Shown: piece by piece, positions 1 to 40,904 of the stretch | Position numbering within the stretch: the first letter of the stretch is position 1 | Layout of the letters: each line of letters begins with the position of its first letter | IMG/VR virus record: IMGVR_UViG_3300020436_000022 | Coordinates: 1-40,904 of that record | Direction: 5' to 3' (one strand) | DNA: 40,904 nucleotides | Origin: a virus | Program-made: the position numbers and the translations under genes | The notes under the pieces: generated by a model | What the model was told of the DNA's origin: nothing | The model's input: the letters and a program-made list of their open reading frames with translations, nothing else | Database searches by the model: none

Positions 1-432
1 ACAGTACAGAACACATTGTATGAAGACACATCACAATACACTGAAGGTAAGATTCAATCTACAACTTTCAGAGCATTTGATCCTACACAGGAAGAAGAAA
101 CTTATAGTATGATTACAGCAAACAGATTCTGGTCACAGATATTTGGTATTGCTTTCTCTAACAAAAGATTTCTACACTTCTTGATGTTGTTCGTACCTGT
201 CATGGGTATGTGGACATCATCCATAGGTATCGTAGGTCTAGCACTTAACCTCAGAGCATACGACTTTGTATCTCAAGAGATAAGAGCAGCAGAAGACCCA
301 GAGTTCGAGACCTTCTACACTAAGAACATTCTTCTTAATGAAGGTATGAGAGCATGGATGTCATCAGTTGACCAACCACATGAGAACTTTGTGTTCCCAG
401 AGGAAGTTTTACCTCGTGGTAACGCACTCTAA
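1..432 (+). CDS. psbD: Photosystem II D2 protein, C-terminal part (cut by window edge)
   Basis: This is the C-terminal 143 residues of the photosystem II reaction-centre protein D2; the frame is open to base 1, so the start lies outside. The diagnostic D2 block [20 protein letters not shown], the following [11 protein letters not shown] and the exact terminus [12 protein letters not shown] are all present. The histidine in [11 protein letters not shown] corresponds to the D2 ligand of the non-haem iron, and the hydrophobic stretch after it is the last transmembrane helix. D2 sits in the thylakoid membrane, pairs with D1 and binds the reaction-centre pigments. Cyanophages carry it to keep photosystem II working while the host shuts down. 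A rho-independent terminator follows at once. No frameshift is visible, so the product looks functional. Recognition is near certain. Confidence 0.98.
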
Positions 433-453
433 ATAATATTGTTCGAGATCAAA

Positions 454-481
454 GACCTCCTATTGTAGGGGGTCTTTTTTT
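454..481 (+). terminator. Rho-independent terminator after psbD
   Basis: A 7-bp stem (GACCTCC pairing with GGGGGTC, one T-G wobble) around a 7-nt loop is followed directly by seven T. It begins 22 nt after the psbD stop codon and should end the psbD transcript. Confidence 0.9.
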
Positions 482-491
482 ATGCTATACT
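463..491 (+). promoter_or_regulatory. Candidate sigma70-type promoter before cp12
   Basis: TTGTAG (463-468) and TATACT (486-491) are separated by exactly 17 bp. The -35 box lies in the loop and 3' arm of the psbD terminator. A transcript would start near 498 and carry a leader of about 100 nt with two hairpins before cp12. Prediction from sequence only; the -35 match is partial. Confidence 0.45.
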
Positions 492-503
492 GAGGGAAAT
501 CCG

Positions 504-549
504 ACTTTTCTGGCCAGGAAAAGTGGAAAAAATATTTCGGGTATTTTTT
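504..549 (+). promoter_or_regulatory. Two tandem hairpins in the cp12 leader
   Basis: Two perfect inverted repeats stand side by side. The first is ACTTTTC (504-510) with GAAAAGT (518-524) around TGGCCAG. The second is AAAAAATA (527-534) with TATTTTTT (542-549) around TTTCGGG. The second, AT-only and ending in a T run, looks like a weak terminator or attenuator. Together with the upstream promoter they could regulate entry into cp12, or simply protect RNA ends. Confidence 0.45.
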
Positions 550-566
550 CGCTGTAGGGTTTTTTA

Positions 567-574
567 GATAAATA
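567..574 (+). promoter_or_regulatory. T4-type late promoter GATAAATA before cp12
   Basis: GATAAATA matches the NATAAATA late-promoter motif known from T4-like cyanophages and lies 24 nt before the cp12 ATG, so late transcription of the cp12-glutaredoxin group is likely. Confidence 0.6.
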
Positions 575-598
575 ATAGTGTACACGAGGTTACGAACG

Positions 599-826
599 AT
601 GAAAACTATCGAAGAACACATTCAGTATGACTTAGACCACGTAGACGATCCAACAGTTTCTAGTGCTGCTAGAAGACACTTAAAAGTAGAGTTGGAAGAG
701 TTACAGGAGTATGCTGAACACCATAAAGATGATATCGCAAAAGGCGATCATCACGACCCAAATGCTCTAGAGCTATTTTGCGATTTACACCCAGATGAAC
801 CTGAGTGCTTAGTTTACGATGATTAA
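599..826 (+). CDS. cp12: CP12-like Calvin cycle inhibitor
   Basis: A 75-residue acidic protein with the CP12 C-terminal signature: an ELFC-x8-C loop (Cys61 and Cys70) followed by LVYDD. In cyanobacteria the C-terminal disulphide loop inserts into glyceraldehyde-3-phosphate dehydrogenase and links it to phosphoribulokinase, switching the Calvin cycle off. The N-terminal cysteine pair of plant-type CP12 is absent, and the central AWD-VEEL core is reduced to VELEELQEYAEHH. The ATG at 599 is chosen over an in-frame GTG at 578 because a GAGG ribosome site lies about 10 nt upstream of it. Cyanophage CP12 is thought to act with phage transaldolase (8483) to send carbon into the pentose phosphate pathway. 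The next gene starts directly after the stop. Confidence 0.88.
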   Translation: MKTIEEHIQYDLDHVDDPTVSSAARRHLKVELEELQEYAEHHKDDIAKGDHHDPNALELFCDLHPDEPECLVYDD

Positions 827-1399
827 ATGAACTTTATTGGCATATATGATGACATTTTGACTGCCGATGATTGTAATGTCATAATTCAATATTTTAACAA
901 ACATCCCGAAAAGGAAGCGGGACAGATAGGGTATGGTTTTGTCGATCCTGAGTTAAAGGACTCCACAGACGTATATACGCGATTTTCGGAGTCCAGTTTT
1001 ACTCATAAGATAATCTATGGTGCTCTAGTAAAGGCATTTGGCGAATACGAGAAAGAACATAAAAATTTACAACATACTGACCGATTTTCGTTATTTGACA
1101 GTTTCAATATACAACACTATAAACCAAAAGGCGGTTTTAAGTTGTGGCATCATGAAACGACCAATTTTACGAATTATCCAAATCCCCAAACAACTCGTGC
1201 CTTGGCATGGAGTATATTTCTAAATAATTGCTCAGATGGAGGAACAATGTTCCTTGAGCAAGGGTTTACCATGGAAGCGATTGTGGGGAGAATCGCACTT
1301 TGGCCTGCTGCGTGGACACATGTACACAAAGGGCAAATCTCAGAGATAGAGGAGAAATATATAGCTACTGGATGGTTTAATTACGAAGTACCTCAATGA
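827..1399 (+). CDS. 2OG-Fe(II) dioxygenase, prolyl-4-hydroxylase-like
   Basis: A 190-residue protein of the 2-oxoglutarate/Fe(II) oxygenase superfamily. Visible motifs are the QHYKPKGGFKLWHHE strand with a His-x-Glu iron pair (H108, E110), a GGTMFLEQ turn, and the distal WPAAWTHVHKG histidine (H165 or H167) typical of P4HA-like jelly rolls. The acidic iron ligand is Glu rather than the usual Asp. Such enzymes hydroxylate proteins or small molecules using O2 and 2-oxoglutarate; the substrate here is unknown. It starts immediately after the cp12 stop and overlaps glutaredoxin by 4 nt, so the three are surely co-transcribed. Two further family members lie at 24195-25288, but this one is only distantly similar to them. 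Confidence 0.8.
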   Translation: MNFIGIYDDILTADDCNVIIQYFNKHPEKEAGQIGYGFVDPELKDSTDVYTRFSESSFTHKIIYGALVKAFGEYEKEHKNLQHTDRFSLFDSFNIQHYKPKGGFKLWHHETTNFTNYPNPQTTRALAWSIFLNNCSDGGTMFLEQGFTMEAIVGRIALWPAAWTHVHKGQISEIEEKYIATGWFNYEVPQ

Positions 1400-1632
1400 A
1401 CTTTACTGTATACTCGAAAGACGGTTGCCCCTTTTGTGACCGTATCAAGCAAGTATTGACACTTGCCAAATTACAACATGTAGTATATGATCTAAACAAG
1501 GACTTCAACCGACAAGAGTTTTACGAAGAATTTGGCAATGGGGCAACATTTCCCCAAGTCACATGTAATGGTAAAAAACTCGGTGGTTGTACCGACACAG
1601 TACACTACTTAAGAGAGCACAACTTTGTCTAA
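1396..1632 (+). CDS. Glutaredoxin
   Basis: A 78-residue glutaredoxin with the redox-active CPFC motif at residues 11-14, the cis-proline segment ATFPQV, and the GGCTD glutathione-site turn near residue 64. Glutaredoxins reduce disulphides using glutathione; in T4-like phages the homologue NrdC is the electron donor for the phage ribonucleotide reductase, whose genes are not in this window. The start ATG overlaps the oxygenase stop (ATGA). Family assignment is secure; the exact partner is inferred. Confidence 0.92.
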   Translation: MNFTVYSKDGCPFCDRIKQVLTLAKLQHVVYDLNKDFNRQEFYEEFGNGATFPQVTCNGKKLGGCTDTVHYLREHNFV

Positions 1633-1993
1633 ACAAATCACAGACGATATCTACGAACTTGCTGAAAGAGCACTGGACGTAGCAATAATGGAGAAGAGGT
1701 TCCTATTCAAACTATACCCTCTCCTAGAGCACTCTAAAGCGACTAGAAAGGCGACATTAGAGTTCTTGGAGTCAACTACCGCTAAGGCGATAGAAGAGAC
1801 CGCACACGACCTTGAGGAGTACATCAGGGGAGGTAAAGATTCAGAACATACGCAAATCCGTGAAGCGTACCACTTCCTTAGCAAACCAGAAGCAAGGAAA
1901 ATTGTAAAATACTTGAGGGGAATTATTGACGATGCCAAAAGATACGAGTGGGATCACCGACCAGGCAGAAGGAAGAGATCCATCGCTAAATAA
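1625..1993 (+). CDS. Conserved phage protein of unknown function
   Basis: A 122-residue, mostly helical, charged protein with a very basic C-terminus (HRPGRRKRSIAK). I recognise no enzymatic motif. The start is a TTG at 1625 that overlaps the glutaredoxin stop by 8 nt; no better start codon exists nearby and the frame is open throughout, so translational coupling is likely. A nucleic-acid-binding or structural helper role would fit the charge but is only a guess. Confidence 0.65.
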   Translation: MSKQITDDIYELAERALDVAIMEKRFLFKLYPLLEHSKATRKATLEFLESTTAKAIEETAHDLEEYIRGGKDSEHTQIREAYHFLSKPEARKIVKYLRGIIDDAKRYEWDHRPGRRKRSIAK

Positions 1994-2006
1994 AGGCATA
2001 GAGCTA

Positions 2007-2129
2007 ATGCTCCCACGAAGAAGGAGGACGAAACGAAGTAACGTAGACTTTGATTTGACCCTCCCTTTGTTTAAGTGGAGGTGTCGATTAAGAATTAAAT
2101 TTGACATCACGGAGAGCAATGGAAACTAA
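2007..2129 (+). CDS. Possible 40-residue basic protein
   Basis: An ATG at 2007 opens a 40-residue frame with an Arg-rich start (MLPRRRRTKRSN) and an alternating hydrophobic/basic body (DFDLTLPLFKWRCRLRIKF). It ends in TAA inside the start of the next gene (11-nt overlap). It fills an otherwise empty gap of 125 bp in a genome that leaves few gaps. The ribosome site is weak (AAAGG, about 9 nt upstream). It could be a real small gene or chance. Confidence 0.4.
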   Translation: MLPRRRRTKRSNVDFDLTLPLFKWRCRLRIKFDITESNGN

Positions 2130-2352
2130 CTTAATAATTTGGGTTGCTAGTGTTAGCACCCTATTCGCCTTTGGATTAGGCGGTATAATAGGATGGATAT
2201 ATAGAGGTACCGTTGACCAAAACACATATAAGCGTCAACTAGATAATCTACATCCTGAGTTTTTGGATGGTAATGGAGCATATGTTAATGAAGAACTGCT
2301 AGCAGTTAAATTCATGGATGATGAACTACTACTTGACGAAGATGAGGATTGA
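2119..2352 (+). CDS. Small membrane-anchored phage protein
   Basis: A 77-residue protein with one N-terminal transmembrane helix (about residues 4-28, rich in Val, Ala, Phe, Gly and ending GGIIGWIYRG). A soluble tail with HPEFLDGNGAYVNEEL and an acidic end (DDELLLDEDED) follows. I recall the same architecture from other cyanomyoviruses, where the function is unknown. The ATG at 2119 is preceded by GGAG at good spacing; an upstream TTG at 2101 is less likely. A strong promoter for the next gene lies within its last codons. Confidence 0.75.
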   Translation: METNLIIWVASVSTLFAFGLGGIIGWIYRGTVDQNTYKRQLDNLHPEFLDGNGAYVNEELLAVKFMDDELLLDEDED

Positions 2353-2361
2353 TAGTATACT
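2333..2361 (+). promoter_or_regulatory. Strong sigma70-type promoter
   Basis: TTGACG (2333-2338) and TATACT (2356-2361) with a 17-bp spacer lie at the 3' end of the preceding gene. Start would be near 2368, 16 nt before the ATG at 2384, with the AAGG ribosome site inside that leader. This looks like an early phage promoter read by host RNA polymerase. Confidence 0.75.
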
Positions 2362-2383
2362 GATTTGATAAGGTAACATTATT

Positions 2384-2836
2384 ATGGCGAAAAAATTACC
2401 AAATGATGCGTTGTTGACTGAAATCATACAACAAGTCTCTTCTGCTAAGACTAAGAAAGAGAAAGTAGAATTATTAACAAAGTACAACAACAATGGACTT
2501 AGAGCACTTATGATCATCAATTTTGATGAATCACTCAAGTTCATGCTTCCTGATGGTGAAGTTCCTTTTAAAAGGAATGACGCACCCGCAGGAACTGAAC
2601 ATACTCGTCTTGACAGTGAGTATAAAGGGTTCTATCGCTTCTTTAAGGGTGGCGATGATACTCTTTCCTCTATGCATAGAGAAAAGTTGTTTATACAACT
2701 CCTAGAGGGTCTACAGGAGGCAGAAGCGGATTTATTCGTTCTTGCCTGTAACAAGGATCTTCAATCTAAGTATAGAGTGACCAAAGCGGTTGTATCTGAA
2801 GCATTCCCTCAAATTGAGTGGGGTGGTAGAGGGTGA
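2384..2836 (+). CDS. DUF6433-like conserved phage protein
   Basis: A 150-residue protein that resembles the T4-like phage family I know as DUF6433 (function unknown). Features are the N-terminal helical region with SSAKTKKEKVELL, the LRALMIINFDESLKFMLPDG centre, and a C-terminal LVLACNKDLQSKYRV-type helix ending in Pro-Gln-Ile-Glu-Trp. Family members are widespread in cyanomyoviruses and often near replication genes. It has its own promoter (2333-2361). Its stop overlaps the GTG of the next gene. No catalytic residues are evident. Confidence 0.75.
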   Translation: MAKKLPNDALLTEIIQQVSSAKTKKEKVELLTKYNNNGLRALMIINFDESLKFMLPDGEVPFKRNDAPAGTEHTRLDSEYKGFYRFFKGGDDTLSSMHREKLFIQLLEGLQEAEADLFVLACNKDLQSKYRVTKAVVSEAFPQIEWGGRG

Positions 2837-3162
2837 CCGTTTGGGCAAAGAATGACGATGTACCAGAAAAACAAGATAAGTACAATATCGTTGTTCTAGA
2901 GATTGATTGCGATAAGAAAGTCGCTGACAATCCTAAACTTCCTCGTAATTCTTACATTGTCACTTATATGACAGATGGAGTTGAACATCATGATATTATT
3001 ATTGGTCTCAAGGTCAATATTTTTGATTGTTACTATGATTCCCTAGGTAAGGGTAGTTTACAAAGCATAGAGTACACCAGTGGACAAATCACAGCAAAAC
3101 TCTTCGATGCCAAAAAGTACATTGACGCATCAAATAAAGGAGCTACAAAACCGAAAAAATGA
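2833..3162 (+). CDS. Unknown phage protein, beta-rich
   Basis: A 109-residue protein read from a GTG at 2833 that overlaps the previous stop (GTGA). Alternating hydrophobic segments (YNIVVLEIDCD, SYIVTYMTDGVEHHDIIIGL) suggest a small beta-sheet domain; the C-terminus is Lys-rich (KGATKPKK). I do not recognise the family. The frame ends in an A6 run followed by TGAC, and the +1 frame continues as an open acidic ORF (see 3164 and the related finding). Confidence 0.7.
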   Translation: MTVWAKNDDVPEKQDKYNIVVLEIDCDKKVADNPKLPRNSYIVTYMTDGVEHHDIIIGLKVNIFDCYYDSLGKGSLQSIEYTSGQITAKLFDAKKYIDASNKGATKPKK

Positions 3163-3163
3163 C

Positions 3164-3301
3164 TTGTTTGACTTCAAGTCAGAAACAGAAGATATCGACG
3201 ATTTAGCAGACGAGATCTTCGAGGCACTTTATCAACATACATCATCACAGCGTAATGAAACTGAGACCGACACCAGTCAAATTGATATCAATAACCCCTA
3301 A
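3164..3301 (+). CDS. Possible small acidic protein or frameshift extension
   Basis: An open frame whose plausible protein part starts at a TTG (3164) and runs 45 residues. It is acidic (ETEDIDDLADEIFEALY) and ends inside thyX (47-nt overlap). The frame is open further left, to at least 3080, inside the preceding gene. No standard start has a well-spaced ribosome site: AAAGGAG at 3136-3142 is too far from the TTG. It may be a weakly translated small gene, or be reached from the upstream frame by a +1 shift at the A6-TGAC junction. Confidence 0.4.
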   Translation: MFDFKSETEDIDDLADEIFEALYQHTSSQRNETETDTSQIDINNP

Positions 3302-3905
3302 TGCTGAACAAACTATGGGGTTCATCGCAAGAGTATCCAACCCCAATAATCAGGAAAATCCTAAAGTGGCAGGATTACTTAAATACTGTATTGAACATGA
3401 ACACTGGTCAGTATTTGAGCAAGCAACTATGACATTAGAGATTACAACCACTAGAGGCATAGCAGCACAGATATTGAGACATAGGTCATTTACGTTCCAA
3501 GAGTTTAGTCAGCGATACGCTAATACTAACTTACTGGGTGAGATACCCATACCAGACTTGAGAAGACAGGACGATAAGAACAGACAGAATAGTATAGATG
3601 ATATAGACTCAAAGGAGAAAACTAGACTACAGAAGGCAATAAAGAAGTATTTTGCTGAAGGAATAGACTTATATAATGAACTTATTCGGTCAGGTGTCGC
3701 TAAAGAGTGTGCTAGATTTGTACTTCCGTTAGCAACTCCTACCAAACTCTATATGACGGGATCATGTAGGTCGTGGGTTCACTATATAAATTTAAGAAGT
3801 GCTCACGGAACTCAAAAAGAACACATGGACATTGCTGAAGCATGTCGTAGAGAGTTCATAAGAGAGTTCCCTACAGTATCAGAAGCACTTGATTGGACAA
3901 CATAA
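3255..3905 (+). CDS. thyX: Flavin-dependent thymidylate synthase
   Basis: A 216-residue ThyX. The defining RHR-x7-S motif is present (R75, H76, R77, S85, then QRY). Typical ThyX segments flank it: a preceding EHEHWSVFEQATMT helix-strand and the downstream LPLATPTKLYMTGSCRSWVHYINLR block, whose arginines bind FAD and dUMP. ThyX methylates dUMP to dTMP using methylene-tetrahydrofolate, FAD and NADPH, supplying thymidine for phage DNA. Cyanophages usually carry ThyX rather than ThyA. The ATG at 3255 gives a normal length; the stop TAA overlaps the next ATG (TAATG). Confidence 0.96.
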   Translation: MKLRPTPVKLISITPNAEQTMGFIARVSNPNNQENPKVAGLLKYCIEHEHWSVFEQATMTLEITTTRGIAAQILRHRSFTFQEFSQRYANTNLLGEIPIPDLRRQDDKNRQNSIDDIDSKEKTRLQKAIKKYFAEGIDLYNELIRSGVAKECARFVLPLATPTKLYMTGSCRSWVHYINLRSAHGTQKEHMDIAEACRREFIREFPTVSEALDWTT

Positions 3906-4144
3906 TGGCAATTTACCCAGTTAAAAACCTAAAAACAGGAGAGATGAAAGAACTCCAAATGACTCTTGCTCAATATGAAGAGTGGAGAGACAGCAATCCC
4001 GACTGGGATAAAGATTGGAATGCAGGAGTCTGCGATGCAGTCTCTGGAGTTGGAGATTATCAGGACAAGTTACCTGATGGTTTCAAAGACCGACTTCGTA
4101 ATGTCAAAAAACATCATCCTTACGCTAAATTCGAGGCTCCTTAG
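3905..4144 (+). CDS. Small conserved phage protein of unknown function
   Basis: A 79-residue protein starting at the TAATG junction with thyX. It begins AIYPVKNLKTGEMKELQMTL, followed by QYEEWRDSNPDWDKDW and a basic C-terminus. The opening resembles the first strands of small zinc-ribbon phage proteins, but the cysteines needed to bind zinc are missing (a single Cys). I remember similar proteins from cyanomyoviruses beside phoH. No function can be given. Confidence 0.7.
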   Translation: MAIYPVKNLKTGEMKELQMTLAQYEEWRDSNPDWDKDWNAGVCDAVSGVGDYQDKLPDGFKDRLRNVKKHHPYAKFEAP

Positions 4145-4147
4145 TCT

Positions 4148-4894
4148 ATGCCAGTTAAAGAAAAGAAACAACCTTCTATGGTTGGATTGACCAAAAGACA
4201 GATGAAACGCAAACCCATTAACTCAGGATATCTAACTCAGATAAAACCCCTGACTCCAAGTCAGGAGAAAGTTTTTGATGCGTTCTCTAAGCAAAAGAAT
4301 CTCTATCTATATGGAGCAGCGGGTACAGGTAAAACCTTCATAGGTATGTACCTTGCTCTACAAGAGATTTTAAATGAACAATCATCTTACGATAAACTGT
4401 ACATTGTCAGATCATTAGTGCCTACCAGAGAGATTGGATTCTTACCTGGTGACCATGATGACAAGGCAGAGCTATATCAGATACCATATCAGAACATGGT
4501 ACGCTATATGTTCAAGATGCCTGATGATGCTAGCTTTGATATGCTATATGCTAATCTAAAAGCACAAGAGACTATCTCATTCTGGTCAACATCTTTCTTA
4601 CGTGGTACTACACTGGACAACTCTATTGTATTAGTAGACGAGTCACAGAACTTGAATTTTCACGAGTTAGATAGTATTATAACTAGACTAGGTGTCAACA
4701 CAAAGATTATCTTTGCGGGTGACGCAGCACAAACTGATCTTGTCAAAACAAACGAGAGGAACGGTATCCTAGACTTCATGAAAATCATTCAAGGTATGGA
4801 TGAATTTGAAATGGTAGAGTTTGGTATACAAGATATCATCCGATCAGGTTTGGTGAAATCATATCTGATTAATAAATTAAATCTTGGACTTTAA
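4148..4894 (+). CDS. phoH: PhoH-like ATPase
   Basis: A 248-residue P-loop ATPase of the PhoH family. Walker A is GAAGTGKT (residues 56-63), Walker B is IVLVDESQN (D164, E165), and the typical RSLVPTREIGFLPG and FAGDAAQTDL segments are present. PhoH proteins are predicted RNA/DNA helicase-like ATPases related to the N-terminal domain of SF1 helicases. phoH is common in marine phages and was named from a phosphate-regulated E. coli gene, but its role in infection is unknown. The gene overlaps the exonuclease start by 11 nt. Confidence 0.94.
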   Translation: MPVKEKKQPSMVGLTKRQMKRKPINSGYLTQIKPLTPSQEKVFDAFSKQKNLYLYGAAGTGKTFIGMYLALQEILNEQSSYDKLYIVRSLVPTREIGFLPGDHDDKAELYQIPYQNMVRYMFKMPDDASFDMLYANLKAQETISFWSTSFLRGTTLDNSIVLVDESQNLNFHELDSIITRLGVNTKIIFAGDAAQTDLVKTNERNGILDFMKIIQGMDEFEMVEFGIQDIIRSGLVKSYLINKLNLGL

Positions 4895-5552
4895 ACATCT
4901 AAAACTACATAACTTTCCAAACTTAAAAGCAAAGACAACAGCAGAGGGTAGACGTTACCAAGTTGAAGGTAATTTCTACCCTTCTGTTACAACTGTAATA
5001 GGTGAGAAGAAGAAAGATAGTATCTTAAAATGGCGACGTAAAGTTGGTGAGGAAGAAGCAAACGCAATCTCCAAACGAGCATCAACTCGTGGTAACAAAT
5101 GTCATAAGTTAGCAGAAGATTACTTAAGTAACAAACCTCTGGACAGATACAGGGATGACGTGTTATCATTAGGTATGTTTCACCAGATACGTCCTTATAT
5201 TGACAAGATAAATAATATACACGCACTAGAAGAATCTTTATATTCTCACACATTAAAACTCGCAGGACGAGTTGACTGTATTGCTGAATATGATAATGAA
5301 TTAGCGATTATTGATTTTAAAACGTCAACTAAGTACAAACGTGAAGAGTGGATACAGGACTACTTTTCACAAGAGACCGCTTATGCTATAATGTTTCAAG
5401 AACTTACAGGTTTGAAGGTAAAACAACTTGTAACTATCATCGCTACTGAACAAGGGACACCCCAGATCTTTGTAAAGGATAACATTCTAGAGTTCGTACC
5501 AATTTTAAAAGAGTACATAGACTATTACAAGGAGATCCATGGCGACTGGTAA
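4884..5552 (+). CDS. PD-(D/E)XK exonuclease, RecB/MGME1-like
   Basis: A 222-residue nuclease of the RecB/Cas4/MGME1-like group. It shows the GNKCHKLAEDYL helix (H74), a catalytic D131 in LAGRVDCIAEY, and the DFK motif (D144, K146) in LAIIDFKTSTK, followed by QDYFSQETAYAIMFQELTG with the conserved Gln and Tyr. These enzymes degrade single-stranded DNA ends; in phages they fit host DNA breakdown or recombination. The start is TTG at 4884 overlapping phoH; no ATG gives a full-length protein. It overlaps the next gene by 14 nt, suggesting coupling to the gp33-gp59 group. Confidence 0.85.
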   Translation: MDFKHLKLHNFPNLKAKTTAEGRRYQVEGNFYPSVTTVIGEKKKDSILKWRRKVGEEEANAISKRASTRGNKCHKLAEDYLSNKPLDRYRDDVLSLGMFHQIRPYIDKINNIHALEESLYSHTLKLAGRVDCIAEYDNELAIIDFKTSTKYKREEWIQDYFSQETAYAIMFQELTGLKVKQLVTIIATEQGTPQIFVKDNILEFVPILKEYIDYYKEIHGDW

Positions 5553-5796
5553 AATTAATGATGCCCTAGAGGAAAATTTTATGACTGCGAGCAAGTTTTC
5601 GCTTGAGATTGAGAACATCGTCAAAGATGGTTCACTTAATTATATTGAAGCAATAGTAATGTATTGCGAAGAGAAATCTATTGAGATAGAAGGGGTTAAT
5701 AAATTAATAAACAAACCACTTAAAGAGAAACTTAAGTACGAAGCACAGAAGTTAAACTTCATCAAGAAAGGGAGTCGTGGTTTCCTAGCACTGTGA
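5539..5796 (+). CDS. 33: Late transcription accessory protein, gp33-like
   Basis: An 85-residue protein with the pattern I associate with cyanophage gp33: FSLEIENIVKDGSLNYIEAI, then VMYCEEKSIEIE, then LINKPLKEKLKYEAQKLNF. In T4, gp33 bridges host RNA polymerase and the sliding clamp so that gp55 can fire late promoters (TATAAATA). Several such promoters occur in this window, so the role makes sense. Position next to gene 59 matches T4, where genes 33 and 59 are also neighbours. The ATG at 5539 follows AAGGAG with good spacing. The sequence is short and divergent, so moderate confidence. Confidence 0.7.
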   Translation: MATGKINDALEENFMTASKFSLEIENIVKDGSLNYIEAIVMYCEEKSIEIEGVNKLINKPLKEKLKYEAQKLNFIKKGSRGFLAL

Positions 5797-6365
5797 CAGG
5801 ATACGAAGCATATCGCATGTATCTTGCCATGCGTAATCACTTCAAAACTAAGACATATGATTTCTCAAAGAATCATTATGCGAAGGCAAAGCAAGAAACT
5901 TATGACAAGAGAAAGGACAAATATTTTTTTATAAAACTATCACGTAAATATGACGAGGAGGAACTAGCAAAGTTCTATCTTGCTAATTTTGTAGAGGAAA
6001 ATAGTGAGTGGATTGGGTCGATGACCGCACATGGTGAACGGAACTATCTGGACTATATAAAGAAACTACAATCACTGTCGTATATTTTTAAGAGTGATGC
6101 TGATACAATGAAGGAGTCATGTGATAACTTCAATGATCTATTCACAGGCAAACCACACCCGACCTTGATTAAATTATGGTTAGGTGGTAAAATAACATTA
6201 GAGTCAGTAGTCATCATGGAAAGGATGTTTGAGTTCACTCAGAACGTCAAAGCAACCGACCCAGTATGGACAGACGCTAAACAGAAGATCATTAAATATG
6301 TTCCTCTTTTAAAAATAAACAGCACTGATAAACACCGTAAAATTCTCAAGGAGTTGTACTTATGA
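5793..6365 (+). CDS. 59: DNA helicase loader gp59
   Basis: A 190-residue protein opening with TGYEAYRMYLAMRNHFKTK and continuing with KRKDKYFFIKLSRKY, both characteristic of T4 gp59. Gp59 binds replication forks and gp32-covered single-stranded DNA and loads the replicative helicase gp41. It also couples leading- and lagging-strand start. All-helical, Lys-rich composition and length (T4: 217 aa) agree. The start is GTG at 5793 overlapping the gp33-like stop (GTGA), and its own stop overlaps the next ATG, so 33-59-DUF1825 form one operon. Confidence 0.92.
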   Translation: MTGYEAYRMYLAMRNHFKTKTYDFSKNHYAKAKQETYDKRKDKYFFIKLSRKYDEEELAKFYLANFVEENSEWIGSMTAHGERNYLDYIKKLQSLSYIFKSDADTMKESCDNFNDLFTGKPHPTLIKLWLGGKITLESVVIMERMFEFTQNVKATDPVWTDAKQKIIKYVPLLKINSTDKHRKILKELYL

Positions 6366-6688
6366 AGTTCTTCGAGTCTGACGTTGTTCAGGACGAGTTA
6401 AAAAGAATGCAAGATCTATACGTTGACATCAATCGTATGGGTATTATACTGACAGTAGATCAGAAGATTCAACAACTGATGAAACTGATCGAACTGATAG
6501 ATCTTCAACAGACAATGTTTATGCGTGTTACACTATCAGAGAGACCCGAAGCAAAACGGATCCTCGCACAGGTACGTGAAGCAGCAACGTTGTTAGGCAT
6601 GAAACCTGAGCATGTAAACTCAACCTTCTATAACCAGTTGAAAGAACAGGTAGAGAAGATGATCGCAGATTTGGAGAAAGCAAAATGA
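6362..6688 (+). CDS. DUF1825 family protein
   Basis: A 108-residue helical protein beginning MKFFESDVVQDELKRMQDLY, close to the start of cyanobacterial DUF1825 proteins, and ending with EQVEKMIADLEKAK. DUF1825 is found mainly in cyanobacteria and their phages, so the gene probably came from a host; its role is unknown. The middle part (DLQQTMFMRVTLSERPEAKR) and a final helix match the family layout. It overlaps gp59 by 4 nt and the tiny membrane ORF by 4 nt. Confidence 0.78.
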   Translation: MKFFESDVVQDELKRMQDLYVDINRMGIILTVDQKIQQLMKLIELIDLQQTMFMRVTLSERPEAKRILAQVREAATLLGMKPEHVNSTFYNQLKEQVEKMIADLEKAK

Positions 6689-6745
6689 TCGCATTTATTA
6701 TTATCGTTGTAGTCATAGCTGCTACAGCATTTTTGGTTAGATATT

Positions 6746-6762
<17 letters not shown>
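6685..6762 (+). CDS. Tiny 25-residue membrane peptide
   Basis: An ATG that overlaps the DUF1825 stop (ATGA) opens a 25-residue frame that is nearly all transmembrane: IAFIIIVVVIAATAFLV, followed by a positively charged cytosolic-type end (RYYDPHN). A GGAG ribosome site lies about 12 nt upstream. Overlap with the next ATG and the clean hydrophobic profile suggest a real gene rather than chance. Function unknown. Confidence 0.55.
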
Positions 6763-7539
<777 letters not shown>

Positions 7540-7583
7540 AACGTACGACTACACAGTACAATACAAACAATACGGAGAATACA

Positions 7584-8480
7584 ATGTCTTTTGCTTCACT
7601 TAAAAAGTCAAGTTATACTGATCTGCTTTCTAAGGCAGAGTCACTAAACAAGACCGAGGTCAGAGGTGCCGACGAGCGTCTTTGGAAACCAGAAGTAGAC
7701 AAAGCGGGCAATGGTTACGCAGTAATCAGATTCCTACCCGCACCCGATGGAGAAGACCTTCCATGGGCACAAGTTTGGAGTCATGCCTTCCAAGGTCCTG
7801 GTGGATGGTATATTGAGAACTCTCTCACAACTTTAGGCAAAAAAGATCCTGTTTCAGACCTAAACAGAACCTTATGGAATAGCGGTAGTGATGCCGACAA
7901 AGAGGTTGCTCGTAAGCAAAAACGTAAGTTATCTTACTACAGTAATATCTACGTCCTACAAGACCCTGCTAATCCAGAAAATGAAGGAAGAGTCTTCCTT
8001 TACAAGTATGGTAAGAAGATCTTTGATAAACTAACAGAAGCAATGCAACCTGCATTTGCTGATGAAACTCCAATCAACCCATTTGATTTCTGGAAGGGTG
8101 CTGACTTTAAAGTCAAGATCCGTAAGGTTGAAGGGTATTGGAACTACGATAAGTCCGAGTTTGCTGAACCAAGCACACTAAAAGGATTTGATGATTCTGA
8201 GTTAGAAACTCTCTGGTCACAACAGTATAGTCTAACTGACTTTACTGCTCCTGATAAGTTCAAAACTTTTGAAGAGTTAGAGACTAGATTGAATCAGGTG
8301 TTAAACTCAGCACCAACACCTCCTCGTCAAACAGAGATAGAGGATTTAGAAGACCTAAGTGAAGGTCGCTATAAAACTGTAGCAGCAGAATCTGCTCCTA
8401 CATTTAAGTCAGCACCGACTCCTGCTCCCGCAGAAGAAGATGATGCCTTATCTTATTTCGCCAAACTTGCTAACGAATAA
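7584..8480 (+). CDS. 32: Single-stranded DNA-binding protein gp32
   Basis: A 298-residue gp32. The N-terminal LAST-like basic part (SFASLKKSSY) mediates cooperative binding in T4. The OB-fold core contains YYSNIYVLQDPANPENEGRV and FLYKYGKKIFDKL, diagnostic of gp32, then WKGADFKVKIRKVEGYWNYD. The C-terminus is a Pro/Ala-Glu linker with an acidic tip (AEEDDALSYFAKLANE) that would contact gp59 and other replication proteins. The protein has no cysteine at all, so the zinc site of T4 gp32 (three Cys, one His) is missing. Gp32 coats single-stranded DNA during replication and recombination. talC begins two bases after its stop, so they are co-transcribed. Confidence 0.96.
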   Translation: MSFASLKKSSYTDLLSKAESLNKTEVRGADERLWKPEVDKAGNGYAVIRFLPAPDGEDLPWAQVWSHAFQGPGGWYIENSLTTLGKKDPVSDLNRTLWNSGSDADKEVARKQKRKLSYYSNIYVLQDPANPENEGRVFLYKYGKKIFDKLTEAMQPAFADETPINPFDFWKGADFKVKIRKVEGYWNYDKSEFAEPSTLKGFDDSELETLWSQQYSLTDFTAPDKFKTFEELETRLNQVLNSAPTPPRQTEIEDLEDLSEGRYKTVAAESAPTFKSAPTPAPAEEDDALSYFAKLANE

Positions 8481-8482
8481 CT

Positions 8483-9280
8483 ATGAAGATTTTCATTGAC
8501 TCCGCTGACGTATGGGCAATACGAGAAGCATACGAGACAGGTCTTATTGATGGTGTAACAACCAACCCTACCCTTATTATGAAGAGTGGTAAACACCCAG
8601 AAAAGGTGTACCAAAAACTCAAAGACATGGGAATCAATGATATCTCTATGGAAGTCGTGGGCAATGCTGAAACTATGATCAATGAAGGTCGTAGATTGAA
8701 AGCAAAGTTCGGTGAATGTGCTACAATCAAGGTTCCGTGTACACCAGACGGACTCCTTGCTTGTCACACTTTATCTAAAGAATTAATTAGAGTAAACGTA
8801 ACCTTAATATTCAGCACAGCACAAGCAATCCTAGCTGCTAAAGCAGGGGCAACTTATGTCTCACCTTTCGTTGGTAGATTAGAAGATAACTCTCACTCAG
8901 GTGTAGAAGTTGTTCGTTCTATAGTTGATATCTACAAGAAGCACAACATCTATACTGAAGTGTTAGCAGCATCTATTCGTGACGTTGCTAAGGTTACACT
9001 CGCATTCTGGAATGGTGCTCATATTTGTACCATACCACCAAAAGTATTCAACAAGATGTACGATCATGTGTTAACAGACGCAGGATTAAAAATCTTCGAT
9101 GAAGACCACAAAACCACCTTCTCTTCTACTGATGAAAGAGTTGGTGGCGATTTAGATGCTATTGATGGTATGGAATATAATTTTGTAGACGATGGATTTA
9201 CTTACACCATCGACACACCTGAGACACAGGGACTTGTCGATTTCGGTGACATAGATACAGGTACAGGATTCATCCCCTAA
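8483..9280 (+). CDS. talC: Transaldolase (TalC/FSA type) with C-terminal extension
   Basis: A 265-residue transaldolase of the small TalC/fructose-6-phosphate aldolase type. The strand MKIFIDSADV, the loop GVTTNPTL and the Schiff-base lysine in ATIKVPCT (K83) are clear, and IFSTAQAILAAKAGATYVSPFVGR matches the family. The family core ends near residue 215; about 50 more residues (from DERVGGDLDAIDG to the end FGDIDTGTGFIP) have no counterpart in the classic enzyme. Transaldolase moves three-carbon units in the pentose phosphate pathway; in cyanophages it acts with CP12 to favour NADPH and ribose production. It follows gp32 by two bases and converges on gp53, overlapping it by 4 nt. Confidence 0.95.
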   Translation: MKIFIDSADVWAIREAYETGLIDGVTTNPTLIMKSGKHPEKVYQKLKDMGINDISMEVVGNAETMINEGRRLKAKFGECATIKVPCTPDGLLACHTLSKELIRVNVTLIFSTAQAILAAKAGATYVSPFVGRLEDNSHSGVEVVRSIVDIYKKHNIYTEVLAASIRDVAKVTLAFWNGAHICTIPPKVFNKMYDHVLTDAGLKIFDEDHKTTFSSTDERVGGDLDAIDGMEYNFVDDGFTYTIDTPETQGLVDFGDIDTGTGFIP

Positions 9281-9906
9281 TCTATTTTAATTTCAGATTT
9301 ATTCTGACCAATAACTAACGACCCACCTTTATGAAGGGATGCTGTATATAAATCAGCAAATTCTTTTATATAGATGGGTTTTATTAATTTAATTTTTTCT
9401 TTCTCAGCATTCAATCTCTCTTCATACTGATAGTATGTCACAGGTGATACTGGATTTACAGTTACACCCGCAGACGCAGTTCCATCATAATATGTGACCT
9501 GATAGTTACTTGGAACTCTAAGTCCTGCCTTTACAATTTTACGATTCAAAGCATCAGTAACCTCCGTTGTCTCATACATCATGATGGCAGCGGGGTTTTC
9601 ATATTTTGTGTACACATAGTCTCTCAAAGCATCAGATGTACGTGGCCATTGTTCATGGTAGTTAGTGATGTTATTCACTATCATGATAGTCCAACCTAAG
9701 TCTGCCTGTTTATAATAGTTAAATGCTATTGATTCTGGTGTGTCACCAGTTTTTATGAAGACATCATCAAAGATAACAACAGAGGCTAAGTAATCGTCTC
9801 TTATATTGTTTCTTCTCCATAGATTCTTGGCACGATAATACTTAGGATCTAAAAGTTGATCCGTATAGTTGTATAGTACATTGGGTGCGTTCTGAAATAA
9901 ACTCAT
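9277..9906 (-). CDS. 53: Baseplate wedge protein gp53
   Basis: A 209-residue baseplate wedge protein. The LysM-like segment DTPESIAFNYYKQADLGWTI, followed by NNITNYHEQWP, is the hallmark of gp53 in T4-like phages. In T4, gp53 completes the wedge and joins six wedges around the hub. The C-terminal part (LNAEKEKIKLIKPIYIKEF) fits cyanophage homologues. It is the last gene of the leftward block gp4-unknown-gp48-gp53, and its start overlaps the gp48 stop (TAATG). It converges on talC with overlapping stops and no visible terminator. Confidence 0.88.
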   Translation of the reverse strand: MSLFQNAPNVLYNYTDQLLDPKYYRAKNLWRRNNIRDDYLASVVIFDDVFIKTGDTPESIAFNYYKQADLGWTIMIVNNITNYHEQWPRTSDALRDYVYTKYENPAAIMMYETTEVTDALNRKIVKAGLRVPSNYQVTYYDGTASAGVTVNPVSPVTYYQYEERLNAEKEKIKLIKPIYIKEFADLYTASLHKGGSLVIGQNKSEIKID

Positions 9907-11159
9907 TAGAATCTACCTGTTTCTAGATCAGCAGATGTAAGTGCTGTTGTCTCAGCAAATGTACAACTGACAGTTTGTAATGGGATTTCACCACCCTTAG
10001 TAGTGATAAAATTATTTGATGGTGATGCGTTTACATTAAGATTAGTAAGAGCACACATCTTAGAACGTGGCATCATTGGATGTGGTTGACCACCATCAAC
10101 AACAGCACCAAATTCATCTATAGCACCGAACCATGGTTCCAGTTTGAATAGATCTGGGAAACCTAGTACACCACCAGTTCCTTTAGCGTTAGCAACAGGA
10201 TGCATACCAGTTTTAAATCCATTGATTATCTTATCAATATTTTCTGCTTCCTCAGCATCACGAGCAAAGAACTCGAATGATAATGAGAAGGATCTCATTT
10301 CCATTTTACTGAACATCATGATGGCGTTCTCATTAGGTGCTAATCCTGCTAGTCCTAAGAAGTTTGCTGGCTGTGTGATGTCACTGTTTACACCAAGTGG
10401 ATCTGTTGCTCCCTTAAATGCTTTACCAAGAGATTTAGATATATCCATACCCGCTTGATCATTCAATCCATCTGTAAAGTTAGATCCAATCTGACCGAGT
10501 GCGTCAGTCACACCCGCAATAGTACCTGTAGCAAGCATCTGACCGATAGCCCCAGTAGGGTCATCAAGAACTCTTGCCATGGTTCCTAACTTGAATGTGT
10601 TTCCCCATGATGCACCATATGAATATTGAAACTCATTAGGCATGGGTAGACGATATATTGTAGGGACTGTATCCGCAGTCTCATATGATTCATTCTTTAT
10701 GTCAGCTAACTCGTTAGCATTTTCAATGACAGTTCCGTCCTGTAGTGTGATAGGACCGTCTCTGAATAGATGCTCATACTCACCTTTTGCTATTTTTGCT
10801 AATACTTGTTTTCTTCTCTTCTCTGCATTCTTTACACCAGCTCTACCTTTTCCTTTACCTATATCAGACAACGCAAGTGCTTGTAGTTCATTGTTGAGTG
10901 CTTCCATTCTTTGATCGCCCTCAGTAGTTCCACCGTCTGTACCTCCATAGAGGAACTCATTACCTTTTCTTACAACGTCAGTTACACCACCAATATTACC
11001 TAGTCCTGTCTGAGCATCGTTCTGACCTGATTCTCTCGCAGCTTTTAATCCTTCATTATACTGATACCTAGTGATCTTAAAATAAGATGCAAGAGGGATA
11101 TCAGTCAAACCTTTAGGGTAGGTTCGATCATCGCCATATAATACTCTATTTCCAGCCAT
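9906..11159 (-). CDS. 48: Baseplate tail-tube cap gp48
   Basis: A 417-residue protein resembling cyanophage gp48, which closes the baseplate and starts the tail tube together with gp54. Features are the N-terminal PLASYFKITRYQYNEG, a Gly-rich linker with many charged residues (about 100-170), the YRLPMPNEFQYSYGASWG region and a C-terminal tube-like fold with MEMRSFSLSFEFFARDAEEA and PRSKMCALTNLNVNASPSN. T4 gp48 is 364 aa; the extra length lies in the Ala/Gly-rich middle. Adjacent gp53 supports the baseplate role. Both ends join neighbours at TAATG junctions. Confidence 0.82.
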   Translation of the reverse strand: MAGNRVLYGDDRTYPKGLTDIPLASYFKITRYQYNEGLKAARESGQNDAQTGLGNIGGVTDVVRKGNEFLYGGTDGGTTEGDQRMEALNNELQALALSDIGKGKGRAGVKNAEKRRKQVLAKIAKGEYEHLFRDGPITLQDGTVIENANELADIKNESYETADTVPTIYRLPMPNEFQYSYGASWGNTFKLGTMARVLDDPTGAIGQMLATGTIAGVTDALGQIGSNFTDGLNDQAGMDISKSLGKAFKGATDPLGVNSDITQPANFLGLAGLAPNENAIMMFSKMEMRSFSLSFEFFARDAEEAENIDKIINGFKTGMHPVANAKGTGGVLGFPDLFKLEPWFGAIDEFGAVVDGGQPHPMMPRSKMCALTNLNVNASPSNNFITTKGGEIPLQTVSCTFAETTALTSADLETGRF

Positions 11160-11608
11160 TATCTATTTGTATGGAATTGTTCTAGTGGTAGTTGACTCAT
11201 TGCCTGCATATCCTCCTCTGGTATCTCGAAGAATAAGTTGTCGGCATTCTTAGGTATGTAGTAACGAAGTGTCTCCATAGGAGCTTCTTCTTTATTTAGT
11301 GACCCAAGACGAGCTTTTGGTCTAAGGAAGTGAATGTTCATACCTAACAGTCTATCGTTCTTAATTTCCATGAGTTTTATTAGTGGGTACTCATCCCATT
11401 TCTTTATACTATCTCTGTATTTGGGATCATATTCAAAGAAATACCACTTACCTACCTCTGGTTGTTCTGTGGCATTGTCGTAGAGTGCTTCAAATATTTT
11501 TTCTCTTAGCTGAGGTTTACTTACTTTGCTTCCTCTTAGACTTTGGAGCAGAGTAGTTAATTCTGAGCTCTCGCTCTGTGATGAGTCGGAAGTTGATTCC
11601 TCTGTCAT
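11159..11608 (-). CDS. Conserved cyanophage protein, probably virion-related
   Basis: A protein of about 149 residues read from ATG 11608. It has a Ser/Glu-rich start (EESTSDSSQSESSE), then a folded part with GKWYFFEYDPKYRDSIKKWD, PLIKLMEIKNDRLLGMNIHF and RPKARLGSLNKEEAPMETLR, patterns I have seen in cyanomyovirus proteins of unknown role. Its start lies 92 nt inside gp4 in another frame. No start codon exists closer to the gp4 end, and an ATG at 11653 would overlap even more. Position between gp4 and gp48 suggests a role in virion assembly, unproven. Confidence 0.7.
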   Translation of the reverse strand: MTEESTSDSSQSESSELTTLLQSLRGSKVSKPQLREKIFEALYDNATEQPEVGKWYFFEYDPKYRDSIKKWDEYPLIKLMEIKNDRLLGMNIHFLRPKARLGSLNKEEAPMETLRYYIPKNADNLFFEIPEEDMQAMSQLPLEQFHTNR

Positions 11609-11990
11609 CGCAGTATTCCTGAGCTGCCCTCCACTTTGCATGGTTTTTAGCATAGGTCATGACCTCCGTGATGTACCGTTTGGTTTGACGTTTCTGGGGT
11701 TTAGGTTCTTGTGTTTGCTTCAGAGGTTTGACCTCTACCAGATATTGCTTAGTTCCTGTTGGTTCCTTGATCTTCACCCAGAAGTCTGGGAAGTATCTAT
11801 GCACCTTATTATCTGTAGGACATTTGTATGGTATTACAATCTCCTCAGATGACCAACTAACAACTGCTCTATCGCTATCACACCAATTCATGAACTTGAG
11901 TTCCCAACCAGACCGATAAAATATCTCAGTCGGATCTCCCTTATATTTCTTATAATTCTTAGGTTTGAATTTACCTTGTTTTAGAGACAT
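11517..11990 (-). CDS. 4: Head completion protein gp4
   Basis: A 157-residue gp4. The start SLKQGKFKPKNYKKYKGDPT, followed by IFYRSGWELKFMNWCD, is typical of T4 gp4 (also called gp50), a nuclease-like head completion protein. YFPDFWVKIKE, then YLVEVKPLKQT, has the PD-(D/E)XK-like D...ExK layout seen in this family. Gp4 is needed to finish DNA-filled heads before tail joining. The ATG at 11990 is favoured over one at 12005 because it begins the conserved motif. Its start codon is the reverse complement of the first bases of the rightward late promoter at 11988. Confidence 0.9.
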   Translation of the reverse strand: MSLKQGKFKPKNYKKYKGDPTEIFYRSGWELKFMNWCDSDRAVVSWSSEEIVIPYKCPTDNKVHRYFPDFWVKIKEPTGTKQYLVEVKPLKQTQEPKPQKRQTKRYITEVMTYAKNHAKWRAAQEYCDDRGINFRLITERELRINYSAPKSKRKQSK

Positions 11991-11995
11991 AAATA
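11988..11995 (+). promoter_or_regulatory. Rightward late promoter CATAAATA
   Basis: CATAAATA, 25 nt before the ATG at 12021, matches the cyanophage late motif and should drive the large tail operon. Its first three bases are the gp4 start codon on the other strand. Confidence 0.75.
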
Positions 11996-12015
11996 AAAAT
12001 ACCACCCCATATGGG

Positions 12016-12023
12016 TATTTATG
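12016..12023 (-). promoter_or_regulatory. Leftward late promoter CATAAATA
   Basis: TATTTATG on the + strand reads CATAAATA on the - strand, 25 nt before the gp4 ATG at 11990. It shares its CAT with the ATG of the rightward gene at 12021, mirroring the promoter at 11988. Confidence 0.7.
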
Positions 12024-12695
12024 ACTCTCAAAAGCGTTACATCCTTCATATCAGACCTACAGACCAGAGGAGGACCTAGTTCTACCAATCAATTTGATCT
12101 GGAGTTTGCTTGTGGCGACAAGTTGAAGCAGTTCATGCAGGATGAATATCAGATAGAAAATACATCTTATAATAACCTCATGGTTGACATGATCAATGAG
12201 GCACAGATACCTGGCGTGTCATTAACCAGTCAGGATGTGAAGCAAGTACACAAGGGTATTACTATGAAACCCGCAATGGCAAAGGTATATAATGAGATGG
12301 ACTTCTCATGTATACTTGATGTCAAGTCAGAAGCATTTAAGTTCTTCACAGCATGGCAACAGTTTGTACAAGGTGCTGACGTTGGTGATCCTGGCGTACT
12401 ATCAGGTAAGAAGGAAGCAAGAGCATTAGCTCAACACTACTATAATGACTATACATGTGATACAATAATAAAGAAGTACGAAAAATTTTCTCCAGATACA
12501 AACAACCTACAACCCACAGCAAACTATCACGTGTTCACCGTACAGTTGCGTAAGTCATATCCATATATGATGTCATCTATACCTTACAGTTCAGCAGGAT
12601 CTGGTGTTGTCAAGTTAAGTATAGGTATGTACTATGAGTATGCTGAGTACACTCCGTTCAAGTTTGAGCAGAGAGTACAAGTCTCAGGAACCTGA
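12021..12695 (+). CDS. Tail-tube-fold baseplate protein (gp54- or gp19-like)
   Basis: A 224-residue protein with the tail-tube pattern: start TLKSVTSFISDLQTRGG, central strand INEAQIPGVSLTSQDV, the FKFFTAWQQFVQG helix, and the C-terminal RKSYPYMMSSIPYSSAGSG, then VKLSIGMYYEYAEY. T4 gp54 (initiator of the tube on the baseplate) and gp19 (tube subunit) share this fold. The opening and the place near gp48 favour gp54, although it is shorter than T4 gp54 (about 320 aa). It is the first gene of the rightward late operon; no clear Shine-Dalgarno precedes its ATG. Confidence 0.65.
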   Translation: MTLKSVTSFISDLQTRGGPSSTNQFDLEFACGDKLKQFMQDEYQIENTSYNNLMVDMINEAQIPGVSLTSQDVKQVHKGITMKPAMAKVYNEMDFSCILDVKSEAFKFFTAWQQFVQGADVGDPGVLSGKKEARALAQHYYNDYTCDTIIKKYEKFSPDTNNLQPTANYHVFTVQLRKSYPYMMSSIPYSSAGSGVVKLSIGMYYEYAEYTPFKFEQRVQVSGT

Positions 12696-12722
12696 TATAT
12701 AATATATACGGACTAATTTATT

Positions 12723-13421
12723 ATGCCATTACCTGATATTGTTACGCCAACCTACGAGTTGGTCATACCTTCATCGAAGAAGAAATTAAAATATCGCCCT
12801 TTCCTTGTTAAAGAACAGAAGATTCTGATCCTAGCACTAGAAGAGAATGATAGTGTACAAATACTAGAAGCGATAAAGAATATATTTAAAGCATGTATCA
12901 TCACTAGGTTCAAGATGGATGACCTATCTATCTTTGACGTTGAATACATCTTCCTACAATTACGTGGTAGATCTATTCAAGAAACTATTGATGTAGAAGT
13001 TCCATGTGATGATGACCCTGAGACTAAAGTACCAGTGTCATTCCCAGTGGATGCTGTCAAAGTTAACTTTCCAGACGGACATGAGTCAACAATTAAATTG
13101 ACTGAGGACATCGTGGTACAGATGAAGTATCCTAACCTAGAATACTTTACTAAGGTTAACTTCACAGAAGAGACCACTGACCCATACGAGTTAGTGTCAT
13201 CATGTATAGACAGAGTATATAATAAAGGAGAAGATTGTGGATCCTTCACAGCAAAAGAAGCTCAAGCATGGTTGGAGAAACTTACTAACGATCAGTTTGA
13301 AAGTATCCAAAACTTCTTTGACACTATGCCTACTCTTAGGCATGAGCTTACAGTTACTAATCCTAAATCAGGTGTTAAAACGAATGCAGTCATCGAGGGA
13401 TTAGTCAATTTTTTCGGATAG
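12723..13421 (+). CDS. 26: Baseplate hub assembly protein gp26
   Basis: A 232-residue gp26-like protein. Recognisable parts are LKYRPFLVKEQKILILALE, FDVEYIFLQLRGRSI, a central strand with PVSFPVDAVKVNF and the end FFDTMPTLRHELTVTNPKSG. In T4, gp26 is required for baseplate hub assembly; the chaperone role is inferred from the similar place of lambda gpG. The last codons AAT TTT TTC GGA TAG contain a perfect T TTT TTC slippery heptamer, and the -1 frame continues into the gp51-like ORF, so a gp26-gp51 fusion could be made. A weak ribosome site precedes ATG 12723. Confidence 0.85.
   Translation: MPLPDIVTPTYELVIPSSKKKLKYRPFLVKEQKILILALEENDSVQILEAIKNIFKACIITRFKMDDLSIFDVEYIFLQLRGRSIQETIDVEVPCDDDPETKVPVSFPVDAVKVNFPDGHESTIKLTEDIVVQMKYPNLEYFTKVNFTEETTDPYELVSSCIDRVYNKGEDCGSFTAKEAQAWLEKLTNDQFESIQNFFDTMPTLRHELTVTNPKSGVKTNAVIEGLVNFFG
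13409..13415 (+). promoter_or_regulatory. Candidate -1 ribosomal frameshift site T TTT TTC
   Basis: The heptamer is correctly phased with gp26 codons (AAT TTT TTC) and lies 4 nt before the gp26 stop. Slippage by -1 continues as CGG ATA GCC into the gp51-like frame. Six bases after the heptamer a short CCCT/AGGG hairpin can form; it is weak. Confidence 0.6.
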
Positions 13422-13609
13422 CCCTGTTCCAAGAGGGGTTAGCAAGATTCTACACAACGAATTTTGCCTTGGTGCAACACCATAAATATACCTTGAGTGA
13501 CATAGAAAATATGATCCCATGGGAGCGTGACATTTACGTCAATATGCTCTCCAAGTGGTTAAAGGATGAAAGGGAACGTATAGAGAAAGAGAAACGGACA
13601 CGTAGATGA
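13418..13609 (+). CDS. 51: gp51-like baseplate hub assembly ORF without a standard start
   Basis: The frame encodes ALFQEGLARFYTTNFALVQH and then HKYTLSDIENMIPWERDIYV, NMLSKWLKDERERIEKEK, the pattern I associate with cyanophage gp51-type hub assembly proteins following gp26. About 63 residues fit. No ATG, GTG or TTG precedes the conserved part: the frame is open from a TAA near 13379, and only ATT, ATA (13418) or CTG could start it. Two explanations are possible: an unusual start codon, or translation as a -1 frameshift extension of gp26. Its TGA overlaps the ATG of the tape-measure candidate. T4 gp51 is longer (about 250 aa), so the name rests on position and cyanophage precedent. Confidence 0.7.
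   Translation: MALFQEGLARFYTTNFALVQHHKYTLSDIENMIPWERDIYVNMLSKWLKDERERIEKEKRTRR
13481..13488 (+). promoter_or_regulatory. Possible internal late promoter CATAAATA
   Basis: CATAAATA lies within the gp51-like frame, about 118 nt before the ATG at 13606. It matches the late motif but is inside coding sequence, so it may be chance. Confidence 0.35.
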
Positions 13610-15672
13610 AGGCTCGCGTCGCTGCTATGTTTGGTATTAAATTACTGCCTGTATCAGGTAGTATGGTTTCTAGTGCCAAAAATATGCTCGACACTGAGAT
13701 GGAATATATTTCATATCTCAGAAATAGGAAGAAGATGTTCTTCATGACTCAGGTTCAACAGACCAAAGTCACAGTTGTAAGTAAGAAAAGAAAAGAAGCA
13801 GAGAAGAAGGTAAAACAGAAAAGCAAGAGTGGTCTAACTATACCTAAAAAATATTTCAAGAATAAAGGTAAAGACACCCTTAAACAAAGGATGAAGAAGG
13901 TGAAGGGTAGGAACCCTATCGTCAAGCTGAAACGTAAGATGAAGGCAGGGGGACTGAAAGTTGGTCGTAAGGTCAACCGAGTCCTCAAGATAGACAAAGC
14001 TAAGAAGTTTATGTCTAGGCAAGGTCAGAAACTAGGAGCACAGGTAAAGAATGTAGGTAAGAAGGTAGGAGGAAAGGTACTCCAGACGGGTAAGACAGCT
14101 CTATCAGCAGTCAAAGATAAGGGTGCCAACCTAGTCAATAGAGTAATACCAAAGTCAGCTAAGAAGAAAGTAGTACAGAAGTTAGTCAAGACTGGTGCTA
14201 AGAAAGGATTACAGAAGGCAGGAGCAAAGGTAGCAACTAAAATGGCTGCTAAGACCGCAGTCAAGATAGGACTGAAGAAGATACCAGTCGTAGGTTTGAT
14301 AGCTGGACTAGGTTTTGGTCTTCAAAGATTAGCGAAGGGTGATATAACTGGTGCTCTCATGGAAGCAGGATCAGGTATAGCATCTACAATACCAGGTCCT
14401 GGTACTGCTATATCAGCAGGACTGGACGCAGCTTTGGTTGCTAAAGATGTCACTGGTATGAAGGACGGTGGTGAGGTAACTTCACCTACACGAGCACTGA
14501 TAGCTGAGGGTGGTGAACCAGAACTTGTTGTACCACACTCTAAGTTAGGTCCTGTATTCCGTAATCTATTAAGTAAAGTTGGTAACATACTAACAGATGT
14601 CACTACGGGGTTCTTGTCTACATTGCCCGTACCAACAGCAGAATCATCAAGGATATTGGGTGAAACAGCGAAGATAGCAGCAGTATTTGGACAGAAGGGA
14701 AAGCCTCTAGCAGTGTTCAAGGGTGGTAAGATAGCAAAGATGGCTTCAGGATTCCTGAAGAGGGTAGGCGGTGGTGCCATGGGTCTAGCTAAGTCAGCAC
14801 TCAAGATGACACCTATGGGACTAGCAGCTGGTGCAGTTGGATCAATGTTCAATAGACCCGCTAAGGCAGAAACATTTAGGAAGAGAAAAGTAATTAATAA
14901 GATATCAACTGTCAATGGTGTAACCACTTCAGAATCATGGGATTCAGATAGTGCTACATCATACGGGAACTTCCCAATCACTGATACCTATGGTTCAACT
15001 GAAGGGAGACAAAAACCTCATGGTGGTGTGGATATAGGAACTCCTGTAGGTACACCCGTAGGATTTACTGAGGGTGGTAAGATTCTAGCAGCTGGTAAGT
15101 TTGGAGGATATGGAAATATGATGGATGTCTGGTTACCACAGACTAAGATACAGATGCGTATAGCACATCTAAGTAAGTTCATCAAGAGAACTGGTGAGTT
15201 TGTAGCAGGAGAGAAACTTGCTGAGACTGGTGGAGAGGTAGGTGATCCTGGTGCAGGTAGTTCCACAGGACCTCACCTTCACTTTGAGGCAGATAATAAG
15301 AAGAATTCAACTAGGTACGGTGGAGCAGGAAATCCTATGCCTTATGCTCCTTTACTATCATTCACTGCTGTTGAACCTCCAGCTGAGTCTGGTAAGGGTG
15401 GAGTTAGCTATGGTTATCCTTTATCACAGACAGTCAAGTGGCCAACCAGTAACGGTGCTATGGGAGGTCCTGGTTTACTTGGTGCTGTAGGTGGGTTGTT
15501 TAGTAACATGTTTGGTGGTGGTGGCAAACCACAGAAACCTAAGATGATTCCTTACCCAGTGCCTGTGGCAAAACCCATACCAATACCTGTGACTAAAGTC
15601 GTGACAGTCGAAGCAAAGGTAATGGATGCTTATGGTGTCGATACATTCTCAGGGAGATACGTTAAGTTATGA
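13606..15672 (+). CDS. Tape-measure-like protein with M23 peptidase domain
   Basis: A 688-residue protein. Residues 50-230 are Lys-rich and helical, with repeated GLKVGRKVNRVLKIDKAKKF-type segments. Hydrophobic Gly-rich patches follow (KKIPVVGLIAGLGFGL). Around residues 286-315 it has DGGEVTSPTRALIAEGGEPE and LVVPHSKLGP, a signature common near the C-terminus of phage tape measures. An M23 (lysostaphin-like) zinc peptidase domain comes next: H472-GGV-D476 in KPHGGVDIG and H557-L-H559 in GPHLHFE, with all metal ligands present. M23 enzymes cut peptidoglycan cross-links, so it may open the wall during DNA entry. Its place right after gp26/gp51 is where a tape measure would stand. T4 gp29 is not recognisable, so the assignment is inference. 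Confidence 0.75.
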   Translation: MKARVAAMFGIKLLPVSGSMVSSAKNMLDTEMEYISYLRNRKKMFFMTQVQQTKVTVVSKKRKEAEKKVKQKSKSGLTIPKKYFKNKGKDTLKQRMKKVKGRNPIVKLKRKMKAGGLKVGRKVNRVLKIDKAKKFMSRQGQKLGAQVKNVGKKVGGKVLQTGKTALSAVKDKGANLVNRVIPKSAKKKVVQKLVKTGAKKGLQKAGAKVATKMAAKTAVKIGLKKIPVVGLIAGLGFGLQRLAKGDITGALMEAGSGIASTIPGPGTAISAGLDAALVAKDVTGMKDGGEVTSPTRALIAEGGEPELVVPHSKLGPVFRNLLSKVGNILTDVTTGFLSTLPVPTAESSRILGETAKIAAVFGQKGKPLAVFKGGKIAKMASGFLKRVGGGAMGLAKSALKMTPMGLAAGAVGSMFNRPAKAETFRKRKVINKISTVNGVTTSESWDSDSATSYGNFPITDTYGSTEGRQKPHGGVDIGTPVGTPVGFTEGGKILAAGKFGGYGNMMDVWLPQTKIQMRIAHLSKFIKRTGEFVAGEKLAETGGEVGDPGAGSSTGPHLHFEADNKKNSTRYGGAGNPMPYAPLLSFTAVEPPAESGKGGVSYGYPLSQTVKWPTSNGAMGGPGLLGAVGGLFSNMFGGGGKPQKPKMIPYPVPVAKPIPIPVTKVVTVEAKVMDAYGVDTFSGRYVKL

Positions 15673-17243
15673 GCAAGAACATGGATAAATTTCCCAGTAT
15701 AGATGACGTACATGAGGTTCTAAGTGATCTTACGAAACTCTTTGATGATCGTAATGATCTGCTCAAGTCAATGTTCAAGGAGGACAAGTATAAGGACTTC
15801 TTGCTTGCTGAGAACATGCAACAACTTGCTGAGGCAGACAAGAGAGATGACTCAGCTAACGGTAGGATAAAGAAAGACTTAGCAAATGGTTATGAGGTAT
15901 TGAAAGCTCAGACCACGATGAAGAAGTTTGCTAACTTCATATCGCCAGGTGCTCTCCCTCCTATGGATCTGACCTCATCAGATGACTACAGCGAAGATGA
16001 TGACTATGTAGAAGAAGAAGCACCCGTAGAGAAAGAAGCACCAGAGAAAGGTGACAAGGGAGATAAGGGTGATGATGGTGCTGACGCAGAGATTGTACAA
16101 CCTAAACCAGATAAACCAAAACCAAAGAGTAGAGTATTCAGTTGGCAAAGACAGCAGACACCTAAACTTAAACTACAGGAGGGTGGTGCTGTAGCTCCAT
16201 CACCTATGATGAACTCTCTAACTCCAACAGCTGGGCAGAGACCTGAAACAAAATCAGGTGTCAAGTCACTAGAGAGCTTAGGACTGGTAGGTAAGAAGAA
16301 CGTTGCCAGTGAGCTGACTGAAGATTTAGGACTAGAAGACTATAAGAAAGCACTAGCAGATGCCATGGCACTACCACTCAAGGCAGTGGCAGCTGGATTA
16401 GCAGGGTTGCTAGACAATATAGACGTGCCAGGTGGTGAGACAGCAGCAATCGAAGGACAGGTATCTAAGGTAGGAAAGACATTTGGTGTAAAAACTAAGA
16501 AGAAAAAGAAAGAAAATAAACTCATGAACTTTGTACAAGGTGGTGGTATAGTCGGTGCCTTGGGTAGAATGTTTGGTGGCGGTAAGAAGAAGAAAAAAGG
16601 TCCGCAGACATATGATGAAGCAATGGCAGAATCAGATGCGTACGCAGCTGAGGTTCAGAGGATAGTTGATCCCTATGGTTCAGATGATACCATGGAAGAT
16701 TATGAACCAAAAGGAGGTCCGTCACTTGTAAGGAGTGCACCTGGTTACTTAGGCATTGGTGGTGCATCACATGAACCAGTAGCACCTGACACCTTATCAA
16801 CATCAGGTGACACTAAGATAGATGCTATGAGAAATAGCATCACTAATATCACACAGGGTGCTAAGAATATGATGGCAAATGCCCCTATGGTTAGAGGTAT
16901 CAAAGCAGCTGGTGGAGTCATATCTAAACTTCTAGGTAAAGTACAACCTGCATCAGAAGGTAGTCAATATAATAGTCAAGATATAAACACTCTAACGAAC
17001 CAAGTGATGATGGAGAACGAGCAGATGTTCAACCAACAGACTGATATAGCACTCGGTGCAATGGGTGACTCATCAGACGAAGGTACAAAGGCGATCATGG
17101 CAGCTATAGCAAAGATGGGTAACACTCCCATGGGTATTGGTGAGGAAGATCCACTACCTCCTGCACCTCTAAAACCTAGTAAGCATCTACTACATAGCAT
17201 TAGTATTGTAGATGGAGGACAGACACCCCACGACATAGTATGA
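15669..17243 (+). CDS. Virion-associated protein with collagen-like and tape-measure-like parts
   Basis: A 524-residue protein overlapping the previous gene (ATGA). The N-terminal 100 residues are helical and charged. An acidic Pro-Glu segment leads to a short collagen-like GDKGDKGDDGADAE repeat, then LKLQEGGAVAPSPMM. The middle has AMALPLKAVAAGLAGLLDNI and Gly-rich basic patches (GALGRMFGGGKKKKKG), which echo GGLFSNMFGGGGKPQKPK near the end of the preceding protein. Such low-complexity alternation occurs in internal tail proteins. I do not recognise a family; internal tail or tape-measure partner is the best guess. Confidence 0.6.
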   Translation: MSKNMDKFPSIDDVHEVLSDLTKLFDDRNDLLKSMFKEDKYKDFLLAENMQQLAEADKRDDSANGRIKKDLANGYEVLKAQTTMKKFANFISPGALPPMDLTSSDDYSEDDDYVEEEAPVEKEAPEKGDKGDKGDDGADAEIVQPKPDKPKPKSRVFSWQRQQTPKLKLQEGGAVAPSPMMNSLTPTAGQRPETKSGVKSLESLGLVGKKNVASELTEDLGLEDYKKALADAMALPLKAVAAGLAGLLDNIDVPGGETAAIEGQVSKVGKTFGVKTKKKKKENKLMNFVQGGGIVGALGRMFGGGKKKKKGPQTYDEAMAESDAYAAEVQRIVDPYGSDDTMEDYEPKGGPSLVRSAPGYLGIGGASHEPVAPDTLSTSGDTKIDAMRNSITNITQGAKNMMANAPMVRGIKAAGGVISKLLGKVQPASEGSQYNSQDINTLTNQVMMENEQMFNQQTDIALGAMGDSSDEGTKAIMAAIAKMGNTPMGIGEEDPLPPAPLKPSKHLLHSISIVDGGQTPHDIV

Positions 17244-18496
17244 AGAACGAAAGTAATTTTGAACTACTAGACCTAAAGATAGGTATGTCAATGTATGATC
17301 CAGAACTGGATCAGCAGGGTATGATAGTGCAACCATTTACCAGTAATAACTTGTTAGAGTTACATTATATCGAGGACATCACTAAGTCAAATGTATTGGT
17401 AATACTTAAACTGAATGACTCATCGTCATCAGTTCTATCAAACATACAAGGTATGGAACCTATCGACATCAGCTGGACTGACACCTATGATAATGTGATC
17501 ACATATAGTATGATCATATACGATGTCAAGGATAGGATGGTTGTAGATGGTAAGAAATCACAGGCAACTCTCTATTGCGTTTCAGTTGATGCAGTTAAAA
17601 ATTCTGCTAAAAAAATTTCCCGTAGATTTGGTAAGGGAGGAGGTAAGTTTACTCATGAGTTAGTAACAGAGTTGATGAAGACAGAGATAAAGACAGACAA
17701 GACAGTTGACGTTGATGAGAGTGCTACTAGACTATCCTTCGTAAGTCCATACTGGGATCCATATACGATTATCTCATGGTTAGCATGGAGATCTATATTA
17801 CAGGATGGTAGTGGTAAGAAGAGTGCGGGGTACTTATTCTATGAAGACAGAAGAGGATATCATTTCAAAGCAATGGATGGTTTGGTAGAGCAACCAAAGG
17901 CTAAGGATATAAAGGTAAATTTCTCAGCAGATGAGTTAGATGAAGAAACTATTGCTGTAGATGGATTCACTGTAACAGGTGCGTCGGACATATTCCGTGG
18001 TCTCAACCTCGGTAGTTATGCTAGTACCACGTTTACACTAGACATGAAGGACTTCAAGTATGAAGAGGTTCCCTTCTTTATTAATGACTTCTATGCTTCA
18101 ATGAAGAAACTAAACCCAACAGCAGAACTACCAGAGTTCTTCAGAAGATTTGGTGGTACTGAACTGGGTGGTGCACCGACTAGAATTATGTCTAAGGTCA
18201 TGGACACAGCTATGTACACAGAAGGTACGTACACACAAGACCTTACCAGACAGCTCAGTCAGTCCATGATTAGGAACCAGTTGTTTTTCAGTCAGTCAGC
18301 TACCTTCCAGTATGAAGGTAAGATGGACTTATACATCGGAGATGTAGTTATGGTAACTAAATATGATGCTAAGTCTGGTGAAATAAACGTTGAGGATAGT
18401 GGTCGATACATAATAGGTAAGATATATCGTCAATTCTTGACAGAGAGAGACACCATGTCTACTCAGGTCACACTGTACAGAGATAGTGTAGGATGA
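17240..18496 (+). CDS. 27: Baseplate hub protein, gp27-like
   Basis: A 418-residue protein with ISWTDTYDNVITYSMIIYDV (domain I), VDESATRLSFVSPYWDPYTI, then ISWLAWRSI near residue 180, and a C-terminal part ending MDLYIGDVVMVTKY, then GRYIIGKIYRQFL. This layout (tube-like domains with a SPYW-x-P-x3-I segment) is what I expect of gp27-type hub proteins, which form the trimeric socket for the spike. It lies directly before the gp5-like gene, as 27 lies near 5 functionally. It overlaps both neighbours by 4 nt. T4 gp27 is 391 aa. Sequence similarity to T4 itself is low. Confidence 0.7.
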   Translation: MKNESNFELLDLKIGMSMYDPELDQQGMIVQPFTSNNLLELHYIEDITKSNVLVILKLNDSSSSVLSNIQGMEPIDISWTDTYDNVITYSMIIYDVKDRMVVDGKKSQATLYCVSVDAVKNSAKKISRRFGKGGGKFTHELVTELMKTEIKTDKTVDVDESATRLSFVSPYWDPYTIISWLAWRSILQDGSGKKSAGYLFYEDRRGYHFKAMDGLVEQPKAKDIKVNFSADELDEETIAVDGFTVTGASDIFRGLNLGSYASTTFTLDMKDFKYEEVPFFINDFYASMKKLNPTAELPEFFRRFGGTELGGAPTRIMSKVMDTAMYTEGTYTQDLTRQLSQSMIRNQLFFSQSATFQYEGKMDLYIGDVVMVTKYDAKSGEINVEDSGRYIIGKIYRQFLTERDTMSTQVTLYRDSVG

Positions 18497-21216
18497 ATTT
18501 AGAAAGTGCAGCACATGCCATCGGTAAAGATGGGTTCAACTGGTGGATAGGACAAGTCGAGAACGACGGGTCAGATCCAGAGAACAATGGTGAGGAGTCA
18601 CTAGATTACGATTATACAGGTAAGGTTAAGGTTAGAATTGTAGGATATCATAACCCAGACAAAGAGGTACTACCAACCAGAGATTTACCTTGGGCATCTT
18701 GTATCATGCCAGCTGTCTATGCCATGAAGAGTGGCATGGGTTCTATCCAACAGTTACAGGTTAGCTCATGGGTGGTTGGATTCTTTATGGATGGATCCTC
18801 AGCTCAGATACCTATCATCATGGGTAGTATCAGTGACCAGAACCCAAATGACATATACACTAAACTACCAGAAGAGAGTAGTAAAGCATATCAGCAGATA
18901 CATGCACCAGACTATGATCCAGACAAACATGGTACAGGTGGTGGTATAGTTGGTGGTACAGCTGACACAACATCAACTGATTCCAGTACAGGTAACACAA
19001 GCGGTCCTGTACAACAAGAAACTACTGAGGAAGATACAGTCTCAACAGTCAACCCACGTGGTGATGCACAGCAACAGACTGAGGCAATGAAGAAGGCTGA
19101 TGAGAGAAAGAAATATACTATACATGTAGGTAATGGTAAGTGTGGTACACCCGCAGATGTGAAGATCAAGGGTGCTACTGCTGAGTTCCTAAAGTTTGCT
19201 AGAGGTATAGAGAAGAACGATATAGGTGAGTTTATCAATAAAACTACAGGTAAGATAGAAGACGTAGCAGGAGAGATAGAAGCGATCCAAGATAGGATCC
19301 AAGGATTCATGGGTGGTGTATTGGCTAACGTCAAGGGTACAGTATTAAAAGAGACACAGAAGCACATACAAGAAGTTATCAATGACATCAAGATTCCTGA
19401 TCCAGATTTATTAGATCCAGCTGTGGATCAGCTCAAGAACATAGGAGATCTTGTTGACTGTCTCTTCAAACAACTCTTCAATGAACTGGCAGATGTCATC
19501 GGTGGACTGCTGAATGATCTTATAGGACAAGCACTAGACGCTGCGTTGTGTTTGGCACAAGATATATTCTCAGACTTGTTTGGTGGATTGATGGACAAGT
19601 TGATGAAAGGTCTTGACACTGCACTAGGTATACTTGATGGTGCATTGAGTGCTATCAAGAACAATGCTGCTCTCATCCAACAGATTACAAACAAAGTATT
19701 AGATCTCATCGACATGGTTTGTGAAGGTGATCTATCTTGTGCTCTTGGATTATCAACATTCGAGACAGGAGCAGGAGGTAAAGAGAGTGAAGGTGATAAA
19801 CAAATGAAACAGATGAGTCAGTATAGTGATGCTGCGAAGAGTGCATTGAAAGATGGTAAGACTCAGCTAGTTGGCACAGCTATACCTAACTCACGTGGAT
19901 GGGTTCCAGTCACCAAGTTGATAGGTGGTCAACTTGTTAAGAAAGCATTTAACACTAAGAATGGTGAGTTCGCAGAGGTTGGAGCTGCGGGTACAGGTGT
20001 AACATCTAAGACATTTGAGAAAGGTAAGAGTTTAATAGAGAAGTTTGACAGTGTATATCCTATACGTGCATCAGATGGTACGATCAACTTTGATACTCTA
20101 AACTGTAGTCCAAGCAACACACGTAAGAAACCTTGCTTCCCAGAATTAATTTTTGACAATGCACAGTCTACAAGTCTCATCAGAGCGTTACCTATCATTG
20201 ATGACATAGGTGCCATGGTGGGTGTGTTGATGAGAAACAAAGGATCCAATATCAATACCACTGCTAAGGTCAGAGCTATGTTCACATGTAATGAACCAGA
20301 AGGTGTTGGTGCTGATTTGACCCCTATTATTAAAAATGGTAAGATAGAGAAGGTACGGGTAAACAAACCAGGCGTAGGTTATGGATTAGATCCTGACAAT
20401 ACATATTGCCCAAGAGAACAGAGATTCTTCCTTGTAGATAAGGTAGAATTAAATGACTATGCTGACACAGGAGATGTACTATTCTATCAAGAATCAGATG
20501 GTGATCCAAATACAGCAATACTACAGGTGATAGAGTATGATTACGATAACACTGGATTGGTTGCTCTAGCAACACTAGAGAAGACTGATATGATTCCACC
20601 TGGTCTGAAGGTACAGACACTTGGTGGTTCATTTAAGTTCCAACTTAATCCACTCAAGGAGTTCTATGACCTCGCTATTCCTGCTAATGCTACAGCATTA
20701 TATGCTAACTGTGATGACATACTACCAGTGCTTGACACTATCGACATCACGAACGTAGGTAAAGGATATAAAAATCCTAAGATATATGTCGGACCTAATG
20801 AGATAGGTGACATATCTACTGATACACAGGGTAGACTACTCACCCCAACTATCAGCACAAAGACACTAGGATTTGTACGACCTCGGATCGTAGATCCAGA
20901 AGGATATGGTGCTAACATTGTACCTACATATCAGTACGTAGGACCTACTAAATTCAACGAAATATTTGAATCTCAATCTTACATTGATTGTGTTGGTCAT
21001 CCACCAAATACAACAATACAGGTTGAAGAAACAGCACAGGTATCAGGTGTGTCAGACCCATCAGGCGGTACAACTACCATAGCAAGTGGTATTACAGAGA
21101 CACCAGACACACCTGTTACAGTTGATCCACCTACAGAAAATACAACACCACCACAACAAAATGATCCACCTAGCAGTGGTGGCGGTGGCGGTGGTAACTA
21201 TGGAGGAGGTTACTAA
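18493..21216 (+). CDS. gp5-like baseplate hub protein (OB-fold) without lysozyme domain
   Basis: A 907-residue protein. The N-terminal 115 residues are the gp5/VgrG OB-fold: WWIGQVENDG, YTGKVKVRIVGYHNPDKEV, LPTRDLPWASCIMP and VSSWVVGFFMDGSSAQIPII. A Thr/Ser/Gln linker (about 150-205) leads to a long helical region (220-420). Domains with GVGYGLDPDN and NVGKGYKNPKIYVG repeats follow (about 600-800), and a C-terminal Thr/Pro tail ends in GGGGGGNYGGGY. No T4-lysozyme motif is seen. Cell-wall cutting may be done by the M23 domain at 13606. Function: central hub around the spike. The separate beta-helix gene follows at once. Confidence 0.75.
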   Translation: MNLESAAHAIGKDGFNWWIGQVENDGSDPENNGEESLDYDYTGKVKVRIVGYHNPDKEVLPTRDLPWASCIMPAVYAMKSGMGSIQQLQVSSWVVGFFMDGSSAQIPIIMGSISDQNPNDIYTKLPEESSKAYQQIHAPDYDPDKHGTGGGIVGGTADTTSTDSSTGNTSGPVQQETTEEDTVSTVNPRGDAQQQTEAMKKADERKKYTIHVGNGKCGTPADVKIKGATAEFLKFARGIEKNDIGEFINKTTGKIEDVAGEIEAIQDRIQGFMGGVLANVKGTVLKETQKHIQEVINDIKIPDPDLLDPAVDQLKNIGDLVDCLFKQLFNELADVIGGLLNDLIGQALDAALCLAQDIFSDLFGGLMDKLMKGLDTALGILDGALSAIKNNAALIQQITNKVLDLIDMVCEGDLSCALGLSTFETGAGGKESEGDKQMKQMSQYSDAAKSALKDGKTQLVGTAIPNSRGWVPVTKLIGGQLVKKAFNTKNGEFAEVGAAGTGVTSKTFEKGKSLIEKFDSVYPIRASDGTINFDTLNCSPSNTRKKPCFPELIFDNAQSTSLIRALPIIDDIGAMVGVLMRNKGSNINTTAKVRAMFTCNEPEGVGADLTPIIKNGKIEKVRVNKPGVGYGLDPDNTYCPREQRFFLVDKVELNDYADTGDVLFYQESDGDPNTAILQVIEYDYDNTGLVALATLEKTDMIPPGLKVQTLGGSFKFQLNPLKEFYDLAIPANATALYANCDDILPVLDTIDITNVGKGYKNPKIYVGPNEIGDISTDTQGRLLTPTISTKTLGFVRPRIVDPEGYGANIVPTYQYVGPTKFNEIFESQSYIDCVGHPPNTTIQVEETAQVSGVSDPSGGTTTIASGITETPDTPVTVDPPTENTTPPQQNDPPSSGGGGGGNYGGGY

Positions 21217-22136
21217 TGGCTAGACAAGATACCACACAGACAAATCTGTTCGATGGTAGTGAAGAGAGTAATGATAATCCTCAACACATCACGAACTATC
21301 CGAAGAACTGGGTTACAGTGACCTCAGCGGGTCATGTAATGGAATTTGACAATACGAAAGAGGGTGAAAGGATCAGAATAATCCATGGTGCGACTGGTTC
21401 TTTGATCGAAATGGACGAAGAAAAGGATACTTATATCATCAGTGCAAGGGATTTACACCTAAATAGTGACAGAACGACCACCCTTAAGGTCGGAAAAAAC
21501 AAAAAGGACGACAAACTTATCATTCAAGTTATCGGTGATGCTCACCTGAATGTGGAGGGAGACCTACACACAGAGGTAGAGGGCAATAGGTATGACAGAG
21601 TAGACGGTGAGTATCAACTAAAGGTTGGTGGAACTATGATGATAGATTCCACATCCAATATTGGTATCAATGCTGACAATGAACTCAGAGTTATAGCTAA
21701 CTCTATTAACGAAAGATGCACCTTCAAGAAGCTGGACATGCAGGGAGGTGGTCAGTTAACAGAGGTTATAAAAGGTAACCGTGTGATCAGGATGGATAAA
21801 GAAGGAGGAACGTTCGCGTTAGAATCAGCGGGTGACCTTCGATTTAATGTCAAGGGTTGTCAGTATGACAACGTTGGTAGAAACAGTTTTACAGAAGTCC
21901 AAGGCAAGGTAAAAACCGTTGCTCATGGACAAAATATTGATTGTATAGAGGGTGGACAACCCTCTGGTATGGATGTCTCAACCAGTAGCGGAGTAGGTTG
22001 GGAACTCCAGACAGGCGGTACAGATGTTAAGATAAACACAAACGATTTTATGATGAGTGCATCAGGCACTGCGAATATGTCAGCATCTGGAAGCGAATTT
22101 AGAATCACATGTAATAACGGAATCTACTTGAATTGA
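21216..22136 (+). CDS. Cell-puncturing spike, beta-helix (gp5 C-terminal/VgrG-like)
   Basis: A 306-residue protein rich in short repeating beta segments: VEGDLHTEVEGNRYDRVDGE, then YQLKVGGTMMIDSTSNIGIN and SASGTANMSASGSEFRITCN. This is the triple-stranded beta-prism repeat of gp5 C-termini and VgrG-type spikes. In T4 it is joined to the OB-fold and lysozyme in one chain; here it is a separate gene starting on the last base of the OB-fold gene (TAATG). It should form the trimeric needle that pierces the outer membrane. A strong promoter begins at its stop codon. Confidence 0.82.
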   Translation: MARQDTTQTNLFDGSEESNDNPQHITNYPKNWVTVTSAGHVMEFDNTKEGERIRIIHGATGSLIEMDEEKDTYIISARDLHLNSDRTTTLKVGKNKKDDKLIIQVIGDAHLNVEGDLHTEVEGNRYDRVDGEYQLKVGGTMMIDSTSNIGINADNELRVIANSINERCTFKKLDMQGGGQLTEVIKGNRVIRMDKEGGTFALESAGDLRFNVKGCQYDNVGRNSFTEVQGKVKTVAHGQNIDCIEGGQPSGMDVSTSSGVGWELQTGGTDVKINTNDFMMSASGTANMSASGSEFRITCNNGIYLN

Positions 22137-22161
22137 CATTCTGGTGTGAATGTACTATAGT
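22133..22161 (+). promoter_or_regulatory. Near-consensus sigma70 promoter
   Basis: TTGACA (22133-22138), 17-bp spacer, TATAGT (22156-22161). Start would be near 22168, only about 9 nt before ATG 22177, so the AAAGGA at 22162-22167 would be lost or nearly so. It may mainly serve the downstream accessory genes. It separates the late tail block from an early-type accessory block. Confidence 0.8.
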
Positions 22162-22176
22162 AAAGGAACAGACCAC

Positions 22177-22464
22177 ATGTTTGGTATGACAATATCTTCT
22201 AGTCAAGCTAAGACTCTCGTTGATTTTATCAACGCTGAGAAAGCAAACTACATAGAAGAAAAAGTTAAGGGGATACCCACCCAGAAGAATGCTATGGAGA
22301 TCTATAAAGAGATTCATGCTGATCTGGAGGAGATTAAGCACTATGCTACTGACATCATCAAGTATGCCAGATGTCATAGTGGCACAATGTCCACCCCAAA
22401 TGCTTACCCATTGCCTTATCATAAAGACAGTGATTATGAAGATCCATGGAAACAGACTACTTAA
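22177..22464 (+). CDS. Unknown protein, helical
   Basis: A 95-residue protein from ATG 22177, preceded by AAAGGA. An upstream in-frame ATG at 22150 lies within the promoter and is unlikely. It has a long helix (SSSQAKTLVDFINAEKANYI), a second helix region (NAMEIYKEIHADLEEIKHYA) and a polar end with PNAYPLPYHKDSDYEDPW. No family recognised. It is first in an accessory operon and overlaps the next gene by 19 nt. Confidence 0.7.
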   Translation: MFGMTISSSQAKTLVDFINAEKANYIEEKVKGIPTQKNAMEIYKEIHADLEEIKHYATDIIKYARCHSGTMSTPNAYPLPYHKDSDYEDPWKQTT

Positions 22465-22622
22465 AACAATGTGAGGTGGATATAACCGCACGTCGGTTTA
22501 CTCTTACCAGTGAACAATCTGAAGTACAGGTTCTTGACTGTGATGACTCTGAACAATTCATGAGGGTATTAGAATTTGTTAGAGCGACATGCCAAGTAAA
22601 TGAAGTATCGTACAAGTATTAA
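22446..22622 (+). CDS. Small 58-residue phage protein
   Basis: ATG 22446 to TAA 22622 encodes 58 residues. The start METDYLKQCEVDITARRFTL, then SEQSEVQVLDCDDSEQFMRV and LEFVRATCQVNEV, resembles small acidic cyanophage proteins I have seen but cannot name. The regular strand-helix pattern (edge strand, hairpin, helix) suggests a folded domain. It fills the gap between two clear genes. Confidence 0.7.
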   Translation: METDYLKQCEVDITARRFTLTSEQSEVQVLDCDDSEQFMRVLEFVRATCQVNEVSYKY

Positions 22623-22624
22623 TT

Positions 22625-23050
22625 ATGTCACACTCAGCAACGTTCTATAAGATCAAAGATATCTTACGTGCTGCCCCCAAACCAGTAACAGATGAAGTGC
22701 TACTTGAAGTAGCGTCACTTGCTATTGCTGAGACGTTGGGTGATAGAAATGTTGAACCTGTTAAATGGGACAGCAAAATTATGGATGACCTTTTGTTAGA
22801 CTCACTCGACATGGTTGAGTTAGTCATGTTTCTTGAGGAATGCTTCAGCGTAGAGATACGAGACGAACAAGCAGGAGAGATAGTCACCGTTGGTGATGCT
22901 ATTACTATCGTCAAGGAAAACAAAGCAGGGAAACCACGCAAGGTAGACAAGCGTAAGGTTAGTAAGTCATTCGCTCAACAAACAGAAGCGAGGGCAGAAA
23001 AACAAGCAAAACTTGACGCTGATATTGACAAAGCGTTAGATGAAGACTAA
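22625..23050 (+). CDS. Acyl-carrier-protein-like protein
   Basis: A 141-residue protein whose residues 22-97 read as an acyl carrier protein: a first helix with LLEVASLAIAETLG, then the DSL motif in LLLDSLDMVELVMFLEECF (Ser60 would carry phosphopantetheine), then VEIRDEQAGEIVTVGDAITI in helix III. ACPs hold acyl chains for fatty-acid, lipid or polyketide synthesis. A Lys-rich tail of about 45 residues (KPRKVDKRKVSKSFAQQTEA onward) is unusual. Host 4'-phosphopantetheinyl transferase could charge it. No fatty-acid enzymes lie nearby, so its pathway is unknown. It overlaps the next gene by 11 nt. Confidence 0.8.
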   Translation: MSHSATFYKIKDILRAAPKPVTDEVLLEVASLAIAETLGDRNVEPVKWDSKIMDDLLLDSLDMVELVMFLEECFSVEIRDEQAGEIVTVGDAITIVKENKAGKPRKVDKRKVSKSFAQQTEARAEKQAKLDADIDKALDED

Positions 23051-23780
23051 AAAAATATTTTACAATTATGTTGTAGGTGGAAGTGAACAAGCATTTGCCG
23101 ACGAGTCTGAACTAGATTTCTGGGCAGAGGATTACTTTGAGGCACCAACCCCTGCTCTCAAAGACTATCCTACAACATATAGACATTACCAATGCCCTGC
23201 TTTCAAAGAATATTACAAAAACACATGGGTAATGAGACAGTCTTTCCCCCTTGGGTTCATATATAAATCTACCGAGAATAGAATTGAGTCAAACTTAGAT
23301 CAAACTAACTTTGATGCTTATTTTATGCTTGGTGATGGATGGACAGATGGAGAACACCCAGAGGTACAGTTCAAACAAGGATATTGTTTTTGGACAGAGG
23401 ATACCGATGTGTGGTTGGAACAATTCCAACATCCAGACATGTCACGACTAGGACTAGACACAGTGTCTGGTGCCTTTCCAATTTCGGTATGGCAACGACC
23501 TATTAACTTAGGATTCACTATCAGGAACTATGACCAAAACATCTGGCTCGAAAAAGGATCCCCGCTTTGCTATGTTAGATTCTCTAGCCAAAGAACAAGA
23601 GATGTCAAATTCACTCTTGAAAAACGATCAATCCCTAAAGAAGTGCTTAAGCGACAACTACAAAGCTTGTGGCTCAAAGACTGGCACAAAAACTTCTCAT
23701 GGAACCTCATCAAACAAAGATTGAGGAAGGAAGAGGAGAAAGAAAACAAATGCCCTTTTGATTTTTTATGGAAGAGATAA
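23040..23780 (+). CDS. Unknown protein, resembles DUF6065
   Basis: A 246-residue protein. Its middle and end (HEVQ-like HPEVQFKQGYCFWTEDTDVW, GLDTVSGAFPISVWQRPINL, GFTIRNYDQNIWLEKGSPLC) have the shape of DUF6065-type proteins: an aromatic strand region, then a statement like INLGF-x-IRN and a G-x-PL turn. These often occur beside oxygenases and glycosyl-type genes in phages and bacteria. The last 50 residues are a basic coiled region. The match is remembered, not computed. It overlaps the ACP-like gene by 11 nt and the next gene by 13 nt. Confidence 0.6.
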   Translation: MKTKKIFYNYVVGGSEQAFADESELDFWAEDYFEAPTPALKDYPTTYRHYQCPAFKEYYKNTWVMRQSFPLGFIYKSTENRIESNLDQTNFDAYFMLGDGWTDGEHPEVQFKQGYCFWTEDTDVWLEQFQHPDMSRLGLDTVSGAFPISVWQRPINLGFTIRNYDQNIWLEKGSPLCYVRFSSQRTRDVKFTLEKRSIPKEVLKRQLQSLWLKDWHKNFSWNLIKQRLRKEEEKENKCPFDFLWKR

Positions 23781-24070
23781 CTCAACTATACAAGGAGTTT
23801 CGCACTATTGACGGAATAGGTGTCTGTAAGGTATACTTTATAAATGGTATAGCATTCTCATTTGATGAGGATGACACACCTGACAACCTACAGACAGTCA
23901 GTATTGCTGAGGAAAAACCTCATTTATCTAATGAAGACCTATATAAAGGTAGTTCTTACCTTTTAGAAGAGGGATTTGAGTTGGATATTCTCTTAGAGGA
24001 TATCAACGACGATTTGTTTAACGACAATGAAGATAATTCACCATACCACAAAATACCAAAAAGATACTAA
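23768..24070 (+). CDS. Unknown acidic protein
   Basis: A 100-residue acidic protein. The first half is strand-rich (GIGVCKVYFINGIAFSFDED); the second is a charged helix region with LEEGFELDILLEDINDDLFN and ends PYHKIPKRY. It overlaps the previous gene by 13 nt and meets the next at TAATG. No known family recognised; acidic surface proteins of this type in phages sometimes mimic DNA, but nothing specific supports that here. Confidence 0.65.
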   Translation: MEEITQLYKEFRTIDGIGVCKVYFINGIAFSFDEDDTPDNLQTVSIAEEKPHLSNEDLYKGSSYLLEEGFELDILLEDINDDLFNDNEDNSPYHKIPKRY

Positions 24071-24198
24071 TGCAAAACTCGGAGAAAGACATCCGAAAAA
24101 CCGCCAAGAAAATTATTAAAGACAAGCAAAACTGGTCTCCTGCTGAGAGACAGTATGCTAAACTTATTCGTAAGAGATTGAAAAAGACTGAAGAATGA
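24070..24198 (+). CDS. Small basic 42-residue protein
   Basis: ATG 24070 (TAATG with the previous gene) to TGA 24198. The sequence MQNSEKDIRKTAKKIIKDKQ continues to NWSPAERQYAKLIRKRLKKT and is strongly basic and helical. Short proteins with this opening are frequent in cyanomyoviruses, so it is probably real. Nucleic-acid binding is plausible but unproven. It overlaps the next ATG by 4 nt. Confidence 0.75.
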   Translation: MQNSEKDIRKTAKKIIKDKQNWSPAERQYAKLIRKRLKKTEE

Positions 24199-24761
24199 TC
24201 GTTTCGTTATTTCCGACACCACTGCTAGTCAGTGAGTTTGACTTTAGACCCGAACTATTAGAGTGGGTTAAAAAACATTATGAGCACAGTGTGTACCATG
24301 AAGGCAACTCATCCTCAGCAGGATGGCACTCGGAGTATAATCTACACGAACAGCAATCATTCCTTGAACATTCTTTACTAATATATGCTCACATAGCACA
24401 CTCTATGAGAAATCTGAGTGATGCTCCATTCATTATTAATAGTATGTGGGCGAGTGTAAACAAGACAGGCGATTATAATTATTCACACACTCATTTGGGT
24501 GTGGACTTTTCTGGTGTCTTGTATTTACAAACTCCATTTAATTGTGGTGATATCGTGTTTGAAGATGAGAACGCAAGATTTAGATATAACTGGAAGTTAG
24601 ACGAAGAGATCAAAGAGGAGAAAGGATACCATGATAGTATGTGGTTCCATCCCACTGTTGGTCGTTGCTTAATCTTCCCTGCTCATCTTAGACATCACGT
24701 AGAAAGAAACCAATCAGAGACAGATCGTATCAGTATAGGATTTAACTTGAAGTTCCGATGA
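24195..24761 (+). CDS. 2OG-Fe(II) oxygenase
   Basis: A 188-residue oxygenase of the phage-type 2OG-Fe(II) family that opens with LFPTPLLVSEFDF. NYSHTHLGVDFSGVLYLQTP gives the proximal iron region (H98 or H100), CGDIVFED is the typical middle turn, and FPAHLRHHVERNQSETDRIS supplies the distal His (H167 or H168) and the 2-oxoglutarate-binding Arg (R178). It probably hydroxylates a protein or small molecule. It is co-transcribed with another oxygenase directly downstream (4-nt overlap). The two are only remotely alike, so this is not a recent duplication. Substrate unknown. Confidence 0.85.
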   Translation: MIVSLFPTPLLVSEFDFRPELLEWVKKHYEHSVYHEGNSSSAGWHSEYNLHEQQSFLEHSLLIYAHIAHSMRNLSDAPFIINSMWASVNKTGDYNYSHTHLGVDFSGVLYLQTPFNCGDIVFEDENARFRYNWKLDEEIKEEKGYHDSMWFHPTVGRCLIFPAHLRHHVERNQSETDRISIGFNLKFR

Positions 24762-25288
24762 AACTATCTAATGGTGAGGTTATAATTATAGATGATCTGA
24801 TACCTTTACAACAACAGATCAACCTATATGTAGAAGCATGTTCACTACCATATAGACTGGTAGGTAGTAATAAGTATGACGTACAAGATATAAAGACACA
24901 GAAACCAGTATCATATTTGGATCAGAAATGGGTGGTAGAGAACTTCTTTACTGATGGTATCGCAGGGTTCCTTGATGATTATGTTCCTGCTAATGTAGAG
25001 ACAGCATACATCAACTGTGGTATTCATAGTGAGAGTCCTGATGTACATGTGGACAGTTCACGCAAGGGAGACAAAACTCTGCTATACTATATGAATAGAG
25101 AGTGGAAGCACGAGTGGGGTGGTGAAACTATACTGTTAGGTGATGACGCACAAGAAGTAGAATTTTGTACACCATACAAACCTGGCAGAATAATTATATT
25201 TGACAGCACTATACCACACGCAGCTCGACAGCAATCGTTTGCTGCTCCATTGTATAGATTTACGTTAGCAATCAAGTTCAATGCTTGA
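24758..25288 (+). CDS. 2OG-Fe(II) oxygenase, prolyl-4-hydroxylase-like
   Basis: A 176-residue oxygenase. Proximal iron ligands are H97 and D99 in PDVHVDSSRKGDKTLLYYMN; EWGGETILLGDD is the central turn; PGRIIIFDSTIPHAARQQS has the distal H154; R167 in YRFTLAIKF would bind 2-oxoglutarate. The full His-x-Asp...His triad makes activity likely. It begins in an ATGA overlap with the preceding oxygenase and overlaps the CpeT-like gene by 8 nt. Substrate unknown. Confidence 0.85.
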   Translation: MKLSNGEVIIIDDLIPLQQQINLYVEACSLPYRLVGSNKYDVQDIKTQKPVSYLDQKWVVENFFTDGIAGFLDDYVPANVETAYINCGIHSESPDVHVDSSRKGDKTLLYYMNREWKHEWGGETILLGDDAQEVEFCTPYKPGRIIIFDSTIPHAARQQSFAAPLYRFTLAIKFNA

Positions 25289-25706
25289 AGAATTTCTTGA
25301 GTGGTTTGAGGGAGAGTATAACAACTGGTCACAGGCATCCAGTTGGCCGTCTTACTATGCTCATGTATTACTATCACACACTAGACTAGATGGTACTAGG
25401 TTCCTGTCACGTCAGAGATATAAACACAATGGAGAGGAGTATAGACGCAAGGAGATAGAAATAATACAGAGAGATGATGAGATCATAGCACTCAATCCTG
25501 TAGCAGACATACACTTCCGTAAGGAGGGAGATAAGTACATAGGAAGGAACTATAAGAGTGCATGGGTCAACGAAGGATACCTTAGATCTGAAGCAATATT
25601 AGAGAAAGATAAGTACACAGTGGTGGACAGAGGGTACGATAAAGAGGGTAAACAGACATGGGGATCGAAGTACGGACCTTTTATCTTTGATAAAGCGTAT
25701 AAATAA
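25281..25706 (+). CDS. cpeT: CpeT/CpcT-like phycobiliprotein chromophore lyase
   Basis: A 141-residue protein whose first part (FLEWFEGEYNNWSQASSWPS, then YYAHVLLSHTRL) matches the WxxGxFxNxxQA...YAH opening of CpcT/CpeT proteins. The EYRRKEIEIIQRDDEIIALN strand corresponds to the PYR-x3-L segment, and the end YTVVDRGYDKEGKQTWGSKY, GPFIFDK agrees too. These proteins attach or deliver bilins to phycobiliproteins; cyanophages carry a short form, and pebS is in the same genome. It is shorter than cellular CpeT (about 200 aa). Its last codons form the late promoter TATAAATA. Confidence 0.68.
   Translation: MLEEFLEWFEGEYNNWSQASSWPSYYAHVLLSHTRLDGTRFLSRQRYKHNGEEYRRKEIEIIQRDDEIIALNPVADIHFRKEGDKYIGRNYKSAWVNEGYLRSEAILEKDKYTVVDRGYDKEGKQTWGSKYGPFIFDKAYK
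25698..25705 (+). promoter_or_regulatory. T4 late promoter TATAAATA before the fibre genes
   Basis: A perfect late consensus made from the final TAT AAA TA of the CpeT-like gene, 27 nt before the GTG at 25732. It should drive the fibre-adhesin block. Confidence 0.8.
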
Positions 25707-25731
25707 ATGGAGAACTTAATGTAGGGTACGT

Positions 25732-27495
25732 GTGGCAACTCGTAAGATATCAGACCTGACTCTACTGACTACAGTATCACCTTCAGATACCCTTCTGTTG
25801 CTTGATAATTCTGACCCAGTAGATACAAATAAAAAGAGCGAAGTAGGATCCATTTTTAAGGCAGTGCCTGGTGGATCACAGAACCAGCCTGGTCTAGCAT
25901 TTGACCAGAAGACAGCAACTGGACTATATTCAACAACTCAAGGTGAGCTGGGTATATCACTCGGTGATTCTAAACTATTACTTGAGAAGCAATCAACTTC
26001 ACTTGTATTATCTGCTAGAGACTCAGCAGACTCTAACCTAGACTTGACATTCCAAGCACTAGGTACTGGATTGATTAGATTCAACTCCACTATTGCTATT
26101 AATGACTCTGTGTTTACTGTACCTAACAGTTCAGACAACAGTAAGATAATAAAATTTTCTGCCACTCAACTACCCACAGGGACAACTAGAACTTTTGTTT
26201 TCCCTGATGCAGGTGTTGACATTGATACCGTAGTTACTACATCATCAACTCAAACACTTACCAGTAAGACACTTGTATCACCTATATTCACAGGTGACTT
26301 GACAGGTGTCAACCTTACATTGTCTGGTAACTTACAGGTTGATGGTAACTCAACCATAGGATCTGACAATAATGATACACTGACTGTCGCAGCTGTATCT
26401 ACATTCAACGCTAACGCAACACTGAACAACCCAGTCACTATAAATGCTGCCACAACCTCGACTGATGATATAACTATCAATCAAACGAGTGGTACTGGGA
26501 CATATAAAAAGTTAAAGTTTTTTGATACAAGTCAAGATACAAACGCAGGAAGAGACGTAGCAGACTTAGCAGTCTCTACAGACCAAGCGTCAAGGTATCT
26601 TGATTTGAAGTATTATGACCAAGATACAGACTATAGCTCAACCAACTACACGTATGGTATGAGAATAGCAAGTATCGCTTATACAATGCCTGATGTAACT
26701 GTAAATATTACTAATGGTGCGGTAGCAGGGTTTACTATCACAGATCCTGGTGCTAATATTAGTGGATCATTAACAGCAGTCATAGTTGGTGATGGTTCTG
26801 ATGCTATTGTTACTCCTGTAGTAATCAATGGTGAATTATCATCTGTTACTATAGATGCAGGAGGACAAGACTATACCTCTGCTACTATTAATTTCACTAC
26901 GTTTGGTGGTGGACTACAGTACAGACAATATAATCATGCCACTTCTACAGAGACAAAGAACGAGATTATCCACACAGGTAACCTTAGTTTAATCAGACAG
27001 ATAGGTTCAGTAAGTAATCTAGTTACAACTGGATCAGTTAATTTTGATGATGGCACATTCATACTAGACGACACAAATGATCGTGTAGGTATAGATATAA
27101 CCCCCACAGCATATAAGCTCGAAGTTGGAGGAGATATATACTTTACAGGCAGTCAACTTATTGGTGGTGACACCTCAGCATTTGTATTTCAGAGGAGACT
27201 AGATGCTACTCCTATGAAGTTCAACAAATATGATGGAACCACTGAAATGACTATTGACGCAAATGGTCAGGTTGGTATCAATAAGAGTCCAACTAAACGA
27301 TTTGATGTCGATGGTGACAGTAACGTTGACGGTGATTTCTATGTTACTGAGACAGATTCAGTCAACCAAGTTGGTGGTGCTGTACATGCTAAACGGTTGA
27401 AGTTAACAGACATCAACGGTGCAGTTCAGACGATCACTGCTGACACTATCTCTGCTACGAGCAGAACAAAAGTTATTTTCCACGCTTACTCTTAA
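25732..27495 (+). CDS. Tail fibre-like structural protein
   Basis: A 587-residue protein read from GTG 25732 (no ATG at the natural N-terminus MATRKISDLTLLTTVSPSDT). It begins with the PSDTLLLLDNSD opening common to phage fibre and appendage proteins, then many short Ser/Thr/Asn/Gly beta repeats (TQTLTSKTLVSPIFTGDLTG, VNLTLSGNLQVDGNSTIGSD) and fibre-type ends (KLEVGGDIYFTGS, GQVGINKSPTKRFDVDGDSN). Likely a fibre or baseplate-attached whisker. It is first in the late adhesion operon. Confidence 0.75.
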   Translation: MATRKISDLTLLTTVSPSDTLLLLDNSDPVDTNKKSEVGSIFKAVPGGSQNQPGLAFDQKTATGLYSTTQGELGISLGDSKLLLEKQSTSLVLSARDSADSNLDLTFQALGTGLIRFNSTIAINDSVFTVPNSSDNSKIIKFSATQLPTGTTRTFVFPDAGVDIDTVVTTSSTQTLTSKTLVSPIFTGDLTGVNLTLSGNLQVDGNSTIGSDNNDTLTVAAVSTFNANATLNNPVTINAATTSTDDITINQTSGTGTYKKLKFFDTSQDTNAGRDVADLAVSTDQASRYLDLKYYDQDTDYSSTNYTYGMRIASIAYTMPDVTVNITNGAVAGFTITDPGANISGSLTAVIVGDGSDAIVTPVVINGELSSVTIDAGGQDYTSATINFTTFGGGLQYRQYNHATSTETKNEIIHTGNLSLIRQIGSVSNLVTTGSVNFDDGTFILDDTNDRVGIDITPTAYKLEVGGDIYFTGSQLIGGDTSAFVFQRRLDATPMKFNKYDGTTEMTIDANGQVGINKSPTKRFDVDGDSNVDGDFYVTETDSVNQVGGAVHAKRLKLTDINGAVQTITADTISATSRTKVIFHAYS

Positions 27496-27500
27496 AATCA

Positions 27501-28493
27501 ATGGCTAATGGTGTACTAGCGTCTTATCAGTCCGCTACAACAAAATATACGAATGCATATGTGGATCCCGCGAGTAATCCTAACGGGTTAGTACGTGCTG
27601 ATTTCCCTATGTACACAACTCCTAGTGCTACTTTAACAAGTGGTTCACTTAGGATGATGAATACAACTGGTGCTACTGCTACAGTAGACGTTGCTATTCA
27701 AGACTATACAGAGCAGATACAGTTTGCTGCTCCTGGCTCACAGTCTCCCACTGTGTCTAACTTCTCAGAGTTTAGTTTCGCACCAAACTCAAAGGTTACC
27801 AGTTCATATGTTATTATCTCAAGTCACAACGGTACAAACTACGTGCCTGGTGAAACACTGACTATCACTGGAGGTCCTAGTGGTACACAGACAGCTAAGG
27901 TAGTAGCATGGGACTTGAATAACCTCAAGATATGGTATGAACTACCCGTAGGATCATGGCCAACCACAGTTACTACCATGACAATAACTGGTGCAGGCGG
28001 TGGTAGTGGAACTATTACTGACTCATACGTTGGTACATACGGTAGAGTCATATTCTATGACAGACTAACAGGTCAGTTATTGATTCAAAATGATACAGTC
28101 ATTAACAACGTGAAGTCATTATATTATACTGAGCCAACACAACAGAGAATGTCTGGTATCGGTGGAGCAGGACAACTATCAGTCTCATCAAGAGGTTATG
28201 AGTGGTTACCTTCACTATCCACAGTGACATTATATAATAGTGCCAATCAGAGTGGTACAAACGTGACAGCAGAGTGGAAGCAAACAACAGGCAGTGTACC
28301 AGAGATTATTATATCTGCTGTGACATACAGTAATGATCAGAACAAGATCTTAAAATCATACCCAATCCCAAACAATTCTGAAGTGAGTTTGACAGGTCTG
28401 GTACTTGAGCAGTGGCAGAACCTTTACGTGAGTGCGTCAGCTGGCGTAGCATTTAATTTTATAGGATTTGAAGAAAGCGTAACTATTAGCTAA
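27501..28493 (+). CDS. Virion structural protein of unknown role
   Basis: A 330-residue, Ser/Thr-rich, beta-structured protein with a start like ANGVLASYQSATTKYTNAYV and a typical extracellular composition with no cysteine. Segments such as PGETLTITGGPSGTQTAKVV and ITGAGGGSGTITDSYVG suggest beta-sandwich domains. It stands between two fibre proteins, so a fibre connector or collar role is possible. No known family recognised. Confidence 0.65.
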   Translation: MANGVLASYQSATTKYTNAYVDPASNPNGLVRADFPMYTTPSATLTSGSLRMMNTTGATATVDVAIQDYTEQIQFAAPGSQSPTVSNFSEFSFAPNSKVTSSYVIISSHNGTNYVPGETLTITGGPSGTQTAKVVAWDLNNLKIWYELPVGSWPTTVTTMTITGAGGGSGTITDSYVGTYGRVIFYDRLTGQLLIQNDTVINNVKSLYYTEPTQQRMSGIGGAGQLSVSSRGYEWLPSLSTVTLYNSANQSGTNVTAEWKQTTGSVPEIIISAVTYSNDQNKILKSYPIPNNSEVSLTGLVLEQWQNLYVSASAGVAFNFIGFEESVTIS

Positions 28494-31400
28494 ATGGCAC
28501 TAACTAGACTAAAGAATGTCTTTACCTCGAAGACAGGTCGTTGTATATACGTCAACCCAGACGATTTCGACGCATCGGATTCTTTTGACAACAGAGGTAA
28601 TAGTCCTAACAGACCATTCAAGTCAATACAAAGAGCACTGGTTGAGTCAGCACGATTCTCATATCGTACTGGACAGTTCAACGATGCTTTCGAGTCATTT
28701 ACTATAGTATTATATCCTTCAGAGTATGTACTAGATAATAGACCAGGTACAAATACATCTGGACAAGCATTTATAGACGACGATATACCCATATTAAGCA
28801 GTGCATCTGACTTAGATTTACAGAATACTGATGGTACACCTAACCCTAACAACATACTCTACAAGTTTAATAGTGTAGAAGGTGGTATCATTATCCCAAG
28901 AGGTACATCCCTCGTGGGTATGGATCTTAGAAAGACTAAATTAAAACCACTATATGTTCCTGATCCTGCATCTGGATCAATCGAAAGGTCAGCTATCTTC
29001 CGTGTGACTGGTGGATGTTATTTCTGGCAGTTTAGTTTCTTTGATGGTCCTAACACTGGTGTATATACTGACCCTGCTCAACCTACAGCATCAACACCTC
29101 CAACATATTCTCATCACAAATTGTGTTGCTTTGAATATGCTGATGGTAAAAATGTTTTGAGCACAGTCAATGACACACTGGGCAATGCTCTTACTATCAC
29201 TGACCTAGACTTATACTATCAGAAGGTAGCAAAAGCATTTGATGATATCCCTGACACTACTGGAGTCACAGCAGCTGACGAGTTCCAGAAGAGAGTCGAG
29301 GAGAACAGAATTGTAGGTCCTAATACCTCAGGTCCTATTACTATCAGTAGTATAGTCACAGACTACATCAACAGTGGTGTGTATACTACAACAGCAGAGG
29401 TAACAACAACAACTCCTCATGGATTTTCTAACGGAACGCCAGTTCAAATCGAAGGTGTCTCAGGGGCTGTGGCTGGTAGATTTAACGGTTCATATTTTAT
29501 TACAGAAGTACCAACCACAACAACCTTCAGATATATAATTAAAGACCCCACGCAGGCTGCTCCTGCTAACAACCCAACTGCTACTGGTTCTACAGTACGA
29601 GTTGAGATTGATAACGTTGACTCAGCGTCACCATACATATTCAACATATCTCTACGATCAACGTGGGGTACATGTGGTATGCATGCTGATGGTGCTAAGG
29701 CAACTGGATTCAAATCTATGGTTGTTGCTCAGTTCACTGGAGTATCACTGCAGAAAGACGACAATGCTTTCATTAAATGGGATGGTTCAACGTACATAGC
29801 GGGTAATCATACAGATGGCGACAGTATTTACAGACCGAGCTACCGAAACTTCCACGTCAAGTGCTCTAATGATGCAGTTATTCAGGCAGTTTCTGTTTTC
29901 GCTGTTGGTTTTGCTGATCATTTCGTTGCCCTTAGCGGTGGCGACCAGTCAATTACCAACTCTAACTCTAACTTCGGATCAACAGCTCTAAGAGCGAAAG
30001 GATTTAAGACACTACCATTTACACAGGATAAAGCTGGTAAGGTCACACACGTCATACCTCCTAAAAAATTAACTAGAACATATACAGCAGTAGCAGGATA
30101 TACTTTCAATGCTACTTTAAACAACAGGACAGTCACACCTAGTCCACTAAATGCTCAACATGGGCTGACTGCTAACCAGTTCATACGTATTGGTGCTATT
30201 GATTCCACTGAATCATATATGGTTGAGAGTGTGGCAACCAATGGTGTTATTACACTGAACAGAGGATATCGTGGTAGCACAGTGACTGGTTCAACAGTCT
30301 ACAGTGGTAGCATAGATGAGATACCTGTTGGTTACATAGCTCTAGACGTACAGAAGATAAAATATAACAGCAGTAGAACAGTCGGCACTGCTAAGAATAC
30401 ATGGTCTAGCTCAACAACTCTCTCAGCAAATACAAGTGTAGTTTATGGTGGTAAAGCGTATTATACTGCTACTGGTGGTACTACTGGTAGTACTCCTCCC
30501 ACATGGGATACCGCACCTCTTGCCAGATCTGACGGTGGAGTCACGTGGTCGTATATTGGAGATGTAGACACAAGATTATATCTCTATGGATATAACTCAG
30601 AGGCAACTAAACCTCCATATAAACTACAGGGTTACAACCTTGGTGCTCGTATCAATGATGTATTGTATGTGTCATTGATTGATGGATCAACACCTAAGAC
30701 ATACTATACTAATATCACACCAACAGGTAGTGCTAGTGTATCTGATGTTCATTTCACTAACATAACCACACAGAATTTTGTACCTGGCGACCCTAATCAT
30801 CCACTACAGTTTGATGATCAGCTCAACACATGGTATGTAAGAATCACAGCAGCGACTAGCAGCAACACATCCTATGGTATACACTATCATCTAGGTAACG
30901 AAGCATTCTATGCAACGTCACTGTTTACTGGTGCATCATATATGATGAGAATACCAGACAACAGGTCATCTAGAGACAGAACATATAGATTTAGATATGA
31001 GGTAGACAGCTCAGTTCTATCGAGAGACCCAATCAACGGTTATATTATTCAGCCCAGAAACGTTGCTACTGGACAGTCATACGACAAAGTTTACTACATC
31101 TATGACATTGAGAAAGTAACACCACTACAGTCAGGAGCACAGAACGGTATATATTATCTAACCATGCTAAATGGTAAGATCAGTCCGTCTAATGGTAACC
31201 TCAGTAACTTTGCCTTCTCTCAAAATATCAACAACTTATATCCACAGTTAGATAAGGACAACCCAACAGAGGATCCACTCAAGGCAACCTCAGTCGCATC
31301 TAATACTATTGTTGGACTTGTTACTACAACAGATGGTAGTGGTGCTGAGGACTTATCAAGATCTATTACTAAAGAAATAGTATCTGATTATATTGTTGAA

Positions 31401-33020
31401 CAGAAAAATAATTACGTCAACTATGCTTCAGCTGACCCTGCTACTGCTAACTACATCACACTAGAAGCACGTGATGGTGACGCAGAAGAATTAGATCTGT
31501 CACTCAGAATGATACCACTGAATGCTACAGGTGGTACAGACCTAGAGGTCAGACGACCTAGTATCTTAAGATCAGGTAACCATACATTTGAATACGTTGG
31601 TTTCGGACCAGGTAACTATTCAACTGGTCTACCTTCAGTACAGAACAGAGTTCTTACAGAGAATGAAATACTATTAGCACAGTCACAGAAGGAAGAGGGT
31701 GGTATCGCATTCTACTCTGGACTGAACAGTAATGGTGACCTATTCATAGGTAACACACGTATCAGCTCAGTTACAGGTGAAGAGGAATCACTAGACACTC
31801 CAGTGTTATCAGTTGTTGGTGAGACAGCAAACTTACGTCCTACATTTGATGAGATCATTGTAAGGGATAAGATAACCATTGAGAGTAATACTCTAACAAC
31901 AGAATTTAAAGGTAAGTTCCTTGTACAGGGTGAGACTACAATTAATGATAGAGTCACTTGTGCTGACATAACAGTCGGTAAGACAGGTGAGTCAAGTAAA
32001 AACATTGACGTTGTTGGATCATCGCCTGGTACTGGATCAGCAAACGATGGTGACTGGAAACTATTAGAACTACCCACACGTGGATACTACACAGGATGGT
32101 ACTGGGATGGTAACTATTGGGTCAAGCAGGGACTGACTGACACAGGTAATCTAAACATCACAGGTGGCTCAGGCAACTCTGATGCTACGGGTGATTTAAC
32201 ATTCTCCAACGGGTTGGGTATCAATATCACATCTAATGGTGGATTATCAGTCGGTACAGGTGCTACAACACTGGGTGGTACACTAGCAGTAACTAATCAG
32301 GCTACATTCTCTAATGATGTAGCAGTGTATGGTGGTGATATAACAACCAACCAGAGCACATTCAACCTAATCAATAGCACAGCAACCACACTAAACATAG
32401 GTGGAGCAGCAACTAGCTTAACACTAGGTGCTACCAGTGGTACTACAACCATAAGAAATAACTTCTCACTGACTGGTGATTTAACTATCAGTGGTGGTGA
32501 CTTGACAGTCGGCTCAACCAATGTTATCTCAGACAGTGGTGGTAGTTGTTCATTAAAAGGTATTGATAGTATAGATGCTACAACAGAAGCAACTATCGAA
32601 AGTGCTATAGATACACTAGGCAACTTAACCTCAGCTACCCAACTATCAGCGATAGGTACTGTCTCAACTGGTACATGGCAGGGTAGTATAATCAATAGAG
32701 CATATGGTGGTACAGGTATAAACACCTCGTCACTATCAAATGGTCAGTTACTTATAGCTTCATCAAGTGGATTTTCTCTTAACACTCTTACAGGTGGTAC
32801 TGCTATTGGCATTTCCAATGGTGCTAATACTATTACTATTACTAACAACGGAGTCACGTCTCTCGCAGTCAGCAACCAAGGGTCAAGTATAAGTTTAAAC
32901 TCAAGCACAGGTTCATTAACACTAACAATCGGATCAGGATCCAACGCATACGGATCAAGAACAGTCTCTACTAACAACCCTAGTGGTGGTAGCAATGGAG
33001 ACGTATGGTATAGATATTAA
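28494..33020 (+). CDS. Long tail fibre protein, 1508 residues
   Basis: The largest protein in the window. The N-terminal TGRCIYVNPDDFDASDSFDN, then RPFKSIQRALVESARFSYRT, is well known to me from large cyanomyovirus fibre/structural proteins and resembles beta-helix starts. The middle contains many beta domains. The C-terminal third has classic fibre repeats (GDLTFSNGLGINITSNGGLS, TLGGTLAVTNQATFSNDVAV) and ends with the GTVSTGTWQGSIINRAYGGT motif and GGSNGDVWYRY, as in many phage fibre tips. It probably forms the distal long fibre (gp34/gp37-like) and presents the adhesin encoded next. Only 2 nt separate it from that gene. Confidence 0.8.
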   Translation: MALTRLKNVFTSKTGRCIYVNPDDFDASDSFDNRGNSPNRPFKSIQRALVESARFSYRTGQFNDAFESFTIVLYPSEYVLDNRPGTNTSGQAFIDDDIPILSSASDLDLQNTDGTPNPNNILYKFNSVEGGIIIPRGTSLVGMDLRKTKLKPLYVPDPASGSIERSAIFRVTGGCYFWQFSFFDGPNTGVYTDPAQPTASTPPTYSHHKLCCFEYADGKNVLSTVNDTLGNALTITDLDLYYQKVAKAFDDIPDTTGVTAADEFQKRVEENRIVGPNTSGPITISSIVTDYINSGVYTTTAEVTTTTPHGFSNGTPVQIEGVSGAVAGRFNGSYFITEVPTTTTFRYIIKDPTQAAPANNPTATGSTVRVEIDNVDSASPYIFNISLRSTWGTCGMHADGAKATGFKSMVVAQFTGVSLQKDDNAFIKWDGSTYIAGNHTDGDSIYRPSYRNFHVKCSNDAVIQAVSVFAVGFADHFVALSGGDQSITNSNSNFGSTALRAKGFKTLPFTQDKAGKVTHVIPPKKLTRTYTAVAGYTFNATLNNRTVTPSPLNAQHGLTANQFIRIGAIDSTESYMVESVATNGVITLNRGYRGSTVTGSTVYSGSIDEIPVGYIALDVQKIKYNSSRTVGTAKNTWSSSTTLSANTSVVYGGKAYYTATGGTTGSTPPTWDTAPLARSDGGVTWSYIGDVDTRLYLYGYNSEATKPPYKLQGYNLGARINDVLYVSLIDGSTPKTYYTNITPTGSASVSDVHFTNITTQNFVPGDPNHPLQFDDQLNTWYVRITAATSSNTSYGIHYHLGNEAFYATSLFTGASYMMRIPDNRSSRDRTYRFRYEVDSSVLSRDPINGYIIQPRNVATGQSYDKVYYIYDIEKVTPLQSGAQNGIYYLTMLNGKISPSNGNLSNFAFSQNINNLYPQLDKDNPTEDPLKATSVASNTIVGLVTTTDGSGAEDLSRSITKEIVSDYIVEQKNNYVNYASADPATANYITLEARDGDAEELDLSLRMIPLNATGGTDLEVRRPSILRSGNHTFEYVGFGPGNYSTGLPSVQNRVLTENEILLAQSQKEEGGIAFYSGLNSNGDLFIGNTRISSVTGEEESLDTPVLSVVGETANLRPTFDEIIVRDKITIESNTLTTEFKGKFLVQGETTINDRVTCADITVGKTGESSKNIDVVGSSPGTGSANDGDWKLLELPTRGYYTGWYWDGNYWVKQGLTDTGNLNITGGSGNSDATGDLTFSNGLGINITSNGGLSVGTGATTLGGTLAVTNQATFSNDVAVYGGDITTNQSTFNLINSTATTLNIGGAATSLTLGATSGTTTIRNNFSLTGDLTISGGDLTVGSTNVISDSGGSCSLKGIDSIDATTEATIESAIDTLGNLTSATQLSAIGTVSTGTWQGSIINRAYGGTGINTSSLSNGQLLIASSSGFSLNTLTGGTAIGISNGANTITITNNGVTSLAVSNQGSSISLNSSTGSLTLTIGSGSNAYGSRTVSTNNPSGGSNGDVWYRY

Positions 33021-33022
33021 TT

Positions 33023-33943
33023 ATGGGATTACCTTATGATGCAGGGATAGCGAACTATCTTAGTCCTACCCTACACTCACGTATAAAATCAGGTGGCACA
33101 TGGCGATGGGTTGACCAGTTATCAGTCAAGTCAGGTGGGTCATGGCGTACAGTCAAACAGGCATATGTTAAATCTGGTGGTTCATGGAGAAAGTTCCATG
33201 ATGCAGAGAATGTATTTACATTCTATGTAACTCTAAGTGGTACACGTACCTCAACATTTAACTTAGGCACATGGTTATCTAACAGTGGTTATCAGTCACC
33301 ATCACTGGGCAGGACATATAATAATGGAGATAGAATACGTGGTGTGATACATGTCACAGGTACAGCTGGTGGTAATCCTGGCGTATACATAGGTAACTTT
33401 GGTACTAACTCACGTGTGTACATCAAGATTGATAGTAATAGAAGAATAGCAGGATATGGTGGTAATGGTGGTAATATAGGTAGTGGTGGACAGTCAGCAG
33501 GAACAGCATTATATACTAGAACTCCAGTATTCATCGAGAACAACGGTAATATGTGGGGAGGTGGCGGTGGTGGCCGTGGTGGTAACAACGGTCAGTGTGT
33601 AGGTACATACTATTACAACTATAACTGTGGTAAGAACTGTTACGCACAGGGTACAGGATATAATTACAACCCAGCCTCTGGTGGTGGAGGTGGCGGTGGA
33701 GCTGGTGTACCAGTTGGTGCTGGCCGTCAAGGTGGTAGCAATGGTAGCTACAACTCAGGTGGTAATGGTGGATCAGGAAATGGATGTGGATCCAACTCAG
33801 GTGGTAAAGGTGGTAATCCTGGTCAAAATGCTTCAGGTGGTAACTCAGGTTCCAACGGTAACAGTGGGTACTATATAGATGGAGCGTCCTATGTATATTC
33901 ATGGGTAGCAACAGGAGACCGTAGAGGTAGATCAGGAAACTAA
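33023..33943 (+). CDS. Glycine-rich adhesin, gp38-like
   Basis: A 306-residue protein. The N-terminus has three near-repeats of KSGG-(T/S)-W-R (residues about 23-57), the kind of attachment motif seen in fibre-tip proteins. Residues about 150-285 contain many Gly-rich loops (MWGGGGGGRGGNNGQ, ASGGGGGGGAGVPVGAG, SGGNGGSGNGCG) as in the polyglycine sandwich of gp38 adhesins (phage S16 type). Cysteines in CVGTYYYNYNCGKNCYAQGT may bind metal or form bridges. Gp38 sits on the fibre tip and sets host range. Placement directly after the long fibre supports this. Confidence 0.8.
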   Translation: MGLPYDAGIANYLSPTLHSRIKSGGTWRWVDQLSVKSGGSWRTVKQAYVKSGGSWRKFHDAENVFTFYVTLSGTRTSTFNLGTWLSNSGYQSPSLGRTYNNGDRIRGVIHVTGTAGGNPGVYIGNFGTNSRVYIKIDSNRRIAGYGGNGGNIGSGGQSAGTALYTRTPVFIENNGNMWGGGGGGRGGNNGQCVGTYYYNYNCGKNCYAQGTGYNYNPASGGGGGGGAGVPVGAGRQGGSNGSYNSGGNGGSGNGCGSNSGGKGGNPGQNASGGNSGSNGNSGYYIDGASYVYSWVATGDRRGRSGN

Positions 33944-34404
33944 TGGCACAATCAGAACTAACACAAGAACCTCAGTTCAAAGTATATGGTGCAGACTCAG
34001 TGAAGTTTACTATCACTGAAGTTGATGATGAACTGAAACAAATAAAAGTATCAATCAACTGTAGTGAGTTAACAACTCAACCAGATGATTTGCTTATCGA
34101 TGCATGGAACCTCAACACAGAGGAACCAATACGTCTACAAATAGCAAAGATGGTATTTGATGCTGTACTACAGCAGAAGAATCTAGAGTCAGACAGCTCA
34201 GTACAGCTGAACTCATGTAATACTATTGTAACGCAGGAGCAGACAGTCACAGCGACTGAACTAGAGTCACATCTAACAGAGATGCACAAACAGAGAGCAA
34301 ATCACTTTGATCCACTACTCACAGAGAGTAGGATCACAACTATCTTCCATGAAGATGACTTTGACTACCAGTTTGAAAACCTTATTAAAGAATTGAATAG
34401 CTAA
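33943..34404 (+). CDS. Unknown protein in the adhesin operon
   Basis: A 153-residue acidic protein beginning AQSELTQEPQFKVYGADSVK and ending DDFDYQFENLIKELNS. It has a strand-rich N-terminal half (FTITEVDDELKQIKVSINCS) and a helical C-terminal half. Start and stop join both neighbours at TAATG junctions. A fibre-assembly helper would fit the place, but no family is recognised. Confidence 0.65.
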   Translation: MAQSELTQEPQFKVYGADSVKFTITEVDDELKQIKVSINCSELTTQPDDLLIDAWNLNTEEPIRLQIAKMVFDAVLQQKNLESDSSVQLNSCNTIVTQEQTVTATELESHLTEMHKQRANHFDPLLTESRITTIFHEDDFDYQFENLIKELNS

Positions 34405-35165
34405 TGTATGATATTACCACTAATAAATCATATGATATAGCAGCGTATGGGTTCGGTAAGAAGATCGAACAACATGGGTTTGAGATATTATCATGTGTGA
34501 GTGCTCGTCAAGGTAAAAAGATATTTGGTAACGACCCTGATATAACAGAGGTGAAACCAGAGTTTGATTTACTAGCTGACTGGATCACCAAAAATCCTAG
34601 TGGTAAGGTAGCAACTAACGAAGCATTGCTACGTAAGTATGGTTATGATCATGCTACAGTACATCATAGGACAGTACTATTCACATCACAGTGGAGAACA
34701 GATGCACTCAACATGCCTGATCACAGTCTGTTATACCACGCAGGAGCATACTCACAGTTTAAAATGCCAGGTGTGTCTAGACTCACAAGTGTAGAGAAAG
34801 ATGGATCCTCAGTATGTGTAGGACCTATGGATGCTACAAACTATCAGAGGACAGTATATAAATTTGAGACCAGTGGTAGATTCAAACCAGAGACAGAAGG
34901 GAGTATAATAGTACCAACAGAAGATTGTTACATTCAAGGATTTCTATTGAAGAGACACATGGCATTCAAGTGTACAGTCATGGACTGGCAGTCATTCAAT
35001 GTAACTAAACCAACATGGCTCATTGAGTTCACAACAAATAATATTGATCCCGTTGCTACGGGCAGACAATGGTTACAACAGTTCGAGGATGGACTGATTG
35101 AATTTGTGGACAGAGTGCCTAAAGAATACAAATACAGTAACGAGAAAGGATTATATGTTGAGTGA
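34404..35165 (+). CDS. Unknown protein, first of a tandem paralogous pair
   Basis: A 253-residue protein. It shares an aligned core with the next gene: FTSQWRTDALNMPDHSLLYH, AGAYSQFKMPGVSRLTS, SSVCVGP, and a later IIVPTEDCYIQGFLLKRH. The related blocks in the second gene are listed there. No catalytic motif stands out; both contain conserved Tyr, His and Lys in the YHAG-Y core. They lie right after the adhesin in the late operon, so a virion or fibre-maturation role is possible. It overlaps the next gene by 11 nt. Confidence 0.68.
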   Translation: MYDITTNKSYDIAAYGFGKKIEQHGFEILSCVSARQGKKIFGNDPDITEVKPEFDLLADWITKNPSGKVATNEALLRKYGYDHATVHHRTVLFTSQWRTDALNMPDHSLLYHAGAYSQFKMPGVSRLTSVEKDGSSVCVGPMDATNYQRTVYKFETSGRFKPETEGSIIVPTEDCYIQGFLLKRHMAFKCTVMDWQSFNVTKPTWLIEFTTNNIDPVATGRQWLQQFEDGLIEFVDRVPKEYKYSNEKGLYVE

Positions 35166-35844
35166 GAAAGTAATCCAAGACTTCGGTCATGAGGTTACAG
35201 TTTTATATTATAACAACGTACATAAAGGATACAAATTCATAGGAGACGACCCTGAGAGTAAGATCATCAAGGTTCCTAGTGATGTATTGGAGAGAGTATA
35301 TAATAAACTAGAAATGACTGGACATGAAGAACACATGCCAGCTAGAGCATACTTAGATAAGTTCTATTTACATAACAGGTGTCTGTTATTTACCAGTGGT
35401 ATGTGGATGTCAGAGACAGCAGGAGTACCACACATGCTGATGTACAAGGCAGGGACATATTTAAACTATAAAATGGCAGGGATGACTAGACTCACAGCAC
35501 TGACTGATAATGCTAGTGCTATTTGTATAGGACCTGATCCTGGCAGTGACGCACTGGGATATTATAATAGAAAGGTAACGAAGGTAGACAGTGAGATATT
35601 ATTTGACCGTACGGACAGGGTGGTTGTCGCAACGCAGAATATGTGGTATGATGGAGACATCATAAACGCAGGAAAACCATACCTAGTTAAACGTAAGGGT
35701 AAACTTAAGTTGCTAAACTCAGGATATGTGGTAGAATTCTGGTTAGATAAAGTAAACATTGAAGAGACCATAACTGATTATATTAGTATGTGGATCGACA
35801 ATAAAATCATACTTAGAGAACGTAATGCCAAGAATCAAGCATAA
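35155..35844 (+). CDS. Unknown protein, second of a tandem paralogous pair
   Basis: A 229-residue protein from ATG 35155 (an upstream in-frame ATG at 35098 would overlap the preceding gene by 68 nt). Its core FTSGMWMSETAGVPHMLMYK, AGTYLNYKMAGMTRLTALTD and SAICIGPDPG parallels the preceding gene, as does VVVATQNMWYDGDIINAGKP, YLVKRKGKL. The pair therefore arose by duplication and has diverged strongly. Function unknown. It overlaps the next small gene by 20 nt. Confidence 0.68.
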   Translation: MLSEKVIQDFGHEVTVLYYNNVHKGYKFIGDDPESKIIKVPSDVLERVYNKLEMTGHEEHMPARAYLDKFYLHNRCLLFTSGMWMSETAGVPHMLMYKAGTYLNYKMAGMTRLTALTDNASAICIGPDPGSDALGYYNRKVTKVDSEILFDRTDRVVVATQNMWYDGDIINAGKPYLVKRKGKLKLLNSGYVVEFWLDKVNIEETITDYISMWIDNKIILRERNAKNQA

Positions 35845-36079
35845 GCACCTGTCACGTGCTCAGTTTGAATTTTTATTAGATCATATGATGGAGACACTCC
35901 CAGACCATGAAATCACAGAGTGGTTACAATGGGTGTGGTCTATGAATGAAGGAGACAGCAATATCAGGGCTGGATCTGCACAGGGATATCGTATGATGCA
36001 GTATGATAAGGCAGAGTTCGATGAAGAGGATGAGTACAACTACACATATACATGGACTGACGAGGAAGAAATCTGGTGA
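35825..36079 (+). CDS. Unknown small protein
   Basis: An 84-residue protein with a basic start (PRIKHKHLSRAQFEFLLDHM), a Trp-rich helix (EITEWLQWVWSMNEG) and an acidic C-terminus (FDEEDEYNYTYTWTDEEEIW). Start overlaps the previous gene by 20 nt; the stop overlaps the methyltransferase GTG (GTGA). It may be tied to either the adhesin group or the methyltransferase; no family recognised. Confidence 0.65.
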   Translation: MPRIKHKHLSRAQFEFLLDHMMETLPDHEITEWLQWVWSMNEGDSNIRAGSAQGYRMMQYDKAEFDEEDEYNYTYTWTDEEEIW

Positions 36080-37167
36080 AAGATCTTATATTATTTGGTG
36101 ACTGTAAGGAGACACTTAAACAGTTCCCACGTGGCAGTGCTCAGATGTGTGTGACATCACCTCCTTACTATGGTCTACGTGACTATGGCACAGCAACATG
36201 GATAGGTGGTGACCCTAACTGTAATCACATGAGAGACTCAAAGGTTAATCCTGATCATTGTATCACTGGACATAAGAACCATGATCAAATGTCAGGTGTG
36301 GGTGATGCTATCTACAAAACAGTGTGCCCCAAGTGTGGTGCTATTAGACAAGATAGTCAAATAGGATTAGAAGAGACACCAGAAGAGTTTATTCAATCAC
36401 TGGTAGAGGTATTTCGTGAGGTACGTGATGTACTCGCAGATGATGGTGTACTATGGGTGAACATAGGTGATAGCTATTATAATTACAGACCAGGCACAGG
36501 TGGACTACCTAAACAAACAGTAAGTAGAACAAATCAAGACCTACCAGAAGAGTGTAATAGAAGAGCAAACAAACTAGATGGTCTGAAAGAGAAGGACATG
36601 ATAGGTATACCATGGATGCTTGCTTTCGCATTGCGGGCAGATGGATGGTATCTACGTCAGGATATTATATGGCACAAACCAAACCCTATGCCTGAGAGTG
36701 TGAGGGATAGATGTACTAAATCACATGAGTACATATTTTTATTAAGTAAACAACGTAAGTATTATTATGACAACGAAGCAATCAAAGAACCAGTTAAGCA
36801 AGACTGGGGTAAACGAGACAGGACAAGCGGTAAGTACCATAATCCTGGCACTGGCCTTCAACCTCATAGTGGTCTTACCAAGTCTTATGAACGGAAAAAT
36901 AAACGAGATGTTTGGTCAGTAACAAATAAACCATTCAAGGGAGCACACTTTGCTTGTTTCCCTCCAGAGTTGATTGAACCATGTATACTCGCAGGAAGCA
37001 AGAAAGGCGACACTATTCTAGATCCATTTATGGGATCAGGAACTACAGCTATGGTGGCTAAGCAACATGATCGCAGTTATATCGGGTGTGAGCTCAATGA
37101 GCAGTACGGATCACTGATCCAAAAACGGCTCAAGGCTATACCTACGAAGTTGCCATTTGATATGTGA
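36076..37167 (+). CDS. DNA methyltransferase, SPPY type (N4-cytosine or N6-adenine)
   Basis: A 363-residue beta-class DNA methyltransferase. The catalytic motif TSPPYYGLRDYG (residues 27-38) comes first and the SAM-binding motif DPFMGSGTT (about 316-324) near the end. A zinc ribbon of the form C49-x-H51 ... C84-x2-C87 is inserted between. IGLEETPEEFIQSLVEVFRE and LWVNIGDSYYN are typical of these enzymes. SPPY rather than DPPY is often seen with N4-cytosine activity, but does not prove it. The start is GTG at 36076. It could protect phage DNA or form part of a restriction-modification set with 37961-39395. Confidence 0.9.
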   Translation: MKDLILFGDCKETLKQFPRGSAQMCVTSPPYYGLRDYGTATWIGGDPNCNHMRDSKVNPDHCITGHKNHDQMSGVGDAIYKTVCPKCGAIRQDSQIGLEETPEEFIQSLVEVFREVRDVLADDGVLWVNIGDSYYNYRPGTGGLPKQTVSRTNQDLPEECNRRANKLDGLKEKDMIGIPWMLAFALRADGWYLRQDIIWHKPNPMPESVRDRCTKSHEYIFLLSKQRKYYYDNEAIKEPVKQDWGKRDRTSGKYHNPGTGLQPHSGLTKSYERKNKRDVWSVTNKPFKGAHFACFPPELIEPCILAGSKKGDTILDPFMGSGTTAMVAKQHDRSYIGCELNEQYGSLIQKRLKAIPTKLPFDM

Positions 37168-37171
37168 CACC

Positions 37172-37197
37172 AGTGGACAGTTAAAAAAGTGTCCACT
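37172..37197 (+). promoter_or_regulatory. Inverted repeat after the methyltransferase
   Basis: AGTGGACA (37172-37179) and TGTCCACT (37190-37197) are perfect 8-bp inverted repeats around a 10-nt A-rich loop, 5 nt after the methyltransferase stop. It is either a terminator-like hairpin without a T tract or an operator for the promoter region that follows. Confidence 0.55.
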
Positions 37198-37224
37198 AAT
37201 TTCCCATCTCAGTTGACTAGGCTC

Positions 37225-37230
37225 TATAAT
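37225..37230 (+). promoter_or_regulatory. -10 box TATAAT
   Basis: A perfect TATAAT with no good -35 at 16-18 bp (TTGACT lies only 6 bp upstream). It is in the 86-bp gap before the gene at 37254, which has a strong AAGGAG ribosome site. An activator-dependent early promoter is possible. Confidence 0.45.
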
Positions 37231-37253
37231 AAGAATATACAAATCAAGGAGCT

Positions 37254-37685
37254 ATGAGCAACTTACAAGACACAAAAGTTAAAGAGTGGACAGCAGACTA
37301 CATCACTGCTCTCAATGACAACTTCTACAACCATCAGGTTGACACATATCAGAGAATGATCTCTGAAGGTAGATACACTGATCATGCTATTGATCAACTA
37401 CGTAATGTCAAGACTAGAGACGCAAGATATCTCTACACATGGAAAGCACTTGAAGGACGCAAGTACTTCAAGATTGTATATCAGACATTTGATGAAGATG
37501 ACAACAGATTCAGACTTGGTTCTGTACACGCATTCATTGACAAGCATACTGGAGAGGTATACAAGGCAGCATCTTGGCAGAACCCTGCTAAACATGTCAG
37601 ATTTGACATGAGAATCATCAAGGACAGAGAGTTCTTACACGACCCTGATCAAATTGATTGGGCGGGTGGTCACTTATACATGTAA
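37254..37685 (+). CDS. Conserved phage protein of unknown function
   Basis: A 143-residue protein. The block SVHAFIDKHTGEVYKAASWQ, followed by NPAKHVRFDMR, and the end DWAGGHLYM are familiar from many marine phages, where the family has no known function. The start ATG lies 5 nt after AAGGAG. It is the first gene after the inverted repeat and -10 box. It probably is transcribed with the downstream restriction-methylation genes. Confidence 0.8.
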   Translation: MSNLQDTKVKEWTADYITALNDNFYNHQVDTYQRMISEGRYTDHAIDQLRNVKTRDARYLYTWKALEGRKYFKIVYQTFDEDDNRFRLGSVHAFIDKHTGEVYKAASWQNPAKHVRFDMRIIKDREFLHDPDQIDWAGGHLYM

Positions 37686-37700
37686 ATGGAGGTAAAACAC

Positions 37701-37964
37701 GTGACTAAAACTGAAGTAATCTTAGAGCGTTATCCTTATCGCTTCGTACAAAAAGGACTACTAGAGGAGAACGGAGCACCTGACTTCCGTATCCAAAAGT
37801 TCAATGACATACAAAAGAGATACTACGACATGTATTATCTCGATAGTCAAGCACAACTAGATTGTTGTATTGAAGACAGAGAGTATGTCAAGTGGTTAGA
37901 CCCAGACCCAGAGGTGGCAGCATATCCACGTAAGGGAGATACTATTGTGAGTCCATACTCATGA
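37701..37964 (+). CDS. Unknown small protein
   Basis: An 87-residue protein. The GTG at 37701 is preferred over the ATG at 37686 because a perfect GGAGGT lies 7 nt before it; using the ATG would put that site inside the gene. Start TKTEVILERYPYRFVQKGLL; later KRYYDMYYLDSQAQLDCCIE; end YPRKGDTIVSPYS. No family is recognised. It overlaps the endonuclease-like gene by 4 nt. Confidence 0.65.
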   Translation: MTKTEVILERYPYRFVQKGLLEENGAPDFRIQKFNDIQKRYYDMYYLDSQAQLDCCIEDREYVKWLDPDPEVAAYPRKGDTIVSPYS

Positions 37965-38530
37965 TGAAACTAAACAATGTAGGTGGTACAACACCTATGC
38001 TAGATGGTACACGTATGGTAGATTTCTTGAATCAACTCAAGAAACTACCTTGGGCAAATGGTGATGACCATGAAGCAAGAGTAGGAGAGTTACTAGATGA
38101 TTATGGTATACATTATACCTATCAACCCAATGGTACTCAAAACTATCCTGATTATGAGATACCTACACGATGGGGTATTATTAACCTAGAGTGTAAATCT
38201 AACAAGAATGCTAAACCAATGTACAACAGTGGTAGACCACACGCAGATGGTCTGTATGTATTCACAAGTCAGAAGTATAATGAAACTACATTGTTCTGGG
38301 GTGATGACATACTCACCTTGGACAAGAGAGAATTATATGATAGAATGTTATTAGAAATGAAAGATGTACTCGTACGTTATCAAGCACTACCAGAGTGGCA
38401 GGATGATAGAGGATTTGATTTCTATCTAAGAGAGATGTACATACAGAGTGGTACGTCAGAATATACTGATTACTTTACACATAAGGACAGAACTACATGC
38501 GAACAGAATGTATTTAATTTCTTCAAATGA
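37961..38530 (+). CDS. PD-(D/E)XK restriction-endonuclease-like protein
   Basis: A 189-residue protein. Residues 62-79 give the nuclease core: P63-D64 in NYPDYEIPTRWG and E77-C78-K79 in IINLECKSNK, spaced 12 residues, with an upstream helix acid (E38 or E43). The stretch PMYNSGRPHADGLYVFTSQK after the ExK lysine looks like type II restriction enzymes that bind DNA there. It lies directly between small genes and a DPPY methyltransferase whose start overlaps its end, with a second methyltransferase three genes upstream. That context suggests a restriction-modification role. Alternatives are a host-DNA-degrading or homing nuclease. Two ATGs (37961, 37964) are possible starts. Confidence 0.72.
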   Translation: MMKLNNVGGTTPMLDGTRMVDFLNQLKKLPWANGDDHEARVGELLDDYGIHYTYQPNGTQNYPDYEIPTRWGIINLECKSNKNAKPMYNSGRPHADGLYVFTSQKYNETTLFWGDDILTLDKRELYDRMLLEMKDVLVRYQALPEWQDDRGFDFYLREMYIQSGTSEYTDYFTHKDRTTCEQNVFNFFK

Positions 38531-39395
38531 TGCCAAGGCAGAGTTAGATGGGTGGGATGACCACTCATTTGATTGTTGTATCACTGACCCTCCATATGGT
38601 ATGGGTATGGAACACTGGGATTATAGTGTGCCTACAGTTGAACTATGGCAGGAAGTATACAGGACACTGAAACCTGGTGCTTTCCTGTTATCATTCTGTA
38701 GTCCACAGTTATATCATAGGATGGCAGTGAACGTAGAGGACGCAGGATTTGAGATCAAAGATCAGATCATGTGGATGGTAACTACCAAGATGCCTAAGAC
38801 TAACAGACTCAAACCCGCACATGAACCTATTGTGGTAGCACAGAGACCATGTGAAGGTAGTATTGAGAATAACTATGCCAAGTATGGTGTGGGTAAGATC
38901 AATATAGAGGACGCACGTGTACCTTGGGATGGTAAACCACCAACAGGATGGGTAGCAGGAGGTGTCAAGCGTAGGACATTCGGTAAGGATGGTAAGACTA
39001 CAGGCACACAGAAGGAGTTTGGTAAGGTAGATGCTAATCCAAAAGGCAGATACCCAAGCAACATAGTGGGTAATGTACAACCAGAACATCAAAAGTATTT
39101 CTATGCTCCACGTGCCACACGTAAGGAGAAGGGAGAGAACAATGATCATCCTACTGTTAAACCAGTAGCATTGATGGAGTGGTTGGTTAAGATCTATTGC
39201 CCTGAGAAGGGAACTGTACTCGACCCATTCTGCGGGTCAGGAACTACAGGAGTGGCAACTCTACCAACAGAGAGGTCATTCATAGGTATTGAAAAAGAAC
39301 CAGAGTATGTTAGAATAGCAGAAGAGAGGTGTTCGGTTGCCGAAGTGCCCACTGAGTTCACACCACTGGACTTTAATGCGTTACAATTAAACTAA
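38508..39395 (+). CDS. DNA adenine methyltransferase, DPPY type
   Basis: A 295-residue beta-class methyltransferase. Motif IV is DPPYGMGMEHW (D27-Y30) and the SAM-binding motif LDPFCGSGTTGVATLP is near residue 250. KPAHEPIVVAQRP and HPTVKPVALMEWLVKIYCP are typical of N6-adenine enzymes of this class. An ATG at 38508 is chosen; an in-frame GTG at 38448 would add 20 residues without similarity. It overlaps the endonuclease-like gene by 23 nt, which favours coupled production. Confidence 0.9.
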   Translation: MYLISSNDAKAELDGWDDHSFDCCITDPPYGMGMEHWDYSVPTVELWQEVYRTLKPGAFLLSFCSPQLYHRMAVNVEDAGFEIKDQIMWMVTTKMPKTNRLKPAHEPIVVAQRPCEGSIENNYAKYGVGKINIEDARVPWDGKPPTGWVAGGVKRRTFGKDGKTTGTQKEFGKVDANPKGRYPSNIVGNVQPEHQKYFYAPRATRKEKGENNDHPTVKPVALMEWLVKIYCPEKGTVLDPFCGSGTTGVATLPTERSFIGIEKEPEYVRIAEERCSVAEVPTEFTPLDFNALQLN

Positions 39396-39408
39396 CGAGG
39401 ATTTTATT

Positions 39409-39561
39409 ATGATCACACCTATGATAATCAGAAGACCACTTGAGTCTGCTGAAATAGACTATCTGCTTGGTCTAATGATGGAAGCAGAGGAACCCAAGAA
39501 CATTGATGGGGTCGAGTTGTATAGAAAGTTAGTTATATTGAAGGGGGAGTATGAAGAGTAA
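39409..39561 (+). CDS. Small 50-residue phage protein
   Basis: ATG 39409, preceded by GAGG at good spacing, to TAA 39561. The protein (MITPMIIRRPLESAEIDYLL, then GLMMEAEEPKNIDGVELYRK) is amphipathic with one long helix. It occupies the gap between the methyltransferase and the metalloprotease. No family recognised. Confidence 0.68.
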   Translation: MITPMIIRRPLESAEIDYLLGLMMEAEEPKNIDGVELYRKLVILKGEYEE

Positions 39562-39609
39562 TATGAGGTTAGCATTCGTCGTTTCTTTTATTTGGTTTTT
39601 ACACTGGTT

Positions 39610-40053
39610 ATGTCTCACTCTATCTTCTATTCGGGTCATCATCGCAGAGTCACTATCACAGACTCCTTCATTGATTGGTTCGTGGACAAGTATATCGGCA
39701 AACGGTATAAACTTGACTTCCATGTTGTAACCAAGGGATTAAAGAGAGAATGTATGTACGGTCAGATGCTATGCCTCGACAGTGCTACACGTCCTCGGTT
39801 CTTTGAAATACATGTACACTATGGTCTCAGTAAATGGGATTACCTAGTCACACTCGCACATGAAATGGTACACGTGAAACAACGTGTCAAGGGAGAGTGG
39901 AAACAAAAGGCAGATGGTAGTAGCACATGGAATAAGAAAGTGGTGTCTCCCTTCACTAAGTATTGGGATGAACCATGGGAGATAGATGCGAGAGCATGGG
40001 AGAGATATATTGCTAACAGGGCAATCTACGAAGGTGTTGTGACAATAGAATAA
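39610..40053 (+). CDS. HExxH metalloprotease, SprT-like
   Basis: A 147-residue protein with a clear zinc-binding helix LAHEMVHVKQ (H84, E85, H88) and a downstream PWEIDARAWE segment that may supply the third ligand (E124). This SprT-like/minigluzincin layout is frequent in phages; the substrate is unknown. ATG 39610 gives a compact domain; TTG 39592 is another in-frame choice. Neither has a clear ribosome site. A short hydrophobic ORF from 39551 overlaps in another frame (see rejected items). Confidence 0.82.
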   Translation: MSHSIFYSGHHRRVTITDSFIDWFVDKYIGKRYKLDFHVVTKGLKRECMYGQMLCLDSATRPRFFEIHVHYGLSKWDYLVTLAHEMVHVKQRVKGEWKQKADGSSTWNKKVVSPFTKYWDEPWEIDARAWERYIANRAIYEGVVTIE

Positions 40054-40090
40054 GTGTACACTAGGACATGAATTGACTATCAAATTACAT

Positions 40091-40096
40091 TATAAT
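40091..40096 (+). promoter_or_regulatory. -10 box TATAAT before the helicase
   Basis: A perfect TATAAT in the 64-bp gap after the metalloprotease. TTGACT at 40073-40078 is only 12 bp upstream, too short for a normal pair. It resembles the arrangement at 37213-37230. Confidence 0.45.
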
Positions 40097-40097
40097 A

Positions 40098-40127
40098 GTG
40101 ATAACAACAAGGATGCTATGTTATCAC
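40098..40127 (+). promoter_or_regulatory. Inverted repeat enclosing the helicase ribosome site
   Basis: GTGATAAC (40098-40105) and GTTATCAC (40120-40127) form a perfect 8-bp inverted repeat; the 14-nt loop holds the AAGGA ribosome site and the first two bases of ATG 40118. It could be an RNA hairpin controlling translation or a DNA operator just after the -10 box. Confidence 0.55.
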
Positions 40128-40904
40128 TCAGACCACATCAAGAGAGAACTATCGACGCACTATATGCTAATGAGCATGGTACTGTCTATATTCCTACAGG
40201 TGGTGGTAAGACTATTTGTATGATTGAGGACTTACGTACTCAGTTAGTTCAGAGTGACTATCCTACACTTACTGTAGTTGCTGCTCCACGTATTATGTTA
40301 GCACTACAACTTGCTAATGAGTTCAATGAGATACTCAACAGTGTATCTAACTACAAGATTGGTAGTGTACACAGTGGTGACTCTCCATTCTACTCAGTGA
40401 CATCACAGGATGACATCATGAAGTTTGTAAGCAGTGCTCATACATTCGGTGCTCATGTAATACTATTCACTACATATCATAGTCTTCACAAGATAGCAAA
40501 TAACGAGTTTTTCGTAGACACTTTCTATTGTGACGAAGCACACAACACTACGCAACGCAATTTTTTTGAGGCTACAAGTGAAGTCGCTTCACAATCACGT
40601 CGTAAATACTTCTTCACTGCTACACCTAAAATGTCAGCAAAGCACGAGCGTGGCATGAATAATGTTGATGTATATGGTAACAACTTGATCACAGTAACAG
40701 CAGATGAATTACTTGATTGTGGTGCTATCATACCTCCGACAGTAAATGTACACACAGTGGACACTGTAAGAACACGTGAAGAGGTAGCAGACATTGATGC
40801 TGAGACAGTATTGAGAGTGATCGAAGCGGATGATGCTGAGAGAGTTTTAGTATCAGCACCGTCAGCACGTATTATCAATGCTATGATGGCATTCACAGAT
40901 CTAT
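40118..40904 (+). CDS. SF2 DNA helicase (DEAH type), N-terminal part
   Basis: The frame is open to the window edge (262 residues seen). It starts MLSLRPHQERTIDALYA (Q-like motif LRPHQ), with Walker A in YIPTGGGKT (GGGKT at about residues 32-36), DEAH in YCDEAHN (motif II) and TATP in FFTATPKM (motif III). The second RecA-like domain begins near the edge (ERVLVSAPSARIINAMM). T4-like phages carry SF2 helicases such as UvsW for recombination and replication restart; this one may be that or a cyanophage-specific relative. Its start is enclosed by an inverted repeat, which may regulate it. Confidence 0.9.
   Translation, partial: MLSLRPHQERTIDALYANEHGTVYIPTGGGKTICMIEDLRTQLVQSDYPTLTVVAAPRIMLALQLANEFNEILNSVSNYKIGSVHSGDSPFYSVTSQDDIMKFVSSAHTFGAHVILFTTYHSLHKIANNEFFVDTFYCDEAHNTTQRNFFEATSEVASQSRRKYFFTATPKMSAKHERGMNNVDVYGNNLITVTADELLDCGAIIPPTVNVHTVDTVRTREEVADIDAETVLRVIEADDAERVLVSAPSARIINAMMAFTDL

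Follow-up and report, generated by a model that had tools for sequence, protein, structure and literature searches.

In the dnaX cassette of E. coli an upstream Shine-Dalgarno (SD)-like element and a downstream hairpin flank an X_XXY_YYZ heptamer, and the −1 shift at this site gives rise to a shorter product. The tail assembly chaperones of phages lambda (G/GT) and HK97, encoded after the tail tube gene, are made in a short form and in a long form obtained by a −1 frameshift. Frameshifting is reportedly conserved in several groups of T4-like phages, T4 itself using genes 26 and 51, as the abstract of the 2022 study by Vladimirov is said to state. In a review of the T4 tail, gp26 and gp51 are described as hub assembly chaperones, and gp51 is said to be missing from the finished particle (PMC3004832). 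Vladimirov, Gautam and Davidson (2022, Virology 566:9-15), as cited in the PRFect paper, described T4-like phages that carry a short chaperone gene as well as a long, fused one (PMC10885494), and the Adele paper attributes to the same study poly-T −1 slippery sites in the TAC-N genes of T4-like phages (PMC12846349). As far as these citing papers relate it, the concept of frameshifting in T4-like phages has already been published. For cyanophages, Sullivan and colleagues (2010) gave the length of gp51 as only about 20% of that of T4 gp51, and did not invoke frameshifting (PMC3037559).

Here we describe a cyanophage-like gp26/gp51 locus of an ocean phage, found on an uncultured-virus contig (IMG/VR virus record IMGVR_UViG_3300020436_000022, positions 1 to 40,904). 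The whole AT-rich stretch of 40,904 nucleotides that was analysed is referred to as the window. Judging from sequence comparisons, we put the probability at roughly 90% that −1 programmed ribosomal frameshifting at this locus yields a short gp26 (TAC-N) and a long gp26-gp51 protein (TAC-NC), as in lambda G/GT. The locus adds one more case to the T4-like chaperones of Vladimirov and colleagues, which, in the accounts of the citing papers, are gene pairs of the same kind, with short and long forms and a poly-T site in TAC-N. New here are the breadth of the comparison, the quantified stimulators and a tryptic peptide specific for the fusion.

Results

All features described are on the plus strand. 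Gene 26 (12723..13421) encodes the putative short chaperone form, a protein of 232 aa with the C-terminal end ...NFFG, and its upstream neighbour encodes a tail-tube-like protein (12021..12695; phrog_45 tail tube, E 1.2e-22). The zero frame of gp26 matched PF12322 (E 1.5e-60) and phrog_150, baseplate hub gp26 (E 5.3e-70). The gene ends with the codons GAG GGA TTA GTC AAT TTT TTC GGA TAG, in which the heptamer T_TTT_TTC (13409..13415) lies in phase with gp26, just as the original prediction had placed it within AAT TTT TTC; the stop codon TAG (13419..13421) follows after 3 nt (GGA) and not after 4 nt, as had been stated there.

An open −1 frame extends from 13379 and closes with the TGA at 13607-13609. 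Read after a slip from codon CGG (13415) onward, it encodes a gp51 domain (TAC-C; 13415..13609) that begins with RIALFQEGLARFYTTNF... and matched phrog_634 (gp51) with an E of 9.9e-27. A second match, to the last 50 positions at the C-terminal end of phrog_150 (E 2.8e-9), suggests that the phrog_150 family includes some fusion members. A fold search with the gp51-domain model (pLDDT 74) yielded no convincing match. The earliest ATG, GTG or TTG in this frame is the TTG at 13469, which is already within the conserved block, so that the claim of a gp51-like frame lacking these codons before its conserved part was borne out. GenBank gives P-HM2 gp51 (L162:3103-3195) as an ORF of 30 aa whose start lies within the conserved block, and further cyanophage records have doubtful gp51 starts or leave gp51 unannotated.

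The string T_TTT_TTC was observed nine times in the window, with 5.95 occurrences expected. Because the string alone is common by chance in such an AT-rich stretch, relatives were needed to decide on its significance. For this comparison 160 IMG/VR loci were fetched and combined with named phages, giving 171 usable junctions, and clustering of the gp26 sequences at 70% identity resulted in 58 clusters. At every one of the 171 junctions the gp51 domain occupied the −1 frame, and 56 of the 58 clusters carried T_TTT_TT[C/A/T] in phase at the junction; both exceptions were Ackermannviridae. The heptamer is thus kept in relatives, while the rate of in-phase T_TTT_TT elsewhere in gp26 was 0.0011 per codon. 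Members with the heptamer included Prochlorococcus phages P-HM2 and P-SSM2, Pelagibacter phage Mosig, Sinorhizobium phage phiN3, Pseudomonas phage pf16, Delftia phage PhiW-14, Vibrio phages KVP40, EniLVp02 and VmeM-32, Stenotrophomonas phage Marzo, and S-CRM01.

Within the 56 clusters the last base of the heptamer was C in 38, A in 13 and T in 5, and the codon preceding its TTT ended in T throughout, whether N, S, D or A was encoded. The joint log10 P for obtaining the junction heptamer from synonymous codon choice alone was about −19.6 with pooled usage and no correction for relatedness, a raw value that overstates the case because the sequences share ancestry. A spacing of 3 nt between heptamer and stop was found in 46 of the 56 clusters. 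At the loci L143, L149, L152, L154, L160 and L172 the gp26 stop is shifted downstream and the heptamer lies about 24 nt before it.

The absence of an early gp51 start was a feature of most relatives, but not of all. No ATG, GTG or TTG stood ahead of extension residue 8 in 39 of the 56 clusters, whereas about 30% of the clusters had a start codon among extension residues 1-7 or upstream of the extension, and in those independent initiation is possible. On another reading, gp51 could be a separate small protein with its own initiation, through translational coupling at ATA 13418 or from a non-standard codon, and the heptamer could be incidental. T4 gene 26 is recorded with an alternative internal product, 26′, and TAATG-type overlaps occur in KVP40, S-CRM01 and Marzo, both of which would fit such a reading. 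We nevertheless consider it very improbable. The window itself offers none of the three codons before the conserved part, and the position of the start varies among relatives; the heptamer is conserved and is retained despite a nearby ATG in KVP40, S-CRM01 and P-SSM2. Conservation of the extension (consensus FFRIALxHxxLxxYYxTNFALMQHHKYSLTEIENMIPWER) begins at the slip codon and at no start codon. Moreover, T4 gp51 is a full fusion, and the SD-like element of the window (GAGGG, 13395..13399), located 9 nt before the heptamer, is placed for the heptamer and not for the ATA.

This SD-like element is presumed to be an upstream stimulator. To judge such elements, sequences were compared with random synonymous codons under pooled codon usage, and this was done for each sequence separately because the hairpins differ between lineages. 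In the 21 nt preceding the heptamer, anti-SD pairing in the 56 clusters had a mean z of −1.0 (−6.7 kcal/mol) relative to synonymous codons, as against about +0.1 elsewhere. The SD-like cores were mostly located 8-10 nt upstream of the heptamer; 18 clusters had GGAGG at a distance of 10 nt. Downstream, the presumed stimulator is a hairpin (13422..13437; CCCT at 13422-13425, AGGG at 13434-13437) with an 8-nt loop and a fold of −6.1 kcal/mol, starting 6 nt after the heptamer as originally described. A second hairpin, predicted by folding at 13442..13467 with 9 bp and an 8-nt loop, is a possible additional stimulator.

RNA folding directly after the heptamer showed a mean z of −1.94 versus synonymous codons in the 56 clusters and a z of −2.68 at the locus of the window itself, compared with −0.1 to −0.55 for other intervals of gp26. 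Both the folding and the anti-SD signal peaked at the expected places only, indicating that the two stimulators exceed coding constraint and that selection has acted on them. In relatives the hairpins start about 5 nt past the heptamer and their sequence varies by lineage; many relatives, among them those close to the window, have a 6-bp GCCCTC/GAGGGC hairpin, and the stem of P-SSM2 is longer. RNAalifold detected no common downstream structure, either over all clusters or over the clade of the window. The combination of a homopolymeric T run and a hairpin after it would also suit transcriptional slippage, by which the fused frame would be produced on the T run in place of ribosomal slippage. 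This origin is scarcely probable, as six T are a short run for bacterial transcriptional slippage, the run was exactly 6 T in 51 of the 56 clusters although longer runs would be favoured, and an SD-like element acts on ribosomes.

In phage T4 both predicted products have counterparts. T4 gp51 (249 aa) comprises the entire PF12322 domain (residues 1-201) followed by the gp51 domain, and T4 gp26, detectably related to T4 gp51, is the PF12322 domain alone, so that T4 has both products as separate genes. T4 gp26 corresponds to the predicted short form of the window, and T4 gp51 to the predicted gp26-gp51 fusion, with which it is colinear. The joined translation could be aligned without gaps across the junction with gp51 of T4, Aes508, RB49-like phages and RB43. 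The junction residues of these one-gene fusions are VF, LF or LY without a heptamer, those of the frameshift lineages FF or FL, which indicates that the T run is not required by the protein. Unlike the frameshift site described here, the T4 arrangement, which the original prediction did not take into account, consists of two paralogous genes on opposite strands, and its junction has no slippery heptamer. In RB43 (L177:2982-4291) the gp51-like fusion (3001-3744) is followed by a gp26-like gene (3737-4294) on the same strand, whereas the T4 genes are on opposite strands. T4 gp51 proves that a single-frame fusion can exist, but a broken gene, i.e. an ancestral gp26-gp51 fusion split by a frameshift mutation or a sequencing error, is refuted by the occurrence of the same −1 junction, with both frames conserved, at 171 loci, drawn from independent contigs as well as from named phages, in several families.

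No heptamer is present in the two Ackermannviridae clusters, yet their gp51 domain is likewise −1 relative to gp26, which counts against programmed frameshifting at T_TTT_TTC as the explanation. In Ackermannviridae and relatives (loci L165, L173, L178, L180-L185 and L187) the gp51 domain is of the MPWHL type and the sites are only N_NNT_TT[C/T] (A_ATT_TTC, G_GTT_TTC, CTT TTT, GCT TTC), which recall T7 gene 10. Kutter-, Taipei- and Miltonvirus had no early gp51 start; others of the group showed a TAATG overlap.

Two chains matched the AlphaFold model of gp26 (pLDDT 86) over its first 85-95 residues: 3FGX, with a Z of 7.3, and 2OB9, the tail assembly chaperone of HK97, with a Z of 7.2. The HK97 match covers 84 residues within gp26 1-85 only and is modest (Z < 8); the next unrelated chain had a Z of 2.7, and 3FGX and 2OB9 stood apart from all others among the 995 chains compared. 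A search with the gp26 sequence against solved structures gave chance matches only, and a short peptide resembling gp26 matched nothing when searched against plasmids. Taken together with the T4 gp51 fusion and the proposal published for T4-like phages, the fold similarity to HK97 supports the interpretation of gp26/gp51 as a tail assembly chaperone pair, the T4-type equivalent of G/GT in the original prediction. Like the pairs of lambda and HK97, gp26/gp51 is encoded after a tail tube gene and is predicted to yield a short and a −1 frameshifted long form. It differs from them in its heptamer, no sequence similarity between gp26 and their chaperones was found, and gp26, which has an additional alpha-beta part, is roughly double their length.

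The ATG of the next gene (13606..15672) overlaps the gp51 stop codon; an ATGA-type overlap is the usual arrangement, while one subgroup (including L053, L054, L055, L065, L068 and L079) has roughly 270-400 nt between gp51 and the long gene that follows. The gene at 13606..15672 occupies the position of a tape measure gene and encodes a 688-aa protein with an M23 peptidase domain (PF01551, E 3.6e-13), which makes it a candidate tape measure. The designation as tape-measure-like could not be confirmed, as profile comparison of the 688-aa protein and of a 524-aa downstream protein with T4 gp29 gave no match. The P-HM2 equivalent carries an M15 peptidase annotation, and among relatives the downstream proteins vary in content and have lengths between about 490 and 1080 aa. 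The M23 domain here, the M15 annotation in P-HM2 and the variable lengths suggest domain swapping in this protein family.

Discussion

From the heptamer, its phase and its surroundings we infer the slip itself, its rate and its role in tail assembly as follows. Most ribosomes would terminate gp26 at the TAG and release the short form ending in ...NFFG. A minority would pause at T_TTT_TTC, aided by the upstream SD-like element and the downstream hairpin, and both tRNAs would slip back by one base, TTT TTC re-pairing as TTT TTT. Translation would then continue in the −1 frame and give the gp26-gp51 fusion ...NFF|RIALFQ.... The layout would be that of the E. coli dnaX cassette, with a different heptamer and a shift predicted to lead to a longer product, not a shorter one. 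By analogy with lambda G/GT, the tape measure protein would be coated by many short and few long chaperones, and the C-terminal domain of the long form would recruit tail tube subunits. For the window, the predicted tryptic peptide of the fusion is TNAVIEGLVNFFR and the C-terminal peptide of gp26 is TNAVIEGLVNFFG.

As a tentative wider proposal, the chaperone junction of T4-like phages might have been rebuilt repeatedly, the supply of the long chaperone being set by three different routes: a canonical T_TTT_TTY cassette, as in cyanophages and many other phages, duplication of the gene, as in the T4 group, and a weaker, T7-like N_NNT_TT[C/T] site, as in Ackermannviridae. The TAATG overlaps present in part of the latter could then also release a free gp51 domain.

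With programmed frameshifting, the small size of cyanophage gp51 would be explained by its being the tail of gp26 reached through the frameshift and not a shrunken gene, which would settle an annotation oddity; many cyanophage records have doubtful gp51 starts or none. Frameshifting and gene duplication could be compared cleanly in the natural series of gp26-gp51 junctions, and a very abundant group of marine viruses would gain a candidate tail chaperone that is testable and whose fusion peptide is defined.
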